64,000 nucleotides of DNA from Armatimonadota bacterium. Its GTDB lineage: Bacteria; Armatimonadota; Fimbriimonadia; Fimbriimonadales; Fimbriimonadaceae. How positions within the stretch are numbered: position 1 is the first letter of the stretch; each line of letters opens with the position of its first letter. Shown one piece after another: positions 1 to 64,000 of the stretch. The DNA lies in assembly GCA_018268355.1 (NCBI GenBank), contig JAFDWR010000001.1, positions 831,858 through 895,857 of the forward strand, read 5' to 3'. A program made the position numbers and the translations under genes. The notes below the pieces were generated by a model. The model was not told where the DNA came from. It saw only the letters and a list, made by a program, of their open reading frames with translations, and ran no database searches.

Positions 1-181
1 CCTGATGCTCGACTGCAACGATTCCATCCTCTTGAACGAGAGCAACGGGATCAAGCTCACTGCGGTGGGCCTGAGCGGCATCGTGGCCATCGTGAGCAAG
101 GATGCGATCATGCTGTGTCCGGTTGACCAAGTTCAGCGGGTGAAGGAGATCGTCGGTTCCCTGCCCGAGGAGCTGAAATGA
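1..181 (+). CDS. mannose-1-phosphate guanylyltransferase, C-terminal end (partial)
   Basis: Only the last 59 codons are in the window; the gene begins upstream. The readable tail contains a DC-N-S-I motif, a GL-GIVAIVSKDAIMLCP stretch and a final QRVKEIV helix. This matches the C-terminal end of the nucleotidyltransferase region of GDP-mannose pyrophosphorylases (ManC family), which make GDP-mannose from mannose-1-phosphate and GTP. The stop codon overlaps the ATG of the next gene (ATGA), so it heads or belongs to the sugar-nucleotide operon that follows. GDP-mannose made here could feed the GDP-mannose epimerase encoded at 16048-17046. The family call rests on a short tail, so the exact enzyme is less certain than the family. 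Confidence 0.7.
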   Translation, partial: LMLDCNDSILLNESNGIKLTAVGLSGIVAIVSKDAIMLCPVDQVQRVKEIVGSLPEELK

Positions 182-630
182 CCCAGATCCCCGGTGTTTG
201 GCTCAAGCCGCTTCAGGTTTACAGCGACGCCCGCGGCTGGCTGCGCGAGCTCTTCCGCGAGGATGAACTTCCGGAGGGCTTCCTGCCTTGCATGGGCTAC
301 ATCAGCGTGACCCACCCCGGCATCGCGCGCGGCCCCCACGAGCATGTCCACCAGACCGACGGGTTTGCCTTTGTGTTCGGCGATTACGAGCTTCACCTCT
401 GGGAAAATCGGCCCGGCCACCCCGAATGTCATGAGGTTCACCGCGTCGGCGCGGCGAACCCCACGTTTGTGGTCGTCCCGCCCGGCGTCGTCCACGCCTA
501 CCGCAACGTTGGCACCGAAGATGCCGCCGTCCTGAACTTTCCGAACCAGCTGTATGCGGGTCGAAACAAGGCGGAACCGGTCGACGAGATTCGCCACGAG
601 CACGACGAGAACTCGAGGTTCAAGCTATGA
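178..630 (+). CDS. rfbC: dTDP-4-dehydrorhamnose 3,5-epimerase family protein (RmlC-like, short form)
   Basis: A 150-residue cupin of the RmlC family, expected to epimerise dTDP-4-keto-6-deoxyglucose at C3/C5 on the way to dTDP-L-rhamnose. The family signature is visible: an arginine-glycine pair (ARG, about 19-20), the HEH-VHQTDGF segment, the PPGVVHAYRN strand and the C-terminal VDEIRHE tail. It is shorter than the roughly 180-residue classical RmlC, as in many archaeal and deep-branching bacterial versions, so a related ketoisomerase activity cannot be excluded. The start overlaps the upstream stop (ATGA) and the end overlaps rfbB by 4 nt, so translation is probably coupled. Confidence 0.8.
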   Translation: MTQIPGVWLKPLQVYSDARGWLRELFREDELPEGFLPCMGYISVTHPGIARGPHEHVHQTDGFAFVFGDYELHLWENRPGHPECHEVHRVGAANPTFVVVPPGVVHAYRNVGTEDAAVLNFPNQLYAGRNKAEPVDEIRHEHDENSRFKL

Positions 631-1655
631 GGTTCCTCGTTACCGGCGGCGCGGGGTTCATCGGCTCGGCGTTTGTCCGCGCGGTGCTTAGGGACTTCCC
701 CACTGCGGAGGTCGTCATCTTTGACGCCCTCACCTATGCCGGAAACCTCTCGACGATCGCCGATGTCCTCGACTCCGGACGAGTGAAGTTCGTTCCGGGC
801 CGGATTCAGGATGTCGCCTCGGTCGAAGGCACATTCCGCTCGTTTCCGCCGACGCACGTGGTCAACTTTGCGGCCGAAAGCCACAACGACCGGTCGCTCC
901 TCGATGCGGGCAGCTTCATCCAGACCGACGTCGCCGGCGTCTACGTCCTCCTCGAAGCCTGCCGCAAGTTTGGAGTCGAGCGATTTCTCCAGGTCAGCAC
1001 CGACGAGGTCTTCGGCTCGATCCTCGAAGGCGAATTCACCGAAAGCAGTCCGATTGAGCCGAACACGCCGTATGCGGCGAGCAAGGCAGGCGGCGAGCTC
1101 CAGGTTCGTGCCCACGTCAAGGCGTTCAAAACCCCCGCCCTTGTCACCCACGGCGGCAACTCCTATGGCCCGTTCCACTTCCCTGAGAAGTTGATCCCGT
1201 TCTTCATCGTCCGGCTCATCGACGGAAAGAAGGTCCCGCTTTACGGCGAAGGCGACCAGATTCGCGAGTGGATCCACGTCGACGACCACGCGGAGGGAAT
1301 TCTCCACGCGCTCATGCACGGCACTCCCGGCGAGAGCTACAACGTTGGCGACGTCAACGAGCGGCGCAACCGCGATGTCGTCTCGATTCTCCTCGAAGAG
1401 ACGGGCCGCGACGAGAGCTTCGTCAAGAAGATTCCCGACCCGCGAAAGGGTGCCCACGACGCACGCTATTCGATGAACTGCGACAAGCTTCGCGCCCTCG
1501 GGTGGTCGCCCAAGCGCGAATTCATCGCCTCGCTACGCGAAACCGTGCGTTGGTACCGCGAGAACGAAGCCTGGTGGCGGCCGCTTATCGCCACCGCCGA
1601 CTATCAGTCGTTCATCAAGCGATTTTATGGCCCGAGCCTGGGAGACGACCTATGA
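627..1655 (+). CDS. rfbB: dTDP-glucose 4,6-dehydratase
   Basis: An extended short-chain dehydrogenase of 342 residues that converts dTDP-glucose to dTDP-4-keto-6-deoxyglucose using bound NAD. The N-terminus carries the Rossmann motif TGGAGFIG (7-14). The catalytic STDEVFGS segment and the YAASK (YxxxK) pair follow, then the YGPFHFPEKLIP stretch typical of RmlB. Between the tyrosine motif and the substrate loop it reads HGGNSYGP where many RmlB proteins have a TR-C/S-NNYGP form, a modest deviation. It sits between the rmlC-like and rmlA-like genes with 4-nt overlaps on both sides, supporting a dTDP-6-deoxysugar role. Confidence 0.9.
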   Translation: MRFLVTGGAGFIGSAFVRAVLRDFPTAEVVIFDALTYAGNLSTIADVLDSGRVKFVPGRIQDVASVEGTFRSFPPTHVVNFAAESHNDRSLLDAGSFIQTDVAGVYVLLEACRKFGVERFLQVSTDEVFGSILEGEFTESSPIEPNTPYAASKAGGELQVRAHVKAFKTPALVTHGGNSYGPFHFPEKLIPFFIVRLIDGKKVPLYGEGDQIREWIHVDDHAEGILHALMHGTPGESYNVGDVNERRNRDVVSILLEETGRDESFVKKIPDPRKGAHDARYSMNCDKLRALGWSPKREFIASLRETVRWYRENEAWWRPLIATADYQSFIKRFYGPSLGDDL

Positions 1656-2716
1656 AAGCCCTCATCCTCGCCGGCGGAACCGGTTCCCGGCTTCGGCCCA
1701 TCACCTATTCGATGGCCAAACAGCTTGTGCCAGTGGCGAATAAGCCCGTCATCGAGTTCGGGATTGAGTCGATCCTCCAGGCAGGCGTGACCGAATTCGG
1801 GATCATCATCGGCGACACCGGTGAGGCGGTCAAGGCCGCGGTCGGCGATGGAAGCCGATGGGGCATCAAGATCACCTACATCCCCCAGCCCGCGCCTCTG
1901 GGCCTTGCCCACGCGGTAGCAACGGCGAGGCCGTTCCTTGGCGATGACGACTTCGTCATGTACCTGGGCGACAACATCATCAAATCGAGCGTCCGCAGCC
2001 TCGTCGAAGAGTTTGAGTCTCTTCGCCCCGCCGCGACGATCCTGCTCACGCCGGTGAACAACCCCAGCCAGTTCGGTGTCGCCGAGCTGGAAGGCAGTCA
2101 GGTCAAGCGGCTGGAAGAAAAGCCGAAGGAGCCGAAGTCCAACCTAGCGCTCGTCGGCGTTTATCTTTTCGACAAGCGGATCCATGACGTGATCGCCGAG
2201 CTGAAGCCGAGCGCGCGCGGCGAGTATGAAATCACCGAGGCGATCCAAGGCCTCATCGACCGGCAGCTGCCGGTCAGGTCAACGATCGTGGAGGGCTGGT
2301 GGAAGGACACCGGCGACGTCGCCGCGATGCTCGAGGCAAACCGGTTGATCCTGGAGGACATGGTCGGGTGCGTGGATGGCGACATCGACGCCCATTCCAA
2401 GCTGGAGGGGCGGATCACGGTCGGAAAAGGGACGACGATCGTCAACTCGGTCGTGCGCGGACCGGTGATCATCGGCGACGGCTGCCAGATCAAGGACGCC
2501 TATGTCGGGCCATTCACCGCGATTGCGGATGCCTGCGTCCTCGAAAAGAGCGAGATTGAGAACTCGATCGTGATGGCGGATTGCACGATCAAGGATGCGC
2601 CGAGCCGCATCGAGAGTTCGCTCATCGGCCGAGGGGCATCGATCACGCGAGTGGATCGACGCCCGTCAGCCATGCAACTGGTTCTGGGTGACTCGAGCCA
2701 GGTCGTCTTGCCTTAG
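1652..2716 (+). CDS. rfbA: glucose-1-phosphate thymidylyltransferase, long form with left-handed beta-helix
   Basis: A 354-residue nucleotidyltransferase that activates glucose-1-phosphate with dTTP. It opens with the pyrophosphorylase signature LAGGTGSRLRP (about 6-16) and has PVANKPVIE, MYLGDN, and GYEITEAIQ-like elements. After about residue 245 comes a hexapeptide-repeat beta-helix (repeated I/V-x-G patterns around IIGDGCQI). The long, helix-tailed form is the kind common in archaea and actinobacteria rather than the 290-residue enteric RmlA. The ATG at 1652 overlaps the rfbB stop (ATGA), which is why it is preferred over upstream in-frame starts. Its end overlaps the convergent sigma-factor gene by 4 bp. 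No rmlD is visible in the window. Confidence 0.9.
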   Translation: MKALILAGGTGSRLRPITYSMAKQLVPVANKPVIEFGIESILQAGVTEFGIIIGDTGEAVKAAVGDGSRWGIKITYIPQPAPLGLAHAVATARPFLGDDDFVMYLGDNIIKSSVRSLVEEFESLRPAATILLTPVNNPSQFGVAELEGSQVKRLEEKPKEPKSNLALVGVYLFDKRIHDVIAELKPSARGEYEITEAIQGLIDRQLPVRSTIVEGWWKDTGDVAAMLEANRLILEDMVGCVDGDIDAHSKLEGRITVGKGTTIVNSVVRGPVIIGDGCQIKDAYVGPFTAIADACVLEKSEIENSIVMADCTIKDAPSRIESSLIGRGASITRVDRRPSAMQLVLGDSSQVVLP

Positions 2717-3255
2717 GCGAGGCCGAGGGCTTCGCGGACGACCGGGTCGCGGCGCAGGCGTTCCACGGCTCGCGAGACTCTCTTGCGCGCGTTCACGGGC
2801 GTGAGGTTCGCCGCCTTGGCGATGTCATCAAAGCTCATCTCCAGGGCAAAGCGCATCGTCACGAGCTCGCGGTCGATCATCCCGAGGTCGTCGAGCACGT
2901 GCTCAATTGCGTTGTGGGCAAATTCGGTTTCGCGCTGGTCCTCGGTGTCGACCGCCTGCTCCAGGGGCCATTCGAGGCGACGCTTGGATGCATCGCGTCG
3001 GAAGAACGCTCGAAGCCCATTTCGAGCGAATCCGCCGAGCCAAGAGTCGAAAGAACCCTTGTCTTCATCAAAGCGATCCATTCGTTCGAGAAGCTCAACC
3101 AGGCACTCTTGCGCCAGGTCTTCCGCCTCTACGATATTCAATCCTGCTTGTCGAAACCGACCGTAAAGCAATCGTCGAGCCCGATTCGCGAGTTCCTCGC
3201 GTGCCAGCCCGTCAGCGTCACGGGTCGGAAAAGCCACCCTTTCCGTCGTATCCAT
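2713..3255 (-). CDS. RNA polymerase sigma-70 family factor, ECF type
   Basis: A 180-residue sigma factor. Region 2 is seen as a helix ending EAEDLAQECLVELL followed by FDSWLGGFARNGLRAFFRR. Region 4 is the MSFDDIAKAANLTPVNARKRVSRAVERLRR helix-turn-helix. Such factors recruit core RNA polymerase to dedicated promoters. I chose the ATG at 3255 because a strong ribosome site (GAGAGGA, about 3262-3268) precedes it; a TTG at 3276 in the same frame is the alternative. No anti-sigma gene is adjacent, so the controlling signal cannot be read from context. The leader contains a perfect inverted repeat at 3281-3300. Its tail overlaps the end of rfbA. Confidence 0.85.
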   Translation of the reverse strand: MDTTERVAFPTRDADGLAREELANRARRLLYGRFRQAGLNIVEAEDLAQECLVELLERMDRFDEDKGSFDSWLGGFARNGLRAFFRRDASKRRLEWPLEQAVDTEDQRETEFAHNAIEHVLDDLGMIDRELVTMRFALEMSFDDIAKAANLTPVNARKRVSRAVERLRRDPVVREALGLA

Positions 3256-3280
3256 CAATATTCCTCTCTTCCTCAATGTC

Positions 3281-3300
3281 TCCCGCTCCAGCGAGCGGGA
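3281..3300. promoter_or_regulatory. perfect inverted repeat in the leader of the sigma-factor gene
   Basis: TCCCGCTC-CAGC-GAGCGGGA is a perfect 8-bp inverted repeat with a 4-base loop. It lies about 13 nt upstream of the ribosome-binding site of the minus-strand sigma factor. It could be an RNA hairpin in the 5' untranslated region or a DNA operator; there is no T-run after it, so it is not a terminator. Confidence 0.5.
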
Positions 3301-3464
3301 CAGACCGGACTCGGTTTGCCGCTAGAAAAGGTTGCCGTCTTTACTAGCCCGAGTTATTGCCTGCATAAGCCTATCGGAAATGACGAGACGGTTTGTGACA
3401 ACAATTCTTGACTTAACACAATCCCCGTATTTCTGCCGGTCATGGCTTTCCATGACACTTAGTG

Positions 3465-3500
3465 AAAAAAGAGCCCGAAGGCACTGACTCCTTCGGGCTC
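3465..3500 (-). terminator. rho-independent terminator of pckA
   Basis: The hairpin GAGCCCGAAGG...CCTTCGGGCTC is followed, reading the minus strand, by six T residues. It lies 22 bp after the pckA stop codon. Confidence 0.9.
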
Positions 3501-3521
3501 AAGACTCGTTGAGGTTTTTTC

Positions 3522-5051
3522 TTAAATGAACTTTTCGTAGTTCTTCTGGAACATGTCGCGGAGCTCGCCCGCCTTGGCATCATAGGCCTCGGCATCGGCC
3601 CACGTCGAACGAGGCGAAAGAACCTCGCTCGGAACGCCGGGGCACTCGGTCGGAATCGAAAGGCCGAAGATCGGATCCTGGACGAATTCGACATCGTCGA
3701 GGAGGCCGTTGAAGGCGGCGTGGATCATCGCTCGCGTGTGGCTGAGCTTCATGCGGTGGCCGACGCCATAGGGGCCGCCCGTCCAACCGGTATTGATCAG
3801 CCAGACCTTCGACTGGTGCTCGTCGATCTTCTTACCGAGGAGCTCGGCATAGACCTTCGGGCGGAGCGGAAGGAACGGCGCGCCAAAGCACGTCGAGAAC
3901 GTCACGCTCGGCTCGGTCACGCCGGCTTCGGTGCCTGCAACCTTCGCGGTGTAGCCGTTGAGGAAGGTGCGCATCGCTTCTTCCTTGCTCAGCCGCGCGA
4001 TGGGAGGCAGAACGCCAAGTGCATCGCAGGTGAGGAAGACGATGTTCTTCGGGTGACCGCCGACGCTCGGATGAACGGCATTCTCGATGTGCTCGAGCGG
4101 ATAAGCCGCACGGGTGTTCTCGGTGATCGAGACATCGTCGTAGTCGGGGGTGCCATCGGCCTTGAGGACGACGTTCTCGAGGACCGCGCCGCGTCGGATC
4201 GCGTTCCAGATCTCGGGCTCGCCTTCCTTGCTGAGCTTCACGCACTTGGCGTAGCAACCGCCTTCGACATTGAACGTGCCTTCGTCGGTCCAGCCGTGCT
4301 CGTCATCGCCGATGAGCATTCGTTCGGGGTCGGCGGAGAGCGTGGTCTTGCCGGTGCCACTGAGGCCGAAGAACAGGGCGGTGTCGCCTTCTGCGCCGAT
4401 GTTCGCCGAGCAGTGCATGCTCATGACGCCCTTCAGCGGGAGAAGGTAGTTCATGATCGTGAAGACCGACTTCTTCATCTCGCCCGCGTACTGCGTGCCG
4501 GCGATGAGGACCTGCTTCTCGCCCATGTTGAGCGCGATGCAAGCCTCCGATCGGATGCCGAGCTTGGCAGGGTCAAGGTTGAGCTTGCCCATGTCGACCA
4601 CGGTCCACTCGGGGGTGAAGTTCGCGAGTTCTTCGGCCGTCGGGCGAATGAGGAGCTGCTTGATGAAAAGCGCGTGGTACGGTCGCTCGACGATGAATCG
4701 GACGGCGATGCGGTGCTTCGGATCGGCGCCACCAAAGGTGTCGATCACATAGAGTTTCTTGCCTTCGGCATAGGAGCGTACGTCGTCTCGGACCTTGGCA
4801 AAGGTGTCCGCGTCCATGCGAGCGTTGTTGTCCCACCAAACGTTGGCTTCGGTCTGTTCGTCAACGACGACGTACTTGTCCTTGGGCGTTCGACCGGTGA
4901 ACTTGCCACTTCGGCAAACGAGGGCACCATTGGAGGCGAGGACGGCTTCATCTTCCTTGAGAGCGATCTCAATAAGCTCGTCGACGCTTAGGTTGTAGAG
5001 AACTTCAGAAGCTCGGGAAAGGTCGATGGGTGCTGCGGCAGTTGTCGGCAT
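3522..5051 (-). CDS. pckA: phosphoenolpyruvate carboxykinase (ATP)
   Basis: A 509-residue cytosolic enzyme catalysing oxaloacetate + ATP to phosphoenolpyruvate, the first committed gluconeogenic step. The kinase-type P-loop FGLSGTGKTTLSADP, the metal-binding GDDEHGW motif and the N-terminal GRTPKDKY segment are intact. Length fits the ATP-dependent family. A Shine-Dalgarno sequence (AAGGAAC) stands just before the ATG. It is followed by a strong terminator and preceded by a 90-bp gap, so it is probably a single transcription unit. The large plus-strand open frame lying over it is only a mirror of its codon bias. Confidence 0.97.
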   Translation of the reverse strand: MPTTAAAPIDLSRASEVLYNLSVDELIEIALKEDEAVLASNGALVCRSGKFTGRTPKDKYVVVDEQTEANVWWDNNARMDADTFAKVRDDVRSYAEGKKLYVIDTFGGADPKHRIAVRFIVERPYHALFIKQLLIRPTAEELANFTPEWTVVDMGKLNLDPAKLGIRSEACIALNMGEKQVLIAGTQYAGEMKKSVFTIMNYLLPLKGVMSMHCSANIGAEGDTALFFGLSGTGKTTLSADPERMLIGDDEHGWTDEGTFNVEGGCYAKCVKLSKEGEPEIWNAIRRGAVLENVVLKADGTPDYDDVSITENTRAAYPLEHIENAVHPSVGGHPKNIVFLTCDALGVLPPIARLSKEEAMRTFLNGYTAKVAGTEAGVTEPSVTFSTCFGAPFLPLRPKVYAELLGKKIDEHQSKVWLINTGWTGGPYGVGHRMKLSHTRAMIHAAFNGLLDDVEFVQDPIFGLSIPTECPGVPSEVLSPRSTWADAEAYDAKAGELRDMFQKNYEKFI

Positions 5052-5141
5052 GAATCGGTTCCTTCAAGTCCGCGTAGCAACGGGCCAACAATGCGCTCAA
5101 GAGTGCGAGGCCCCGTTGCTTCGCGATATTATTTTACCCGT

Positions 5142-5600
5142 TTAGGCGCGGACCACTTCCGGCTCAACGACGATTTCGACCTTGCCACGAACGGCGTTGG
5201 TCACGATGCAATAGGCGTCGGCCTTGTGGGCAAACTCGGCGGTCTGGGCAATGACTTCGTCGGTTGCGCTCGCCTCGACCGTGATGCGCGGCTTCAGGGT
5301 GACCTTCTTGTAAACGAAGCTGATGCCGTTTTGCTCGACTTCGCCGACGACCTCGGTCTTCACGTCCACGACGGGGAGACGGCGCGAGGCAGCCACGATC
5401 CCAAACGTGATGCTGTAGCAACCACCAATCGCGGTGGTGAGGAGTTCTTCCGGATTCGTCGCACCGCCGGGACCACCAAACTCGCTGGGGACGCGGAGTG
5501 AGGTCTCGGTGCCGCTGTGCTCAGCCTTGGCCGAGCCGCTTCCCTCGCGGCCTCCTTGCCATTGGATTGCGATCGGATACGAGTGGGTCTGAATTGCCAT
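5142..5600 (-). CDS. OsmC/Ohr family peroxiredoxin
   Basis: A 152-residue protein of the OsmC/Ohr family, which reduces organic hydroperoxides through two cysteines. The N-terminal beta sheet is followed by the helix TNPEELLTTAIGGCYSITF carrying the first cysteine; the second lies in KADAYCIV. Both catalytic cysteines are thus present, and the first has the GGC context common in OsmC-like proteins. Upstream, TAGAAT sits five bases before the ATG with no ribosome site, fitting the leaderless pattern described under findings. It is on the same strand as pckA, 90 bp before it. Confidence 0.88.
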   Translation of the reverse strand: MAIQTHSYPIAIQWQGGREGSGSAKAEHSGTETSLRVPSEFGGPGGATNPEELLTTAIGGCYSITFGIVAASRRLPVVDVKTEVVGEVEQNGISFVYKKVTLKPRITVEASATDEVIAQTAEFAHKADAYCIVTNAVRGKVEIVVEPEVVRA

Positions 5601-5656
5601 AGCCGATTCTACGTCTCCACCGGCGGCAATTGCAGTTTCCCTGGCGGGTTCAAATG

Positions 5657-5695
5657 CAAAAGACCCCGTTGGCCAAAGGCCGACGGGGTCTTTTG
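5657..5695. terminator. bidirectional terminator behind the prepilin-like gene
   Basis: A GACCCCGTYGGCC-type hairpin (5662-5690) flanked by AAAA on one side and TTTT on the other. It ends the minus-strand prepilin-like gene at 5711 and could also stop transcription arriving on the plus strand. Confidence 0.85.
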
Positions 5696-5710
5696 TGCTG
5701 AGTGCGAATC

Positions 5711-6655
5711 TTAGCGAATCGACTCGGCGACGAGGCCGGGGATACCGTTGAGGTCGTACGGGAATCGATAGACCTGGAAGCCCGTGCCAGCGGTGGCGCA
5801 GGTGATGTCCGGAGCCCAGTTGTTCTGACCGAAGGCGGAATCGCCCTGAGCAGCCTTGGCGTGGCCATCAGCATAGTTCACGAGGATGGTTCCGCGAACG
5901 ATGTAGTTGCCCGTTCCGATTGCACCGGTCGTCGATCGGCCGTAGCGCGGGGTGCCCGCGAAGTTAAATCGGCTGAACGGAAGCGGTGGGGTGCGGTACG
6001 AAGCGTAGTAGTTGTCGGTCGTCGGGATGTTCGGACCGGTGCTGCAAACGGCGCCACCAGGAGCAGCGTCGTTCACGTCAGGATTTCGGACGCCAGCAAC
6101 GTTGTAGTTGGCATCGTAGAACAGGGTGGTTTCAGCCGGGAACGGGAGAGCCGTACCGTTGACCGCCGGGTTCTGTCGACCGAAAGGAGCCTGGACGTTG
6201 GTGTCTTCGAAAACTCGGAAGTTCGGAGAAAAGCTCGCGTACCGAATGTTCGAAACCGATCGCCATGCCGGGTTGAGTCGGCCGAGGACCGAGGTGGCCG
6301 GCTGAGCGCCAAGAGCGTTGTCTGCCCAGTAGATCGCCTTGTCATTGGCAGGCGACTTCAGGATGTCCAGGTTCTTGGTGTACGGCTGGAGAGCATCGTA
6401 GACCGAGTTGATCTGGATACCGGTGCCCGGGACGAGGCCGTTTCCGTCCGTCGTCGCAACGATGAGCGGGTAAACGTCGTCGTAGTCAGCCTGGTAGGTG
6501 ATGACGGCAGTCGCGTTCTGCTTCAGGTTGCTAAGAGCAGCCGACTTTTTGGCGGCTTCCTTGGCCTGAGCAAAGACAGGGAAGAGAATCGCTGCAAGGA
6601 TCGCGATGATCGCGATCACAACGAGCAACTCAATGAGCGTAAAGGCTTTTCGCAT
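5711..6655 (-). CDS. prepilin-type N-terminal cleavage/methylation protein (pseudopilin-like secreted protein)
   Basis: A 314-residue protein with a textbook type IV prepilin leader: [19 protein letters not shown], cleaved after a short basic peptide with F at +1 and E at +5, then a hydrophobic stalk ending in [13 protein letters not shown]. The remainder is a large extracytoplasmic domain containing NYADGHAK, the DG element of the H-X9-DG group of these proteins. They are abundant in Planctomycetes and Armatimonadota, and their role is unknown. I chose the ATG at 6655 since AGGAAA precedes it; the longer open frame upstream lacks a signal. A second member is at 48440-49237. Confidence 0.85.
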
Positions 6656-6831
6656 GGGATTTCCTGTGCCGGTGGCCAACACTTGTGGCTGGCTCACCTT
6701 TTTGGTGGCAATCGTCAGGGAGTATGCAGCAATTTCATGACCAAAACCACTCTTTTTTGGGAAAAAGTTGTCTGGTCTCCCAATGCCGGGCCTCCCCTTG
6801 AAGCTCACCGGTAAACTACGACGACGCCCAC

Positions 6832-7584
6832 ATGAAAGTTGTTTCAATGTCTTCGAAAGATCGGGCCCTCGTGAATGTACTGGGAGTTCAAATTGACTCA
6901 CTCACATTCGAACAGACGGTTTCAAAGATCGAAACATTCATCGCAGGAGACGATCCCTGCATGGTGGTGACGGCGGACGCAGCGGGCATTGTCCAATCGC
7001 AATCGGACCCCGAACTCCGGAAGATTTATGAAGAGGCCGACCTCGTCACTCCCGACAGCATCGGCGTCCTCTGGGCGGCCAAGCGAAAAGGCCATCCCCT
7101 CCCTGCCCGCGTCAGCGGCGTTGACCTCGCGGAGCGGCTTTGCGCTCTGAGCGCAGATAAGGGCTACCGAATCTACTTTCTCGGTTCCTCGCCCGGCGTG
7201 GCCGAGCTCGCGGCAGAAAAGATGCGGCTGAAGTACCCCGGCTGCAACATCGTCGGCGCGCGCCACGGCTTCTTCCCCGCCGATGACGACCTCGTCGTTG
7301 CCGAAGAGGTCGCCGCCGCCAAGCCCGACATCCTGCTCGTCGCGATGGGCATCCCGCGCCAAGAGAAGTTCATCCGCAAGACCCAAGGCGTCATCAAGGC
7401 GAAGGTGAGCATGGGCGTGGGCGGCACCCTCGACGTTTTCAGTGGCACCGTCAAGCGCGCCCCCAAGATCATCCAAAAGATGAAGATGGAGTGGCTCTGG
7501 CGAACCCTTTCGAACCCCAAGAAGATCGCGAAGGCCAAGAACCTTCCCATCTTTGCGTGGCGCGTGATTCGGAGTGGCAAATGA
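6832..7584 (+). CDS. WecG/TagA/CpsF family glycosyltransferase (GT26)
   Basis: A 250-residue membrane-associated glycosyltransferase of the family that adds N-acetylmannosamine-type sugars to lipid-linked intermediates (E. coli WecG, Bacillus TagA). Motifs in order: VVTADAAG near residue 42, [25 protein letters not shown] and [15 protein letters not shown]. Length and motif order match the family closely. It is likely involved in surface polysaccharide or teichoic-acid-like polymer synthesis, in line with the nucleotide-sugar genes at the window start, though not adjacent to them. It overlaps the following adenosyltransferase gene by 4 nt. Confidence 0.9.
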
Positions 7585-8129
7585 AGATTTACACCAAGAC
7601 GGGCGATGACGGCTTTACCGGGCTCCTCGGCGGCGAACGCGTCTCCAAGCACAGCCTTCGGATGCACGCGATCGGCGATGTTGACGAGCTGAACGCAAGC
7701 CTCGGCCTCTGCCGGACCGAAGCGTCCAATTCCTGCCTTGAGCCCATGCTGGGGCGGATCCAAAGCTGGCTCTTTGACCTCGGCGCAGAGCTCGCCTCAA
7801 AGGGCGACGGACCCGGCACCTACCACGCGATGACCGGTCAGCAATCGCTTGCCCTCGAAACCGACATCGATCAGCTCACCGACCGGATGGAACCGCTGAA
7901 GAACTTCATCCTTCCCGGTGGCGTCCCGCTCTCGGCCCAGCTTCACCTCGCCCGGGCGATCTGTCGCCGCGCCGAGCGCACCGTCCTCACCCTCGCCACC
8001 CTCGAAGAAGTGAGAACCGAAGCCACCGTCTTTCTCAATCGTCTTTCTGATTGGCTTTTTGTCGCCGCCCGAACGGCGAACCACGAAGCATCCGTCGAAG
8101 ATGTGAAGTGGAGTCGTTTCGACGCCTAG
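7581..8129 (+). CDS. cob(I)alamin adenosyltransferase, PduO type
   Basis: A 182-residue five-helix enzyme that transfers the adenosyl group of ATP to cob(I)alamin. The N-terminal [18 protein letters not shown] (ATP binding) and the C-terminal RRAERTV and LNRLSDWLFVAAR signatures are intact. The start overlaps the preceding glycosyltransferase stop (ATGA). The only other B12-suggestive gene in the window is the lone FecCD permease at 36923, so adenosylcobalamin is presumably used, but the dependent enzyme is not here. Confidence 0.93.
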   Translation: MKIYTKTGDDGFTGLLGGERVSKHSLRMHAIGDVDELNASLGLCRTEASNSCLEPMLGRIQSWLFDLGAELASKGDGPGTYHAMTGQQSLALETDIDQLTDRMEPLKNFILPGGVPLSAQLHLARAICRRAERTVLTLATLEEVRTEATVFLNRLSDWLFVAARTANHEASVEDVKWSRFDA

Positions 8130-8133
8130 ATTT

Positions 8134-8862
8134 ATGCTGACCACGCTGCTGCTCACCTACGCCCTCCAGGGCCAAGAAACGGTTCCCTCGGGACCGCTCG
8201 TCTCCAAGGTCTTCGCTCGCTACTACAACGCGCCGACCCTGATCGCGGAGATCAAGTGCCGCGTCGTCGCGGGGAACGAAGCCCAAGAGTTTCGAACCGA
8301 AGTGAACATCGAGCGGCCGAGCAAGCTCTGCATCCGCCAGGCACGGCTGACCCCCAACCCGAAGTCGTGGCTCATCACGGCGAACGGCAAGGTGGCGACC
8401 TACGATGCGCCCGAAAATGGCGTCTCGGCGGTCAAGCGACTCAGCGAACCGATGTGCGACGAACCCGGTGCCCGCATCAGCAAGGTGAACCAGGTTTACG
8501 GCGTTGCCGGTGCCCAGCTCGGCGACAAGTCCACCCCGCTCGACATCATCATCGGCCACATCGAAGACCTTCGCGTCATCCAAACGCAGTGGGCTAGGAT
8601 GGACAAGCAGGCCCAGCCCATCGAATTCAACGGAATCAAGGCCTATCGGGTCGGTGGCGCGTGGCAAGAGGCAAGGGACGTCCCTACCCCGGCTCGGTTT
8701 AGCTTCATCGTCGATGCCGAGGGCAAGATGTACCAATACAACTGGGAAGCGGAATACACCGACGTCGGCGAGAAGGGCCGAGTCGTGAAGGTCCGGATTC
8801 AGTGGGACATCACGAGCGACTTCGAGAAAAAGCCGAACCCCAAGGTCTTCGACCCGAACTAA
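8134..8862 (+). CDS. secreted LolA-like hypothetical protein
   Basis: A 242-residue protein with a very short hydrophobic N-terminus (MLTTLLLTYALQG) that could be a signal peptide. The alternating beta-strand pattern, with FRTEVNIERPSKLCIRQ and SWLITANGKVATYDAP, is typical of the LolA/LppX or DUF2092-type fold that binds lipids or processes outer-membrane material. I cannot assign a specific function. It starts 4 nt after the adenosyltransferase stop and ends with a 4-bp overlap of the convergent reductase gene. Confidence 0.55.
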   Translation: MLTTLLLTYALQGQETVPSGPLVSKVFARYYNAPTLIAEIKCRVVAGNEAQEFRTEVNIERPSKLCIRQARLTPNPKSWLITANGKVATYDAPENGVSAVKRLSEPMCDEPGARISKVNQVYGVAGAQLGDKSTPLDIIIGHIEDLRVIQTQWARMDKQAQPIEFNGIKAYRVGGAWQEARDVPTPARFSFIVDAEGKMYQYNWEAEYTDVGEKGRVVKVRIQWDITSDFEKKPNPKVFDPN

Positions 8863-9929
8863 ACGCCGGCGAGGATTCGCGCTCGGGCACGCCTTGCGTG
8901 CTCAATCTGCTCTTCGTTGACCGCTCGTTCGAACGACCGATAGCCCGCGAGTTTGAACCCGTGCTTTCGTGCCAGCGCCTCGATCTCGTCGACCTGCTCG
9001 ACCGACACATCCTTGCCCAACGTGAAGTTCTCGACCTTGTTTTCGAGCGCGAGGATCATCGTCTCGCTCATGCAGGCATAGGCGGTCTTCGGCGGGAAGC
9101 CAAAGTTGAAATTGAAGTTCACGTTCCCGGGAACGGCGACCACGCCTCCCTCGATGACGAGCACGTCGTGGCGCTCCTTCGAAACGGCAACGCTGACATC
9201 GCGGGGCCGGGCAACGTCGCAGACGACCGCGCCAGGCTTGAGGTGTTCGGGGTGGATCAGCTCCTTCCCTGCCGAGCTGACGGTGACAATCGCGTCCGCT
9301 TCGCGGATGGCGTTCACGTCGGTGGTGGCGACTGCGCCGCGAATGTCATCGGCGACGAGTTGGGTTCGCTCTTGGACGCGGCCCACGAGCACGGTTCGGC
9401 CAAACGTGCGCGAAAGGACCTTGGCGCAAGTCTTTCCGATAGAGCCCGTCGCACCGACCACCGCGAGAGTCGAATTCGGCATGTCGACGTCCAGTTTTTG
9501 GCAGGCATCGAGCGTCGCCTCGATTGCGGTAGCGACCGTGTAGCTATTGCCGGTGGTGACCGCCTTGATCTTGGTGTGAGCAGCAACCGTGACGCCGCCA
9601 TCACCCACCACGCTCGTAAAGGCCCCCAGGCCGATAATGTCTGCACCGAGGTCGGCGGCGATGTCGCCACATTGGGCGATCTTCTGGACCACGACATCAA
9701 TCGGCACCGACTCCGTCATCATGTGCGGCGTCATCGGCAGCCCGATGAACCACCCTTGGGTCTTCGCGCCCGTGATCGACTCGATGCCGGTGATCTCGCT
9801 GACCAGACCCGGTTCCTTCATGAGCATGATCTTTTCGATCATGCCGTCGGGCAGCCACTTCATCCACGGGTATTTCCGAGCGGCATCCTTGGCGTGGATG
9901 GGGTGGACGATGAAGGCGAAACGAGTCAT
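8859..9929 (-). CDS. long-chain acyl-[ACP] reductase-like NAD(P)-dependent oxidoreductase
   Basis: A 356-residue Rossmann protein resembling cyanobacterial acyl-ACP reductase (AAR), which makes fatty aldehydes. Visible signs are GLGAFTSVVGD (about 100-110, the AAR GGFSSI region), TTGNSYTVATAI (125-136, TTGNTHTA in AAR), the NADPH motif GATGSIG (159-165), EGGVVAVPG (260-268) and the AYACMSETMILALE helix. Cys286 in that helix falls where AAR carries its catalytic cysteine. Automatic annotation often calls these proteins shikimate dehydrogenase-like. No aldehyde-deformylating oxygenase gene is nearby. The alignment is from memory, so substrate is inference. Confidence 0.7.
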   Translation of the reverse strand: MTRFAFIVHPIHAKDAARKYPWMKWLPDGMIEKIMLMKEPGLVSEITGIESITGAKTQGWFIGLPMTPHMMTESVPIDVVVQKIAQCGDIAADLGADIIGLGAFTSVVGDGGVTVAAHTKIKAVTTGNSYTVATAIEATLDACQKLDVDMPNSTLAVVGATGSIGKTCAKVLSRTFGRTVLVGRVQERTQLVADDIRGAVATTDVNAIREADAIVTVSSAGKELIHPEHLKPGAVVCDVARPRDVSVAVSKERHDVLVIEGGVVAVPGNVNFNFNFGFPPKTAYACMSETMILALENKVENFTLGKDVSVEQVDEIEALARKHGFKLAGYRSFERAVNEEQIEHARRARARILAGV

Positions 9930-9997
9930 AGGCGGTGTTCGGTCTAGGATACTCCCATCTCCTTTGACGCTCCAAACTTGCCCGATGAAGCACCCTG

Positions 9998-10037
9998 TGA
10001 AAAAGCGAAGGGCCGGAAGCCTCGTTGCTTCCAGCCC
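9998..10037 (-). terminator. terminator behind the 51-aa mini-gene
   Basis: Hairpin GGGCCGGAAGC / GCTTCCAGCCC (10010-10037) followed on the minus strand by TTCGCTTTTTCAC. It lies 30 bp after the stop of the small gene at 10068 and before the AAR-like gene's promoter region. Confidence 0.75.
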
Positions 10038-10067
10038 TGGAAAGTGGACATTCGTGTTCCGACGGAA

Positions 10068-10223
10068 CTAGCCCGGCGGCCAAGCAGTGTGGCCGTCTTT
10101 CTCAACTCGCATGTGGAATCGACTCCGCTCAGCCGCCGTCCAAACAAGACTTAAGGCACCCGTCCCCCACGTCTCACGATCAAGTCGAGAATTCATGGAC
10201 TGACGTTGGTTGTTTTTGAGCAT
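10068..10223 (-). CDS. 51-residue hypothetical mini-protein
   Basis: A very short gene that would normally be missed. The case for it is the perfect ribosome-binding site (GAGAGGAGGTTTCG then ATG at 10223) and the rho-independent terminator 30 bp behind the stop. The product is polar and basic (MLKNNQRQSMNSRL at the start, WTAAERSRFHMRVEKDGH later), with no signal peptide, membrane segment or recognisable motif. Function unknown; a small regulatory or stress protein is one option. It lies alone between two minus-strand genes with its own leader. Confidence 0.6.
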   Translation of the reverse strand: MLKNNQRQSMNSRLDRETWGTGALSLVWTAAERSRFHMRVEKDGHTAWPPG

Positions 10224-10324
10224 CGAAACCTCCTCTCGTGCGGATATCCCGCAACAAGGGAATTCCCTTTTGCTCAATCGATTTCACCTTGAATTGCTAC
10301 CGGGTTGAACCTGTTCCCGCAACC

Positions 10325-11296
10325 TTACTTGAGTCGGACGCTGTCGATCCAGAGCTTGGCGGTGCTGCGTGCAGTCTCGTCGGTGTGACGATTCAGCATC
10401 CGGCAACTCCACGCCGTCGAACCCTTGATCGCCACCGCAAGGGTGACTCGGCCCACTCCCGCGACCTCGAGGTCCACCGCTCGACCGGGCATTCCGTCGA
10501 ACGTGCGACTGTAGGCGTTGCGGATCATGTCGGGCCGAATCCCGGGCGAGATCGAGGCGAGGTCCGAGAACGCATCCTTGAGCAGAGTGTCGGTCGAGAC
10601 CTTGCTCGAATCCTTCAGCTTCATCGTCATCGCGCGGACATCGAACGACTTGTCGGCAAAGACGGCCACGTCGCACTCGCTCGCATAGTCCGGCGTTCGT
10701 CCGCCCTCAATCCAAGGCGTGTGCGGCATCCGAATGCCGATCTGCATGCGGTTCGACGACCAAGCCTGCCAGAGCCGACCATCCGCGCCGAACTCCTGGA
10801 TTCCAAAGCTGTTGCCACCCTGGGTCACGCGCAGTGACTGGAAGGCGCGGCTCAGCCACTCCATGGCGTCGGCATTGCGTCGGTCTCCGCGAAGGTCGAT
10901 CTCCCAGAGTTCGCCGCCCGCTTGGATCACGCCGTAATCCACGACCTTCTCCGCGCCATCGGTCATCAGGAGGTTGTAACGGAGCATTCGCGAAGGCTGA
11001 TTGGCGAGGCTGAATCGAAGGGTCGAGCCACCCTTGAACGAGCGAACGTCGCTTCCACCGCGAAGGGCTTTGCCGATGTCGGTGACGTAAAGGTCGAGGT
11101 TCTTATCGGTCAGCGTGCGGCGAACCCGCTTGAGCTTTAGGGTCAGGCCTTCTCCGCTGCCCGAGTAGCCCGCCTTGGCGTCGCCTTGAACCTCGAACGG
11201 GAGGTCGAGGCTGAGAATTCCGCCAAAGGAAGCCCGAATCGGCTCATCCGTGTGCCGTGCCAGTGCCAAGAGGCACATCGTCGAAACGAGTGACAT
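10325..11296 (-). CDS. hypothetical protein, probably exported
   Basis: A 323-residue protein I do not recognise. The short N-terminus MSLVSTMCLLALARH is weakly signal-like. The body looks like two similar alpha/beta halves: the first ends AMEWLSRAFQSLRV (about 145-158) and the second ends ARSTAKLWIDSVRLK at the C-terminus, suggesting an internal duplication of a PsbP/DUF1795-like fold. This is only pattern resemblance. It is monocistronic on the minus strand, downstream of the CvfB-like gene by 48 bp. Confidence 0.5.
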   Translation of the reverse strand: MSLVSTMCLLALARHTDEPIRASFGGILSLDLPFEVQGDAKAGYSGSGEGLTLKLKRVRRTLTDKNLDLYVTDIGKALRGGSDVRSFKGGSTLRFSLANQPSRMLRYNLLMTDGAEKVVDYGVIQAGGELWEIDLRGDRRNADAMEWLSRAFQSLRVTQGGNSFGIQEFGADGRLWQAWSSNRMQIGIRMPHTPWIEGGRTPDYASECDVAVFADKSFDVRAMTMKLKDSSKVSTDTLLKDAFSDLASISPGIRPDMIRNAYSRTFDGMPGRAVDLEVAGVGRVTLAVAIKGSTAWSCRMLNRHTDETARSTAKLWIDSVRLK

Positions 11297-11344
11297 ACCG
11301 GTATTGAACCCTCAAAACGCAAAAGCGTTACGCCGACGTGGGTG

Positions 11345-12163
11345 CTACTTTTGCTGGTTCACCGCGCGGAGGCCATAGGGTTCGATCGCGATTTTGCCCT
11401 CTTTCAGCAGCATCCCGACCCCTCGTTTGAACATCGCCTTGCTAAATCCAGTCCGCCGCTGGATCTCGGCCGGGTCGGACTTGTCGTGGAGGTCGAGGAA
11501 GCCGTCCTTTAGGCTGAGTAGCTCGAGAATCTTGTCCCGCGCGCCGAGGTCGCCCATCCGTCCGACCGGATTGGCGATGAGCTGGAGTTCGGGGTCCGTG
11601 GCCCGGACATAGGCCACCTTTTTTTCGCCGAGCTCGCCGTAGATTCCGGGGACAAAACCATACGCCTTCCCTTCCACGACCACCTGCCAGCCCGCCGAGC
11701 GCTCCTCCGCGAGTTGCACCTCGACCTTGTCGCCGATCTCGAGCCCTTCGATCTCGCCGAGGTGGCGCTTCAGTCGCATCGACGCGGCAGGGCGGCGGGT
11801 CACGGGGTCCAGGTAGACCGCGACGAACACCGTCATGCCTTCCACGATTTCACTTCGCCACTCACGGTGGGGCAGGAGGAGGTCGCGTTCGAGGCCCCAG
11901 TCGAGAAACGCACCGGGAGCGGCCACACTCACCACCTTCAAAGCGGCAAAATCGCCAATCTGGGCAATCGGGCGGCGCGTGGTGGCAATCGGGCGGTCTT
12001 CCGAGTCGAGATAGACGAAAACGTCGAGGCTCTCGCCGACATCCCACTTCGGATTCACCTCTTTGATCGGCAAAAGCACGTCCTCGGTGTCCGAGGTGAG
12101 ATACAGGCCGTGGGACGCCTTTCGAATGACCACGAGGTGCTGGACACGGCCGATTTGCAACAT
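11345..12163 (-). CDS. CvfB-like S1 RNA-binding protein
   Basis: A 272-residue cytosolic protein of the CvfB/YitL family. The family layout is present: successive S1-like OB-fold segments (each with a D/P-x-x-RP or GYLDSEDRPIATTR type strand, near residues 50-65 and again around MTVFVAVYLDPVTRRPAASMRL), a third barrel (KAYGFVPG), then a C-terminal winged helix (DPAEIQRRTGFSKAMFKRGVGMLLKEGKI). CvfB proteins bind RNA and affect virulence-gene or ribosome functions in Firmicutes. I picked the ATG at 12163 (MLQIGRV) because upstream in-frame residues do not fit the S1 start. Confidence 0.85.
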   Translation of the reverse strand: MLQIGRVQHLVVIRKASHGLYLTSDTEDVLLPIKEVNPKWDVGESLDVFVYLDSEDRPIATTRRPIAQIGDFAALKVVSVAAPGAFLDWGLERDLLLPHREWRSEIVEGMTVFVAVYLDPVTRRPAASMRLKRHLGEIEGLEIGDKVEVQLAEERSAGWQVVVEGKAYGFVPGIYGELGEKKVAYVRATDPELQLIANPVGRMGDLGARDKILELLSLKDGFLDLHDKSDPAEIQRRTGFSKAMFKRGVGMLLKEGKIAIEPYGLRAVNQQK

Positions 12164-12214
12164 GACTTGCCGTAAGTATGAAACCTTTGGCCCCTTGGCG
12201 CGTTCAGAAGGCAT

Positions 12215-12484
12215 ATGGTTGCTGCTTCCATCGTTGCCGCTGTTGCTGCGCTCGGCCAGACGAGCCTCACCCCGATCCGGGTGAAGGTGTATCACGCCGA
12301 CCCCTTCAAGGTGAAGGCGATGTTGGAAGGTCTCCAGGTTCCTTTCCCGGAGATTCAGGTGATGTTTGGCGGCATGATGGGCGGCGTTCAGATGCCCCAA
12401 GTCGCCGCACCCATCTTCCCGGATGGAAGATGGGTGGTCGACGTCACCGACAACGCGCTTTGGTTCTTTCCGAACAAGAAGTAG
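12215..12484 (+). CDS. small secreted protein resembling an isolated secretin N-domain strand-helix unit
   Basis: An 89-residue protein with a signal-peptide-like N-terminus (MVAASIVAAVAALGQ) and an AGAAGG ribosome site. The next segment, IRVKVYHADPFKVKAMLEGL, has the beta-alpha pattern of the N1 domains of secretins and type II/III secretion ring proteins (strand ending in a 'YHAD' turn, then a helix with LxGL). The tail is Gly/Met-rich then DGRWVVDVTDNALWFFP. It may be a minimal stand-alone ring-building-type domain; function unknown. It is transcribed divergently from the CvfB-like gene and ends 3 bp before the convergent carboxypeptidase gene. Confidence 0.5.
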   Translation: MVAASIVAAVAALGQTSLTPIRVKVYHADPFKVKAMLEGLQVPFPEIQVMFGGMMGGVQMPQVAAPIFPDGRWVVDVTDNALWFFPNKK

Positions 12485-12487
12485 CGC

Positions 12488-14872
12488 TTAGTTGCCGCTG
12501 CGCCAGATCGCGTTAAACACCGGTCGCAGGCTGGGAATCGGCTGTCCTCGGAATGCCATTTCCGGTCCGAAGAGGATGACCCTTCCCTTTCCAACCGGCA
12601 CATCCACGATCGCGGCGGTGCCCTTCAGCCTTTCTTGACCGAGGGCCCAACCCGAACGCAGGGTGCTTTCGCTCGCATAGCTCGCCACGACCATGCTGGG
12701 GTCAGAAGCGACAAAGGCGGGCGAGTTGTCGAACATCACGTCCATCTTCTCTTCACATCCTTCGGTAAGCGCCGACTTCGCGAGCGAAATCTGCATGATT
12801 GAGCCCGGAATGTAGAACTTGGTGTTCGGCAGGGTCTTGCCCGCGTCGTCCACGAGCGCGCTCTTTACGGGAAGATCGAAGACCTTGATCGCGTTGAGGC
12901 TGCTCGAACCGATGCAGACGATGTGACCGCCTTCGGTGACGAACGCGCGCAGCGCGGCGAGGGCCTTTTCATCCATTCCGCCCATCCGCTTCTTGTACTT
13001 TTCGTCGATCGTGGGGTCGTTCATCAGGGTCGCCATGTTGCGACCGCCCGCTGACGGTGCGCCGGGAAGTCCGCCGTCTGGGAAGATGATGCAGTCGTAC
13101 TTCGACCGCAGTCCGCCCTCACCGAACGTGGGCGGAAAGACCACGTCGAACTTGAACTTGTACTGCTCGAGGATCCAACGCGTCCAGCCCGACTCCATCG
13201 AGCCGCCATAGGTGTCCCAAAGCGCGACGCGAGTCGCCTTCGTGTTCACCATCTTGTCCCGGTCCGCGAACGCGGAAAGCGGCTTGTCCAGGTTCAACGG
13301 GGCGAGCGCAAGCCGTGGCGTGTCGAGCAGTCGCTTGAACTTGATCCCCATCTGGAAGGCCAGCGTGTAGCCCGCGCTGTCGTAGGGCGGGATGGGAGGG
13401 CCACCCGGATACTGGAGGTCGTTCGGGTGGTCTTGCGGCTCAAACATGTCGAGCACGTGGGGCCGGAAGGCCTGGTCGCAGCGAATCACCACCGAACCCG
13501 CGGGAATGTCGCCCGACGCGGCCGAAGTGACTTCAATTTCGACGCCGTTTGAGGCCATCCGCTCGCAGAACTTGGTCACCGCCGCGCGGTCGTTGCCCTG
13601 GGGCGGGATGACGTACGCCTTGGCATCACGAAGGTCGGGACGGGTCAGCGCCTCTTGGGCGAACTTGGCGATTCGGCTCGGATAGCCGGTCCAAGAGTCG
13701 CGGCGGCCGAGCTCGATCTGGTTCCGAGCGGCGCGGTAGTTGTTCGTGAGCAATCGCTCGCGGTAGCGCGAGGCGTAGTCGAGAATCGCATAGTTGGCCG
13801 AAATCTCGTATTGCAGCGAATCGCGCAGGTGCCAAACCTTGCCCGCTTCCACCGGGAACGGCACGTCGGTCGAGGGAACCTGGAACCGAGGGACAAACGG
13901 CAGCGGCCCTGGGTTCGGACTGCCCCACGTCTCGGTGAGGATGCCGATCATGTTGTGGAAGTAGGCGGTCGTCCGCAGTCCGCCATTCCACCACGTCGAG
14001 TAGAGCGTTGAGCCGCGCATCGCGGTTCCCTTCTTCCCTTCGGAGATAAGCCGCTGGTGGATGTGGGTGCCGACGAGGTCGGTCCCGATCTCGGTGATCG
14101 GGTCCATGTGATAGTTGAACGGGTTTCGGAACGGCGGGACGAACATGATCGTCCCCGCGGGAGCCGATTGGTGGTGGTTGTAGACGATCTGTGGGTACCA
14201 GGTCTGATACATCACCCGGTTCATGTTCTTCGTCTCCGCCATGTTTGCGGCATAGAAGTCGCGGTTGTTGTCGTGGCCGCAATACTTCTGATACAGCTCG
14301 GGCAATCCGGCGAGGCTGCGCTCCTTCGGCTCGGGTCGCCGCATGTACCAGTTCGCGACGAGGTCCATGCCGTCCGGGTTGGCGTGGACGAGCAGGATGA
14401 CGGTGTCCTTCAGAATTCGCTTCGCCTCGTCATCTTGCCGCGAACAGAGCGAATAGGCCATCTCGATCAGGTGCTGGGCGACGAGGGTTTCGTTGGCGTG
14501 GAGCCCGCCGTCGATCCAAACCACGCTCTTGGCGTTCTTGATCGTGGCGAGGGCGTCGTCGTCCGATTTGAAGCCGCCCGCCCGGGCAATGCGCTCGTTG
14601 TCCTTGCGAATCTTGTCGAGGTTGCGCAGGTTGCTCGGGTCGCTGATGATCGCCATGACCTGGGGGCGGCCCCACTCGGTCTGCCCGATCGTGGTGATCT
14701 TGATCCGGTCGCTGTTCTTGGCGAGGGCGGCGAGGTAGTCCCGATACTGGCTGTAGTTGGCGAGGAAGTAGTCCTCACACACGTCGTGGCCCAAGAACTC
14801 CTTGGGGGTCGGGACCTGACCCGCGAGGCTGAGGACCGGCGCGAGGACAGCGAGCAGTGCGAGATGACGCAT
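12488..14872 (-). CDS. secreted M14 zinc carboxypeptidase with C-terminal amidotransferase-like domain
   Basis: A 794-residue exported protein. A signal peptide (MRHLALLAVLAPVLSLAG) is followed by an M14 peptidase domain with the zinc motif GGLHANETL (H and E ligands), the later YNHHQS histidine and the catalytic glutamate context GILTETWG. From about residue 550 there is a second region with a class I glutamine-amidotransferase-like flavour (YDCIIFPDGGLPGA, LRAFVTEGGHIVCIGSSS), a layout frequent in large secreted M14 proteins of environmental bacteria. It probably trims peptides outside the cytoplasm. The ATG at 14872 is preferred for its signal peptide and preceding GGAG. Confidence 0.85.
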   Translation of the reverse strand: MRHLALLAVLAPVLSLAGQVPTPKEFLGHDVCEDYFLANYSQYRDYLAALAKNSDRIKITTIGQTEWGRPQVMAIISDPSNLRNLDKIRKDNERIARAGGFKSDDDALATIKNAKSVVWIDGGLHANETLVAQHLIEMAYSLCSRQDDEAKRILKDTVILLVHANPDGMDLVANWYMRRPEPKERSLAGLPELYQKYCGHDNNRDFYAANMAETKNMNRVMYQTWYPQIVYNHHQSAPAGTIMFVPPFRNPFNYHMDPITEIGTDLVGTHIHQRLISEGKKGTAMRGSTLYSTWWNGGLRTTAYFHNMIGILTETWGSPNPGPLPFVPRFQVPSTDVPFPVEAGKVWHLRDSLQYEISANYAILDYASRYRERLLTNNYRAARNQIELGRRDSWTGYPSRIAKFAQEALTRPDLRDAKAYVIPPQGNDRAAVTKFCERMASNGVEIEVTSAASGDIPAGSVVIRCDQAFRPHVLDMFEPQDHPNDLQYPGGPPIPPYDSAGYTLAFQMGIKFKRLLDTPRLALAPLNLDKPLSAFADRDKMVNTKATRVALWDTYGGSMESGWTRWILEQYKFKFDVVFPPTFGEGGLRSKYDCIIFPDGGLPGAPSAGGRNMATLMNDPTIDEKYKKRMGGMDEKALAALRAFVTEGGHIVCIGSSSLNAIKVFDLPVKSALVDDAGKTLPNTKFYIPGSIMQISLAKSALTEGCEEKMDVMFDNSPAFVASDPSMVVASYASESTLRSGWALGQERLKGTAAIVDVPVGKGRVILFGPEMAFRGQPIPSLRPVFNAIWRSGN

Positions 14873-14934
14873 GCTCCGTTTTAGCCGATTTCCCTTCTGC
14901 CTGTGAGCATGGCTCCGGCAGAAATTGTCCCTGG

Positions 14935-15906
14935 TTACGCTTTCGTCGCGGAAGCGACGACGGCGAAAATGGCTCCTCCCAGATACAAGAAGAATCCGAC
15001 GCCGACCACGCTCAATCCTTGCCCGTTCCCGCTTGACATGATTCCCATCAGGATCAGGAGGCAAAACAACGCGCCAAAGATCCCGCCAAGAGCCAAGGCA
15101 ACCCGATTCCAGGAGAAGCGGCCCAGACCGCAAAGGGCGAGAAACCAAGAAATCAACGGAATGCTCCAAATGAAGATCACCCCAGATCCTCCTCGCTGGT
15201 TAGAACCGACCGCGATGAGCAACTTTAGAATGGTGAAGTAACTACCGTCGGCTTGAATCATCCCAACCGGCGACTGGATCCATGGCATGACCATCGCGAC
15301 AAACATGATTGCCACTGCAGCACCGGGTTGCCAGCGAGGAACCTGGGGCGCGGCGGCCGGGGGATAGCCGGGATAGCCATAGTTTGGGTTACTGGGATGC
15401 TGCGGAGGGCCGCTTGGCGGCATCGTGCCGTAACCCATAGGGGGATGCTGTGGCCAAGGTTGCTGTGCAGGCGGCATCGATGGGGCCGGCTGCGAAACGG
15501 GCGGAGGGCTAGCCACCGGCGCCGTAACGGGCGGCGTCGAGATCGGGGGAGCCAAGGCGACAGGTGAAGTTGGCGGCAGGTGCGATGGCGCAACTCTGGG
15601 CGGCTCTGCCGCGGTAGGGCGCCACTTCGTGAACCTCATCTTGCCTGGACCGACGATGACGTCAGCAGAACCAACAAGCGGCGCTGCGTTGACGACTCTG
15701 CTCTGGTTGACGAAAACGTCATCTCTGCCTCCAAGGTCGTGCAACGTCCAGCCATTCGCGTTCTTGGTGAGCTTTGCGTGCCTCCAAAGCGTCGAATCGG
15801 GGTTATCTCCCTCCAGGACATAGGTCGTGCCGTCCCAACCAATCAGATATTCGCTCTGAGTTAGTGGAGTCGGCTCGGAGTCGCCAATTTGAAACAGGTC
15901 GTACAT
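14935..15906 (-). CDS. FHA-like domain / proline-rich linker / four-helix membrane protein
   Basis: A 323-residue protein in three parts. Residues 1-95 look like a degenerate FHA domain (YLIGWDGTTYVLEGD, WTLHDLGGRDDVFVNQSRV, DVIVGPGKMRF); canonical FHA would read GR..S..H..NGT, so phosphothreonine binding may be lost. Residues about 105-205 form a linker very rich in Pro and Ala. The rest forms about four membrane segments. Such tethered FHA proteins act in surface assembly or signalling in related bacteria; here the job is unknown. The ATG at 15906 (MYDLFQ) begins the domain; upstream residues look unrelated. Confidence 0.6.
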   Translation of the reverse strand: MYDLFQIGDSEPTPLTQSEYLIGWDGTTYVLEGDNPDSTLWRHAKLTKNANGWTLHDLGGRDDVFVNQSRVVNAAPLVGSADVIVGPGKMRFTKWRPTAAEPPRVAPSHLPPTSPVALAPPISTPPVTAPVASPPPVSQPAPSMPPAQQPWPQHPPMGYGTMPPSGPPQHPSNPNYGYPGYPPAAAPQVPRWQPGAAVAIMFVAMVMPWIQSPVGMIQADGSYFTILKLLIAVGSNQRGGSGVIFIWSIPLISWFLALCGLGRFSWNRVALALGGIFGALFCLLILMGIMSSGNGQGLSVVGVGFFLYLGGAIFAVVASATKA

Positions 15907-15979
15907 AACACTCTCGCTGGACAAACTTATCAGTAATGCCGTAATGGAGTCAACCGACCTGCACTTGTCCCGCAACTCC

Positions 15980-16021
15980 TCGACAAAACGAAAGCGGGCC
16001 AGTGCAAAAGCACTGGCCCGC
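15980..16021 (-). terminator. terminator behind the GDP-mannose epimerase gene
   Basis: An 11-bp perfect stem (CGGGCCAGTGC / GCACTGGCCCG at 15995-16020) with an AAAA loop, followed on the minus strand by TTTCGTTTTG. Confidence 0.85.
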
Positions 16022-16047
16022 CCGAATTTGCGGCTAAAAAGAAGCCC

Positions 16048-17046
16048 TTACAGTATCGCAGCGGCGATTGGCTTACCCGACGTCATCTGGTCATAGATCC
16101 AGTGGTAGGTCAGCTCCATGCCCTCGCGGAGGCGAACGCTCGGCTCCCAGCCCAGGTACTCCTGGATCAGGGTGTTGTCGCTGTTTCGACCGTTCACGCC
16201 CTTCGGCGCGTTGAGGTTGTACGAGCGGTTGAGCTTGATGCCCGCGATATCCTCGACGATGTCGACAAGGCCGTTGATCGTCACGAGCTCGCTCGAACCC
16301 AGGTTGATCGGCTCAAGGATGTCGCTGTTGAGGATGTCCTGGGTGCCCTTCACGCAGTCCGTGATGTACATGAAGCTGCGGGTCTGGTGGCCGTCGCCCC
16401 AAATCTCGATGTTGTGGTTGCCGGTCATCTTCGCCTGAATGACCTTGCGGCACATGGCGGCAGGAGCCTTCTCTCGACCACCGTCATAGGTTCCAAACGG
16501 GCCGTAGACGTTGTGATAGCGGGCGACGCGGCAGGTCGTGCCGTAATCCTCGCGGAAGTGGCGGCACATTCGCTCGGTGAATAGCTTTTCCCAACCGTAG
16601 CCGTCTTCGGGAAGCGCCGGATAAGCATCCTCTTCCTTCAGCGCGACGACGTCCTCGTTGACCTGCTTCTCACCGTTGTAAACGCAGGCGCTCGAGCTAT
16701 AGAAGAATCGGTCGACCCCAGCATCCTTCGCGGCGAGGAGAACGTGGGTGCTGGTGAGCACGCTCAGCATGCAAAGCGCCTTGTTGTTCTCGATGAAGCC
16801 CATGCCGCCCATGTCGGCGGCCAGGTTATAAACCACGTCCATGCCCTCGACGACCTTGCGGCAGTTGGCAAGGTCCTTCAGGTCGCAATTCGGGACGTTC
16901 TCCGCCTCGGGGTGAACTTGATACCAAAGGTCGGCCGGCTTGATGTCGGCCACGCGGACCTTGTGGCCCTGGGCGATGAGGTCCTTGGCAAGATGACCGC
17001 CAATAAAGCCGCCGCCGCCGGTGACAAGAATATGCTTGCTGCTCAT
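16048..17046 (-). CDS. GDP-mannose 3,5-epimerase (plant GME type)
   Basis: A 332-residue extended SDR. In plants GME turns GDP-D-mannose into GDP-L-galactose/GDP-L-gulose. The match runs throughout: the Rossmann motif TGGGGFIGGH (9-18), LAADMGGMGFI (75-85), SSSACVY (117-123), YGWEK (150-154) and YGPFGTYDGGREKAPAA (181-197), then IWGDGHQTRSF and NGRNSDN. Residues placed as in plant GME are Cys121, Tyr150, Lys154 and Lys193, the catalytic set. AGGAAC precedes the ATG. It is a single gene with its own terminator. The GDP-mannose source may be the gene whose tail opens the window. Confidence 0.9.
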   Translation of the reverse strand: MSSKHILVTGGGGFIGGHLAKDLIAQGHKVRVADIKPADLWYQVHPEAENVPNCDLKDLANCRKVVEGMDVVYNLAADMGGMGFIENNKALCMLSVLTSTHVLLAAKDAGVDRFFYSSSACVYNGEKQVNEDVVALKEEDAYPALPEDGYGWEKLFTERMCRHFREDYGTTCRVARYHNVYGPFGTYDGGREKAPAAMCRKVIQAKMTGNHNIEIWGDGHQTRSFMYITDCVKGTQDILNSDILEPINLGSSELVTINGLVDIVEDIAGIKLNRSYNLNAPKGVNGRNSDNTLIQEYLGWEPSVRLREGMELTYHWIYDQMTSGKPIAAAIL

Positions 17047-17189
17047 AAATCGTTCCTGGTAGCACCATTGTCGGCAAAATCTGTGCCAGCGCTCACACGC
17101 GCCAATGGGCTTTCACTTCTGACAGACAGTTTATCCGAGGCGTTCCCGCATTCCACTTGCTTAACCTAATCTTGCGGTAGCCTTCAGCC

Positions 17190-18344
17190 ATGCTTTTGCG
17201 CCCCTATGCCGCCGTCATCCGAGGTCGGTTGCAGTGGGGCCTTGAGTTCCGGCTCGATGACTCGGGAATGATCGTTGAGGTCGGCCCGCACACGGGGATG
17301 CCCGAGCCGTACGTCCTTACGCCGGCCTTTGTGAATGCCCACTCGCACCTTGAATACCGGACGCTGATGGGCCAGATCCCCGGCGGCGACTACTGGACGT
17401 GGATTCGCCAGCTCACCGAGCTGAAGAAGTCGCAAACCGAGGCTGAAGTGGTCGCATCGTGTGATCTCGCGGCGGCCGAGAACCGCGCCACCGGAGTGCA
17501 TTTCATCGCGGAGCACTCCGACCGACCCTTTGCGGGTGCGTCGCTCTCGCGGCACGGTTTCGAGGGGCCCGTCTTCCAGGAGCTGATCACCTTCCTTGAG
17601 CAAGCCTCGCCCGAGGAAAAACGGCAGATCGTTCTCGATCGGGCCGCGACTCAAGGGGCGGCGGTTTCGCCCCACGCTTACCACACGGTGGACGAGTCGT
17701 CGCTGCGGTGGGTCCTCGCCCAGGGCGGACCTCTCAGTATCCACGTCGCCGAAACCCAGGCGGAAAACGACTTCACCGAGCGCGGCGAGGGTCCCCTTGC
17801 CGCCTTTTACGAGAGCTTCGGGTTCTCGCGCCCACCGACCGGCAAGTCGGTCGCCCAGTCGCTCCTCGACCTTGGATTCGCGGGTGAGCGCGTTCAATTT
17901 GTCCACGGCTGCGCGCTTTCCGATACCGACATCAGCCTGATCGCCGGCGCCGACGTTAGCCTCGCCCACTGTCCACGGTCGAACATCGCCCTCGGCTGCC
18001 CTACGGCGAGGGTTCGGCGCTGGCTCGATGCCGGCATCCGCGTCGGACTCGGGCTTGATTCGGCGGCGAGCTCCGGCCCAATCGACATGTTCGACGAGAT
18101 GCGGGCGTCCCTCGACCTCTCCCGCGCGATCGGCGAACCGATCACCGCCGAGGAGGTCTGGTGGATGGCGACCGGCGGAGGCTACGCCTCAATCCCTTCC
18201 CTGCCGAAGGTGCCCTATGACCTTGTTCCGGGCGCAAAAATGCCCCTCCTCCGCCTGAGCGTCGAAGGGGCACATGAGACCGAGGATCTTCTCGGCCTTG
18301 ATCCCACCGCCGTTAGTTGGATCGACGGCGGCGACGGAGCGTAG
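17190..18344 (+). CDS. metal-dependent amidohydrolase (deaminase/chlorohydrolase family)
   Basis: A 384-residue TIM-barrel hydrolase. Metal and catalytic residues are readable in order: AFVNAHSHLE (HxH, about 46-55), LSIHVAET (His), QFVHGCAL (His), AHCPRSN and GLGLDSA (Asp). This is the ATZ/TRZ-like deaminase group, which includes aminofutalosine deaminases, guanine deaminases and triazine hydrolases; the substrate cannot be fixed from sequence. TAGCCT lies six bases before the ATG and no ribosome site is seen (leaderless pattern). The last 32 bp overlap the convergent PEP-CTERM gene. Confidence 0.8.
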   Translation: MLLRPYAAVIRGRLQWGLEFRLDDSGMIVEVGPHTGMPEPYVLTPAFVNAHSHLEYRTLMGQIPGGDYWTWIRQLTELKKSQTEAEVVASCDLAAAENRATGVHFIAEHSDRPFAGASLSRHGFEGPVFQELITFLEQASPEEKRQIVLDRAATQGAAVSPHAYHTVDESSLRWVLAQGGPLSIHVAETQAENDFTERGEGPLAAFYESFGFSRPPTGKSVAQSLLDLGFAGERVQFVHGCALSDTDISLIAGADVSLAHCPRSNIALGCPTARVRRWLDAGIRVGLGLDSAASSGPIDMFDEMRASLDLSRAIGEPITAEEVWWMATGGGYASIPSLPKVPYDLVPGAKMPLLRLSVEGAHETEDLLGLDPTAVSWIDGGDGA

Positions 18345-19443
18345 CAAGCGCTCCCAGACCGAGCGCGACCATCGTCGCAGGTTCAGGAACCGGCGTCACC
18401 GGGGTCATCACATAGGCGGTGTTCACGCCATTTACGGTCGCAGTGCCAACGATCACACCCGAGTTGTTGATCGCCTGGGCATCCCAAACCGTGAACTGGG
18501 CCGCTTCCTGGGGATCAACGAGCAGGCTTTGCAGGCTCACCATCGAGCCATTGCCGTAGAGGTAGCCCTTGCGCACGCCGACGTTCGACGTGCTTCGTCC
18601 GACCGTCCAGCCGTAATCGTTGACGCCAAACGCGGTGCTGCTGGCATCGCCGGGCAGATAGCCGAGGTCGGTCATCGTTCCGCCGTACCAGCGGAAGGCC
18701 TTCTGGCCCGAAGTTGCGCCGCTGTGGCCGACGATGATGCCGTTTCCGCTGACATCAAACGCCACTGAGTAGCCGCCGCCAGGAAGGAAGCCGAGTCCCT
18801 CAACGCCGTTGCTCGTCCATCGGACTGCCTGTTGCGAACCCGCCGAAAGGCTTGCGCCAACCGCGGTACCGGAGGCATTGATCGAGTACGACTGGCTCTG
18901 GGTGTCGCCGCTGAGAACCGGGAGGAGGGTCGCAACGCCGTTGACCGCCTTGAAGGCCTGCGATGAGGTTGGCGTGGTGTACCAACCAACGCTCGTGCCC
19001 GAGTCGTTGACGTCGTAATAGAAGCTGGCCTGGGTGATTCGCGCCGACGTGGTGGTCGGATTCGGATAAAGCACGGCCTGGGTGGTTGAGAACGTGTTCC
19101 AACCCGCGATGGTGCCGTTACCGCTGATGCCGCGAGCCCGTGATCCGGTTGCTCCGCTGGCGGGTGAAAGAAGGGTCGTCGATCCGTTCCAAACGAATCC
19201 GCGCTCACCAACGTCGGTGTTGGACCATCCGACTGCCTGACCCGCCTCGTTCACGTTCGTGCCGAAGCTCGTGAAGCCGGTCGGGCCAATCGCTCGAATC
19301 CGGTAGCCCGTAGGAAGGGTCGGGTTGGTCTGACCGTTGCTGTTCCAAGGGTCGGTGATCGTCCCCGTCTGTGCGCTGGCGGTCGTGGCCAGTGCAAACG
19401 TGAGGCCGATGATGGAAAGAATTGGGCGTTGGTTTCGGGTCAT
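18313..19443 (-). CDS. PEP-CTERM protein with HAF-type repeats
   Basis: A 376-residue exported protein: signal peptide (about 1-24, ending TTASAQ), then roughly six HAF-style repeats of about 45 residues with the pattern GxxAFxW....LGxLPGxxxSxAxxVNxxGxxVG. It ends in a PEP-CTERM sorting signal (VPEPATMVALGLGAL then RRRRR). Family knowledge: PEP-CTERM proteins are processed by exosortase and delivered to the cell surface, usually in polysaccharide-producing bacteria. No exosortase gene is in the window. GAGGGGAT precedes the ATG. Confidence 0.9.
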   Translation of the reverse strand: MTRNQRPILSIIGLTFALATTASAQTGTITDPWNSNGQTNPTLPTGYRIRAIGPTGFTSFGTNVNEAGQAVGWSNTDVGERGFVWNGSTTLLSPASGATGSRARGISGNGTIAGWNTFSTTQAVLYPNPTTTSARITQASFYYDVNDSGTSVGWYTTPTSSQAFKAVNGVATLLPVLSGDTQSQSYSINASGTAVGASLSAGSQQAVRWTSNGVEGLGFLPGGGYSVAFDVSGNGIIVGHSGATSGQKAFRWYGGTMTDLGYLPGDASSTAFGVNDYGWTVGRSTSNVGVRKGYLYGNGSMVSLQSLLVDPQEAAQFTVWDAQAINNSGVIVGTATVNGVNTAYVMTPVTPVPEPATMVALGLGALATLRRRRRSN

Positions 19444-19566
19444 GTGGATCCCCTCAAGTGGTCAGTTCTGTGGGAGAGACTGCTTCGAGGGGTTGCCACC
19501 GCAAGTTAGGGACCGACTGCGACGGGCGCGCAGAAACTGTCGATTTCAACAGGTACAACAGGTTCA

Positions 19567-20181
19567 ATGCTGGAGGCGATCACCTTTGCCGAGCGACCGG
19601 GAAAGGTCTACTTTAGAGCGCAAGACCTCGCCAAAGAGGTCAGGGTGAGCTATCAGCTCGACACCCTTACCGAGATCGCCAAACTCAACGGCACCACGAT
19701 CCCCGTCACCGCCGACCGGCTGTGGGATGGCAGCTACCTGATCGAGAAAAAGGAGCTCTCGTCCTTCGCGCTTGTCCTCGTGAAGAAGGGCAAACGGGAT
19801 GCGTTCACAATCGGGCAAAAGACGGTGCGCGTCGACCTCGACGGTCAGCGGCTGAGGGCGTTCCAAGGAGGCATCGAGGTCATCCGCTGCCGCATCAGCA
19901 GTGGCCGCGAGGGCAAGGAAACGCCGGTTGGCAAGTTCAAACTCGGCGCAAAGCAAAAGGACAAGGTCAGCACGACCTATGGCTCGCCGATGCCGTGGTC
20001 AGTCCACATCACGGGGCCGTACTACATCCACGGGAGCAATTGGTTCAGCTATGACGACGCGAGCCACGGCTGCATCCGATTGGAGATTCATGGGCCCACC
20101 AACTGGGCAGAAACCTTCTACCAGTGGGTGGACCCGGGGACGCCTTTAGTTCTGTGGAGGCGGCTTCTTCGCGCCCGCTGA
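19567..20181 (+). CDS. L,D-transpeptidase (YkuD domain)
   Basis: A 204-residue protein with a YkuD catalytic domain. The active-site segment is YYIHGSNW then SHGCIRL, with the nucleophilic cysteine and its histidine in place; upstream is VDLDGQRLRAFQGG and SSGREGKETPVGKF. These enzymes form 3-3 peptidoglycan cross-links or anchor proteins to the wall. The first 75 residues resemble a copper-amine-oxidase-N/LysM-like accessory region. No convincing signal peptide can be seen from this ATG, so either the start is further upstream or export is unusual. It overlaps the convergent deacetylase gene by 36 bp. Confidence 0.82.
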   Translation: MLEAITFAERPGKVYFRAQDLAKEVRVSYQLDTLTEIAKLNGTTIPVTADRLWDGSYLIEKKELSSFALVLVKKGKRDAFTIGQKTVRVDLDGQRLRAFQGGIEVIRCRISSGREGKETPVGKFKLGAKQKDKVSTTYGSPMPWSVHITGPYYIHGSNWFSYDDASHGCIRLEIHGPTNWAETFYQWVDPGTPLVLWRRLLRAR

Positions 20182-21018
20182 GCTTGAGCTCGACGCGCCA
20201 ACCGGTCGCGGGCCGGGAGTGGTATCCGGGTTCGAGTTGGGCTTCGGCTTGGCCTTTCGGACCTTCGGCTTTGTTCGCGATTTCGGCTTGGAGCCGAATC
20301 CCTGATCGCCGGTCGTCGTCGAACCCTTCGGCATCGACTTCTCGAACTCGTCGTACAGGCTCAGCATTTCGGTCATCGTGACAAAGCGGTAACCCTTCTT
20401 GACGAACGCTTCCATGATCTTCGGCAGGGCAGCAGCGGTGCGCTCCTTGCCCGACGTGGCGTGCATGAGAAGGATTTCGCCGGGTCGCATGTCGGCGGTG
20501 CCGGTCTTGTAGACGTCGACGCCCTTCTTCCAGTCGTTTGTGTCGTTCGTCCAGTTCACGACCACATAGCCCATGCGCTTGGCCGCGCGGGTCGAGGCGT
20601 TGTTCGTGATTCCGTAGGGCGGTCGGTACAGCTTGAGGCCGGAGCCGATGACCTTGTCGATCGCATTCTGGGTTTGGCGCACTTCCCATTCACCCTTGGC
20701 CTCCGGCGGCTTGCTCGGGTGGGTGTAGCTGTGGTTGCCGATCTCGTGGCCTTCGCTCTGGATCCGCTCAAGCATCTTCGGATAGGTGACCACGTTGCGG
20801 CCGATCACGAAGAAGGTTGCCTTAGCGTTGAACTTCTTGAGGGTATCGAGGACCTTGGGCGTGATCTTGGGGTCGGGCCCGTCATCGAACGTCAGCGCGA
20901 CGACCTTCTGTTTGAACCCTTTGGGGTGGAACGTGACGAGCTTCCCGGCATAGCGGTCGGGAATGCCCGCCTTTGCGGTTGCAAGGTGGAGAGCAGCGGA
21001 GATCAAGGCAACTGACAT
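20146..21018 (-). CDS. polysaccharide deacetylase (NodB domain) with basic tail
   Basis: A 290-residue exported CE4 deacetylase, likely removing acetyl groups from peptidoglycan or a surface glycan. A weak signal-type N-terminus leads into the NodB domain: VALTFDDGPDP (catalytic Asp pair), HEIGNHSYTHP (metal His pair), YRPPYG and ILLMH. All five CE4 motifs are intact, unlike the paralogue at 38624. From about residue 235 there is a low-complexity Lys/Pro/Ser-rich tail that may bind wall polymers. Sitting tail to tail with an L,D-transpeptidase suggests cell-wall remodelling. Confidence 0.9.
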   Translation of the reverse strand: MSVALISAALHLATAKAGIPDRYAGKLVTFHPKGFKQKVVALTFDDGPDPKITPKVLDTLKKFNAKATFFVIGRNVVTYPKMLERIQSEGHEIGNHSYTHPSKPPEAKGEWEVRQTQNAIDKVIGSGLKLYRPPYGITNNASTRAAKRMGYVVVNWTNDTNDWKKGVDVYKTGTADMRPGEILLMHATSGKERTAAALPKIMEAFVKKGYRFVTMTEMLSLYDEFEKSMPKGSTTTGDQGFGSKPKSRTKPKVRKAKPKPNSNPDTTPGPRPVGASSSSSAGAKKPPPQN

Positions 21019-21045
21019 GAGAGTTTTGCTAAGAGACGTTTGAAC

Positions 21046-21816
21046 TTAGTTGATGGGTGTATCGATGAGCAAAACCTTCGGCTTCGATCCGGGGTTCTGC
21101 AGGAAGAGAAGGCCTTTCAGCCGCTTGGGGTCCTTGGCGCGCTCTTCCTTGAGATAAATCGGGATCGTGTAGCCGCCTTCGGCGTAGACGACCTTTCCGA
21201 GCTTCCCAAGGTAGTAGGCGTCCTCCGAGGGGACGAAGTCGACGGTTCCTTGGACATTCGAGTTGACTTCGAGCCAGATTTCGTTGCCCTTTCGCTTTGC
21301 GCTGGCCTGCATACCTTCGCCGCTCGGCCAGAGGTTGTTGCCGGCGGTCTTGGCCCATGCGGGGTTGGCGGTCGTCTTGCCAATCGGGATCGTGACCTTG
21401 ATCGAGGCGTTTCCGGGCACGCAGTCGTTCTTGCAGACGAGGAATCGCGATTCGCCGGTAACGGTCAGGCTCTTGCCCTTGAAATCCTTGGGGATGGTGA
21501 TCTTGGTCGCGAAGTAGGCCGACTCTTCATAGCCGATGCTGACCGAAGTGGCATCCGTGATGCGCTTTGGAAAGGCGTATTGCGTCGGGCTCGCAGTGGT
21601 TCCCTTCGTCGTGGACCAGTTCACCGTCGTGCCGAACCCCGTGTCGCCGGGATTTTGGTAGTAAACGTGGTAGCCCTCTTCGAGGTCGATGCGAAGCGCC
21701 ACCCAAATCGTCGATCCTGGAGCGGCAGAGGTGACCGAGGCCACCGCCGACGTTCCCTCTACTCCGGGGGTCATCGTGGTTAGCCTAAGAAGAGTGAGGG
21801 CGGCCAATGCATTCAT
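21046..21816 (-). CDS. stand-alone DsbD alpha-type (DsbC/PF11412-like) periplasmic protein
   Basis: A 256-residue protein resembling only the N-terminal periplasmic domain of the thiol:disulfide reductase DsbD. Diagnostic features are WVALRIDLEEGYHVYYQNPGDTG, YEESAYF and the cysteine pair CKNDCVPG. The eight membrane helices and the C-terminal thioredoxin domain of full-length DsbD are missing, and no ccdA-like gene is adjacent. Reducing power may come from a partner elsewhere, perhaps the TlpA-like protein at 44492. It ends 27 bp before the deacetylase start on the same strand. Confidence 0.75.
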   Translation of the reverse strand: MNALAALTLLRLTTMTPGVEGTSAVASVTSAAPGSTIWVALRIDLEEGYHVYYQNPGDTGFGTTVNWSTTKGTTASPTQYAFPKRITDATSVSIGYEESAYFATKITIPKDFKGKSLTVTGESRFLVCKNDCVPGNASIKVTIPIGKTTANPAWAKTAGNNLWPSGEGMQASAKRKGNEIWLEVNSNVQGTVDFVPSEDAYYLGKLGKVVYAEGGYTIPIYLKEERAKDPKRLKGLLFLQNPGSKPKVLLIDTPIN

Positions 21817-21869
21817 TTCAGTTTGAATTTTAGACGGATCAGGCCCTAGTCCGGTACGCTCCTCCCTCG

Positions 21870-23165
21870 TTGTCCAGCCTCACGCCACAAAAAATCACGA
21901 AGTTCTATTCCCCGCTTGCCCTTTCGTGGCTTTGCATGGCGATTGAGTCACCGGTCTGCGTCTCCGCGATGAGCCACGCACCGGACCGCGAGCTCAATGT
22001 CGCTGCGTTCAATGTCCTCATGGCGGTCGCACTCTGGATCGAGAGTCCGGTCATTGACCTTCTCGCAACTTCGACCACGCTCGTCGCAGGTCCAAAGTCG
22101 ATCGCGCGGCTAAAGCGATTTGCGCTCTGGGTGATGCTCCTCGCGACCGCCGTTCACGGCTTGCTTGCCTTCACGCCGCTTTTCGACATCGTCGCAGTGC
22201 CGCTCCTGCGGATGAACCCTGACCAGGCCGAGCGCGTGCGATCGGGACTCCAGATCATGCTGCTTTGGTCGGCGTGCATCGGCTGGCGGCGAACCCTCCA
22301 AGGCTTCCTCATTCGGTCGGGCCTCACCAGGGCGATTGGCGCGGGCACCCTGGTTCGCCTCACTTCCCTTTCAATCACCGCGTTCTCGCTCGCCTATCTC
22401 ACGTCGCTGCCCGGGATCCGGATTGCTGCCTGCGCGCTCATTGTCTCGGTGTTCAGCGAGGCCGCCTTCATCCACTTTGCAGTCCGCCGGAGCAAGGCCG
22501 ACGAGCACGCTTTTGGCCGTGATGACCATGCGCCGTCTGGACTCGAGATGGCGCGATTCCACGCGCCGATGACGGCGACGACGATGATCGTCCTCGCGGC
22601 GAACCTCCTCGTCGCGGCGGCAGTGAACCAACTGCACGATCCCGTGCTGTCGCTCGCCTCGCTCCAGTTCTGCAATTCGCTGCTTTGGCTCTTCCGCACC
22701 ACCGGCTATGCGCTCCCCGAGGTGGTGATCACCCTCGGCCAGAATGACGAGTCGCGGCGGACCCTTTGGAAGTACTGCCTCGGCGTTGGCCTCGGGCTTT
22801 CGGGCTTGACCCTCGCCTTTGCCCTCGTTGGGCTCGACCGTTGGTTCTTCAGGCAGGTCCTCGGCGCAAGTCCGGCCGCCGAAGATCGCGCTCACGTCAT
22901 GTTTCTCATCGCGGTGCTCGCCCCCTTCATCGGTGCGGCGCAAAGCTACTTCCGCGGAACCCTCACCCAGCGCAAAAAGACGGTTGCTCGGCTCTGGGCA
23001 ATTGGGGCGAACGTGGTCACCCTCATCGTGGGGCTGCGGCTTGCGGTGGTGATGCAGTGGGACGCTCGCTATGCGGCAACCTCGATTCTCGTGACCGCCC
23101 TTGCGATCGAACTGGTGACTCTCGCAGTGTTTGAGCGGGCGCGACCCGCGCAATCGGCACCATAA
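21870..23165 (+). CDS. polytopic membrane protein, MATE/ANKH-like exporter
   Basis: A 431-residue membrane protein with about 12 hydrophobic segments. The opening FYSPLALSWLCMAIESPV and the following AAFNVLMAVALWIESPVIDLL have the helix pattern of the MOP superfamily, closest in my reading to the bacterial relatives of progressive ankylosis protein (ANKH), rather than to a Mur J flippase. The substrate is unknown. The start appears to be TTG at 21870, preceded nine bases upstream by TACGCT; no ribosome site. It is closely followed by glyA (6 bp). Confidence 0.6.
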   Translation: MSSLTPQKITKFYSPLALSWLCMAIESPVCVSAMSHAPDRELNVAAFNVLMAVALWIESPVIDLLATSTTLVAGPKSIARLKRFALWVMLLATAVHGLLAFTPLFDIVAVPLLRMNPDQAERVRSGLQIMLLWSACIGWRRTLQGFLIRSGLTRAIGAGTLVRLTSLSITAFSLAYLTSLPGIRIAACALIVSVFSEAAFIHFAVRRSKADEHAFGRDDHAPSGLEMARFHAPMTATTMIVLAANLLVAAAVNQLHDPVLSLASLQFCNSLLWLFRTTGYALPEVVITLGQNDESRRTLWKYCLGVGLGLSGLTLAFALVGLDRWFFRQVLGASPAAEDRAHVMFLIAVLAPFIGAAQSYFRGTLTQRKKTVARLWAIGANVVTLIVGLRLAVVMQWDARYAATSILVTALAIELVTLAVFERARPAQSAP

Positions 23166-23171
23166 TAGGGC

Positions 23172-24443
23172 ATGGCGATCGCATCCTCCTTCCGAGCTCA
23201 CCGAACTCATCTTTCCGAGTCGGACCCTGCGGTTTTTGACATCATCCAGCGCGAGGAAGCTCGGCAAGAAGGCAACCTGGAGCTCATTGCGAGTGAGAAC
23301 ATCGCCAGTCTCGCCACCCGCGAAGCCATGAGCTCGGTCCTCACCGACAAGTACGCCGAGGGCTATCCGGGCAAGCGCTATTACGGCGGTTGCGAAGTGG
23401 TGGATGAGGTCGAGAACCTCGCCATCGACCGCGTGAAGCAACTCTACGGCGCGCAGTTCGCTAACGTCCAGCCCCACAGTGGTGCTCAGGCCAACATGGC
23501 GGTCTACTTCGCCTTCCTCAAGCCAGGCGACACCCTCATGGCGATGAACCTCGCCCACGGCGGACACCTCACCCACGGATCGCCCGTGAACTTCAGCGGC
23601 CAGTTCTACAACATCGTCCCCTATGGCGTCGACGCGACCAACGAGCACATCGACTACGACGAATTCCACCGCCTCGCCGTTGAGCACGAGCCGAAGATGA
23701 TCGTCAGCGGCGCGACCGCCTATTCGCGCCAGTTCGACTTTGCGCGCATCCGCGAGATCGCAAACGAGGTCGGCGCGATGCACATGTGCGACATGTCGCA
23801 CTACTCTGGGCTGATCGCGGGTGGGCAATATCCCAACCCGGTTCCCCATTGCGACTTCGTCACGAGTACGACCCACAAGTCGATCCGCGGCCCGCGCGGC
23901 GGCATGATCCTCTGGAACAACGAGGAATACACCAAGCCGATCAACATGTCGGTCTTCCCCGGCATCCAGGGTGGTCCGCTCATGCACGTTATCGCCGCGA
24001 AGGCGGTCGCGTTCGGCGAGGCCCTTCGACCCGAGTTCCGCGACTACCAGGCGCAGATCAAGAAGAACGCTCATGCGCTCTCGGAGGCGATGATCGCGGA
24101 GGGATTCCGCATCGTCAGCGGCGGCACGGACTCGCACCTCATGCTCGTGGACCTGCGGCCGTTTGGCGTGACCGGCAAGTTCGCCCAACACGTCCTCGAC
24201 CTCGCCCGCATCACCACCAACAAGAACTCGATCCCGAACGACCCGGAGAAGCCGTTCGTCACGAGCGGCATTCGCCTGGGAACGCCGGCGGTCACCACGC
24301 GTGGCATGGTTGAGGCCGACATGGCGACGATCGCCTCCGTGATCGCGCGGGCCATTCGGGCCGGCGAAGATGAGGCCGCCCTTGAACCGGTGCGCGCGAC
24401 TGTCGCCGAGCTTTGCGGCCGCTACCCCATCCACCGTCATTGA
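23172..24443 (+). CDS. glyA: serine hydroxymethyltransferase
   Basis: A 423-residue PLP enzyme interconverting serine and glycine with tetrahydrofolate. The PLP lysine lies in [14 protein letters not shown]; other hallmarks are [30 protein letters not shown], and the C-terminal [15 protein letters not shown]. The family usually reads T-T-T-H-K-T/S-L-R-G-P-R, so the site is intact. CATAAT occurs five bases before the ATG, inside the tail of the preceding gene. The stop overlaps the next gene's likely TTG start. Confidence 0.97.
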
Positions 24444-25285
24444 GCCTTGAACGCGCCGCCCGCGCTGCCCTGTTCCTCTCGGGGCTGATTGCCACCTTTG
24501 GCGGGCTGCTTTTGATCGCCTGGGCTTCCGGTTCGGCGTGGCTCCCCGTTGCGTTTGGGCTCGGAATCGGTGCGTTGCTGCGCCTCTTGCCGCTCTATCG
24601 CGAGACGAGCAACCTGAACCTGTGGACGGCGGGGCTTGTCGCGCTGGTCTTCCTCTTTTGGGTTCGCAGCGAGCGCGGGATGATTAGCTTTGACCGCATC
24701 CAGGTCGCCACGAGTCAGTTTTGGGTGGGGTGGGTCTTGGGCCTTGCCTTGGCGGGCATCGTGCTGCTGGTCGCGCTCTTCAAGACGCCCTACCGGGCGG
24801 CCCCCCTGCTCCTGCTGCTGCTATTCGCCGTGATCCTCGCGACCGCGAGTGGGTCGGGCGGTGGTGCGGGGCGCATGGTCGATTGGGTCATCCGGACCTT
24901 CCACCTCAGCCGCGAAAACGCGGAAATGGCGGTGATCGCGTTTCGAAAGGTCGTCCACTTTAGCTATTACGGTGCGAATGCCGGCGTGGCGTACTGGGTG
25001 GCGCGGGGGGCCAATCTGCCGATTCGCAAGCCGTTCTTTTCTCTCGCCGCCGCGAGTTGGGCACTCTCCTTTGCGGGAATCTGCGCCTGCTTCGACGAGC
25101 TTCGGCAATCCACCGAGCCGGGCCGCACGGGGTCGTTCTGGGACGTCTTGCTCGACTTGGCAGGAGCTGCCTTTGTCGTGGCGTTGATGCAGAGAAAAGC
25201 CCTCCGTCAAGCACTGAACGAAGGGCCAGGGGATCTGCCCGGTCCGGGTTCCGGTCCGGCCGGGCCTTCGCCCACCCAAGGGTGA
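24440..25285 (+). CDS. VanZ-like membrane protein
   Basis: A 281-residue membrane protein with about eight hydrophobic helices. The C-terminal half has the VanZ signature: [18 protein letters not shown], then [25 protein letters not shown]. VanZ domains were first seen in teicoplanin resistance; their biochemical role is unknown. The start is taken as the TTG at 24440, which overlaps the glyA stop (TTGA); a second TTG at 24413 in frame is the alternative. The last 30 residues are Gly/Pro-rich. Confidence 0.75.
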
Positions 25286-25354
25286 GCTACTAAGGGAAAC
25301 CCATCCCCGGGGGGAGGAGTTCCAAAGTTTTCCGAAACGGTTAAACTCGTTGCC

Positions 25355-26149
25355 ATGCTTCGCAAACTCGTCGTCGGCAACTGGAAAATGAATTTGACGC
25401 CCCGCGAGGGCGTCGCCACCATCGAAGCCTTTGTCGAGGCGGTTGAGCGATGCGAAGAGGTGCAGGTTGCGATCTGCCCGCCCTACATGACGATTCCGCG
25501 CGTCCACCCCATCCTCCACGGGACCCATATTGAGCTCGGCGCGCAGGATTGCTTCTGGCTCGACGAGGGCGCATTCACGGGCCAGGTGAGCGCAAAGATG
25601 CTCGCCGCTGAGGACATCCAGTTCTGCATCGTCGGTCATAGCGAAACCCGAGGACGTTTCGGCAAGCTCGACATCCCTGAGTCGACGGTTGGGTTCTTCG
25701 CGGAGACCCACGAGACGGTGAACCTCAAGATCAAGGCACTGCTGATGTACAGCATCCACCCGATCCTGTGCGTTGGTGAGACCCTCGCCGAACGCGAAGC
25801 GGGAACCACTGACTCGACGATCCGCGCCCAGCTCGAAGGTGCGATGGCGGGGATTGATGGCAGCGAGCTGGAAGGCTTCGTCGTTGCCTACGAACCGGTT
25901 TGGGCGATTGGCACCGGGCAGGTTTGCCCGAGCGACGAGGCAGGCCGAATTTGCCGGTTCATCCGCGACTGGTTCCGGACCACTTACGGCGACGACGTGG
26001 CGTCCCTCCGAGTCCTGTACGGCGGCAGCGTGAAGGCCTCGAACGCGAAGGAGCTCTTTGCTCAAGAGGGGATCGACGGCGGACTCGTCGGCGGCGCGAG
26101 CCTGGTAGCGAAGGAGTTCTCCCAGATCGTTGATGCCGCTTGGCGCTGA
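25355..26149 (+). CDS. tpiA: triosephosphate isomerase
   Basis: A 264-residue TIM barrel that interconverts dihydroxyacetone phosphate and glyceraldehyde-3-phosphate. Catalytic residues are in context: VVGNWKMN (Lys), IVGHSETR (His), AYEPVWAIGTG (Glu) and the phosphate loop LYGGSVKASN. Length is slightly above the usual 250. TAAACT stands seven bases before the ATG with no ribosome site, so a leaderless message is likely. Upstream and downstream glycolytic genes are not here; the transporter gene follows after 20 bp. Confidence 0.97.
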   Translation: MLRKLVVGNWKMNLTPREGVATIEAFVEAVERCEEVQVAICPPYMTIPRVHPILHGTHIELGAQDCFWLDEGAFTGQVSAKMLAAEDIQFCIVGHSETRGRFGKLDIPESTVGFFAETHETVNLKIKALLMYSIHPILCVGETLAEREAGTTDSTIRAQLEGAMAGIDGSELEGFVVAYEPVWAIGTGQVCPSDEAGRICRFIRDWFRTTYGDDVASLRVLYGGSVKASNAKELFAQEGIDGGLVGGASLVAKEFSQIVDAAWR

Positions 26150-26169
26150 TTTGCGTTAAGCTCTAACGC

Positions 26170-28110
26170 GTGAGCACACCTGCCGTCGCCGAAAAGAAAG
26201 CGCTTAGCCCGTGGATGTACGTCCCGGTGCTGTATTTCATGCAGGCGATGCCGGTGGCCATCGTCCAAGAACTTGCGAGCGTCTTCTTCAAGGACATGGG
26301 GATCGCCAACGCGCCCATTGTCGTTTGGACCTCCCTTATCTCGCTTCCCTGGTCGATGCAGTTCCTCCTCGGTCCGCTCGTTGAACTGAGTTCGACGCGC
26401 CGCCGATGGGTCTTTCAAGCGCAGTTCATCATCGCGATCTGTTTAGGTCTTCTCGCGTTTATCATCCACCTTCCCAACGCCTTCATCTTCTGCTTGTTGG
26501 TGCTGGGGACGATGGCGATCACCTCCGCGCTCTGCAACATCGCGACCGACGGCCTTTATATCCTCGCGATGGATGGGCCAACTCAGGCCAAATTCATTGG
26601 CGTCCAAACCACCTGCTATCGACTCGGGCGACTCTTTTGCGTTGGACTCCTCGTTCTGCTCGTCGGCGTGGCGACTCGGGTCGACAAGATCCCGCTCAAT
26701 GCGCCTCGGGGCGGCTACATCGAGCTAAAGAACAAGGACAAATCGGAGTTTGTCACGAGCGCACGGATCGGCATCCAGAATTCTTCCGGCGGCGCGCTGA
26801 CCGACGACGAAGGTCGCGAGGTGCTCCCCAAGCTGGAAGTCCCCGCCGGGACGATGAAGCTCACGATTCGGGGCACAGGCGAGGTTCTCGCCGATGGCAA
26901 GACCGTCGGTCGAATCGCTTACCTCACCACCAACAACGGTCAAACGCCGAAAGGCGAGATCATTGAGGGCGGCGTTCAACTCGGCTCCACCGACGAGCGG
27001 ACCGCCGAAGCAAAGATCCCGATCATGATGGGCTGGACCTTTGGGATTGCCCTTGCCGCCATTCTGTACTTCGTTGGCTTCTCGACCGCGAGCCGAACCA
27101 CCCCCCACCCCGCCAAAGACGTTCGCCCTGAGGGCGACGAGGCGGCAGAGACCCCGCGCAACATCGCGCGGACCGTCCTTATTGTTTCGGCGGGCGTCAG
27201 CGGCTACTTCTTCCTGAACGCCTTGGTCCGGCTGATTGCGAACACCCTAGGGGACCAGTTCAACCAGAAAGGTTGGCTGCTGCCGAAGGAGAATCTGATC
27301 CTTGGCATGCCGGTCCACGGGAATCCGGCGATGGTGGAGATGATCCAGATGATCGGCTGCCTTGCAGTGCTGGTCACGTCGGTGATCCTCATGCGGCAGC
27401 TTCTCAAAGGCAGCAAGATGGCCGAGGCCCTCGTCTCGTTCACTCGCATCGAGAAATTTTATGCGGTGTTCGGGTTCATCTTGTTCTATCGGTTCGGCGA
27501 AGCGATGGTGAGCCGCCTCACCCCGCTCTTCGTGAAGGACCCGATTGGCAAGGGTGGCCTTGCCCTTTCGAACGCGCAGTTTGGCTTAATCTCCATCGCT
27601 GGCATCGTTGGCATCGTCGCGGGTGGCATCGCCGGTGGCTGGTTCCTCTCCCAGAGGGGTCTCAAGCGAGGCTTCTGGCCGATGGTGATCTGCATGCACT
27701 CGCCGAACCTGCTCTACGTTTATGCAGCCTACGCTCAGCCCTCGAGTATCGCCGTCCTCAACTTCATCCAGTTCGTGGACCAGTTCGGCTATGGCTTTGG
27801 CTATGCGGGCTATTCGGTTTATCTGATGTCGATCGCCAACCGCGGCAATTTCAAAACCGCGCACTACGCAATCGGTACCGGCCTTGGCGCACTCTGCATC
27901 ACGTCGGCGGCGATCATCGGCGGCATCATCCAGTCGAACTACGGCTGGCATGCGTTTTATGTGTCCGCGGTGCTGTTCACGATCCCGGGCACGTTGATCC
28001 TGCTCGTCATCCCGCACGACGACGGCAAGTCGCAGGATGAGGAGCCGCCGGCACCGCCTGAACCGTTCCAGGGCTACCCGCGACCCGAACTCGACGATGG
28101 TCCGGGATAA
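26170..28110 (+). CDS. AmpG-like MFS transporter with an inserted extracytoplasmic domain
   Basis: A 646-residue major facilitator with about 12 helices. The first helices (YVPVLYFMQAMPVAIVQELASVFFKDMG) and the STRRRWVFQAQ loop resemble AmpG/PAT-type permeases, which import muropeptides or related solutes. Unusual is a beta-rich insert at residues 171-285 (26680-27024) in what should be a periplasmic loop (APAGTMKLTIRGTG-like strands). Start codon GTG with TAAGCT seven bases before it. A serine hydrolase gene overlaps its 3' end by 14 nt, consistent with peptidoglycan recycling but not proof. Confidence 0.7.
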   Translation: MSTPAVAEKKALSPWMYVPVLYFMQAMPVAIVQELASVFFKDMGIANAPIVVWTSLISLPWSMQFLLGPLVELSSTRRRWVFQAQFIIAICLGLLAFIIHLPNAFIFCLLVLGTMAITSALCNIATDGLYILAMDGPTQAKFIGVQTTCYRLGRLFCVGLLVLLVGVATRVDKIPLNAPRGGYIELKNKDKSEFVTSARIGIQNSSGGALTDDEGREVLPKLEVPAGTMKLTIRGTGEVLADGKTVGRIAYLTTNNGQTPKGEIIEGGVQLGSTDERTAEAKIPIMMGWTFGIALAAILYFVGFSTASRTTPHPAKDVRPEGDEAAETPRNIARTVLIVSAGVSGYFFLNALVRLIANTLGDQFNQKGWLLPKENLILGMPVHGNPAMVEMIQMIGCLAVLVTSVILMRQLLKGSKMAEALVSFTRIEKFYAVFGFILFYRFGEAMVSRLTPLFVKDPIGKGGLALSNAQFGLISIAGIVGIVAGGIAGGWFLSQRGLKRGFWPMVICMHSPNLLYVYAAYAQPSSIAVLNFIQFVDQFGYGFGYAGYSVYLMSIANRGNFKTAHYAIGTGLGALCITSAAIIGGIIQSNYGWHAFYVSAVLFTIPGTLILLVIPHDDGKSQDEEPPAPPEPFQGYPRPELDDGPG

Positions 28111-29191
28111 AGTCAATCGCGAACTCGCCAAGTGGGTTGCCCGGGGTGCCTTCCCGGGTGCGAGTTGGGCAATTTCGTTGGGTGGCTCGCGCGAATCCGG
28201 GACGGTGGGCTGGACGAGCTATAGCCCGGGTGCCCCAGCGGTCACGCGAGGCACGCTCTATGACCTTGCGAGCGTCAGCAAGGTCGTCGGTCTCACTGCA
28301 GTCTGCATGCGACTGTTTGATCGCGGCGAGCTCAACCTGCAAAGGCCGGTCAGCGAGGTCCTCCCTGCGTTTGGCGTTCACGGCAAGGAGTCGATCACCC
28401 CGCTTGACCTGCTCACCCATCGAAGCGGCTTGATTCCTTTCCGGCGGTATCACCACCGCCTGCGGCGGCGCGAGGCATTGATCCAGACGATCTTCGACGA
28501 GCAGCTCCTCGCCCCCATCGGCGAGAAGACGATGTACTCCGACCTCAGCATGGTCGTGCTGCAGCGAATGGTCGAAACGCTCACCGGGAAATCATTGCAG
28601 GCCCTGTTCGAGGATGAAGTTCGGAGCCCCCTGGGCCTTCGGAGCGTGCAGTTCAACCCGCCGCCGCGCGTTCGGGCGCGGTGCGCGCCGACCGAGCCGG
28701 TGGAACCATGGCGGCGCAGGCTGCGCAAGGACCGGCGTCGCCCCCAGCCAACGTTTGAGACTCATTCGGACGGCACCGACTACACCACCGGCGAGGTCCA
28801 CGACCCGACCGCCCTTTTGCTCCACGGGGTCAGCGGCAATGCGGGCCTCTTCTCGACTGCGGGCGACCTTCTGCCGTTCGGCGAGGCCTTGCTCGGGCCA
28901 GGATGGGTCTCGGAAGCGACGATCAAGACCTTCACGACCCGCTACGACCCATCATCCAGCCGCGCGCTCGGTTGGGACACCCGGTCCGAAGGTGGGTCGC
29001 TCGGAAGGGCTTGGAATGCCACCTCGTTTGGGCACACCGGGTTCACGGGCACGTCGCTTTGGATTGATCCCGTCGCGCGCGCCGTCCTCGTTTTGCTGAC
29101 AAACCGCGTTCATCCTTCAGCCGACAACGGCCAGATTCTCGACGCGAGGCGCGCCTTCCACGAGACAGTTTGGGATGCGTTAAACCCGTAG
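28097..29191 (+). CDS. beta-lactamase-related serine hydrolase
   Basis: A 364-residue member of the class C beta-lactamase/esterase/D,D-peptidase superfamily. The nucleophile motif is SVSK (59-62), the second motif YSDLS (Tyr-x-Asp in place of Tyr-x-Asn), and the third HTGFTG in the position of K-T-G. No signal peptide is seen, so a cytoplasmic hydrolase is likely. The ATG at 28097 gives the family N-terminus; it overlaps the transporter gene by 14 nt, so the pair are probably co-translated. Substrate may be a muropeptide or other ester/amide; not determinable here. Confidence 0.82.
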   Translation: MVRDKVNRELAKWVARGAFPGASWAISLGGSRESGTVGWTSYSPGAPAVTRGTLYDLASVSKVVGLTAVCMRLFDRGELNLQRPVSEVLPAFGVHGKESITPLDLLTHRSGLIPFRRYHHRLRRREALIQTIFDEQLLAPIGEKTMYSDLSMVVLQRMVETLTGKSLQALFEDEVRSPLGLRSVQFNPPPRVRARCAPTEPVEPWRRRLRKDRRRPQPTFETHSDGTDYTTGEVHDPTALLLHGVSGNAGLFSTAGDLLPFGEALLGPGWVSEATIKTFTTRYDPSSSRALGWDTRSEGGSLGRAWNATSFGHTGFTGTSLWIDPVARAVLVLLTNRVHPSADNGQILDARRAFHETVWDALNP

Positions 29192-29455
29192 GTCGACGCG
29201 GCGCGTGAAGTGGCGAACGAAGAAGTTTCGAACGCGGGTCCACCACGGGGTGGGACGCAGTCGCTCGGCGAACGGCGTGTTCAGGAGCTCGGGACACTGG
29301 CCGATCAGCTCGGAAACGTGGGACTCGACAATCTCGGGATCCTGCTCGAAGGCACCATGCCAGCGGCAGACGAAGCATTCGACGTTGCTCGAAGCGTTGA
29401 CCGCACCGCACAGGCAGCACACCTTCAAGTTGTCGGCAGCGACCTTTCGGCTCAT
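29180..29455 (-). CDS. small zinc-ribbon protein
   Basis: A 91-residue protein with one zinc ribbon near the N-terminus (CCLCGAVNASSNVECFVC, two CxxC pairs), followed by a helical segment (IVESHVSELIGQCPELL) and a basic C-terminal helix RVRNFFVRHFTRRVD that could bind nucleic acid or a membrane surface. I chose the ATG at 29455 because GAGGGG lies seven bases upstream; a longer form starting at 29494 lacks a ribosome site. The last 12 bp overlap the serine hydrolase gene. Function unknown. Confidence 0.65.
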   Translation of the reverse strand: MSRKVAADNLKVCCLCGAVNASSNVECFVCRWHGAFEQDPEIVESHVSELIGQCPELLNTPFAERLRPTPWWTRVRNFFVRHFTRRVDLRV

Positions 29456-29618
29456 CCCAAATCCCCTCTTGTTTCCGTTCGCGTTTCTTGTCATCGCAGG
29501 TCCAAAGAATTGAGTCGGATCGTGGTCAGAACTTCCTCACAAAAACCCGTACTCGAAACCTTTGAATCGACTTGAGGGTTTCTTGTTCCGTCGTCCTGGG
29601 ACCGTTCCCGCTGAACCC

Positions 29619-29655
29619 TTGACAAGAAATGTAACACGGGTTACAATGTTTCCAG
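29619..29655 (+). promoter_or_regulatory. mntH promoter with palindromic operator
   Basis: A consensus -35 TTGACA (29619-29624), a 17-bp spacer and a -10 TACAAT (29642-29647) are followed only 8 nt later by the ATG. Within the spacer and -10 lies TGTAAC-ACGG-GTTACA (29630-29645), a perfect 6+4+6 inverted repeat placed to block RNA polymerase. A metal-responsive repressor (MntR/DtxR or Fur type) is the obvious candidate, but the site does not match a consensus I know. Confidence 0.8.
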
Positions 29656-30990
29656 ATGACAGGGCAGCGGATTGGATGGAAGCGATTTTTGAGCTTCGTC
29701 GGCCCCGGGGCGATGGTCAGTGTCGGGTACATGGACCCCGGCAACTGGTCCACCGATCTCGCGGGCGGATCGGTGTTTGGCTACAAACTCCTTTGGGTCA
29801 TCCTCGCCTCCAATTTGATGGCGATCATGCTCCAGGCCCTCTGCGTCCGTCTTGGGCTCGTCACCGGTAAGGACCTCGCCGAGGCTTGCCGCGATTACCT
29901 GAACAAGCCGACCGCGATCTCTCTTTGGGTGCTTTGCGAGCTCGCGATCATCGCTTGTGACATTGCCGAAGTGCTCGGCTCCGCGATCGCGCTGAAGATG
30001 CTCTTTGGCATCCCGCTCGTGGCAGGCGTCCTCATCACGGGGCTGGACGTTCTCCTGCTGCTGGCCCTCACGCGCTACGGCTTCAGGATGCTCGAGGCGG
30101 TCGTCATCACGCTCATCTCGACGATCTTCATCTGCTTCGCAATCAACCTTTGGCTAGCCAAGCCGGATTGGGCAGCAGCAGCGGCGGGGGCAATCACGCC
30201 CTCGATCCCGAACAAAGAGGCGCTTGCGATCACGGTCGGCATCCTCGGCGCGACCGTCATGCCGCACAACCTGTACCTTCACAGCAGCATCGTGAAGAAG
30301 CAGTCCACCGCGGGCTACACGCTGAAAGAGCGCGTCAAACTTGCGACCCTTGATTCCACCCTTTCGCTCGCCCTCGCCTTCTTCGTGAACGCGGCGATCC
30401 TGATCCTTTCGGCGAGCGTTTTTCACGGCGGCGCCGGCGTGAGCGAACTCGAGGACGCCCACCGGCTCCTGGGTCCGGTCCTGGGCGGCGCTTCGGCAAC
30501 CCTCTTCGCGGTTGCGCTGCTCTGCAGCGGCCAGTCGTCGACGATCACCGGCACCTTGGCCGGCCAGATCGTCATGGAGGGCTTCCTCCGGCTGAAGATT
30601 TCGCCCGTCATGCGGCGGTTGATCACGCGCGGACTTGCGATCATTCCCGCGATTGCGATCATCACGATCAGCGGCGGAAAGGACACGAACTTCCTCATCG
30701 TCACCACCCAGATTGTGCTCTCGCTCCAGCTTCCCTTTGCGATCTTGCCGCTCGTGGTCTTCACGTCCTCGCGCAAGAAGATGGGCGAGTTTGCGAGTCC
30801 AAAGTGGCTAGTGGCGGTGGCCTCGGTGATCGCGGCCGTGATCATCGGGCTCAACTTGAACCTGATTTATGGCCTGGATTGGTCGCTTGGGCGGCCGGTG
30901 GCAGTGGTGGTTGGCATCCTGATCGCGTGGACGCTGTGGATCCTCCTACGGGGTCGTAGCAAGGGCGAAGGCGATACACTAGCGGCGTGA
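29656..30990 (+). CDS. mntH: Nramp-family manganese/divalent metal transporter
   Basis: A 444-residue proton-coupled metal importer with 11-12 helices. Both metal-site motifs are canonical: DPGNW (Asp27-Asn30) in helix 1 and the VMPHNLYLHS segment in helix 6 (Met202, His204). This is what is expected for Mn2+/Fe2+ transport, in contrast to the divergent relative at 57463. Expression is probably controlled by the operator directly upstream. The transcript should be leaderless. The stop overlaps the GTG of the CDF exporter gene, giving an import/export pair in one operon. Confidence 0.94.
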   Translation: MTGQRIGWKRFLSFVGPGAMVSVGYMDPGNWSTDLAGGSVFGYKLLWVILASNLMAIMLQALCVRLGLVTGKDLAEACRDYLNKPTAISLWVLCELAIIACDIAEVLGSAIALKMLFGIPLVAGVLITGLDVLLLLALTRYGFRMLEAVVITLISTIFICFAINLWLAKPDWAAAAAGAITPSIPNKEALAITVGILGATVMPHNLYLHSSIVKKQSTAGYTLKERVKLATLDSTLSLALAFFVNAAILILSASVFHGGAGVSELEDAHRLLGPVLGGASATLFAVALLCSGQSSTITGTLAGQIVMEGFLRLKISPVMRRLITRGLAIIPAIAIITISGGKDTNFLIVTTQIVLSLQLPFAILPLVVFTSSRKKMGEFASPKWLVAVASVIAAVIIGLNLNLIYGLDWSLGRPVAVVVGILIAWTLWILLRGRSKGEGDTLAA

Positions 30991-31871
30991 GCCAGGAACG
31001 AGCGAAGCAACGTGCAGCGTCAGTGTCGCTTGGGTTCAACGTCCTCTCGACGTTGATCAAGGTCGTCGCGGCGATTATCACGGGCTCGGTCAGCCTTATG
31101 AGCGAGGCGGCGCACAGCGGGACGGACATTTTTGCCTCGTTTCTCGCCCTCGTCAGCGTGAAGGCGGCGAGCGCTCCGCCCGACGAGGACCACCCTTATG
31201 GTCACGGCAAGATCGAGACCCTTGCTGGTTTTGGCGAAGCGATTTTCCTGCTCATGATCGTTGCTTTCGTCGGCTGGGAGTCGATTCACCGGTTGCTGAA
31301 AGACCCCGAGCCAGTGAGCCAGATTTGGGTCGGCATCGGCGTGATGGCGGTGAGCAGCTTGCTCGCGGCGATTGGCGGGTGGCACGTTGGCTGCGTCGCC
31401 AAGCAGACGCATTCCCCTGCCCTGCTCTCGAACAGCCAGCACCTTTGGGTCGACTGCTGGACCTCCATCGGCGTGCTCGTTGCGCTTCTGATCGTCCACT
31501 TTACGGGTTGGCTTCAAGCCGACGCGGTCCTGGCGATTCTGCTTTCGATTTGGCTTGCCTTCGGGGCCTGGAAGCTCATTCGCTCTGCGTTCCACGACCT
31601 TATCGACCGGCGTCTTCCCGATGAAGAGGTCAGCCAGATCCAGCAGATTCTCGGCGAGTTCCCCGACATGGTGAGCTATCACAAACTGCGGAGCCGCTGG
31701 AGCGGTTCAACGCGCTATGTCGACCTCCACATTGTCGTTCCGAGCGATTGGTCGGTTGTTCGCGCCCATCAGCTCGCCGACGACATCGAGCACCGGATTG
31801 AGGATGCGCTTCCTCCGTCGATCGTCACGATCCACGTCGATCCTTTTGACGATTCAAGCCACGACGCCTAA
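30987..31871 (+). CDS. cation diffusion facilitator (metal efflux)
   Basis: A 294-residue CDF exporter: six membrane helices and a cytosolic C-terminal domain (about 210-294). The helix 2 metal site reads EAAHSGTD and helix 5 HLWVDCWTS, with DEDHPYGHGKIE between helices 2 and 3. The Glu-x-x-His-x-x-x-Asp form in helix 2 differs from the common Asp start, so specificity (Zn, Fe or Mn) is open. It is translationally coupled to mntH through a GTGA overlap, arguing for a role in balancing the same metal. Confidence 0.9.
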   Translation: MSQERAKQRAASVSLGFNVLSTLIKVVAAIITGSVSLMSEAAHSGTDIFASFLALVSVKAASAPPDEDHPYGHGKIETLAGFGEAIFLLMIVAFVGWESIHRLLKDPEPVSQIWVGIGVMAVSSLLAAIGGWHVGCVAKQTHSPALLSNSQHLWVDCWTSIGVLVALLIVHFTGWLQADAVLAILLSIWLAFGAWKLIRSAFHDLIDRRLPDEEVSQIQQILGEFPDMVSYHKLRSRWSGSTRYVDLHIVVPSDWSVVRAHQLADDIEHRIEDALPPSIVTIHVDPFDDSSHDA

Positions 31872-31963
31872 CGTTCCAAGGCTTTGATGAACAAAGGGTG
31901 AACAAAGGGCCCATTCGGGAACGTTTCACCCTGCTCCCTGCGTCTTATTAGGCATAGACAGAA

Positions 31964-31982
31964 ATAGTGTGATTTACACTAT
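31964..31982. promoter_or_regulatory. inverted repeat upstream of the second sigma-factor gene
   Basis: ATAGTGT-GATTT-ACACTAT is a perfect 7-bp inverted repeat with a 5-bp centre, about 28 bp before the ATG. The hexamer TACACT inside it could be the -10 element, which would make it an operator. No regulator gene is adjacent to name. Confidence 0.5.
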
Positions 31983-32010
31983 CGAGTCAAACCAGAGGAG
32001 GTCGACAAAA

Positions 32011-32688
32011 ATGACGGGAACCAGTTCAATCGAGAGGGCATTTAAGAGAAATGAGGGGGAAGCCAGCTTAGCGTATTCCACCTCAAGCAAGACGATGTTG
32101 ACCACCGCACGAATCCTCGAAGGCGAAGAGCTCCAGCGCTTCAACGAACTCATGGAGGCGACCTACAAGAAGGTCTATAACATGGCGTTTCGTCTCAGTG
32201 GAAGCAAGTCTGACGCTGAGGACCTCACCCAGGAGGCCTTTGTCCGTGCCTACAAGAATTTCCACGATTACGAAGGCGACCGCCCGTTCGAAAACTGGAT
32301 CTTCCGCATCGTGACCCGGCTCTTCCTTGACCTGCTCCGCAATCGCCGACGCCGCGTGAAGACGGTCAGCTATGACTCGCCGGTCGCCGTTGACGGCCGG
32401 AGCGACCTCATCGCGGTGGAGCTCGCCGACGACAAGCCGAACCCCGAATCCCTTCTTCTCTCGATGACCTTGGAGGAGGACCTCCAGTCCGTGCTCCAGA
32501 CCCTCACCGAGGAACAGCGGATGCTCATCGAGCTCGCCGACATCGAAGGTGTCCCTTATCAGGAGATCGCCACGATGATGGACAAGCCCGTGGGCACCAT
32601 CCGCAGCCGACTTCACCGCACTCACAAGCTCATTCGCAAGCGACTTGAGCTGATGAAGGCGAGAAAGCCAAGACTTGGCAGTGTGTAA
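32011..32688 (+). CDS. RNA polymerase sigma-70 family factor (ECF, SigW/SigE-like)
   Basis: A 225-residue sigma factor. Region 2 contains YNMAFRLSGSKSDAEDLTQEAFVRAYKNF and FENWIFRIVTRLFLDLLRNRRRR; region 4 is EGVPYQEIATMMDKPVGTIRSRLHRTHKLIRKRL. A 40-residue polar N-terminal extension precedes region 2. The ATG at 32011 has a strong ribosome site (GAGGAGG). It is followed by a terminator, so it is transcribed alone and, unlike typical ECF operons, has no anti-sigma gene directly behind it. Confidence 0.92.
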   Translation: MTGTSSIERAFKRNEGEASLAYSTSSKTMLTTARILEGEELQRFNELMEATYKKVYNMAFRLSGSKSDAEDLTQEAFVRAYKNFHDYEGDRPFENWIFRIVTRLFLDLLRNRRRRVKTVSYDSPVAVDGRSDLIAVELADDKPNPESLLLSMTLEEDLQSVLQTLTEEQRMLIELADIEGVPYQEIATMMDKPVGTIRSRLHRTHKLIRKRLELMKARKPRLGSV

Positions 32689-32711
32689 AGGAAAAAACGA
32701 TCGTTGCAATC

Positions 32712-32739
32712 GGGCGGCCCTTGGGTCGCCCTTTTTTTC
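32712..32739 (+). terminator. terminator behind the ECF sigma gene
   Basis: GGGCGGCCC-TT-GGGTCGCCC stem followed by seven T residues, 24 bp after the sigma-factor stop. Confidence 0.85.
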
Positions 32740-32804
32740 GCCGCTTCCGCCCGAGGCCGCGCCCGCTCGCTGACGCTCGCCCGCCCTCCGGCGGCGAAAC
32801 TCGA

Positions 32805-33071
32805 TTACGCAGCGATCCGCTCGTTTTCAACCACTTCCGGCTCAACTGCCGCGGTCAGATACGGCCGCAGGTCGATGACCTCCGTCTTCGGTGCAGGGCG
32901 AAGGACGCGCCACAGCACAATCCCACCCACCAAGAGGAAGGCGGCCAGCGCGCCGAAGTCTGGCCTGCCGTACGACACCATGCGCGGGCCCGTCACGAGG
33001 ACGAAGGCAATCCCGAGAATCACCGGAAGCGAGCGCATACCTAGTTCTCGGTCGAATCCCGCGTTGGGCAT
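32805..33071 (-). CDS. small membrane protein, unknown
   Basis: An 88-residue protein with two hydrophobic segments (SLPVILGIAFVLVTG and FGALAAFLLVGGIVLW), a short polar hairpin between them and an acidic C-terminal tail. It could start at the ATG at 33071 (MPNAGF) or at 33038 (MRSLPV); neither has a clear ribosome site. The former start is only 9 bp from the divergent peptidase gene's ATG, so the two promoters would interlock. No motif identifies a function. Confidence 0.5.
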   Translation of the reverse strand: MPNAGFDRELGMRSLPVILGIAFVLVTGPRMVSYGRPDFGALAAFLLVGGIVLWRVLRPAPKTEVIDLRPYLTAAVEPEVVENERIAA

Positions 33072-33080
33072 ACTAGCAAA

Positions 33081-34175
33081 ATGCAAGGAAATCGGATTCA
33101 GCGACTCGCCCAAATGATCTCGGACGCGGGGGTGGATGCCTACTTCGCGCGCACGCCGGTCGCGATGGGCTATCTCCACGGTTTCCCCGAAGACGGCCAC
33201 GAGCGGTTCCTGACCCTTGCCGTTCGGGCCAACGGCGACGTTTGCATGATCTGCCCTGCCCTCAGCGCGAATCAGGCCCAACGCGCCGGGATCAAGGACG
33301 TTCGCGCCTGGCGTGACGGCGAGCAGCCGCTGAGCCTCTTTGCAGGGCTCGCCCAAGACTGGGGGCTAAAGTCGGGCGTCCTTGCCGTCGACAACGACCT
33401 GCCCGCCCACATGCTCCTCGGGATGCAAGAGGTCCTACCTGCCGCGCTTTTCAAGCCGGGGGGAGCGTTTCTCGGCGAGATGATGTCACGCAAGGAGTCG
33501 GGCGAGATCGACGCCCTCCGTGCGGCAGGAAAGATCGCCGACGAAGCGTTTGACGAGGTGTATCCCCAGCTTCGCGCCGGAATGACCGAGCGCGAAGTGG
33601 CCCGGATGCTCTTTGGGGCGATGGCAGCACGAGGGGGCAACCCGACGTTCGCGATTGTCGCCACTGGTGCCAACGGTGCGGAGCCTCACCACGAGACCGA
33701 CGACACCAAGCTCGCAACGGGCGACGTTGTGATCCTCGACTTCGGTTGTGAATGGAAGGGCTACCTGAGCGACATCACCCGCGTCGTCGCGATCGGCGAT
33801 CCAGGCGACAAGGCTCGTGAGGTCTACCGGATCGTCCATGCATCCCACTGGGCGGGCCGAACTGCGGCCCAGCCGGGCGTCCCCTGCGAGATGGTGGATC
33901 AGGCCGCGCGCGACGTCATCGAGGCGGCGGGCTATGGCCCTCAGTTCCCCCATCGAACCGGCCACGGCATCGGCCTATTAGGCCACGAAGAGCCCTACAT
34001 CGTTTCTGGGAATCAGACGCCGCTCGCGGCGGGGCATTGCTTCAGCATCGAGCCGGGGATCTATCTTCCCGGCGAATTTGGTGTCCGCATCGAGAATATC
34101 ATCGCGATGCAAAGCGAAGGGCCCGAGTCCATGAATGTGGACCCGAGCCCTGAGCTCCTAGAGGTGCATCCCTAA
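33081..34175 (+). CDS. M24 family Xaa-Pro peptidase
   Basis: A 364-residue cytosolic metallopeptidase of the proline-dipeptidase/aminopeptidase P group. N-terminal creatinase-like domain (about 1-125), then the pita-bread catalytic domain with the five metal ligands in context: VVILDFG (Asp), LSDITR (Asp), HRTGHGIGL (His), CFSIEPGIY (Glu) and RIENII (Glu). CATACT stands six bases before the ATG with no ribosome site. It ends 6 bp from a convergent PEP-CTERM gene. Confidence 0.93.
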   Translation: MQGNRIQRLAQMISDAGVDAYFARTPVAMGYLHGFPEDGHERFLTLAVRANGDVCMICPALSANQAQRAGIKDVRAWRDGEQPLSLFAGLAQDWGLKSGVLAVDNDLPAHMLLGMQEVLPAALFKPGGAFLGEMMSRKESGEIDALRAAGKIADEAFDEVYPQLRAGMTEREVARMLFGAMAARGGNPTFAIVATGANGAEPHHETDDTKLATGDVVILDFGCEWKGYLSDITRVVAIGDPGDKAREVYRIVHASHWAGRTAAQPGVPCEMVDQAARDVIEAAGYGPQFPHRTGHGIGLLGHEEPYIVSGNQTPLAAGHCFSIEPGIYLPGEFGVRIENIIAMQSEGPESMNVDPSPELLEVHP

Positions 34176-34181
34176 AGAGTC

Positions 34182-34928
34182 TTACTTAGCGGCGGCCTTG
34201 CGTCGTCGGATGAGAGCTGCTGCACCGAGGCCAAGGACGGCCATGGTTGCAGGCTCCGGAACCGGCTCGCCACCGCCACCGCGGTTCGAGATGCCGACGA
34301 TACCGAGACCAGCGAGACCAGCGAACGGGATGATGCTGACCCTGTCCTTGCCTCGGGCAAGCTTGTCTCCACCCTTATCCATGGTGACGGTCGGCACGTT
34401 CGGGTCGTTCGGGGTGACTTCAGGAACGAACGCCTCTTGGGTCACCGGGGCAGGCTCAACGGTCAGGGGAGCGACTTCGCTCACCGTCTGGTCGACCGAA
34501 CCGGCGGTCATCGGGACGAGGGTCGTGTCCTTTCCGTCAACAACGGGGTTGCCGCAGAGCCAAACGAGGGCGGGGCTGCCGTCGGGGGCAAAGAACATCT
34601 TGGTCCCCTTCTTGAGCTTGCCAACGTGGGCCTTGACGTAACCGCCATCGGGCACCGAGTAAATCTTGTAAATGCCGTCCGACTGGAGCTTGCCCAGCTT
34701 GAGCGTCGACAGATAGTTCACGACTTCGCTGCTCGACATCGAGAAATGTCGCATGTAGCGGTCCATGACCGATGCGTCGCTCTTGGCCTGATTGACCAGC
34801 TCGGCGGTCGAATAAACCTTCTTGTTAATGAAGGCATTCAAATCGGGACGGCGCTGCTGCGCCATCGATGCGGTGGTAGCGGCAACGGCCACCACGGCCA
34901 CGGTCCATCCTCTCAACTTCAACATCAT
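34182..34928 (-). CDS. PEP-CTERM protein, unknown function
   Basis: A 248-residue exported protein. A signal peptide (MMLKLRGWTVAVVAVAATTASMAQ) is followed by a helical region and a beta-rich middle (YKIYSVPDGGYVKAHVGKLKKGTKMF, then SPALVWLCGNPV), a Pro/Val/Glu linker and a PEP-CTERM tail (VPEPATMAVLGLGAAAL then RRRK). GAGAGGT precedes the ATG. The tail suggests exosortase sorting to the surface; the globular part is not recognised. The tail is nearly identical in style to that of the HAF protein at 18313. Confidence 0.85.
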   Translation of the reverse strand: MMLKLRGWTVAVVAVAATTASMAQQRRPDLNAFINKKVYSTAELVNQAKSDASVMDRYMRHFSMSSSEVVNYLSTLKLGKLQSDGIYKIYSVPDGGYVKAHVGKLKKGTKMFFAPDGSPALVWLCGNPVVDGKDTTLVPMTAGSVDQTVSEVAPLTVEPAPVTQEAFVPEVTPNDPNVPTVTMDKGGDKLARGKDRVSIIPFAGLAGLGIVGISNRGGGGEPVPEPATMAVLGLGAAALIRRRKAAAK

Positions 34929-35017
34929 AGTATTTGCACCTCTCAGACGATGGCTGTCACAAATGGTTCCAGCATCGACAATATCAAGTGGGGCAAAAGG
35001 TGTGCCAAAAGCCGCAT

Positions 35018-35731
35018 TCAGTGCGAAAAAGGGTCTTGGGAAATTTCCTTCGACCTTCTTGCGCTCTCAATGAGATCAAGTGCCGCCTTGGCTGCGGACT
35101 GTTCGGCCTCTTTCTTCGACCGCCCAGAACCCTCGCCCATCACTTCATGATCAAAAAGAACTTGCACGACGAACCGGCGCTCGTGCGCATAGCCCGTCTC
35201 CTCAACTATACGATAAATTGGAGTTCGTTTCCATACTGCTTGGGCGAATTCCTGTAACTTTGACTTGAAGTCGTAGGGATTCACGTCACCTTCAGAAACG
35301 TAATTTAAGTACCCGTGGAGTTGCTCCAAGACGAACCATCGAGCCACTTCGAGCCCGCTCTCAAGGTAAATCGCCCCGATACAGGCCTCAAAGACATCAG
35401 CAAGAATGGCGGGGCGAGTACGTCCGCCAGTGGCTTCTTCAGAAGCGCTCAAAATCAGGTGTTCTTCCAGGCCTAATCGCAAGGCGGTCTCAGCAAGAGG
35501 GTTCTCTTGGACGACCGAACTCTTCGCCTTACTGAGCTTTCCTTGGTCCCAATCGGGGTGGTGCTCATAGAGGTATTGGGCAATGACGAGGCCCAAAACC
35601 GAGTCGCCGAAGAACTCGAGCCGCTCGTAGGAATCCTCCACCGGGTTCGCGGCGGCAGACCGATGGGTCATCGCGATGCGAAAGAGCTCTTGGCTCCGAA
35701 GCGGGATCAGCCGAGGGATCGTCAGTTCCAT
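35018..35731 (-). CDS. rnc: ribonuclease III
   Basis: A 237-residue double-strand-specific endoribonuclease that processes rRNA and other structured RNA. The RNase III signature ERLEFFGDSVLGL is intact, the second acidic cluster lies in LADVFEACIGAIYLESG, and a dsRNA-binding domain follows (DFKSKLQEFAQAVWKRTPIYRIVEE to KKEAEQSAAKAAL). The ATG at 35731 lies inside the 3' end of the aminotransferase gene (10-bp overlap), so translation is coupled; a GTG at 35746 is an alternative. Confidence 0.95.
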   Translation of the reverse strand: MELTIPRLIPLRSQELFRIAMTHRSAAANPVEDSYERLEFFGDSVLGLVIAQYLYEHHPDWDQGKLSKAKSSVVQENPLAETALRLGLEEHLILSASEEATGGRTRPAILADVFEACIGAIYLESGLEVARWFVLEQLHGYLNYVSEGDVNPYDFKSKLQEFAQAVWKRTPIYRIVEETGYAHERRFVVQVLFDHEVMGEGSGRSKKEAEQSAAKAALDLIESARRSKEISQDPFSH

Positions 35732-36900
35732 TCCTTCATCGCGCACTGGATGCGCCGGACTCCCTCCAAGATATCTGCGCGGGAAGCTGCATAACTGAGC
35801 CGAAGGCAGCCATCGCCCTCAAAGACCGAACCAGGAACCAAGGCGACTTCCGCCTTCTCGAGCAGGAAGTCGGCGATTTCAACGTCGGTTCTCGATCCCA
35901 GCCGTTCATGGGCATCCACAAATGCATAGAAGGCACCGCCGGGCAGATCGATCTGAAAACCTGGCACTTCGGCGAGGCCCTGAACAATCAGGTCGCGGCG
36001 GGCATGGAACTCTTCGCGCATCGCGGTCACGCCGCTCATGTCCATCTTCAGCGCCGCGAGGGCCGCGTATTGGGTCACTGACGAAGGGTTGCTCGTCACC
36101 TGATCCTGGAAGTTCGAAGCGGCCTGGGCGACCTGGGGCGGGGCCACGAGGTAGCCGAGCCGCCAACCCGTCATCGCGTAGGTCTTGCTCACGCCATTGA
36201 TGAGGATCGTTCTGCGCTGGACCTCTTCGCCCAGCGAGGCCACCGACGTGTGCTCCCCATCATAAACCAGCTTGTCGTAAATCTCATCGCTGACGATCCA
36301 AAGGTTGTGCTGGACCGCAATCTCGACGAGCTGGGTCAAGATCTCGCGGGGGATCACCGCGCCCGTGGGGTTCGAGGGCGTGTTGATGACGATCGCGCGC
36401 GTCCGAGGCGTGATTGCGGCGCGAACCTGGTCCGGATTCGGGATGTAGCGGTCTTCGCGGCTCGCCTTCACGACCACGGGAACGCCGCCCGCGAGTTCAA
36501 CTTGGTCACGGTACGTCATCCAATAGGGCGCGAGAAGGATCACCTCGTCGCCGGCATCAAGCAGGAGCTGGAAGGTGTTGTAGAGGGCTTGCTTGGCCCC
36601 GGTGCTCGTCACGACTTGGTTCGGCGCGACCTGCCAGCCCGTTTCTTGGGTCACCTTGGCGGCAATCGCCTCGCGGAGCGCGGGAATGCCCGCGCTTGGC
36701 GTGTACTTGGTCTTCCCTTCCTTAATCGCGCGAATTGCGGCTTCGCAAATCTCTTCGGGGGTGTTGAAGTCAGGCTCACCGGCAGCAAAGGTCAGCACGT
36801 TTTTGCCTTGTGCGCGCATCGCAGCGGCCTTGGCGGTGATGCCAAGGGTTGGCGAAGGCTTGAGAAGGCGAACGCACGATGAGAGCGGCAAAGACTCCAC
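35722..36900 (-). CDS. aspC: class I aspartate/aromatic aminotransferase
   Basis: A 392-residue PLP enzyme of aminotransferase family I (subgroup Ib). Motifs: AAGEPDFNTPEEICEAA, YTPSAGIPALREAIA, the NTPSNPTGAVI asparagine loop, the PLP lysine in SKTYAMTGWRLGY, and the C-terminal arginine near EGDGCLRLSYA. It likely transfers amino groups among aspartate, glutamate and aromatic oxoacids. I start it at GTG 36900 because TATACT lies six bases upstream; the longer reading from 36915 would place its start inside the opposite gene's promoter. The rnc gene follows by overlap. Confidence 0.92.
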   Translation of the reverse strand: MESLPLSSCVRLLKPSPTLGITAKAAAMRAQGKNVLTFAAGEPDFNTPEEICEAAIRAIKEGKTKYTPSAGIPALREAIAAKVTQETGWQVAPNQVVTSTGAKQALYNTFQLLLDAGDEVILLAPYWMTYRDQVELAGGVPVVVKASREDRYIPNPDQVRAAITPRTRAIVINTPSNPTGAVIPREILTQLVEIAVQHNLWIVSDEIYDKLVYDGEHTSVASLGEEVQRRTILINGVSKTYAMTGWRLGYLVAPPQVAQAASNFQDQVTSNPSSVTQYAALAALKMDMSGVTAMREEFHARRDLIVQGLAEVPGFQIDLPGGAFYAFVDAHERLGSRTDVEIADFLLEKAEVALVPGSVFEGDGCLRLSYAASRADILEGVRRIQCAMKEWN

Positions 36901-36925
36901 GGCGGGAGTATACAATCGGGAGGTG
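36898..36925. promoter_or_regulatory. 22-bp divergent promoter with overlapping -10 boxes
   Basis: The two GTG starts (minus, 36898-36900; plus, 36923-36925) are only 22 bp apart. AGTATACAAT (36907-36916) contains TATACT on the minus strand and TACAAT on the plus strand, sharing bases, each ending six bases from its start codon. No ribosome site is seen on the minus side. Both messages should be leaderless. Confidence 0.75.
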
Positions 36926-37924
36926 GATCGTCGTCACACCGTCTCGCCAAGACTCGTTCAGGCGATCCTCCTTGTGGCACTCTTCATCGTCGCCGTGCTC
37001 GCGATTTCTTGGCAATCGGGCGCGATTTCGACCTCCGAGGCGGTCCGTGCCCTCTTTGCGGGTCCCAACGATACGCCGCTCAGCGCGATCGTTTGGCAGG
37101 TTCGACTTCCACGTCTGCTCGGCACTGCCTGCGTGGGCGCGATGCTCGCCGCGGTCGGCTCGGCCTATCAAGCCCTTTTTCGTAACCCCCTTGCCGAGCC
37201 CTACGTCATCGGTATCTCCTCGGGCGCGGCGCTCGGCGGTGTCCTAGCCCTTCTCACCGGGGTGCTTTCCTTTGCGGGCGCGCTTGCTTTGCCCCTCGCC
37301 GGGTTCCTCGGCGCGTGGGTTTCGCTGCTCCTCGTGATGGCGTTTGCCGGGCGTGGAAAGACGGACAGCGCTCACCTCATCCTCGTCGGGGTGGCGACGG
37401 GCACCTTCTTGGGCGCGGGAGTGAGCCTTGCACTGGCCTGGGCGGGAAGGGACTCGAACGACATCCTCCGCTGGCTTTTGGGTGACACCTCGACCCTCGT
37501 TTGGCCGAAGGTCTACGTGCTCCTCGCGATGGTGGCGGTCACCGTGCTCGGCTTTCGACCCCTGTTGCTCCAGCTCAACGCGCTCGCCCTCGGCGACGAG
37601 TCGGCCCGGCGGCTGGGGGTGGACACGGGTCGCCTTCGCAGCCTGATTCTTGTCCTCGGCGCGGCAGTCACTGGCACTGCGGTGGGCACGGTGGGCATCA
37701 TCGGCTTTGTCGGGCTCGTCGCGCCCCATCTTGCACGGCTTTGGGTTGGGGTGGACTGGAGGCGATCGTTCCCGGTTTCGGTCTGGATGGGCGCGCTGCT
37801 CCTCGTCATCTCCGACATCGGCGCGCAACGACTTCTCTATCCGCGAGAGGTTCCCCTCGGCGTCATCACCGCCGTCATCGGCGGGCCAGTCCTGCTCTGG
37901 ATGCTTAGCCGCCCGCGTCGATAG
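36923..37924 (+). CDS. FecCD-family ABC transporter permease
   Basis: A 333-residue permease of the iron-siderophore/vitamin B12 uptake class with about nine or ten helices. Family markers are IVWQVRLPRLLGTACVGAMLAAVGSAYQALFRNPLAEPY, GISSGAALG and the C-terminal GTVGIIGFVGLVAPHLAR with the REVPLGVITAVIGGP end. No substrate-binding protein or ATPase gene is adjacent, which is unusual since the three are nearly always clustered. Start GTG at 36923 is supported by the TACAAT spacing. Its last 20 bp overlap the convergent methyltransferase gene. Confidence 0.9.
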   Translation: MDRRHTVSPRLVQAILLVALFIVAVLAISWQSGAISTSEAVRALFAGPNDTPLSAIVWQVRLPRLLGTACVGAMLAAVGSAYQALFRNPLAEPYVIGISSGAALGGVLALLTGVLSFAGALALPLAGFLGAWVSLLLVMAFAGRGKTDSAHLILVGVATGTFLGAGVSLALAWAGRDSNDILRWLLGDTSTLVWPKVYVLLAMVAVTVLGFRPLLLQLNALALGDESARRLGVDTGRLRSLILVLGAAVTGTAVGTVGIIGFVGLVAPHLARLWVGVDWRRSFPVSVWMGALLLVISDIGAQRLLYPREVPLGVITAVIGGPVLLWMLSRPRR

Positions 37925-38627
37925 GCTTTTGCCAGACGTGGATGATGAAGTTCGGCGAGATCCGGTCGTCCTTCATGAACTCCTGACCGACCGGCGGGAC
38001 GGGTTCGATCAGCTTCACGAGGCAGAAGCCCGCGTTGAGGCAGCTATCGAAGTCCTGGGCGAGCATCCGATGGTAGTTCCGAATCGTGATCCCGGCCCAG
38101 GAATAGACGACGCCTCGTGGCTCGCCGTAGGCTTCGACGCGGCGAGCGAGCTTGTTCCCTTCGGCATCCCGCTCCCAAAATTGCTCGTCGGTCGAGGTGG
38201 CGATGGGGTGGAGGTTCACAATCAGCATCTTTCCGCCTGGCTTGAGGACCCGATAGGCCTCCTGCATCGCGGCGTCGATCGACTCCAGGTCGATGAGGAC
38301 GAGGTAGAAGATGACCCAATCTTCCGAGGGCTCCTTCATCGGGAGGCTGTGGGCGAGGCAATCGTGGACCTCAAGTCCGCGGGACTTTGCCACCTCGCGC
38401 AAAGGAGCGACCGGTTCGAAGCCGATCGCGTTGGCCCCGCGATCGACGAGGTGGCGCAGGAAGCGGCCTTCGCCGCACCCGATGTCCGAAATCGAGAGCC
38501 CCGTCACGTCGCCGAGGATCTCCCAGACAAACGGGTCAAGGAATTGGCGGCTCATGTCGCCCCGCTCGCCCTGGGAATTGATCCAGGCATCGGCCGATTC
38601 GGTCCAAAGTTGCAAGTCGTCTTTCAT
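37905..38627 (-). CDS. class I SAM-dependent methyltransferase
   Basis: A 240-residue methyltransferase of the Methyltransf_11 type. The SAM-binding motif I is SDIGCGEGRFLRHL with a following acidic residue at GFEPV; motif post-I/II is WVIFYLVLIDLESI, and MLIVNLHP ends the fold. Acceptor unknown. The start ATGA overlaps the deacetylase stop and AAGGA lies upstream. It is the last gene of the run beginning with DUF1854 at 41013, all five on the minus strand with overlaps or very short gaps. Confidence 0.85.
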   Translation of the reverse strand: MKDDLQLWTESADAWINSQGERGDMSRQFLDPFVWEILGDVTGLSISDIGCGEGRFLRHLVDRGANAIGFEPVAPLREVAKSRGLEVHDCLAHSLPMKEPSEDWVIFYLVLIDLESIDAAMQEAYRVLKPGGKMLIVNLHPIATSTDEQFWERDAEGNKLARRVEAYGEPRGVVYSWAGITIRNYHRMLAQDFDSCLNAGFCLVKLIEPVPPVGQEFMKDDRISPNFIIHVWQKPIDAGG

Positions 38628-39328
38628 TTCATTTCCTTGAGGGCTTGTCGCCACTTCGTGTGGACATAACGTCCGATCCGCCAGGCATCCGGCGACCGGT
38701 CAACCGGCGTCAGCCGCTCCGTGAACCCAAGTTCGTACCCGGATGCCTTGGCTGCCAGGGCGACCCTTAGGTCGAACTTCCCATTGGGATAGGCCACCGC
38801 GTAGACCGGCTGTCCGAGCCTCTTCAGGTCCTCCTTGGAGCGCGCGAACTCTTTGGCCAAGACGGGATCGCTCAGGGTCGTCAGATCGGCAGGATGCGAC
38901 ACGGTTTGGCTCTGAACTTCAACATATCCGGTTTTCATCGCGCTGGAAAGCTCGGCCCAGGTGAGCTTCGGGCGACCCGCTTTCGAGCCAACAAACCCGG
39001 TGTGGACAAACTGCACGCTTGGCACGCGCCGCTTCAACAAGATCGGTAACGCAAGCTGGCCGTAGCCGCGATAGTTGTCGGCAAAGGTGATGAGCACCGC
39101 CCGCGGGGGCAGCGACTTTCGACCCGCGACCGCATCCCGCAGGTCGGCCAATCGGATGAAGTTTGCGTTCGCTTTCTTGAACGCATCGAGGATCTCCTCC
39201 AGCTCGTCCACTGTCGTGTCAAACCAGACCGATTTCGGTCCTCGCCGTTCGATCACGTCGTGGAAGGTCAGCACCACCGCATGGGGCAGTTTCGGCTTCA
39301 ACATCAGGAGTAAAGGGGCGGCAATCAT
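38624..39328 (-). CDS. polysaccharide deacetylase-like protein with degenerate active site
   Basis: A 234-residue protein of the NodB/CE4 fold family with a hydrophobic N-terminus (MIAAPLLLML). The first motif is TFADN (81-85), where active enzymes have TFDDG: the catalytic base Asp is Ala83. The metal pair is QTVSH (141-145), where active enzymes have HxxxH: the first His is Gln141. Hydrolysis by the usual CE4 mechanism is therefore doubtful; it may bind glycans. Starts and ends overlap PAP2 and methyltransferase genes by 4 nt. Confidence 0.75.
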   Translation of the reverse strand: MIAAPLLLMLKPKLPHAVVLTFHDVIERRGPKSVWFDTTVDELEEILDAFKKANANFIRLADLRDAVAGRKSLPPRAVLITFADNYRGYGQLALPILLKRRVPSVQFVHTGFVGSKAGRPKLTWAELSSAMKTGYVEVQSQTVSHPADLTTLSDPVLAKEFARSKEDLKRLGQPVYAVAYPNGKFDLRVALAAKASGYELGFTERLTPVDRSPDAWRIGRYVHTKWRQALKEMK

Positions 39329-39891
39329 GGCTTTTTCGGCGGCCAGATGAGGAGGGCGATGCCCGCTCCCATGAGGCCCACCGCGATTCCTCCAAGGACG
39401 TCCGATGGCCAATGAACGCCGCGATAGATACGACTAAACCCAACTAAACTTGCCCACAAGAGCGCAACCCAGCCCCACTTTGCCCTCGGCGTCCCGCGCC
39501 AAACGAAGAACAGATAGAACGCGATCGCAAACGACGATGTGGTGTGCCCGCTCGGAAAGCTGTGGTGGAAAAAGGTCTCTTGGGGCACCGCCCAAGGCAG
39601 GTTGGACGGTCGCTCGCGGTCGGAGAATTGCTTGAAGATCTGGGGAACGGTCCCGCTGTAGGCGATCACCATGAAGAGGATCGGCCAGACAAAGAACTGC
39701 GGGTCGGTGAAGCGCGCCTTGAAGCCGCTCCCCTTCGAGAAAGCCAAGGCGACGAGGATCGCGAGCAAGGACTGGACCCAGCCCAGCCCGGTTGAGGAGA
39801 TCGCCCAGAAGATTGGGTCGAGCCAGCTTTGATGCCACGTCTGGTGGATCAAACGGAAGACCTGCAGATCCAGTCGTGAGAGGTCTTCCAT
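39325..39891 (-). CDS. PAP2-family lipid phosphatase
   Basis: A 188-residue membrane phosphatase. The three PAP2 motifs are complete: KQFSDRERP (KX6RP form), HHSFPSGHTTSS and SRIYRGVHWPSDVLGG. Likely substrates are undecaprenyl pyrophosphate or phosphatidate. Five or so helices fill the rest. It starts 5 bp after the comF stop, and its stop overlaps the ATG of the deacetylase-like gene, so it is part of the run DUF1854-comF-PAP2-deacetylase-methyltransferase. A role in recycling the lipid carrier for cell-wall or capsule sugars is plausible. Confidence 0.9.
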   Translation of the reverse strand: MEDLSRLDLQVFRLIHQTWHQSWLDPIFWAISSTGLGWVQSLLAILVALAFSKGSGFKARFTDPQFFVWPILFMVIAYSGTVPQIFKQFSDRERPSNLPWAVPQETFFHHSFPSGHTTSSFAIAFYLFFVWRGTPRAKWGWVALLWASLVGFSRIYRGVHWPSDVLGGIAVGLMGAGIALLIWPPKKP

Positions 39892-39896
39892 CGCGC

Positions 39897-40568
39897 CTAT
39901 GATTGAACCCGATTCAGGCTCGAACACCAAAACAGGCCGCCAACTTCCCTCGCTCCGGCGGATTTTAGGGTCCGGGCGCATTCCCGCGCGGTTTGGCCAG
40001 AGGTGAGGACGTCGTCGACGAGGAGCACCCTTGCCCCCTCGCAGTTGAACGCGGTGAAGGCACCGCTCAGGTTCCGCATCCGGTCGTCGTAGTCCAGGTT
40101 CGCCTGAGGCTTGGTATGCCGATGACGGATGAGAATCGCCTCGCGCCGCACCTTTTGCGCGTCCAATGCCTCGCAAAGGAGCTCCGACTGGTTGAACCCT
40201 CGGATCGCGCGTCGTCGCCAATGGAGCGGCACCGGCGCGACAAAATCGGCGTCGTCCAGGCTCAGCCGGTCGACGGCACGGGCGAGCTCTTTCGCCATCA
40301 TCGGGGCGAGGCTGGTTTTGCGATGAAACTTCAGCTCACGTACAGCTTGGCCTGCCCGCGAGCCGTAGTGATAAAGGCAAACCGAGAAGTCGAGCGGGTC
40401 GCCCTGGGCGTGGCGTTGCACCTCGAAAACAGGCGAACCAATCTCTTCCCAACACTTCTCGCAGATTGCGGCGGTGCCATCCAGGCCGCAGAGCGCGCAC
40501 GTTGGCGGGTAGATCGCGGAGAGGAATCGCTCAGAGAATCTGATCCAAGAGCTTTTGGCTGCGCTCAT
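39897..40568 (-). CDS. comF: ComF family phosphoribosyltransferase-like competence protein
   Basis: A 223-residue protein with the ComF layout: an N-terminal zinc ribbon (CALCG and CEKCW, about 24-45), a central GFNQSELLCEAL stretch and the phosphoribosyltransferase loop VLLVDDVLTSGQTA. ComF homologues function in DNA uptake, probably by helping single-stranded DNA entry. The start at 40568 lies within the last 38 bp of the DUF1854 gene and is preceded by GAGGATCT. No other competence genes are near. Confidence 0.88.
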   Translation of the reverse strand: MSAAKSSWIRFSERFLSAIYPPTCALCGLDGTAAICEKCWEEIGSPVFEVQRHAQGDPLDFSVCLYHYGSRAGQAVRELKFHRKTSLAPMMAKELARAVDRLSLDDADFVAPVPLHWRRRAIRGFNQSELLCEALDAQKVRREAILIRHRHTKPQANLDYDDRMRNLSGAFTAFNCEGARVLLVDDVLTSGQTARECARTLKSAGAREVGGLFWCSSLNRVQS

Positions 40569-41013
40569 CAAGATCCTCGAGTTGTTCAATGGTGAAGCGT
40601 TGGCCTTCAACGCTCAGGATGTGCCAGCGGCCCGGCGTGAGTTCAAACGACGAGTCTCGCCAGTCGCGGACAAAGAACTCGGCTTCGCCTCGGTGGGTTT
40701 CCACCACCCATCGCCAAAGGCCGCGCTCATTCGCCAGCGTGTTGATCTTGAGAATCTGCGGCGTGAAGTACCGTCGCTGCAGCTCGGCATCGACGACAGA
40801 CTTCGATTCGCCATCGAGCCCTTCCATGCTCTCAATGACCCCAATCTCCTTCCCGTCGCTTCCCTTCACCGCGATGAACTCCTTGGGCAGGCTCAGCGGG
40901 AAAAGGCGGTGGAGCGAGACGTTTTCGTGGGTCTCGCCGCTCGCGAGGGTGAGGTGCGGCGCACTCGCGCCCTCCTCCAACCGAAACCGTAAGTCCTTGG
41001 CCTCCAGCGTCAT
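40531..41013 (-). CDS. DUF1854 domain protein
   Basis: A 160-residue cytosolic protein. The sequence flow LHRLFPLSLPKEFIAVKGSDGKEIGVIESMEGLDGESKSVVDAELQRR is characteristic of DUF1854, a family often next to transporters or cyanophycin genes but uncharacterised. The last third (GRWHILSVEGQRFTIEQLEDLDERSQKLL) is also typical. The ATG at 41013 is preceded nine bases upstream by CATAAT; no ribosome site. First gene of the five-gene minus-strand run. The pheT gene begins on the opposite strand 33 bp away. Confidence 0.75.
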   Translation of the reverse strand: MTLEAKDLRFRLEEGASAPHLTLASGETHENVSLHRLFPLSLPKEFIAVKGSDGKEIGVIESMEGLDGESKSVVDAELQRRYFTPQILKINTLANERGLWRWVVETHRGEAEFFVRDWRDSSFELTPGRWHILSVEGQRFTIEQLEDLDERSQKLLDQIL

Positions 41014-41046
41014 CGCAGGGTCATTATGGAATACTTTGGCCTCACC

Positions 41047-43092
41047 ATGAAATTCCCCGTTTCGATGCTGACCGACTTCGTGACCACCAAGCTCTCGGCC
41101 GATGAGCTCGGCGACTTGCTCACGATGGCGGGGTTTGAACTCGAAGGCATCGAAGAGGTGAACGGCGAGGCGGTGCTCGACATCAAGGTTGTCAGCAATC
41201 GGGGCGACGGCCTGAGCGTTCGTGGGCTCGCCCGCGAGGTGCTCGCCAAGGACCGCGCCAGCGCCCCGACCGCCCATTACGACGCAGCCAACCAAGGCTT
41301 CCGCGCCGAACTCAGCGGCATTCCGCTCGACACCCCGGGAACCCGCATTCGGATCGACAGCAAGGCCTGTGACCGATTTTCGTGCCTGATCATTGAGGGC
41401 TTCGACCCGTCGATCCAAGCGCCCGAATGGATGACCTCGCGGCTGATCAAAGCTGGGATGCGCTCGATTTCGCTGCTCGTCGACCTGACCAACTACGTCA
41501 TGCTCGAGCTCGGCCAACCGCTCCATGCCTACGACCTCGACAAGCTCGAAGGCGAGCGGATCATTGTTCGCGAGGCCGTCGCGGGTGAAAAGATCACGAC
41601 CCTTAATGGCGACGAGCACGAACTCCAGCCCGGCCAACTGATGATCTGCGATGCCTCGCGCCCGGTGGGTGTCGCGGGCGTCATGGGTGGGCTCGACACC
41701 GAGGTGAGCGAAACCACCACCCGCTGCCTCCTCGAAGGCGCCCATTTTGATGGCCTGAGCGTTCGCAAGACCCGCAAGCAGCTTGGCCTGAACACCGACG
41801 CGAGCTACCGATTTGAGCGCTCAGTCGATCCGGAGCTCGTGATGACCGCGATGGGACGGTTCGCCCAGCTCATGCGCGAGATCGCACCGAATGCCCAGCT
41901 TGTTTCCATCGAAGAAGTGGTGGAATCGGTCGAGCCGAAGCGCACGGTGAGCCTTTCGTTCGCGAAGGCGACCGCCTGGCTCGGGATGGAGATCACCCCC
42001 GAGAACGGGGCGGATTACCTCCGACGGCTCGGCTTCGGAGTCGAGGGCCACGAGCCGGTGCAGGTGACGGTTCCGATGTGGCGACCCGACATCGTGCGCG
42101 AGATCGACCTCGTTGAAGAGCTGGGGCGCGTCCACGGCTACGAAAATATCCCGGCCTGGCTGCCCGCCGGATCGACGCCCCAGGGCGGCGTGTGGGAAGA
42201 GCTCCACGAGGAAGACCGGATCATCCACCGCCTCGCTGCCCTTGGCCTCACGCAGTGCATGAGCCACTCGCTTCGGCCCGCAAGCCCGCTTGCTGCGGGT
42301 GACGAATCGCAGCGCGTCGGTCCTCGCAACCCCGGTTCCCCCGAGCTCGCCTACCTGCGCGATTCGGTCCTTCCCTGCCTTGCCGAAGTTGCCCAACGTG
42401 CGGATTCGAAGGACCTCGGCCTCTTTGAACTTGGCCGCGTTTTCGCTACGGGGTCAGGCGGTCGCCGCGAATGGAAGCAGCTTGGCATCCTTCTGAGCGG
42501 CCTCATTCAGCCGCTGAATCGCCAGAAGGACACGCCGCCCGAGGCCGACTTCTTCGCCCTCAAGACCATCGTGGCCGACCTCGCCGACCACCTCGGCGTT
42601 GAATTCACCTACGTCCAAGGTGCCGACGGAAGGCTCCACAAGGGACGCCAGGCGCGGCTGATGGTGGGCGGTACGGCGGTTGGCGTGATGGGGCAAATCC
42701 ACCCTGAGCTGGCCGAAGAACTCCGCCTTCCCGCTAACACTCAATTGGCCGAGGTTGACCTCGAATTGCTCCTTGCCCAGCCGTCGTCACGGTCGCTCAG
42801 CCGGTCCGTGAGCCGAAACCCAGCGGTTCGGCGCGACTTGGCGATCCTCATCGACCAGTCGGTGCCCTACGCGACGCTTGAATCCACCCTCCGGGAGGCA
42901 GTGGGCGAGACGCTAGAGAGCATCTGGCTCTTCGACGTCTTCCAAGGCGCGAACATCCCCGAGGGCAAGCACTCGCTCGGCGTTGCGCTCCAGCTGCGAA
43001 AGCTCGGCGGCAACTTTACGGATGAAGAGGCGAACCAGGTTCGGGATCGGGCCGTGGCGGCGATTGCCACCCTCGGGGCGACCATACGGTAA
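41047..43092 (+). CDS. pheT: phenylalanyl-tRNA synthetase beta subunit, lacking the EMAP/OB tRNA-binding domain
   Basis: A 681-residue beta subunit of phenylalanine-tRNA ligase. The B3/B4 editing region (about 150-340), the central B5 domain, and a C-terminal anticodon-binding FDX domain (SVSRNPAVRRDLAILI to end) are recognisable. The N-terminus passes directly from the strand EGIEEV (about 33-38) to VLDIKVVSNRGDGLSVRGLAREV. In standard PheT about 110 residues of an OB-fold tRNA-binding domain lie between these two points; they are missing. pheS, usually next door, is absent from the window. The longer start at 41026 is less likely since PheT begins with MK-P/V. Confidence 0.9.
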   Translation: MKFPVSMLTDFVTTKLSADELGDLLTMAGFELEGIEEVNGEAVLDIKVVSNRGDGLSVRGLAREVLAKDRASAPTAHYDAANQGFRAELSGIPLDTPGTRIRIDSKACDRFSCLIIEGFDPSIQAPEWMTSRLIKAGMRSISLLVDLTNYVMLELGQPLHAYDLDKLEGERIIVREAVAGEKITTLNGDEHELQPGQLMICDASRPVGVAGVMGGLDTEVSETTTRCLLEGAHFDGLSVRKTRKQLGLNTDASYRFERSVDPELVMTAMGRFAQLMREIAPNAQLVSIEEVVESVEPKRTVSLSFAKATAWLGMEITPENGADYLRRLGFGVEGHEPVQVTVPMWRPDIVREIDLVEELGRVHGYENIPAWLPAGSTPQGGVWEELHEEDRIIHRLAALGLTQCMSHSLRPASPLAAGDESQRVGPRNPGSPELAYLRDSVLPCLAEVAQRADSKDLGLFELGRVFATGSGGRREWKQLGILLSGLIQPLNRQKDTPPEADFFALKTIVADLADHLGVEFTYVQGADGRLHKGRQARLMVGGTAVGVMGQIHPELAEELRLPANTQLAEVDLELLLAQPSSRSLSRSVSRNPAVRRDLAILIDQSVPYATLESTLREAVGETLESIWLFDVFQGANIPEGKHSLGVALQLRKLGGNFTDEEANQVRDRAVAAIATLGATIR

Positions 43093-44437
43093 CCAACAGG
43101 TCCCAAACCAGCTTGCCCAGCCCGAGCACGAGCATGGCCCGGAAACATCGGGGCCAAAGGTGATAGTGCTCAAACTGGTTGAAAAAGGCCATCGGTAGGA
43201 AGGCGAGCGTGCTGAGGATCAGCCCGCCGCGCACGAGGACCTTCTGGCGCCAACCGACCACAAAGGCGACAAGGCAGGCGACGACGCCGAGGATCTTCGC
43301 CCACATTCGCGGATCGAGGAGGATCTCGGGTCCAAGCTCGAACTGCTTGGCCACGAAGTAACCGTCACGCCCGGCGGGGAGAGCGTAGTCGAGCAGGCTC
43401 ATGATTGGCCCCGCGAGTCCGGTTCGGGTCTGTTGCTTCTGGTAGGCGCTCACCCCGCTCGGAAGCACCGCATGGCGCACCCAAAGGTAGGCCACGAGCA
43501 GGGCAAAGAAAACGCCGAGCAGCTTCCATCGCGGGCGGATGCCTTGGTAGCGCAAGAGAACGCCGCAAGCTACAAGGATGCCGGGAAGCATTACCGCTTG
43601 CTCGTAGCTGCCGAGCGCGAGGGCGGTGCTGATCGCGGCAAGGCCGAACCAGGCCCAAACGCCCTTCGGTTCACGCGCGACCACCGCCTCGCCCCGCGTC
43701 CGGCCCGGCGGGTCGAGTGGCGACGGCGCAGGTGCGGGATCGCGAGGTGCGCCAAGACGCTCAAAACGGCAATAGGCCGCACCCGCGATGAGGGCGAAGA
43801 CGGTCATCACCGAGGCGGTCCGACCCGGAATCCACGAGACGATGCGGAAGTTCAGCGGCTGGACCTCGTTCAGTTCGCCCAGCAACCGAACCGCAAGGCA
43901 GATCGCAAAGAACCCCAAGATCGGGGTGCCATACCGGCGCCAGGGCCCACCAACCTGGCCCGACGGTGGCCGTTGACGCTCGCGCCACCACGACAGCAGC
44001 GCGCCTACCACGACGAGCCCGATGAGAAACGGCAAAAGCGGCGAAGGGTCGATCGCCTGGGGCACTAGCCAGCTCGCGAGCAAAACCGCGCTTCCCGCCG
44101 CAGCCCAGGGCTCAGCGGTGAGTTCAGCGACGAACCAAGCCAGGAGTAGCACGCATAGACCGGCAAGGAGCGCATTGGTGAAAAGCCACCCCTTCGCGCT
44201 CGTTGGGTGGAGCGCATAGTCGGCCTGGAAAGCGAGGGTCGACACTGGGCGATAGAAGTGATTGCCGAGCGGCCAGTCGCCCTTAAAGTACGCCAAAGGG
44301 TCCTTGTTCTGGGCGAGGCTACGCACGGCGGCCTGGGTGTCGGTGTCGGCAAGCGCGGACGAATCCACGACCTGGGTGAAGACCACCCAAAAAGCAGCAA
44401 TCGCCGCGACGAGGCCGACGATCCACCACTTTTTCAT
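43016..44437 (-). CDS. polytopic membrane protein, glycosyltransferase-type (PMT/ArnT-like) fold guess
   Basis: A 473-residue protein with about ten hydrophobic segments. Near the N-terminus an extracytoplasmic segment (DTDTQAAVRSLAQNKDPLAYFKGDWPLGNHFYRPVS) has the layout of membrane glycosyltransferases that carry an acidic loop after helix 1, but the canonical acidic motif is not clear. The final 25 residues are Pro-rich. I cannot assign a function. Its 3' end overlaps pheT on the other strand by 77 bp, the longest such overlap in the window. Confidence 0.5.
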   Translation of the reverse strand: MKKWWIVGLVAAIAAFWVVFTQVVDSSALADTDTQAAVRSLAQNKDPLAYFKGDWPLGNHFYRPVSTLAFQADYALHPTSAKGWLFTNALLAGLCVLLLAWFVAELTAEPWAAAGSAVLLASWLVPQAIDPSPLLPFLIGLVVVGALLSWWRERQRPPSGQVGGPWRRYGTPILGFFAICLAVRLLGELNEVQPLNFRIVSWIPGRTASVMTVFALIAGAAYCRFERLGAPRDPAPAPSPLDPPGRTRGEAVVAREPKGVWAWFGLAAISTALALGSYEQAVMLPGILVACGVLLRYQGIRPRWKLLGVFFALLVAYLWVRHAVLPSGVSAYQKQQTRTGLAGPIMSLLDYALPAGRDGYFVAKQFELGPEILLDPRMWAKILGVVACLVAFVVGWRQKVLVRGGLILSTLAFLPMAFFNQFEHYHLWPRCFRAMLVLGLGKLVWDLLVTVWSPRGWQSPPRPDPEPGSPLHP

Positions 44438-44491
44438 GCCTCGGATTATGACTTGGGAACTCAGGCCCGACCAGGTAACTTATTAAACGAG

Positions 44492-45004
44492 ATGAAACTC
44501 CGCACCGCACTCCTGCTGACCGCCGGTCTTGCAACGATGGCGTTCGCCCAAGGCGACCCCTCCAGCAAGCTCATCGGCAAACCTGCTCCCAAGGTTAAGT
44601 ACACGACTTTCGATGGCAAGTCCACGACTCTCGCCGCTCACAAGGGCAAGGTCATCCTCCTCGACTTTTGGGCGACCTGGTGCGGTCCGTGCAAGGCGTC
44701 GATGCCCATGGTGCAGCGACTCGCGAAGCAGTTTGCGGGCAAGCAGGTCGTCGTCCTCGGCGTCTCGACCGGCGAAGAGATCAAGGATGCGATCGCCTAT
44801 GTCAAGAAGAACAAGTACACCTACAAATTCGGCGGCAACGGCGATGACCTCGCGACGGCGTTCGGCGTGAGCGGCATCCCCCAGCTCTACATCATCGACA
44901 AGACGGGCGTCGTCCGGATGGCAAAGACCGGCTTCAACCCTTCGGCTGAGAAGGCTGAAGAGAAGGAGCTCGCGACCGCGATCCTGAAGTACCTCGGCAA
45001 GTAA
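44492..45004 (+). CDS. TlpA/ResA-like exported thioredoxin
   Basis: A 170-residue protein with a signal peptide (MKLRTALLLTAGLATMAFAQ) and an AhpC/TSA-type thioredoxin fold. The active site is WCGPC in LLDFWATWCGPCKASMP, and the cis-proline loop is VSGIPQLYIID. Acts in the cell envelope to reduce or shuttle disulfides, for example in cytochrome c maturation. A strong terminator follows, so it is transcribed alone. The free DsbD-alpha-like protein at 21046 could be a partner. Confidence 0.88.
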   Translation: MKLRTALLLTAGLATMAFAQGDPSSKLIGKPAPKVKYTTFDGKSTTLAAHKGKVILLDFWATWCGPCKASMPMVQRLAKQFAGKQVVVLGVSTGEEIKDAIAYVKKNKYTYKFGGNGDDLATAFGVSGIPQLYIIDKTGVVRMAKTGFNPSAEKAEEKELATAILKYLGK

Positions 45005-45020
45005 GTCGCTTGCATAAGAA

Positions 45021-45056
45021 AGGGCGGCCACTCCAGCGAGTGGCCGCCCTTTTTGT
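45021..45056 (+). terminator. terminator behind the TlpA-like gene
   Basis: AGGGCGGCCACT-CCAGCG-AGTGGCCGCCCT stem with a run of five T residues, 17 bp after the stop codon. Confidence 0.9.
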
Positions 45057-45068
45057 TTGCGCCAGTGA

Positions 45069-46139
45069 TTAGCCGAGGCGGGTGACGATTGCCTGACCCA
45101 TTTCTTGGGTCGAAACCAGGCGAGTACCCTTTTCGAAGATGTCCGCCGTTCGAAGGCCAGCATCCAGGGTCTCTTCGACTGCCGCTTCAATCCGCGTCGC
45201 ACCTTCGTTGTCGCCAAAGGTGTAGCGAAGCATCATTGCGCCGCTCAGGATGGCCGCAATCGGGTTCGCGCGCTGCTGACCCGCAATGTCGGGCGCAGAG
45301 CCGTGGATCGGCTCATAGAGGCCAAACATGCCACCTTCGCGCATCGCGCTGAGCGAGGCCGACGGCAACAGGCCGAGCGAGCCGGTGATCATCGACGCCT
45401 CGTCGCTGAGGATGTCGCCAAACATGTTCTCGGTGAGGATGACGTCGAACTGCTGCGGGTTTCGCACCAGCTGCATCGCGCAGTTGTCGACGAGCATGTG
45501 GGTCACTTTGACGTCGGGGTTCTTCGCTGCCATGTCGGAGACGACTTCGCGCCAAAGCCGCGACGTCTCAAGCACGTTCGCCTTGTCCACGCTCACGATC
45601 TCGTGGCGACGAGTGCGGGCGATCATGAACGCCTGTTCGGCGATCCGCTCGACCTCGTGGACGGAATAGATGCACGTGTCCACCGCCGTCTTGCCGCCAT
45701 CGCGTCGTTCGCGGGGCTGGCCAAAGTAGATGCCGCCGGTCAGCTCGCGCATGACGACCATATCGACGAGGCCCGCCGCGCCCTTCAGCGGTGAGGCGTT
45801 CAGCAGGGGCTTCAGCGTCTTCGCGGGGCGAACATTGGCAAAGAGGTGGAGCTCGGCCCGCAGGGCAAGCAGCGCACCGACTTCGGGTCGAAGGTGGGCG
45901 GGTTCAACGTGATCCCACTTGGGACCACCGACCGCACCAAGCAGCACGGCGTCCGACTTCTTGCAGAGGTCGAGCGTCGAGGCAGGAAGCGGGTGTCCGC
46001 CGTCGTCGTAGGCCGCACCGCCTACCAGAGCGTCTTCAAATTCGAGGGTTGGGTCAACGGCGCGCAGCACTTTAACCGCTTCGGCGGTTACTTCGGGGCC
46101 AATTCCGTCTCCGGCCAACACGGCAACGTGTTTGGGCAT
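45069..46139 (-). CDS. leuB: 3-isopropylmalate dehydrogenase
   Basis: A 356-residue NAD-dependent decarboxylating dehydrogenase of leucine synthesis. Seen are [19 protein letters not shown] at the N-terminus, [11 protein letters not shown], the substrate Arg cluster [22 protein letters not shown], and the C-terminal metal/NAD site [14 protein letters not shown] and [11 protein letters not shown]. No leuA, leuC or leuD is nearby. A perfect TATAAT (minus strand, 46147-46152) sits seven bases before the ATG, so it should have its own leaderless promoter although it lies 8 bp behind dus. Confidence 0.96.
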
Positions 46140-46152
46140 GGCGCAAATTATA
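46137..46152 (-). promoter_or_regulatory. leuB -10 box with adjacent start codon
   Basis: TATAAT then TTGCGCC then ATG on the minus strand. The -10 element is within the last bases of the dus gene (stop at 46148). There is no recognisable -35 hexamer 17 bp upstream. Confidence 0.65.
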
Positions 46153-47170
46153 CAGGTCGCGCGAGACTTGCCGCGAACCCTCGCAGCTTGTTTTCATATT
46201 CGTCGTAGCTCGACGACTTCGTCAGGCTCTCGCGGAGCACCGCCGCGCCCTGCACGCCCTTGATGTAAAGCGGGATTTGGCCCCGGAGCGCGCGGCAAGC
46301 GCGAAGTTCGCCCTGGGCGGGGTCGGCGAGCTGTTCGTGTTCGATGAGCAGCCGCAGATGGCGCAGAGCGGTCTCGATTCGCTCATCGAGGGTGGGATCA
46401 GGCGGGGTAGCGTGGCCCATGATCGCGGCGTGGATCTTTTGGAGTGCCCACGGGTTGCTGATCGCAGCACGACCGACCATCACGCCGTCGCACCCGGTCT
46501 CGCGCAGCATCTTGAGAGCGTCGTCGGGGGTCTTCACGTCGCCGTTGCCGATGAGCGGCACGGTGACCACGTCGCGGAGCCGTTTGATCAGGTCCCAATC
46601 GGCCTCGCCTTCAAAGCCCTGCTTCGCAAAGCGGGCATGGAGGGTGAGCATCTGCGCGCCTGCGTCCTGGAACCGGCGGGCAAGGTCGGGCGCGGCAAAC
46701 AGGGAGTAATCCCAGCCCGCGCGCACCTTCACCGTCACCGGCACCTTCACCGCCCTCACCACCGACTTGACGATCAATTCCGCGAGGTCGGGATCTTTCA
46801 GCAGGGCGGCCCCCGAGCCGGTTCGGCAAACCTTCGGCACCCAGCAGCCCATGTTAATGTCGATGATGTCGGCCCCCATTTCCTCGGCAATCACCGCGGT
46901 TTCCGCCATGATCTCGGGCTCGCCGCCAAAGATCTGGATCGCCAAGGGCTGCTCGTCGGGGTGGACGCGCATCTTGTGCTTGGATTTCGCCGCACCGTAG
47001 TGCACCGCCATCGCGGAGACGAACTCGGTGAACATCAGGCCGGGTCGACCGATCTCCTTCGCGATGAGGCGAAAGGCGAGGTTGCTGACGTCCTCCATCG
47101 GGGCGAGGACAAGCCGGTTGTCGACCGCCACTCCACCCACGGTGAATCCGGTGTGGAGCGGCTTGGACAT
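46148..47170 (-). CDS. dus: tRNA-dihydrouridine synthase
   Basis: A 340-residue flavoenzyme that reduces uridines in tRNA. The FMN TIM barrel is marked by [30 protein letters not shown] and the catalytic-cysteine region [22 protein letters not shown], with [12 protein letters not shown] and [11 protein letters not shown]. The cysteine region reads [13 protein letters not shown], close to the usual GCPxKKVxxRGxGA but with Trp-Val inserted in place of Pro, still keeping the cysteine. Next in order on the minus strand are the paralogue-A protein upstream and leuB downstream. Confidence 0.93.
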
Positions 47171-47194
47171 GGAGGCTATTTTGACATAGCGCGT

Positions 47195-48148
47195 CTAGGG
47201 GGCCCTGAGGAGTTCGCCAAGGGCGTAACGCTTAAGCAGAATGCGCGGCCTTCGGTTCTTGAATGACCAAGGACTCTCTCGTGGAAGAAGCGCCTCGACT
47301 TGCCACTCGATCGCTTGGATCTCGACTTCCTTCGCAAGAGCTTTCGCCGGTCGGCGGGGATCGACGGTTCGGCAGACCGCATTTTGGAGCATCGGAGGCA
47401 GGCTCGCCGCCGAGAGCGGGAAGTCTTCGCTGAGACCTTGGAACGACTTGTTCGCCCGGACCGCCGCCCGCAGCTTTGTCTCGAATTCCTTTTCTCGGGC
47501 AGACCAATGTTGGTCGCGCCAAACGCCGTAGGCGTGGTCAAACATGTCGTTCACCTGGTCCAAGTCGTAGTTCAAGATGTTGAAGTCATGCCAAACCTGG
47601 CGGGGTCGTTGCTCTTCGCGTACCGGTGGGTTGAAGATCACGGCGGGACCCGCGCCGGATTTGAACCAGTCGAACCGGAACCCGCGGGTGATCGGACTTC
47701 CCTTCCCACGGCGCTTGAATCGGATCACGAGGTGGGTTTCCATTTCGATCTCGGGATTGGCGTGGACGTTTTCTTCAGGGAGCCCGCCGGCTTGACGGGC
47801 GACTTCCTCTGAGAAATCCACCCATGCTTCCTCGGGGAGCTGTTTGAGCTTTAGCTTGGTGCGGCCGGTTCGTCTTGCCACCTCGGCGAACACGATGCGG
47901 AAATCGGCGGAAGTGCAGACAAAGGTGGGATCGAGCAGCAAGTCCCAGCCGCCGCGGTTGATGTAGGTCACGCCAATTCGCTTCGCTTCTTTGGCGACGT
48001 CCTTGTCCAAAACCGTGTGGACCAGCGGCGCGGTGAAGCCGTCGTCTTCGCGCCGACTCCACAAGGCGCGGAACCGCTCGGACGGCCCTTCCTTGACCGG
48101 CGCCCGGGAATACGGAAACAGCATGAGGAAGACGAGTTCACTGAGCAT
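47195..48148 (-). CDS. unknown secreted family, member A
   Basis: A 317-residue protein with a hydrophobic N-terminus (MLSELVFLMLFPYS). It is related to the tandem proteins at 51898 and 52882. Shared features in order: one conserved Cys with following aliphatic segment (FVCTSADFRIVFAEV), an aromatic W-x-x-x-W element in a helix (YGVWRDQHWSAREKEF), a charged stretch, then LPPML and a final beta-rich IEWQVEALL...NRRPRILLKRYALGEL. Function unknown. GGAAAG precedes the ATG at 48148. It lies 24 bp before dus on the same strand. Confidence 0.55.
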   Translation of the reverse strand: MLSELVFLMLFPYSRAPVKEGPSERFRALWSRREDDGFTAPLVHTVLDKDVAKEAKRIGVTYINRGGWDLLLDPTFVCTSADFRIVFAEVARRTGRTKLKLKQLPEEAWVDFSEEVARQAGGLPEENVHANPEIEMETHLVIRFKRRGKGSPITRGFRFDWFKSGAGPAVIFNPPVREEQRPRQVWHDFNILNYDLDQVNDMFDHAYGVWRDQHWSAREKEFETKLRAAVRANKSFQGLSEDFPLSAASLPPMLQNAVCRTVDPRRPAKALAKEVEIQAIEWQVEALLPRESPWSFKNRRPRILLKRYALGELLRAP

Positions 48149-48201
48149 CAGCTTTCCGACTTTCGCGATAATCGGACCGGCGGCCCGTTGGGTTTTGCAA
48201 C

Positions 48202-48236
48202 AAAAAGGCGCGGGCACTGGTTCCGGTGCCCGCGCC
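48202..48236 (-). terminator. terminator behind the GntR-prepilin-lipoprotein operon
   Basis: Eleven-bp stem (GGCGCGGGCAC / GTGCCCGCGCC, 48207-48236) followed on the minus strand by TTTTTG, 14 bp after the lipoprotein stop. Confidence 0.9.
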
Positions 48237-48249
48237 ATCGGTCAAGGTC

Positions 48250-48435
48250 TTACTGACCCGGCTTCATGCCAGGGGTTGGGCCCTTTTCTTCGCCACCCTT
48301 GGGGGCGCCGCCGCCAGGAGGGCCATCATAGTCCCCCTTTTGGACCTTTTGACCTTCCTTGCTCTCTTGCGAACCGCAACCCGTCAGGGCCACCGAGCAC
48401 GCAAGGACAACGGCGAGAATTCCAATCCACTTCAT
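48250..48435 (-). CDS. small lipoprotein
   Basis: A 61-residue product with a lipoprotein signal (MKWIGILAVVLACSVALTGC; LTGC lipobox at 17-20). The mature part is about 40 residues of Gly, Pro and Lys with no fold. The start follows the prepilin-like gene's stop by 4 bp, so translation is coupled. In this organism group small lipoproteins commonly accompany these prepilin-like proteins, but their function is unknown. Confidence 0.75.
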   Translation of the reverse strand: MKWIGILAVVLACSVALTGCGSQESKEGQKVQKGDYDGPPGGGAPKGGEEKGPTPGMKPGQ

Positions 48436-48439
48436 TGGC

Positions 48440-49237
48440 TTAGAATCCAATCGACGCGCTGTCGTAGCCAGCAGGGCAGATGCCGGTCGTGGTGGCCTCG
48501 GGCTTGGTCGTTGCCTTCACAAAGAAGCCAGCGTAGAGTCCGGACGGCACTCCGCCTTGGTCGCCGCGACCCACGAGCTTGCTGTACTTGGCACTGCCAT
48601 CGGCGAACGCGAAGTTCGTGCCGCCGTTATAGCCTGCCGATTCGACCGGAGTGTGGCCACCCCAGAAGTCGTAGCCCCAACCGCTCGCTCGGGTCGAGAT
48701 GTTCCAGTACATGCCAGCAACGCCGTTCACGATCTGGCAGGAGTTCCAGTTGTACCAATTCTGGCTCGGGCCAAGGAGAACGGTATTCGCCACGAGCGGG
48801 ATCGCGGTTTGCGAGGTGATCGCGCCGCCATCGTGCTTGGCGATGTACGTGTTGTAGGTGTAGGTGACGCGGTAGATGCGGGTGGGGTCAGCATCCGCAA
48901 AGTTCAGCGCGCCCGGTCGCCAGAAGGTTGGGTCGCGGTAAAGACCGACGGTGTTCGAAGGGTCGCCCATGATGCCGCGGTTCTTCACGTAAGGCTGGAC
49001 TCGGTCCGCCCAGTGCTGGCTGTTGTTACCGGCGAAGGCAGGGATGACGAGGTAGAAGTCGTCGTAATCCGTGATGTACATCAGGGTTGCGGTCGACAGC
49101 TGCTTCATCTGGTTCAGGTCGTTGGTTTTCTTGGCCGCTTGCTTGGCCTGAGCAAACACAGGGAAGAGGATCGCTGCGAGGATCGCGATGATCGCGATAA
49201 CCACGAGCAATTCAATCAAAGTAAAGGCTTTTTTCAT
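48440..49237 (-). CDS. prepilin-type secreted protein (H-X9-DG family)
   Basis: A 265-residue protein with the prepilin leader [19 protein letters not shown] and stalk [13 protein letters not shown], followed by a large outer domain ending in FAFADGSAKYSKL. The 'FWGGHTPVESAGYNGGTNFAFADG' area contains the H-X9-DG type motif of this secreted family. It is the second gene of the GntR operon (12 bp after the regulator's stop) and precedes the lipoprotein. Possibly a sugar-regulated surface protein. Confidence 0.88.
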   Translation of the reverse strand: MKKAFTLIELLVVIAIIAILAAILFPVFAQAKQAAKKTNDLNQMKQLSTATLMYITDYDDFYLVIPAFAGNNSQHWADRVQPYVKNRGIMGDPSNTVGLYRDPTFWRPGALNFADADPTRIYRVTYTYNTYIAKHDGGAITSQTAIPLVANTVLLGPSQNWYNWNSCQIVNGVAGMYWNISTRASGWGYDFWGGHTPVESAGYNGGTNFAFADGSAKYSKLVGRGDQGGVPSGLYAGFFVKATTKPEATTTGICPAGYDSASIGF

Positions 49238-49249
49238 GGCTTTTCTGAA

Positions 49250-50353
49250 TTAATGGCTATGGGGGCGGGGAGCGGCCGTGCTCTTACGCACGATCAGCTC
49301 GGGACGACAGAGGGCTGCCCTTGGGGTTGCCAAGGGGTTTTCACAAAGACGGGTGATCTCGTCCATCGCTCGCTTCACCATCTCGGTGAACGGCTGGACG
49401 ACGGTGGAAAGCGCCACCGGCGACGCGGCGAGGAATCCCGGATCATCGAAGGTGACGAGCGATGCGCCCTCGGGGATCGACCGGCCGCCGCTACCGGCGA
49501 GGTGGCAGATCTGAAGGGCGATGATGGGACCGCCCACGACGAGCGCGGTCGGAGGGTTGTTCTCGCCAAGCCTTGCGCGGATCGAGTCTTTGGCCTCGGC
49601 GCTGAGCTCGGTTGCGTCGGCGGACCAGGGGTGAACGAAGGTCTCCGCTCCTGGGCAGATCCCCATCGCGGTGGTGTAGCCGCGCAGTCGGTCGATTGAG
49701 TTCGCGTCGTTCGGACAAGCGCCGATGAAGTCGATGCGGCGGTGGCCCATTTCAGTGAGGTGTTGGACCGCCATCGCCGCCGCAAGCACGTTATCGCTGT
49801 CTATACAGGAGAATTCGGTCCCGGGCCAGGTCGATCCAAGGAGGACCATCGGATGGCCAGAGGCACCCAGTTCGGCGAGCGCCCGCACGTACGGCTGGGG
49901 CGGATTGATGACCACGAGGCCATCGAATCCATCCGCGAGCGAGGGGTCCTGGACGAGGTTTTGGAGTCGAATCAGGTCGGTTTGGCAACCATGCTCGGCG
50001 GCGCCACCCACGAGGCCAAAGTAGAGCGATCCGAAGTAGTAATTGTTGATCGCGCCCTGAAGGTCTTCGGCGATGACGATGCCGATTTTGAGCTTGGTTT
50101 CGGCTCCACGGTCGGCGACAAAGGTTCCCTTGCCCTTCACCCGCTCCAGCCAGCCGTCTTGGACCAGGCTGACGAGCACCTTGTTCAGGGTCATTCGGCT
50201 CACGCCGAGCTGGTCGGCCCACTCTGGCTCGGCGGGGAGCTTGTCCCCTGCGGCGAGCTCGCCGTCGCGCAAGACTTCCAAAATGCGGCTGCGAATCAGC
50301 AGGTGAACCGGCTGATTCGAGTCTCGTGGCACGGGTGAGCACAGCTTCGTCAT
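49250..50353 (-). CDS. GntR-type DNA-binding / LacI-type sensor hybrid regulator (AraR-like)
   Basis: A 367-residue transcription regulator. Residues about 10-80 form a GntR winged helix (LLIRSRILEVLRDGELAAGDKLPAEPEWADQLGVSRMTLNKVLVSLVQDGWL). From about 90 onward the fold is a LacI/periplasmic-binding sensor (KIGIVIAEDL, FDGLVVI, HRRIDFIGA, ALVVGGP, LVTFDDPGF). Same combination as Bacillus AraR, which responds to arabinose. The ligand here is probably a sugar. A perfect 20-bp palindrome 37 bp upstream is a good operator. It heads an operon with prepilin-like and lipoprotein genes. Confidence 0.9.
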   Translation of the reverse strand: MTKLCSPVPRDSNQPVHLLIRSRILEVLRDGELAAGDKLPAEPEWADQLGVSRMTLNKVLVSLVQDGWLERVKGKGTFVADRGAETKLKIGIVIAEDLQGAINNYYFGSLYFGLVGGAAEHGCQTDLIRLQNLVQDPSLADGFDGLVVINPPQPYVRALAELGASGHPMVLLGSTWPGTEFSCIDSDNVLAAAMAVQHLTEMGHRRIDFIGACPNDANSIDRLRGYTTAMGICPGAETFVHPWSADATELSAEAKDSIRARLGENNPPTALVVGGPIIALQICHLAGSGGRSIPEGASLVTFDDPGFLAASPVALSTVVQPFTEMVKRAMDEITRLCENPLATPRAALCRPELIVRKSTAAPRPHSH

Positions 50354-50389
50354 TGAATTCTGTGCAACCACTATACGACGGTTTTCCAA

Positions 50390-50409
50390 AAATGTGTATA
50401 GACACATTT
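50390..50409. promoter_or_regulatory. GntR-type operator palindrome between divergent genes
   Basis: AAATGTGT-ATAG-ACACATTT is a perfect 8+4+8 inverted repeat between the regulator (start 50353) and the HExxH protein gene (start 50443). Bacillus AraR binds ATTTGTACGTACAAAT, similar in size and A/T-flanked style. A -10-like TATAGT for the regulator lies just downstream on the minus strand (50370-50375). Autoregulation and control of the divergent gene are likely. Confidence 0.75.
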
Positions 50410-50442
50410 CAAAATTTTTCCGGGCACTCGGCGGGCGGCAAG

Positions 50443-51888
50443 ATGCGTAAGGGTCGGCAAATGTTGGCTTCCGTGCTCCTTGCTCTCCAGGTTCCGACCG
50501 CGGCCTTTGAAGTCCGCAGTCCAGCGTTTGGCAACCTGACCTATCAGCTTGATGTCGTTGCTGGGCTCCTTCCTTGGGAGAACCCGGCTGCATACAAGGC
50601 ACTTTGGGACAAGGAGTTCCTTGCTACCGCGGAAGACAAGGCGGCACTCGACAGTTGGCGGCGAGCCCGCGCGGTTCGGCAACCGGCGCGAAAGCCCGGC
50701 GGCGTGAACTTCCCTCTCGAAGATCTCTCGGTGCGGAACGACCCCGACAATGCCGCCCGCGGTGCGGGATTTGAGGCGAGCGATCCCACCGACTATGCGG
50801 GCCGGATGAAACCGCTTGTGGGCGACAAGCAGTCCGAAGAGCTACTCCGCGTGGCCAATCGGTTCTGGCCGAAGTTCTGCGCATGGTGGGACAAGGAGGC
50901 CAAGGCGCCTTCGGAAGTGTTCCGCGAGAAGATGGCCAAGCTGCTCGAGCGGCCCAAGATCACCGATACGGTGGCGCAGTTCATGGCGTTCTATAAGCCC
51001 GAGCGAGCTGCGAAAGGTCCGCTAAAGTTCGTGATGCTCTTCAAGCCGGGCAGCGCTACTGGCGACAGCTCTGGCCAGCAGCTCGGACCCTATTCCGTCG
51101 TCCAATTCCGGGCGGGCGAAGACCCCAACCAGCGGGTGGACATTGTCCTCCACGAGCTGTGTCACTACCTTTACAACAGCGGTCCGCTTTCCGCTCATGC
51201 GCGGCTGCAACAGGACTTTTTGGACTCTAAGCAGCCGGGCGCAATCCCCTGTTTCAACCTCCTCGATGAGGCCCTCGCTACCGCGCTCGGCAACGGCGTT
51301 CTCGTGAGCAGGCTCATGAAGCCAGAAGGCTTTGCCCAGTACCTCGCCGCCCCAATGTCGTTCTATGGCCGGCCGGACATTGATGGCGCGGCGAAGGCGA
51401 CCTTTGGCTGGATCCGCGATTGGCTGGCAAGCGGCAAATCGCTCTTTGCACCGGGTTTTGCCGAGAGTTACATCACGGCGGCGCGCCAGCGGCTCGGCGC
51501 TGACCTGGAACGGCCGATGGCGTACTTCTCGCGCATGTTTCTGATTCAAGACAAGGCGTTTGGCCCTGCCCCGCTCATGAGTGTCCGAAACGAATTGAGC
51601 GTCGCGAGCCTTTCGGCGTCGATGACCGATTTTCAGGGCACGGAGGCTGCCTCGTCGTTGAAGGCGAATCCGAACATGCCGACCTTGGTGCTCGTCACCC
51701 CCCAGCACGCCTCGCGGGTGGAGGCCTTGGGCCTTGGGATCAAGAAGCCGCTTTCGCCGGGCGTTTTTTGTGCTTGGCGCAACCGCTGGACCCCGGCGGT
51801 GGTGATCGTCGCCGGGTCGCAGACGGAGGCAGATCGGTTGGTGGCGGAGCTTGCGCGGATGCCGGATTTCAAGGCGTTCAAGGGCTGA
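50443..51888 (+). CDS. secreted HExxH metalloprotease-like protein
   Basis: A 481-residue protein with a signal peptide (MRKGRQMLASVLLALQVPTAAF). The motif VLHELCHYLYN places HELCH at 237-241, with a possible third ligand in LLDEALATALGN (Glu276). This is a gluzincin-type arrangement, so zinc-dependent peptidase activity is plausible but unproven. The rest is helical; no known family was recognised. It is transcribed away from the GntR/LacI-type regulator with the palindrome between them, so it may be regulated by it. Confidence 0.65.
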   Translation: MRKGRQMLASVLLALQVPTAAFEVRSPAFGNLTYQLDVVAGLLPWENPAAYKALWDKEFLATAEDKAALDSWRRARAVRQPARKPGGVNFPLEDLSVRNDPDNAARGAGFEASDPTDYAGRMKPLVGDKQSEELLRVANRFWPKFCAWWDKEAKAPSEVFREKMAKLLERPKITDTVAQFMAFYKPERAAKGPLKFVMLFKPGSATGDSSGQQLGPYSVVQFRAGEDPNQRVDIVLHELCHYLYNSGPLSAHARLQQDFLDSKQPGAIPCFNLLDEALATALGNGVLVSRLMKPEGFAQYLAAPMSFYGRPDIDGAAKATFGWIRDWLASGKSLFAPGFAESYITAARQRLGADLERPMAYFSRMFLIQDKAFGPAPLMSVRNELSVASLSASMTDFQGTEAASSLKANPNMPTLVLVTPQHASRVEALGLGIKKPLSPGVFCAWRNRWTPAVVIVAGSQTEADRLVAELARMPDFKAFKG

Positions 51889-51897
51889 GGCTTAAGT

Positions 51898-52857
51898 CTA
51901 GGGTGCCATCAGGTCTTCGTAGGGAATTCGCCGCAAGATCCAGTTTCTTGGCGCCATCGTAAAGTTGCCATTCTCTTGGACAGCAGGTCTCAAACTAAAC
52001 TCCCAATACGCTTCGACGACCTTGGCAGATTTCGAGAAATACTTCGCATCCAAGTCGTGTCTTGAATATCCAGTCGAAACGAGCCAGGAAATGATTGGTG
52101 GAAAGTCTTGAAGTCGAGGCGGAACCTTCGTTGGGAATTTTCGAAACAGAGGATCATTTCGGATTGCATCCTTCATCTTGATAGTGAAGGTGCGATCTAG
52201 TTCTTTCCAACGCGCCTTCAGCCACCTCATATATGTTTCGTGTGCATCGGTAAGCACTTTTGGCTCCAAACCTTCGCCACTACTTGCTAGGAATTTCGTC
52301 ACGGCAGAAGAACTGTATGCATTTACGTACATGTCGGTCACGTCCCGAGTGTCTTGAACCAAAGACTTATCCCTGATGCAGCTGAGCCTTAATCCCACTT
52401 CTCGAACTAATCGATCTTTCGGTGTTCGATAATGAACCTTCAAACCCGCATCGACAACTATATCAAACCCAATATCCTTTCTAGGTCGATTGGGGACACT
52501 GACTTCTTCATCAAAGTATGCCCGCACACCCTCACGGACCTCAGGTGGCATATCGGACAAATTCCAAATGTATCCTCTCATTGGATAGCCCTGATCCACC
52601 AAAGCCACGGGAATCATCTCAGGCGGACACTGCAAAGAGGGCGGAATCAAGGTGATCGTTCTGCGACCATCCGAAACGGCATAGTTTAGCTTTCTCGCTT
52701 TCCGTCTTAACTCCTTAGGGTCAAGATTGAGCAGTGAGTCCGCTTCTGGAGGCCGGATCGTTCCGGTAAAGATGATCACAGGTGTCTTCCAATCGTCCTG
52801 CGGTTGATTGCGAAGAAGCGAAGTTGTTGAATGCAGTCCGAGCAGAAACGCAAACAT
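51898..52857 (-). CDS. unknown secreted family, member B (low GC)
   Basis: A 319-residue protein with a short hydrophobic N-terminus (MFAFLLGLHSTTSLL). It aligns with members A and C: LQCPPEMIPVALVDQGY, WNLSDM, then THE-type segment YMRWLKARWKELDRTF and the C-terminal FPPIISWLVS, AYWEF and WILRRIPYE. Base composition is about 43-46% GC in sampled lines, well below the 60% or more of its surroundings. AAGGAGG is upstream of the ATG. It follows member C by 24 bp on the same strand. Confidence 0.6.
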   Translation of the reverse strand: MFAFLLGLHSTTSLLRNQPQDDWKTPVIIFTGTIRPPEADSLLNLDPKELRRKARKLNYAVSDGRRTITLIPPSLQCPPEMIPVALVDQGYPMRGYIWNLSDMPPEVREGVRAYFDEEVSVPNRPRKDIGFDIVVDAGLKVHYRTPKDRLVREVGLRLSCIRDKSLVQDTRDVTDMYVNAYSSSAVTKFLASSGEGLEPKVLTDAHETYMRWLKARWKELDRTFTIKMKDAIRNDPLFRKFPTKVPPRLQDFPPIISWLVSTGYSRHDLDAKYFSKSAKVVEAYWEFSLRPAVQENGNFTMAPRNWILRRIPYEDLMAP

Positions 52858-52881
52858 TGAAGAAACCCTCCTTTCTGCACA

Positions 52882-53820
52882 TCAGAAGCCATATGGCAGT
52901 CGACGTAACCGCATCACGTGGTTTGAAATCATGGAGGAAGCCACGTCGCGAACCGTGACGATGGATGTAATCTCCCAGTACATCTGGTCGATCACAATTT
53001 GGTTACTGAACCCATCAATCTCATTCCTGCCAATTGCGGGACGTAAACGGATGGCAATAGATCGCTTTAACATCGGAGGAAGCTCAGCCGCAGTTTTTGG
53101 CGTTTTCTTCGGCAAGCCAGCGAAGTCTTCTTGCTTCGCGATTTGAGACCTGAGTTCATCCTTGAAGTGTCCGAGACGGGTCTTCCAAGCATTGTTCAGC
53201 CATCGAATGTAGACCTGCTGCGCTTCGGCGATCACCGCGTTTCGCTTCTCGGTTTCCAGACCCACACTGGTGTAAAAGTTGAGCGTTGGCAGCGAAGGTA
53301 CTGCGGGCTTCGTCGTTGGGATCGAGATCGGGATCAATCGTGGAGACCTTACGGTCGACCAATTTAACTTGAACCCCAGCTCGGCGGGCGGGCCTCCTTT
53401 CCAATGACACTTGATCTGCAAGAACGTTTGGACAAGAATGTCAGGGTTCGAATCGTTGATGGCCTCAACTGGGGCACCAAGCCGGGTCGAGAACAAATCC
53501 GTAAAGGTGGCCCGAGCAATCGGCTTCAGGTCACTCAGGCGTATAGCCGTCTCACCGAGCTTGAACCCTTGTTCAAACAGCTCAACGGGCAACATATCCG
53601 GCGGACAGACCGCGGAGGCGGCGAGGAACACGTTCACGTTCAGCCCCTCCAGCATCCGCATGTTGTTGGCGTTGACCACCGACGGATAGTCAATTGTCAT
53701 GCCGTTCTGGGCGAGGGCCTGCTCCTTGAGAGAGGTCGTTGCGCCTCCGATGACAACGTTCTGTTTCCGTGGATTCTGGTGAAGCGAGAGTACGGTGAGG
53801 GCAACGCCTGCAATGAGCAT
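52882..53820 (-). CDS. unknown secreted family, member C (moderately low GC)
   Basis: A 312-residue protein beginning MLIAGVALTVLSLHQ, a probable signal peptide. Shared with member B are AVCPPDMLPVELFEQGF, IRLSDLKPI, VYIRWLNNAWKTRLGHF, ELPPML, MYWEIT and the final MRLRRLPYG. Sampled GC is near 52%, between member B and the rest of the window. It starts 68 bp behind the secA terminator. B and C are tandem duplicates by gene order; A, 4-5 kb away, is a more distant relative. Confidence 0.6.
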   Translation of the reverse strand: MLIAGVALTVLSLHQNPRKQNVVIGGATTSLKEQALAQNGMTIDYPSVVNANNMRMLEGLNVNVFLAASAVCPPDMLPVELFEQGFKLGETAIRLSDLKPIARATFTDLFSTRLGAPVEAINDSNPDILVQTFLQIKCHWKGGPPAELGFKLNWSTVRSPRLIPISIPTTKPAVPSLPTLNFYTSVGLETEKRNAVIAEAQQVYIRWLNNAWKTRLGHFKDELRSQIAKQEDFAGLPKKTPKTAAELPPMLKRSIAIRLRPAIGRNEIDGFSNQIVIDQMYWEITSIVTVRDVASSMISNHVMRLRRLPYGF

Positions 53821-53884
53821 GAAAATGTCGATCTCCAGGACACACGACGGCCCAAGGCCTTCCGGACGTTCGTCCTAGGTCCCA

Positions 53885-53932
53885 AAACAAAAAAGCGCCC
53901 CCGGAAAACCGAAACCGGTCTTCAGGGGGCGC
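53885..53932 (-). terminator. secA terminator
   Basis: GCGCCCCC and GGGGGCGC arms (53895-53902 and 53925-53932) with an inner ACCGGTTTCGGTTTTCC loop, then TTTTTTGTTTTG on the minus strand. It starts 12 bp after the secA stop. Confidence 0.9.
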
Positions 53933-53943
53933 GGAGGCGATCC

Positions 53944-56900
53944 TTAGATCACGCCCATCTGGCGAAGCGACGGATAGTGACAAGCCTTGAACTTCTTGCC
54001 GCTACCGCAAAGGCAGGTGTCGTTCCGGCCGAGCTTCTTCCACTTCTCTTCCGAAACGCCCGCGAGCGGATCGTTCGGGTTCACCGAGACCGCCGCCTCG
54101 ATCTCCATCTTCTCCATCGCAGGGGCCGACTCGGTCGCGCCCGCCGCAGGTTCCATCGTGATCTGGGCTCGGAAGACGAGCTTCACGGCCTCGTCGCGAA
54201 TCTTGCGGAGCGTTCGGTTGAACGCATCGTAGGTTTCGCGCTTATAGGCGATCAGCGGGTCGATCTGTGCATAGCCGCGAAGGCCAATACCTTCACGGAT
54301 GTACTCAATGGTCTGGAGGTGCTCCATCCAAGCGTCGTTCACTGCGCGGAGCATGACCTGGGTCTCAAGCAGCCGCATCGTCTCTTCGCCGAGGTTGGCA
54401 ACCTTGGCGTCATAGGCCTCGTTGGCGAGCTCGGTGATGTAGTCGGCGGTCGGCTGACCCGGTGCATGACCCTCAAGGTCGCTGACGGTGGCATAGTCCA
54501 CCACGGGGAAGATCTCGTTGAGGTCCTCCCAGAGCACTTGGTAGTCAAAGACGCGGCCTTCGGTCTCGTCGATCATCCAAGCGTTCTCCGCGGTCTCCGC
54601 CATGAGGTCGGCGATGTTCGCCTTCAGCTCCTCGCGGCAGTCCTTACCAAGCAGGATCTCGCGGCGCATCGCATAAACGTGCTCGCGCTGGGCGTTGAGG
54701 ACGTCGTCGTATTCCAACGTGTGCTTTCGAGCCTCGAAGAAGTGACCCTCAATTCGCTCCTGCGTCTTCAGGATCATCTTGGTAAGGAATCCAGCGGTGA
54801 CCTCTTCCATCGGCGGCCACATCTTCAGCGCGGGGTTCTCCATCATGTTCGCGTTAAAGATCTTCCAAAGTTGATCTTCGAGCGAGACAAAGAAGCGCGA
54901 TTCGCCGGGGTCGCCTTGGCGACCGGCACGACCTCGAAGCTGGTTGTCGATTCGGCGCGACTCGTGTCGCTCCGTACCGAGAATGAACATGCCACCTAGC
55001 GCGCGGACTTCTTCCGCCTTCGCGCGCCGCTCTTGGTCATCAAGCGGGAGGGGCGGGGCAGCGCGTTCGATGCCACCGCGCCGGAAGCTCTGGAACGTCT
55101 CGTCGATCGCGGTCTCAAACTCGGTGTCGCCGCTGCTCGCTCGGCTTCGCTGAACTTGCTCGTCGTCAATGCGTCCGCCGAGGAGGATGTCAACGCCTCG
55201 ACCTGCCATGTTCGTGGCGATCGTGACCTGACCCTTTCGGCCCGCTTCGGCGATGATGAGCGCTTCTCGCTCGTGGAACTTCGCGTTGAGAACGTTGTGG
55301 GGGATGCCGTGGCTGAGCGCCTCGTGCAGGTACTCCTTGTTCTCGTCGCCGAGCTTCCACGCGCCAAGCATCCAAGCGGTCCAGGTGTCGCCCATCGGGT
55401 TGACTTCCCAACCGAGCTGCCGCATGAGCGCCTCAACTTCTTGGCGGTTCCACTGCTCAATTTCGGTCTCGTAGATTCGCTTTGCGTCCTTAGCTTCCGA
55501 TCCCTTGATCGTCTTCGAGGTGATCAGCGCATCCTTCAATCGCTCGGAGATGACGAGGTTCTGCAGTCGCTCGGGAGCGAGCCAGGCCGAGATGACCTCG
55601 GACATTTCAATCGAGCGGGTACCGACGAGGACGGGCTGCTGCTTCGTGTAAAGCCGCAGGATTTCCCACGTCACGCCGCGGAACTTCGCTTCTTGGGTCT
55701 TGAAGACGATATCCGGATGGTCGATTCGCTGCATCGGTCGGTGGGTCGGCACGCTGACGACGTCAAGGGCGTAGATCTTTCGGAACTCGTCCTCTTCAGT
55801 CTTCGCGGTACCGGTCATGCCAGCGAGCTTTTCGTAGAGTCGGAAGAGGTTTTGGAAGGTGATCGTCGCGACGGTCTGGCTTTCGCGCTGGACGGGCACG
55901 CCTTCCTTTGCTTCGAGCGCCTGGTGAAGTCCGTTGCCATAGCGGCGACCGAACATCATTCGACCCGTGTTCTCGTCGACGATGACGACCTCGTTGCCGC
56001 GAACCACGTAGTCCACGTCCTTGTCGAACAGTCCGTAAGCCTGGACCGCCGCGTTGAGGTGGTGCATCAACTTCGGATCGGAGGCAATGTTGTCAATGTT
56101 GAGGATCTGCTCCACGGTGTCCATGCCCTCTTCGGTGAGGGTGGCTTCGTGGTTCTTCTTGTTGACCGTGTAGTGCTCTTCCTTCTTCAACTGGCGGACG
56201 ACGGCATCGACCACGCGATAAACCGACGTGTCTTCCATCGAAGGGCCGCTGATGATGTGCGGGGTTCGCGCCTCGTCGATGAGGATCGAGTCGACTTCGT
56301 CCACGATGGCGAAGTGGAGTTCTCGCATGACGAGGTCGTCCTCGCTGAACGCCATGTTGTCGCGCAGGTAGTCAAAACCGAACTCGTGGTTGGTGCCATA
56401 GACGATGTCACACGAGTAGGCATCCCGCCGCGAGCAGCGCTCGAGGTTCAAGTATCGCGGGTCTTCGTTATGGGCGCCGGGCACGTAGCGATACGAACCA
56501 CCGAGTTCGTCGCTATCCGGGCTCTGGCCCTGGATGATGCCGATGCTCAGGCCAAGGAAGTGATAGATCGGACCCATCCAAACCGCGTCACGACGAGCAA
56601 GATAGTCGTTGACGGTGACGAGGTGCGCGCCGCGACCGCCGAGGGCGTTGAGGACCATCGGAGCGACCGCGACGAGGGTCTTACCTTCACCGGTCTTCAT
56701 CTCCGAGATGCGGCCTTGGTGGAGCACCGCTCCGCCGACAAGCTGGACGTCGAACTGCCGCATGTTGAGCAATCGCTTGCTCACTTCGCGGACAACGGCA
56801 AAGACTTCGGGCAGGAGTGCGTCGGTCGTTTCGCCGCTTGCGAGCCTCTCTCGAAACTCGGGCCCTTTAGCGCGGAGGTCGTCGTCAGAAAGGACTTGGA

Positions 56901-57000
56901 TGGCCGGCTCCATCGCATTGATGCGCTCGATGATCGGCATGACGAGGTCAACGTCCTTCTTGGACGTGTCAAACATTTTTCGTAACCACTGAACGGGCAT
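53944..57000 (-). CDS. secA: preprotein translocase ATPase SecA
   Basis: A 1018-residue motor of Sec protein export. Walker A is in MKTGEGKTLVA, the DEAD-type box is VDEVDSILIDEARTPHI, and the C-terminus carries the zinc-finger SEC-C motif CLCGSGKKFKACH. About 88 extra residues (roughly 475-563) are inserted in the second nucleotide-binding domain, between VLVGTRSIEMSEVISAWL and HGIPHNVLNAKFHE; E. coli SecA (901 residues) lacks them. Similar-size insertions occur in Thermus-type SecA. Long plus-strand open frames over this gene are mirrors. Confidence 0.97.
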   Translation of the reverse strand: MPVQWLRKMFDTSKKDVDLVMPIIERINAMEPAIQVLSDDDLRAKGPEFRERLASGETTDALLPEVFAVVREVSKRLLNMRQFDVQLVGGAVLHQGRISEMKTGEGKTLVAVAPMVLNALGGRGAHLVTVNDYLARRDAVWMGPIYHFLGLSIGIIQGQSPDSDELGGSYRYVPGAHNEDPRYLNLERCSRRDAYSCDIVYGTNHEFGFDYLRDNMAFSEDDLVMRELHFAIVDEVDSILIDEARTPHIISGPSMEDTSVYRVVDAVVRQLKKEEHYTVNKKNHEATLTEEGMDTVEQILNIDNIASDPKLMHHLNAAVQAYGLFDKDVDYVVRGNEVVIVDENTGRMMFGRRYGNGLHQALEAKEGVPVQRESQTVATITFQNLFRLYEKLAGMTGTAKTEEDEFRKIYALDVVSVPTHRPMQRIDHPDIVFKTQEAKFRGVTWEILRLYTKQQPVLVGTRSIEMSEVISAWLAPERLQNLVISERLKDALITSKTIKGSEAKDAKRIYETEIEQWNRQEVEALMRQLGWEVNPMGDTWTAWMLGAWKLGDENKEYLHEALSHGIPHNVLNAKFHEREALIIAEAGRKGQVTIATNMAGRGVDILLGGRIDDEQVQRSRASSGDTEFETAIDETFQSFRRGGIERAAPPLPLDDQERRAKAEEVRALGGMFILGTERHESRRIDNQLRGRAGRQGDPGESRFFVSLEDQLWKIFNANMMENPALKMWPPMEEVTAGFLTKMILKTQERIEGHFFEARKHTLEYDDVLNAQREHVYAMRREILLGKDCREELKANIADLMAETAENAWMIDETEGRVFDYQVLWEDLNEIFPVVDYATVSDLEGHAPGQPTADYITELANEAYDAKVANLGEETMRLLETQVMLRAVNDAWMEHLQTIEYIREGIGLRGYAQIDPLIAYKRETYDAFNRTLRKIRDEAVKLVFRAQITMEPAAGATESAPAMEKMEIEAAVSVNPNDPLAGVSEEKWKKLGRNDTCLCGSGKKFKACHYPSLRQMGVI

Positions 57001-57089
57001 GGATTTATGGGTGGATGGGGGTGGTGCTCAGCACCGCAGGGCACTCTGGTGGGCAGCGCCGAGGTTCGAGATCAAAGGGGTTGGTGAAC

Positions 57090-57401
57090 CTACGAAAGAG
57101 GTCCGTCTCGAAACCTTGCGGAGGCGGCAAGGGAAAGCGTCCTGAACCGAACTTCGCGAACGGGCAAGATGACCGAGCGGGGTTCGAGGTCAGTTGAGGT
57201 CTGCGGCGTCGCCTTTTGGACGGCTTCAGACTCTTCAAGCGCGTGCAGCAGAACCGTGAGTTCTTGGTCGCTGATCGATAAGCCCTGTGCGAGCTTCCGC
57301 GCAAGCGGCGTGTTCCAGACGTCCGGCAACGCCCCACCCTTCGCAACGGGCGTTGCGTGGTGGAATAGCAGCAGACACAGGACAGGCCAAAGGGGAAGCA
57401 T
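57090..57401 (-). CDS. small secreted hypothetical protein
   Basis: A 103-residue protein with a signal-type N-terminus (MLPLWPVLCLLLFHHATPVA). The middle (LARKLAQGLSISDQELTVLLHALEESEAV) is helical, and the C-terminus is basic. A TATAAT lies about 15 bp before the ATG, with GAGAAGAG in between, so it has its own promoter and a ribosome site. No homologue came to mind. It is 89 bp before secA on the same strand. Confidence 0.5.
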   Translation of the reverse strand: MLPLWPVLCLLLFHHATPVAKGGALPDVWNTPLARKLAQGLSISDQELTVLLHALEESEAVQKATPQTSTDLEPRSVILPVREVRFRTLSLAASARFRDGPLS

Positions 57402-57462
57402 TGGAGCTCTTCTCGTATTATAGACGCTCGAAGGGCAGGTCCTACTCCCTGAAAGTTTTGAT

Positions 57463-58734
57463 TCAGAGCACAAACATCGCCACGACGGCAATGCTCATCG
57501 CCGCCGCAGTGAACCACCCAATCCCTTTTAAGATCGGCGGATTCACGTGCTTGCCCATGATGTCGGACCGACTCGTGAGCCAGGTCACCATCGCCACGAG
57601 GGGCGGAGCGAGGATTCCATTCACCACCGCTGCGATGAACAGCGCCTTCACCGCCGCGACCTTCGCAAAGCTGAGACCGAGCCCCATGAGCACGGCGAGG
57701 ATGAGGATCGCATAGAAGTGGGGAGCGGCGCGGGGCTTGTCGTCGAGCGACCCCTTCCAGTTCATCGCCTCGCTGAGGGCATAGGCGGCCGACCCGGCGA
57801 GCACGGGGACCGCGAGGACGCCCGCGCCGACGATTCCCAGCGCGAAGAGCAAGTATGCGGCTTCACCCGCGACGGGACGAAGGGCGGTTGCTGCCTGTTG
57901 GGCCGACTCGATCGGAGGCATCCCGGGCTTGTGCAAGGAGGTCGCGCTGGTGAGGATGATGAAGAACATCACGACGCCAGCCCAGCCCATCCCAGCGACA
58001 ACGTCGGTGGTCGCGGACCGTAGCCGCGACGGTAACAATCGCTGCCAGTGGCCGACGCCGGCATGGGATTCGCGGATCTCTTCGACCTCTTGGGCCGATT
58101 GCCAAAAGAACATGTAGGGCGTGATCGTGGTGCCGAGAACGCCGACAAGCGTGGCAAGGTACGCCCGGTCCAGCTCAATGTGGGGAATGACGGCGGCGCG
58201 AAGCACCTCGCCCCAGTTCGGCTTGGAAAGGAAGGCGGCGAGAATGTAGGTGACGAGGGTCAAGGTCAGCCACTTGAAGATCTTCGCGAGCCGCTTGTAA
58301 CTCCAAAAGACCACCGCAACGGTGAGGCCTATTGCGATGACCGGTAACCAGAGTCGGTGGGAGACTCCGCTCACCATCTCGAGCGATTCCGCCATGCCCG
58401 AAAGGTCGGCGGCGATGTTCACGACGTTGGCGACGATGAGGAGAACGCAGGCGGTGACGAGCAGCCAGCGCGGACTGTACTGGCGCAGCGCGGCGGCGAA
58501 ACCTTCCCTTGCCACGAGGCCCAGCCGGGCGCACATGAGCTGGACGCCGGTCATGAGCGGGAAGGTGAAGAGGACGGTCCAAATCAGCCCAAAGCCGAAC
58601 TGCGATCCGGTGACGGAATAGGTTGAGATGCCACTCGGGTCGTCGTCCGCCGCACCGGTGACGAGCCCGGGACCCAGGTCACGAAAGAACCTCTTTGCTC
58701 GATCGATGGGCCCGGGGTGGCGCGACTTGGACAT
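57463..58734 (-). CDS. Nramp-superfamily transporter of non-canonical clade
   Basis: A 423-residue protein with about 11 helices and the Nramp overall pattern. The metal-site motifs are changed: helix 1 reads GAADDDPSGI (residues 28-36) instead of DPGN, and helix 6 reads ITPYMFFWQSAQE (Thr205, Pro206, Tyr207) instead of MPHNLYLHS. The helix 6 methionine that selects transition metals is replaced. This group includes proteins of different or unknown substrate (some related to Mg2+ transport). It is divergent from argR, with the ArgR-like boxes between them. Confidence 0.8.
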   Translation of the reverse strand: MSKSRHPGPIDRAKRFFRDLGPGLVTGAADDDPSGISTYSVTGSQFGFGLIWTVLFTFPLMTGVQLMCARLGLVAREGFAAALRQYSPRWLLVTACVLLIVANVVNIAADLSGMAESLEMVSGVSHRLWLPVIAIGLTVAVVFWSYKRLAKIFKWLTLTLVTYILAAFLSKPNWGEVLRAAVIPHIELDRAYLATLVGVLGTTITPYMFFWQSAQEVEEIRESHAGVGHWQRLLPSRLRSATTDVVAGMGWAGVVMFFIILTSATSLHKPGMPPIESAQQAATALRPVAGEAAYLLFALGIVGAGVLAVPVLAGSAAYALSEAMNWKGSLDDKPRAAPHFYAILILAVLMGLGLSFAKVAAVKALFIAAVVNGILAPPLVAMVTWLTSRSDIMGKHVNPPILKGIGWFTAAAMSIAVVAMFVL

Positions 58735-58811
58735 CCACCTTCAGCATAGCCCCCTCGTGTCATCCCGAAAAAGCAAAATCAGTTCTAGACCAAGGCATTC
58801 GCTTGACCTAC

Positions 58812-58849
58812 TTGCATAAATTGCAGCTACTGTGCATAATATGCGTATG
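58812..58849 (+). promoter_or_regulatory. argR promoter with two ArgR-like boxes
   Basis: -35 TTGCAT (58812-58817), 17-bp spacer, -10 CATAAT (58835-58840), then the ATG at 58847. Two small palindromes overlay it: TGCA-N5-TGCA (58813-58825) and GCATAATATGC (58834-58844). Their centres are 20 bp apart, nearly the 21-bp spacing of paired ARG boxes in E. coli. The halves TGCAT resemble the ARG-box TGAAT. Autoregulation by ArgR is likely. Confidence 0.75.
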
Positions 58850-59281
58850 TCAGAAACGAAAGAGTCGCGCATGGCTCTCATTAGGCGTCTCTTGATCAAC
58901 CTGGAGGTGCCCAGCCAGGAGGCGCTCGTCCGCGAGCTCACCCAGGCCGGATTCGCGGTCACCCAGAGCAGCATTAGCCGTGACCTCGCCGATATCGGAG
59001 TCGAGAAGGTGCGCGGACGCTACGTCCTGCGCGCCGCCACCGAGGCGCAAGTCCTCGGCATCCACTCGGCACGCCCCGCCGGTCCCAACCTGCTTGTGCT
59101 GCGGACCTCGGTCGGTGCGGCCCAAGTCGTGGCCTACAAGCTCGACCAGCTCGGGCTCAACGAGATCGTTGGCACGGTGGCGGGTGACGACACGATCTTC
59201 GTCGCCACGACAGGAACTGAGGACCAGTTCTTGATCATGAAGGCACTCGGCCTCGCCGAAGCGACAAGGAAGGGCCGATGA
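58847..59281 (+). CDS. argR: arginine repressor ArgR
   Basis: A 144-residue regulator with an N-terminal winged helix (LIRRLLINLEVPSQEALVRELTQAGFAVTQSSISRDLADIGVEKVRGRYVL) and a C-terminal arginine-binding domain with the GTVAGDDTIFVAT hexamer/arginine motif. I chose ATG 58847, which is six bases after the -10, among several in-frame candidates (GTG 58832, ATG 58841, ATG 58871). It is the first gene of the arginine operon; the stop overlaps argG. It presumably represses the whole operon when arginine is plentiful. Confidence 0.93.
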   Translation: MSETKESRMALIRRLLINLEVPSQEALVRELTQAGFAVTQSSISRDLADIGVEKVRGRYVLRAATEAQVLGIHSARPAGPNLLVLRTSVGAAQVVAYKLDQLGLNEIVGTVAGDDTIFVATTGTEDQFLIMKALGLAEATRKGR

Positions 59282-60471
59282 AGGTCGCGCTCGCCTTTTC
59301 CGGTGGTCTCGACACGAGTTGGTGCGTGCCCGTGCTCCGCGAAATGGGTCACGAAATCGTCACCGTGACCGTCGATGTGGGTGGCTTCACCCCGGCGGAG
59401 ATCGACGAGATCAGGGAGCGCAGCGCCGCGCTTGGCGTGACCGAACACGTCTTTGTCGACGCCTCCGAGGCGTTCTTTGACGAGATGATCCGGTTCCTCA
59501 TCGCCGGCAACGTTCTGCGCGGCGGAACCTATCCCCTCTGCGTCGGGGCCGAGCGGTCGCTCCAGGCCCGTGAGGTCGCCAAGGTCGCCCAGGCAGTAGG
59601 TGCAGAGGCGATTGGCCACGGCTGCACCGCCGCCGGCAATGACCAGTTCCGATTTGAGACCGCGCTGCGGACCCTCGCGCCCGACCTCGTCATCCTCGCT
59701 CCCGTCCGCGACCAAGCTCCCGCCCGCGCGGCCCAGCTTGCCCTCCTCAGCGCGAACGGCATCGACTTCCCTGCCCAAAAGGCGGCCTACAGCATCAATT
59801 CCGGCCTCTGGGGCGTGACGATTGGCGGCGAAGAGACCACCGGCACCGACCGAACGATCCCTGAGTCGGCGTGGCAACGCACCCGAGGTGCTCTCGACAC
59901 CCTTAAGCCCGCGACCCAGCACATCCTCGGCTTTGAGCAAGGCATCCCTGCATCTCTCGACGGCGTGAAGATGTCGCCGATTGAGGTGATCCGCGCAGTC
60001 GACGAACTCGCCGCCAGCTATGGCCTTGGACGGGGCATCCACCTCGGCGAGACGATCCTTGGCATCAAGGGCCGCGTCGCCTTTGAAGCACCCGCCGCGA
60101 GTGTCATCATCCCCGCCCACCGCGAGCTAGAAAAGCTCACCCTGACCAAGCGACAGATCAGCATGAAGGATGCGGTCGCCGCGATGTATGGCGAATGGGT
60201 CCACGAAGGCCTCGCCACCGAGCCAGCCGCCCGCCACGCAGAGGCACTCTTCATCGACTCCCAGAAGCACGTCACCGGCGAGGTCCACTTTGAACTTCGC
60301 ACCGGCAGCCTCTTCTTTACCGGCGTCACCAGCCCCTACTCGCTCCACGCTGCCTCACGCGCGGTTTACGGCGAAGCGGTCGGCGAATGGACGCCGGATG
60401 ATGCGCGCGGCTTCGGTCGGCTCTATGGCCTGAGCGGCATTCTCCACGCCCGCACGGAGGTGAAGCCGTGA
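59278..60471 (+). CDS. argG: argininosuccinate synthase
   Basis: A 397-residue enzyme that joins citrulline and aspartate with ATP. The ATP PP-loop is AFSGGLDTSW (7-16); other markers are GHGCTAAGNDQFRFE, ILAPVRDQ, YSINSGLWG and the C-terminal region. The order and length fit ArgG. It is translationally coupled to argR (ATGA) and to the P-loop gene behind it (GTGA). In this operon the argG substrate citrulline would be derived from an N-acyl-citrulline after deacylation, since the carbamoyltransferase is of the acylated type. Confidence 0.95.
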   Translation: MKVALAFSGGLDTSWCVPVLREMGHEIVTVTVDVGGFTPAEIDEIRERSAALGVTEHVFVDASEAFFDEMIRFLIAGNVLRGGTYPLCVGAERSLQAREVAKVAQAVGAEAIGHGCTAAGNDQFRFETALRTLAPDLVILAPVRDQAPARAAQLALLSANGIDFPAQKAAYSINSGLWGVTIGGEETTGTDRTIPESAWQRTRGALDTLKPATQHILGFEQGIPASLDGVKMSPIEVIRAVDELAASYGLGRGIHLGETILGIKGRVAFEAPAASVIIPAHRELEKLTLTKRQISMKDAVAAMYGEWVHEGLATEPAARHAEALFIDSQKHVTGEVHFELRTGSLFFTGVTSPYSLHAASRAVYGEAVGEWTPDDARGFGRLYGLSGILHARTEVKP

Positions 60472-61523
60472 GGCCCCTCTTGCTCGACAAGATCGCGAGC
60501 GTCACCCTCAATTGCAACCTCCGTCGCGAGGTGCGTGTGGCCGACGAGTACGCCTGCCGCGAAGGCGACGTCATTGCGGTGCGCCTGCTCACAAGCAAGA
60601 CAAACTACAACGCCCTTGAGCTGAGTACGGGTCGTATGGCTACCCTCAAAGAGGGCGACGTCTTTGCGGGGGCTCTCGGCCACCGAAACGCGGTCCAAGG
60701 CTATGCGGGTCACATCCCCACCGTGCTCAAAACCGGTGATGAGGTCAACCTCCTCAACCTTGGCGGCGTCCTCGGGATCTGCGATTCTCATTCTCCCATC
60801 GTCGGTCCGCCCCACGTCTGCGAGGTCCTCGGCAACGTCCTCACCTTCCCCGACCTGCACTCCCGGCGCGGCGTCCCCGCGAACATCGCGAGCAACTGCC
60901 CCGAACTCGACTCCAAGCTGAGCGACGACCTTCCGCCCATCATCGCGGTGGCAGGGACGAGCATGAACAGCGGCAAGACCGAGGCCTGCCTGACCGTCAT
61001 CCAGCGGCTGGTCCACCACGGTTATAAGGTTTCTGCCGCCAAGGCGACCGGCGTGAGCCTTCGCCGCGACATCCTCGGGATGGAGGATGCAGGGGCGAAG
61101 GAGATCATGATCTTCACCGACCTCGGTGTCGTCACCACCCAGAATTCGAACGCCCCCGGGCTGGCGAGGACGATGCTCAACCGCCTCGCCGCCAACAAGC
61201 CCGACGTGATCGTCCTCGAGCTTGGCGATGGCCTCATCGGCGACTACGGCGTCAGCGCGATCCTCAACGAGAAGGACATCGTCAAAGCCCTCCACTGCAT
61301 CATTCTCGCCGCTGCCGACCCCGTCGGTGCGCTCGGCGGCGTCAACGTCCTCACCGAGCGGCACGGCCGAACGCCGAGCCTGATCACCGGTCCTGCGACC
61401 GACAACATCGCCGGCATCCGCGTCATCGAGCGCGAAACTGGCGTTCGCTCGCTCAACTCTCGACACTCTGCGGCCGAAATCGCCGAGCACCTTCTCAAAT
61501 CCATGGAGCACTCTCATGCCTAA
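60468..61523 (+). CDS. P-loop (SIMIBI-like) protein of unknown function in the arginine operon
   Basis: A 351-residue protein I do not recognise as a known enzyme. The N-terminal part (about 20-130) is beta-rich (DEYACREGDVIAVRLL, LKEGDVFAGALGHRN, GDEVNLLNLGGVLGICD). A P-loop follows: VAGTSMNSGKTEACLTV (GTSMNSGKT, 163-171) with a second acidic strand VIVLELGDGLIGDYGV and TERHGRTPSLITGPATDN. The fold is near dethiobiotin synthetase/DUF1611. DUF1611 includes a D-glutamate N-acetyltransferase (DgcN), so acyl-glutamate chemistry is conceivable. Overlaps both argG and argC. Confidence 0.7.
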   Translation: MRPLLLDKIASVTLNCNLRREVRVADEYACREGDVIAVRLLTSKTNYNALELSTGRMATLKEGDVFAGALGHRNAVQGYAGHIPTVLKTGDEVNLLNLGGVLGICDSHSPIVGPPHVCEVLGNVLTFPDLHSRRGVPANIASNCPELDSKLSDDLPPIIAVAGTSMNSGKTEACLTVIQRLVHHGYKVSAAKATGVSLRRDILGMEDAGAKEIMIFTDLGVVTTQNSNAPGLARTMLNRLAANKPDVIVLELGDGLIGDYGVSAILNEKDIVKALHCIILAAADPVGALGGVNVLTERHGRTPSLITGPATDNIAGIRVIERETGVRSLNSRHSAAEIAEHLLKSMEHSHA

Positions 61524-62565
61524 GAAATCCATCCCTGCCGTCGTGCTTGGCGGCAGCGGCTACGTCGCTGCGGAAATGCTCGGCCAGCTGTTCAACCACC
61601 CGTCATTCTTTGTCGAGACCGTGGTTTCGTCGTCCAACGAAGGCGTCCGCGTGGACGAAGTTTTCCCGCACCTCACCGGCGTGGCAGAAGACCTCACGTT
61701 TGGCTCCATTGAATCGGCCCGATCGCGCATCCAGGGTCGACGGCAGGTCGCCGTGTTCAGCGCGATGCCGCATGGCGAAACCGCCGGAATTCTCGCCGAC
61801 CTTTTGCAGGGTGAATCGGCGGCGAAGGTTGTCGACGTTTCTGCCGACTTCCGCCATGTCGACCCCGAGCTTTATCAATCGATCTACGGAAAGGCTCACC
61901 CCGCTCCTGAGCTCCTGCGCCAATTCCACTGCGGGCTGCCCGACCTCGAAAAGTCCGATCCCGGCGACTTCATCAGTCACCCGGGCTGCTTCTCGACCGG
62001 GATCACCCTCGGGCTTGCGGGTCTCTACGCCGGCAACTGGATCGAGCCGAGCGTCCAGGTGAGCGCGGTGACCGGCAGCACCGGCGCGGGTCGCCAGCCG
62101 GGCGCGGGCACCCACCACCCGCACCGCCAAAGCTCGATGTGGGCGTACCAGCCGCTGGTTCACCGCCACACGCCCGAGATCACTACCCTGCTCAAGCCCT
62201 TTGCGCCGGAGGCCCAGATTGCCTTCGTGCCCCATTCGGGTCCGTTCTCGCGCGGGATCCATTCGACGATCTTTGGGCGATTGCAGACCCCAGCGTGGGC
62301 CAAGGACATCGTCGAGAGCGTCGCCGCATTTTATGCACATTCCCCGTTCATCAAGGTCTCGGAAAAGATGCCGACCCTGAAAGAAGTTGTGGGCACCAAC
62401 CGTTGCCACCTTGGCGTCGCGGTCTCAGGCACTCAGGTGATCGTCACGTCGGTGATGGACAACCTGGTGAAAGGCGCGGGCGGCGGCGCGATTCAGTGGA
62501 TGAACCGCCTCTTTGGACTCGATGAGAAGGAGGGGCTTGTACATGCCGTCCCTGGCTGGATCTAG
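61516..62565 (+). CDS. argC: N-acyl-glutamyl-phosphate reductase (ArgC)
   Basis: A 349-residue reductase that makes the N-acyl-glutamate semialdehyde in arginine synthesis. The NAD(P) fold motif is VVLGGSGYVAAEML, and the catalytic cysteine lies in SHPGCFSTG (HPGC-x-x-T/S form). The segment VTGSTGAGRQPGAGTHHPHR is more like the Bacteroidetes type than the E. coli type from what I remember. Start overlaps the P-loop gene by 8 bp; the last 23 bp overlap argD. No argB or argJ/argE lies in the window; they may follow downstream. Confidence 0.92.
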   Translation: MPKKSIPAVVLGGSGYVAAEMLGQLFNHPSFFVETVVSSSNEGVRVDEVFPHLTGVAEDLTFGSIESARSRIQGRRQVAVFSAMPHGETAGILADLLQGESAAKVVDVSADFRHVDPELYQSIYGKAHPAPELLRQFHCGLPDLEKSDPGDFISHPGCFSTGITLGLAGLYAGNWIEPSVQVSAVTGSTGAGRQPGAGTHHPHRQSSMWAYQPLVHRHTPEITTLLKPFAPEAQIAFVPHSGPFSRGIHSTIFGRLQTPAWAKDIVESVAAFYAHSPFIKVSEKMPTLKEVVGTNRCHLGVAVSGTQVIVTSVMDNLVKGAGGGAIQWMNRLFGLDEKEGLVHAVPGWI

Positions 62566-63691
62566 TCCCGAGGTTCAGGTCTATTCGCGCTTGCCGGTCA
62601 CCCTGGTTCGGGGTGAGGGCTGCCGCGTGTGGGACGAGGATGGCAAGGCTTACCTCGACCTTTACGGCGGCCACGCGGTCGCCGCTCTCGGCTACGGACA
62701 CCCGGCCCTGACCCACGCGATTGCCACCCAAGCCCAGGACCTGCTTTTCCAGACCAACGCGGTGCATCTCCAGGTTCGTGACCGGGCGATTGCGCGCCTC
62801 GTCCAGGCCGCGCCCGAGGGCTTGGATCAGGCCTTTTTGGTGAGCAGCGGTGCGGAGGCGAACGAGAATGCCCTTCGACTCGCGTTCCTGAAGACCAAGC
62901 GGTCGCGCGTCACCGCGCTGACCGGCGCGTTTCATGGCCGCACCGCCGCGGCGGGGGCGATCACCTATGGCAATGCGGGTTGGTTCGGCTTTCCCCAGGC
63001 TCCGTTTGAGGTCGATTGGCTTACTCCCGAGGCTTTCGACGCGATTGAAACCGCAATCACGGCGGACACTGCCGCCGTCATCTTTGAGCCGGTCCAAGGC
63101 GTCGCCGGGGCGGTTGATTTGAGTCCCGAGTTCGCCCAGCGGGTTGCTGCACGGTGCCGCGAGGTTGGCGCCGTATTGATCGTCGATGAGGTCCAAACCG
63201 GAGTGGGACGAACGGGAACCACCTTTGCGGTCGAATGGCTCGGCATCAATCCCGACATCCTCACCACCGCGAAGGGGCTTGGTGGCGGCTTCCCCGTCGC
63301 GGCCGTGCTGTGTAGCGCAGCGATTGGCGATGGAATTGGCAAAGGCACGCTTGGGACGACGTTTGGCGGCGGGCCAGTGGCCTGCGCGGCCATAGAGGCG
63401 GTCCTCGGCGTGGTTGACGAGCCAAGTTTCCTCGCTGCTGTGCGTCGGCGGGCTGAACTCCTCGCCGAGACCGCCCTCGCGGCGGGAGTCCACCGCGTCA
63501 CCGGCATGGGTTTCCTCATGGGTCTCCACGTCGGTCAACCGGCGGGTCCGGTCCGGCAAATGCTCCTTGAGAAGGGCTTCCTCACCGGCGACGCGAAGAA
63601 CCCCGAAGTCGTCCGCCTTTTGCCGCCGCTGATCCTCAGCGACGCGGAAATCGCCGAGTTCGGAACTGCCCTCGCGGAGGTCCTCCGATGA
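62543..63691 (+). CDS. argD: N-acylornithine aminotransferase (ArgD)
   Basis: A 382-residue class III PLP aminotransferase. Motifs: DGKAYLDLYGGHAVAALGYGHP, VSSGAEANENALRLAF, the PLP lysine in TAKGLGGGFPVAAVL and the TTFGGGPVAC substrate loop. It moves the amino group from glutamate to N-acyl-glutamate semialdehyde. I chose ATG 62543 because AGGAGG lies upstream at the right distance; the longer form from 62513 has no added support. The stop overlaps the next start (ATGA). Confidence 0.93.
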   Translation: MPSLAGSSPEVQVYSRLPVTLVRGEGCRVWDEDGKAYLDLYGGHAVAALGYGHPALTHAIATQAQDLLFQTNAVHLQVRDRAIARLVQAAPEGLDQAFLVSSGAEANENALRLAFLKTKRSRVTALTGAFHGRTAAAGAITYGNAGWFGFPQAPFEVDWLTPEAFDAIETAITADTAAVIFEPVQGVAGAVDLSPEFAQRVAARCREVGAVLIVDEVQTGVGRTGTTFAVEWLGINPDILTTAKGLGGGFPVAAVLCSAAIGDGIGKGTLGTTFGGGPVACAAIEAVLGVVDEPSFLAAVRRRAELLAETALAAGVHRVTGMGFLMGLHVGQPAGPVRQMLLEKGFLTGDAKNPEVVRLLPPLILSDAEIAEFGTALAEVLR

Positions 63692-64000
63692 AGCATTTCT
63701 TGAGCCTCAGCCAGTTCACCCGCGACGAGGTCCAGGCCCTCGTCGACCTTGCCCGCGAGCTGAAGGCGAACCCGATTGGCGAGCGGATGCACCGCAAGGT
63801 GGTTGGCCTGCTCTTCATGAACCCGAGCCTCCGAACCCTCGCGAGCTTCCAAGCAGGCGTCGGCCATCAGGGCGGAATATCGGTCGTCATCCAACCCGGC
63901 GCAGGCAGTTGGAGCCTCGAGCTTCGTGATGGCGTGGTGATGGACGGCGAGGCAGTGGAGCATGTGCGCGAGGCGATTCCGGTCCTTGCCTCGTACTGCG
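63688..64000 (+). CDS. N-acylornithine carbamoyltransferase (AOTCase/SOTCase type), 5' part
   Basis: The first 104 residues of a carbamoyltransferase; the rest is beyond the window. It matches N-acetyl/N-succinylornithine carbamoyltransferases rather than ordinary ArgF: FMNPSLRTLASFQAG (the family motif; carbamoyl-phosphate residues Ser, Arg and Thr kept), VVIQPGAGSWSLE, DGVVMDGE and EHVREAIPVL. The residue that sets acetyl versus succinyl preference (Glu92 in Xanthomonas AOTCase, Pro90 in Bacteroides SOTCase) appears here as Val90 by my alignment. Also the last arginine of the SxRTR motif is Leu51. Confidence 0.85.
   Translation, partial: MKHFLSLSQFTRDEVQALVDLARELKANPIGERMHRKVVGLLFMNPSLRTLASFQAGVGHQGGISVVIQPGAGSWSLELRDGVVMDGEAVEHVREAIPVLASYC

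Follow-up and report, generated by a model that had tools for sequence, protein, structure and literature searches.

The window, by which we mean the whole stretch of 64,000 nucleotides that was analysed (G000:C1:831858-895857), belongs to a genome of 2.7 Mb in seven contigs. It contains two divergent genes, one coding for an aspC-like PLP aminotransferase and the other for an ABC permease of the FecCD family, whose GTG start codons lie on either side of a very short spacer (Table 1). The N-terminus of the aminotransferase can be aligned with the N-termini of its relatives. All matches of the two proteins to NCBIfam equivalogs are below the cut-off, so that "aspC" and the substrate of the permease are names at the level of the family. 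The permease is the sole match of its own protein query in the genome (E ≤ 0.001), and on a different contig there is one periplasmic binding protein from the Pfam family that goes with it. The gene fepD also codes for a permease of the FecCD family. The link between amino-acid metabolism and metal or cofactor import that was proposed for this locus is a putative one, read from the names of the genes and from conserved synteny alone.

Table 1. Features of the aspC/fecCD locus and the two sites of identical geometry in the same genome
Feature	Position	Strand	Evidence
aspC-like PLP aminotransferase CDS, GTG start 36900..36898	35722..36900	-	Pfam Aminotran_1_2, E 1.4e-70
FecCD-family ABC permease CDS, GTG start 36923..36925	36923..37924	+	Pfam FecCD, E 4.4e-80
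Spacer of 22 bp between the genes, all of it predicted core promoter	36901..36922	.	sequence
Aminotransferase gene, -10 element: TATACT, six bases before the GTG	36912-36907	-	
Permease gene, -10 element: TACAAT, six bases before the GTG	36911-36916	+	
TA step common to both -10s (-12/-11 of one pairs with -11/-12 of the other)	36911-36912	.	
Predicted transcription start, aminotransferase (G of GTG)	36900	-	inferred from -10 spacing
Predicted transcription start, permease (G of GTG)	36923	+	inferred from -10 spacing
Permease promoter, -35 position: GCAAAG, without consensus, within the aminotransferase CDS	36888..36893	+	
Aminotransferase promoter, -35 position: GACGAC, without consensus, within the permease CDS	36930..36935	-	
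Redoxin-like gene / HAMP-PAS-HisKA kinase, identical 28-bp geometry	L151, G000:C1:379206-379233		
YARHG protein / P-II protein, identical 28-bp geometry	L154, G000:C4:423504-423531		

The decamer AGTATACAAT (36907-36916) holds two -10 hexamers, one on each strand, and is followed on each side by exactly six bases and then by a GTG. The original prediction gave a distance of 22 bp between the two genes, with TATACT and TACAAT overlapping and each of them six bases from its own GTG; the distance, the coordinates and the spacings are all exact. When up to one mismatch is allowed, the decamer has a single occurrence in the 64 kb (the mean in shuffled sequences is 0.26). The probability of finding TANNNT six or seven bases (N6-N7) from both starts by chance is 0.0011 for the shuffled spacer and 0.0014 for random sequence of 62% GC, which amounts to about one in 700-900 random or shuffled 22-bp spacers; together with the exact geometry, this makes it unlikely that the two-sided match is fortuitous. 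The first transcribed base being taken as the seventh position past each -10, the predicted start sites are 23 bp apart. The sequence GGGAGG, which directly abuts the GTG of the permease, resembles the core of a Shine-Dalgarno sequence but has no spacer.

According to PMC3160421, TANNNT some 12 bp ahead of the start codon marks leaderless genes, as in high-GC groups. We looked for this signature, taken as TANNNT about 10–12 bp before the start, in a sample of 424 kb, which consists of the window and of 18 stretches of 20 kb from the same genome (L132-L149). TANNNT precedes 19 and 23 of 987 in-frame starts by six and seven bases, respectively, against 4 and 3 of 1032 out-of-frame ones. At the level of genes, 49 of 350 called genes have it at N6 or N7 in frame, whereas the two wrong frames give 5 and 2; these counts come from the second round of calls by a simple codon-usage script, not a standard gene finder, and the called start positions are rough, since that of the permease was placed at 36974 instead of 36923. 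The genes selected in this manner carry a common motif near cGGTAnaCT. The statistics of the genome, together with the relatives described below, support the prediction that both genes have leaderless starts and that they have a divergent promoter in common; the leaderless starts of the aspC-like and permease genes are therefore credible, although predicted. The resemblance to the TA-led leaderless genes of PMC3160421 lies in the TANNNT about 12 bp before the start codon, whereas here two such genes stand back to back, with their TA step merged into one. The word "Armatimonad" is absent from the main text of that article; the lineage of the window is probably Armatimonadota.

In the same sample, the -10s of leaderless genes are preceded by GG (63% and 47% of G at the two bases before TA), which is possibly an extended -10 motif of this lineage. 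The aspC/fecCD spacer itself shows neither an extended -10 nor a -18T by eye.

The exact overlapping arrangement, CAY-N6-ANNNTANNNT-N6-RTG, occurs at four sites of the genome (one in the backwards control). Three of the four separate coding frames that start there: the pair in the window and the loci L151 and L154 of Table 1, the Pfam match of the P-II protein at L154 starting at residue one. The additional sites obtained when N6-N7 is allowed (6 of 10) are not coding on both sides; of the two sites of the 18-bp class in this genome (six in the control), neither lies between divergent starts that are coding in both directions. In 41 genomes of the family, the excess of the exact overlapping pattern is not clear (85 sites against 73 in the backwards control). 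The context of 28 of the 85 sites, one per locus, was checked with a codon model trained on the genome of the window, and two qualify as divergent starts (L169 and L176); L177 is narrowly below the score cut and, judging from its translation, represents the gene pair of L176 in another genome of genus g16. The enrichment of the pattern at true divergent starts is thus a finding for the window's genome and not for the family. At L176 and L177 (around 1501-1528 in the two g16 genomes), the -10s are kept despite an ATG/GTG change of one start codon; the flanking genes look like those of a thymidylate kinase and of an oxidase, which is our assumption. Among 47 pairs of divergent neighbours in the 424-kb sample, 7 carry a -10 of the leaderless type at each of the two starts; besides the pair in the window, one has a gap of -2 between its -10s (L137, N10/N9).

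The -35 regions had been predicted to lie inside the opposite coding sequences. Their positions do fall there, and what occupies these positions is not a recognisable -35: with spacers of 16–18 nt, the match to TTGACA is at most 2/6 on the + strand and 3/6 on the - strand, and a sigma-70 scan returns no -35 on either side. Both sides being without a recognisable -35, the basal strength of the two promoters is presumably modest. We also looked for riboswitches and other known leader RNAs: Rfam has no match anywhere in the window at the gathering threshold.

To see how the arrangement fares in relatives, we call f1 the family of the window and f5 its sister family. An aminotransferase match is present in 61 of the 61 genomes searched, none of which is of the window's genus. 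The locus was examined in 50 of the 61; G008, G033, G034, G035 and G039 have no close full-length match, and six f2 genomes (G053, G055, G056, G057, G059 and G060) are outside the comparison. The fecCD gene adjoins the aminotransferase gene divergently in 27/33 f1 loci (window included), in 6/8 f5 loci (one of the f5 loci where fecCD is not seen, L023, offers only 267 bp of upstream DNA), and in 0/8 f2 and 0/1 f3 loci; when the window's genome is excluded, the pair is found in 26/32 f1 and 6/8 f5 loci, that is in 32/40. In a set of 80 named loci (best identity 49%), there is no permease match at E 1e-5.

Of the 41 f1/f5 loci, 31 have TANNNT 5–9 nt before the aspC start, whereas the twelve control distances yield 1–9 each; for the fecCD start the count is 18 of 33 loci, with 1–8 in the controls. 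By an automatic rule, a -10 is present at both starts in 22 of the 50 loci, fecCD itself being present in 33. The gap between the two -10s in these 22 loci is -7 (three loci), -2, 1, 4 (two), 6, 8 (three), 9 (two), 10 (four), 12, 14, 27, 34 or 35 bp. Gaps of 8–10 bp are the commonest (9/22); in L011 and L120, as is typical of the relatives, the -10s abut, with 8–10 bp between them. The -10 boxes are superposed in G031 (L009) and G015 (L025), which by geometry belong to the 18-bp class, and in G019 (L010) the two -10s have the TA in common as in the window, with slightly longer distances to the starts. The gap of -7 that the rule gave for L013 was rejected: at the start that aligns with other aminotransferases, the -10 is TAACCT-N7. 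The overlapping forms are scattered on the aminotransferase tree, which suggests that the -10s merged independently several times (in G000, G019, G015 and G031); the tree is weak (8 of 47 inner branches are starred), so this repeated merging is only suggested. Since synteny and start-proximal -10s are kept while the gaps vary, the divergent pair of promoters hugging the starts is old, and their overlap is a variable detail that is not conserved. The arrangement proposed for the window is therefore found in relatives as regards the divergent leaderless pair, but the overlap is absent outside a few genomes.

In one genome, G023 (L112), fecCD is not upstream of the aminotransferase gene, yet a back-to-back pair of -10s is retained; the divergent frame presumably codes for an enoyl-ACP reductase, judging from how it begins.

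Bidirectional promoters are defined by start sites separated by 7–25 bp (PMC10268837). A separation of 18 bp is the commonest, and separations of 10 and 23 bp are also common (PMC12825309); with its predicted separation of 23 bp, the aspC/fecCD promoter fits the 23-bp class. As in the promoters described in PMC12825309, the -10s are opposed and have bases in common (TATACT/TACAAT, at 36911-36912), and, since divergent genes flank the promoter, each of the two RNAs is an mRNA. What distinguishes it from these promoters is that both transcripts are predicted to be leaderless, leaving no 5'UTR on either side, that there is no recognisable -35, and that its start sites come from the sequence. Very probably, then, the 22-bp spacer is a single bidirectional promoter of the 23-bp class, which gives two predicted leaderless mRNAs.

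The mechanism that we propose is as follows; we infer where transcription starts, that translation is leaderless and that one polymerase occupies the promoter at a time. The polymerase would engage the two opposite-strand -10s, with their common TA step, facing either way but not both ways at once. Transcription beginning at the G of each GTG would then produce two leaderless mRNAs; the spacer would be core promoter throughout, and the upstream contacts of each gene would fall in the codons of the other. Both genes would be expressed at a basal level with little effect on each other, and interference would arise only if one side were strongly activated. This last point is based on five bidirectional promoters of E. 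coli, fepD/entS among them, with separations of 10–23 bp: weakening one side barely affected the other, basal activity being too low for competition, and interference appeared after strong activation of one side (PMC12825309).

One may go further, and suppose that in this family aspC and fecCD have long been kept on a double-leaderless core promoter too short for polymerases to do anything but alternate, that this alternation determines the expression ratio of the two genes or its noise, and that the -10s have merged independently and repeatedly; we regard this extension as doubtful.

The original prediction was that the two genes are expressed in a mutually exclusive manner, competition between polymerases making the spacer a minimal switch that couples amino-acid metabolism to metal or cofactor uptake. 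Its premise is sound, for the geometry forbids two polymerases to be bound in both directions at one instant on one DNA molecule, and the fact that 32 of 40 further f1/f5 genomes retain the synteny would agree with a functional coupling. Neither mutually exclusive expression nor a switch follows from this, however: at the E. coli promoters basal transcription is too weak for competition, and little of it was seen. Moreover, the -10s of relatives range from superposed to 35 bp apart and mostly do not overlap, which suggests that the common bases were not selected as such and that a switch acting through them is not what is conserved; neither a regulator site nor a regulator gene was identified, although no systematic search was made. 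A minimal switch is thus unlikely without an activator, and the coupling by polymerase competition is, in our opinion, improbable.

It may also be asked whether the promoter works in one direction, the other -10 being a chance by-product of the symmetry of the -10 and the corresponding start lying inside the opposite gene. The near-symmetry of the -10 alone can indeed produce bidirectionality (PMC10268837), but the -10s kept beside both starts in the 22 loci, and a two-sided chance of about 0.001, make this reading quite improbable. That the mRNAs are leadered and the TA boxes near the starts coincidental or part of an operator, as the GGGAGG adjoining the permease GTG could indicate, is highly improbable given the genome-wide in-frame TANNNT signal at N6-N7, the conservation of the -10 position across genera and the lack of any Rfam leader in the window.

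The reading of the spacer as a bidirectional promoter with two leaderless transcripts makes aspC/fecCD a new and unusually compact example of a kind of promoter that is already known; no title among the matches listed (titles only) names double-leaderless overlapping promoters. It would show to what extent a divergent pair can be compressed, two leaderless mRNAs needing just 22 bp in which every base is promoter. Within the family, a single orthologous locus also provides a natural range of -10 spacings (superposed, with TA in common, abutting and separated), which would allow the evolution of bidirectional promoters and the interference between polymerases to be tested with matched constructs.

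Last, on the other side of the aminotransferase gene, an RNase III gene (35018-35746, - strand) shares 25 bp with the aminotransferase gene (- strand) at the latter's 3' end, which suggests that the two are on one transcript. The protein encoded at 34182-34928 (- strand) has the C-terminal end VPEPATMAVLGLGAAALIRRRK, which we take to be a PEP-CTERM-like sorting signal.

Follow-up and report, generated by a model that had tools for sequence, protein, structure and literature searches.

Arginine operons in bacteria from at least eight phyla carry a gene, here called X, that very probably supplies the first step of the pathway, the N-acylation of L-glutamate, whatever the acyl donor. Its product would form N-acyl-L-glutamate, the committed first arginine intermediate, most likely in succinylated form, in hosts that would use an acyl-citrulline pathway (argB, argC, argD, an SOTC/AOTC-like transcarbamylase, an M20 deacylase, argG and argH) with neither ArgA nor ArgJ, and it may be driven by ATP instead of being fed by acyl-CoA. 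The fullest version of this proposal, put forward tentatively, makes X an ATP-dependent N-succinyl-L-glutamate synthetase: as a P-loop amidoligase with a novel N-terminal domain, it would start the pathway by joining free succinate to glutamate, with no need of coenzyme A, in hundreds of bacterial species. The gene lies near the end of the window, the whole stretch of 64,000 nucleotides analysed (G000:C1:831858-895857), which comes from an Armatimonadota genome of 2.7 Mb in seven contigs, estimated as 97.7% complete. The arginine genes of the window, with the parts of X, are:

58832..59281, + strand: argR, the arginine repressor gene, with which the operon begins
59278..60471, + strand: argG, argininosuccinate synthase (passes the NCBIfam cut-off of TIGR00032)
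60468..61523, + strand: gene X, 351 amino acids, GTG start, proposed N-acyl- (probably N-succinyl-) L-glutamate synthase
60468..60926, + strand: N-terminal domain of X, beta-rich in the predicted structure, residues 1 to about 153-155, with no confident PDB match
Residues 156-351, + strand: C-terminal alpha/beta P-loop domain of X in the predicted structure
60954..60980, + strand: Walker A motif of X, GTSMNSGKT, residues 163-171; K170 and T171 are invariant in the 55-member alignment
61041..61043, + strand: codon of invariant Lys192 of X, which aligns with Lys37 of dethiobiotin synthetase (DTBS)
61218..61220, + strand: codon of invariant Glu251 of X, in an ELGDG motif; judged by the motif, the probable counterpart of the acidic Mg site of DTBS
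61516..62565, + strand: argC, N-acyl-gamma-glutamyl-phosphate reductase (passes the NCBIfam cut-off of TIGR01850)
62513..63691, + strand: argD, N-acylornithine aminotransferase family, start codon uncertain
63688..64000, + strand: N-acylornithine transcarbamylase, SOTC/AOTC-like, continuing beyond the window (full gene L003:9688-10692)

Read past the end of the window, the operon runs argR-argG-X-argC-argD-SOTC/AOTC-like transcarbamylase-argB-M20 deacylase-argH, and glutamate N-acylation is the sole step of the pathway for which it holds no other gene. As the first-pass annotation of this DNA had observed, X overlaps its neighbours on both sides, sharing 4 bp with argG and 8 bp with argC according to the reading-frame coordinates. 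An alignment of 55 family members (42-75% identity) contains 64 invariant columns, so that X must be a real gene and not a chance reading frame. Its product nevertheless falls below every Pfam and NCBIfam cut-off in a profile search, with weak P-loop matches to MobB, DUF1611 and CbiA, and a sequence comparison with solved structures gave no convincing match.

When 84,980 species genomes were scanned, at least 437 relatives of X came up, and the best 80 were examined for their genomic context. Their record titles place them in Armatimonadota, Gammaproteobacteria, Myxococcota (Corallococcus, Myxococcus), Acidobacteriota (Geothrix), Phycisphaerae, Gemmatimonadota, Eisenbacteria and Elusimicrobia. 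Every one of them has arginine genes for neighbours, and in 79 the next gene after X is argC, the contig of the remaining one ending after X; within this set X always stands upstream of argC, while the order of the other genes varies. Within the home phylum, the Armatimonadota, a full X is found in 24 of 251 genomes, 23 from the same family (Fimbriimonadaceae) and one from a sister family, and each of 23 loci sits in an arginine operon; two weaker matches in the phylum both lie outside such operons. Taken together, 103 of 103 X loci are in arginine operons, with argC next wherever the contig continues. Several loci depart from the usual picture. Two species of one home-family genus (L056 and L057; G026 and G143) encode a deeply divergent X, at 37-39% identity, in which GKS replaces GKT while the arginine operon is kept. 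In five operons (L091, L095-L097 and L099) only argR, X, argC, argD and argB are recognised, with argG, the transcarbamylase and argH not nearby. Frameshifts, likely to be sequencing errors, split both X and argB in one single-contig genome (L049:8001-9037 and 11137-11996; G238). Two records under the titles Klebsiella pneumoniae and Methanoregulaceae archaeon (L127, L072) also hold X operons that resemble those found in other phyla, and these titles look wrong.

The distribution of X is complementary to that of the known enzymes for glutamate acylation. The first-pass annotation had found no argA- or argJ-like gene in the window and held that one elsewhere in the genome could count against a role for X; the search of the complete assembly extends that absence, since nothing matches ArgJ at E<=0.001 and the ArgA model matches only the kinase domain of argB. 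X itself matches neither TIGR01890, the ArgA model with its kinase-like and GNAT domains, nor PF01960, the ArgJ family. Across the home phylum, ArgJ (PF01960) is encoded by 197 of the 251 genomes and by none of the 24 that have X (Fisher p 7e-19, shared ancestry ignored), and relatives with ArgJ show the gene order argC-argJ-argB with X absent. The same holds in an Acidobacteriota sample (n=199; X in 49, ArgJ in 70, both in none; p 1e-11, shared ancestry ignored) and, for ArgA above its cut-off, in Gammaproteobacteria (n=369; X in nine, ArgA in 249, both in none; p 3e-5, shared ancestry ignored). Among 37 X genomes from several phyla, none has ArgJ and none has ArgA above cut-off, and the tested Myxococcus and Corallococcus genomes have neither ArgJ nor ArgA above cut-off, while earlier work on Myxococcus xanthus takes an N-acetylglutamate synthase for granted within a linear pathway (PMC1865377). 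A classic ArgA was also sought in X genomes and rejected, the model matches being argB kinase domains plus, in some genomes, weak short GNAT matches, of which the home genome has none.

A distant paralogue of X (E about 1e-31 to 1e-44) serves as a control: the 19 Gammaproteobacteria that have the paralogue and lack X all encode ArgA. This paralogue keeps the P-loop and the Lys motif, and it is found next to either an ABC exporter or an M20 glutamate-carboxypeptidase-like hydrolase, the latter in many cases accompanied by a flavin-reductase-like gene (L214, L216, L220, L224; L217-L219, L221, L223, L225), which is suggestive only as a hint to its function.

Because X forms four separate clades in the home family, two of them inside one genus that is also rich in ArgJ species, the exchange between X and ArgJ has taken place several times. 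The exclusion could, however, mirror the type of pathway as opposed to the first step alone. Nine home-family relatives that lack both X and ArgJ were tested; seven lack a transcarbamylase of the SOTC/AOTC-like kind and two have only a classic-type enzyme, so in this sample X tracks the acyl-citrulline pathway as a whole, and for this reason exclusion by itself does not prove a role in step 1. The assignment leans instead on X being the sole unassigned gene of the operon and on the Bacteroides pathway, which works with the same set of genes plus a GNAT (PMC7311316). X sits in otherwise complete arginine operons without ArgA or ArgJ, the setting expected of an N-acylglutamate synthase, and its locking into arginine operons across phyla, together with the absence of argA and argJ, fits the idea, already voiced in the first-pass annotation, that X acylates glutamate as the missing first step.

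How X might carry out this reaction is suggested by its predicted structure. An AlphaFold2 model built from 55 sequences (pLDDT 94.3, pTM 0.91) agrees with the layout first read from the letters, a beta-rich N-terminal domain followed by a DTBS-like P-loop. Modelled alone (pLDDT 93.3), the N-terminal domain finds nothing convincing by Foldseek (best E 1.1) or VIA-align (best Z 3.1), which does not prove a new fold. The C-terminal domain has near-equal matches to CTP synthase (Z 17.5), the DUF1611 protein 2g0t (17.4), DTBS (16.8), HypB (16.4) and DgcN 7xrj (15.6). Members of the same fold class, for example formate-tetrahydrofolate ligase and CbiA, form amide bonds via acyl phosphates. With K170, T171, K192 and E251 invariant, X combines the fold, the intact Walker A motif and the catalytic Lys that mark the DTBS/CTPS type. 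Since these residues point to an intact phosphoryl-transfer site, ATP-dependent acyl activation is favoured over acyl-CoA transfer, and if X does perform step 1 we lean towards ligation at the expense of ATP.

Alternatively, X could perform the first step as an acyl-CoA-dependent transferase, using succinyl-CoA or acetyl-CoA much as DgcN acts on D-glutamate, with the P-loop holding the phosphates of coenzyme A. This would be in keeping with the C-terminal fold that X has in common with the DUF1611 structures and with 7xrj, which is titled an N-acetyltransferase (Z 15.6-17.4), and with the use of acyl donors of this kind by known acylglutamate synthases (PMC4490483). The fold match is just as good to the ATP-dependent CTP synthase and DTBS, however, and X retains Thr171, Lys192 and Glu251 whereas DUF1611 proteins have GKM in the P-loop, 7xrj and the other solved structures among them (with GKR in 2g0t), and no counterpart of Lys192. 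The sequence link to DUF1611 is weak as well. Membership of the family was rejected at 14 bits against the PF07755 cut-off of 25; profile-profile comparison gave a probability of 6.6% overall and of 0.3% (E 0.18) for a shared N-terminal half, that of X being beta-rich; and the DUF1611 motifs GTD-x3-GKM and ATGQ are absent, the X side of the comparison reading GTCMNSGKT and K-x-TG. We therefore regard the acyl-CoA route as possible though somewhat doubtful. The analogy with DUF1611 and DgcN drawn in the first-pass annotation is weakened by the same comparisons, while its second idea, that X activates an acyl group, is no less likely than transfer from acetyl-CoA, because X keeps ATP-site residues that DUF1611 has lost. 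A true, separate DUF1611 gene is present in the home genome just after a dipeptide-epimerase-like (racemase-like) gene (L001:42-2106; G000:C4), an arrangement resembling the DgcA-DgcN pair, and DUF1611 occurs in 26 of 31 home-family genomes, both with and without X.

The main rival to a role for X in step 1 is a GNAT that has escaped recognition elsewhere in the genome, with X as an accessory or regulatory ATPase or GTPase of the acyl-citrulline pathway. In Bacteroides the acylglutamate step is indeed carried out by a GNAT, BT3761, which by locus tag adjoins argG, BT3760 (PMC7311316). The home genome has 15 GNAT matches, among which a divergent, short N-acetylglutamate synthase is possible, and accessory GTPases exist among MobB- and HypB-like P-loop proteins. 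Against this, NCBIfam names one of the 15 as RimI and none of those scanned as N-acetylglutamate synthase, the best hint scoring 26-39 bits where the cut-off is 280 (one match with an internal stop was left out). No GNAT is conserved near the 103 X operons, and an acylglutamate synthase of this type within the operon or next to it was accordingly rejected. The published gene set of the Bacteroides succinylated pathway contains no such accessory protein (PMC7311316), and in three groups X is present where ArgA and ArgJ are missing. A hidden GNAT is on these grounds unlikely. It is more improbable still that X has some other task in the pathway, for instance carbamoyl phosphate supply, deacylation or protection of another amine: DTBS-type enzymes do use CO2 and ATP, and a recognised M20 gene is not present in all X operons (32 of 80 by a query of the neighbourhood, among the best 80 of at least 437 relatives), but every host requires carbamoyl phosphate for pyrimidines, an M20 deacylase lies beside X in many operons, and ArgJ, which X replaces, does acylation and deacylation only.

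If X is taken as the acylating enzyme, the acyl group can be approached through its partner enzymes. Glu92, Asn185 and Lys302 characterise N-acetylornithine transcarbamylase, whereas the N-succinyl type has A/S/P/V/Q, P and V/I/E at these positions (PMC4581275). In 55 transcarbamylases from X operons, compared in Xanthomonas numbering, position 92 is A/V/Q/P/T/S and never Glu, position 185 is Pro in 51 and position 302 is V/E/I in 36. The home enzyme has Val and Pro at the first two positions, as in SOTC, but an acetyl-type Lys at the third, and it passes the NCBIfam cut-off for N-acetylornithine carbamoyltransferase. The top PDB match of the M20 deacylase is 3ct9, whose deposited name is acetylornithine deacetylase. 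This entry we take to be Bacteroides thetaiotaomicron BT3549, proposed in GapMind as an N-succinylcitrulline desuccinylase. From the SOTC-type residues and the 3ct9 match, succinyl is probably the group attached, in preference to acetyl.

A full-text literature search of papers outside subscription, approached from DUF1611 and arginine, D-glutamate, acetyltransferase, N-succinylglutamate and succinylated intermediates, found no paper describing the X family. The class of function is known; the protein family and its probable chemistry are probably new. Should the proposal hold, X would fill the first arginine step where ArgA and ArgJ are not found, as in Myxococcus, Corallococcus, Geothrix, many Acidobacteriota, Woeseia-like Gammaproteobacteria and Phycisphaerae. 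It would stand in for ArgA and ArgJ without being homologous to them, using a chemistry not previously described for the arginine pathway, and succinylated arginine intermediates would be predicted outside Bacteroidota.

By comparison with known systems, X would share its reaction and place in the pathway with ArgA, ArgJ and the Bacteroides GNAT BT3761, to which it is unrelated in fold, and its genomes lack ArgA and ArgJ. The nearest pathway is the succinylated route of Bacteroides with its SOTC and BT3549 desuccinylase, mirrored in X operons by SOTC-type residues and by an M20 deacylase with 3ct9 as top match; X stands where Bacteroides has a GNAT, and the home transcarbamylase keeps Lys302. 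DUF1611/DgcN (PF07755; 7xrj, 2g0t, 2obn) has the same broad C-terminal P-loop fold, and glutamate would be a common substrate, but it differs from X in its N-terminal domain, in GKM in place of GKT and in the missing Lys192 counterpart, X remaining under the Pfam cut-off. DTBS, the amidoligase domain of CTP synthase and the CbiA-type amidoligases agree with X in fold, in the G-x5-GKT Walker A motif and in a Lys at the position of DTBS Lys37; the likeness in sequence is confined to the P-loop, and X adds a beta-rich N-terminal domain and its setting among arginine genes.
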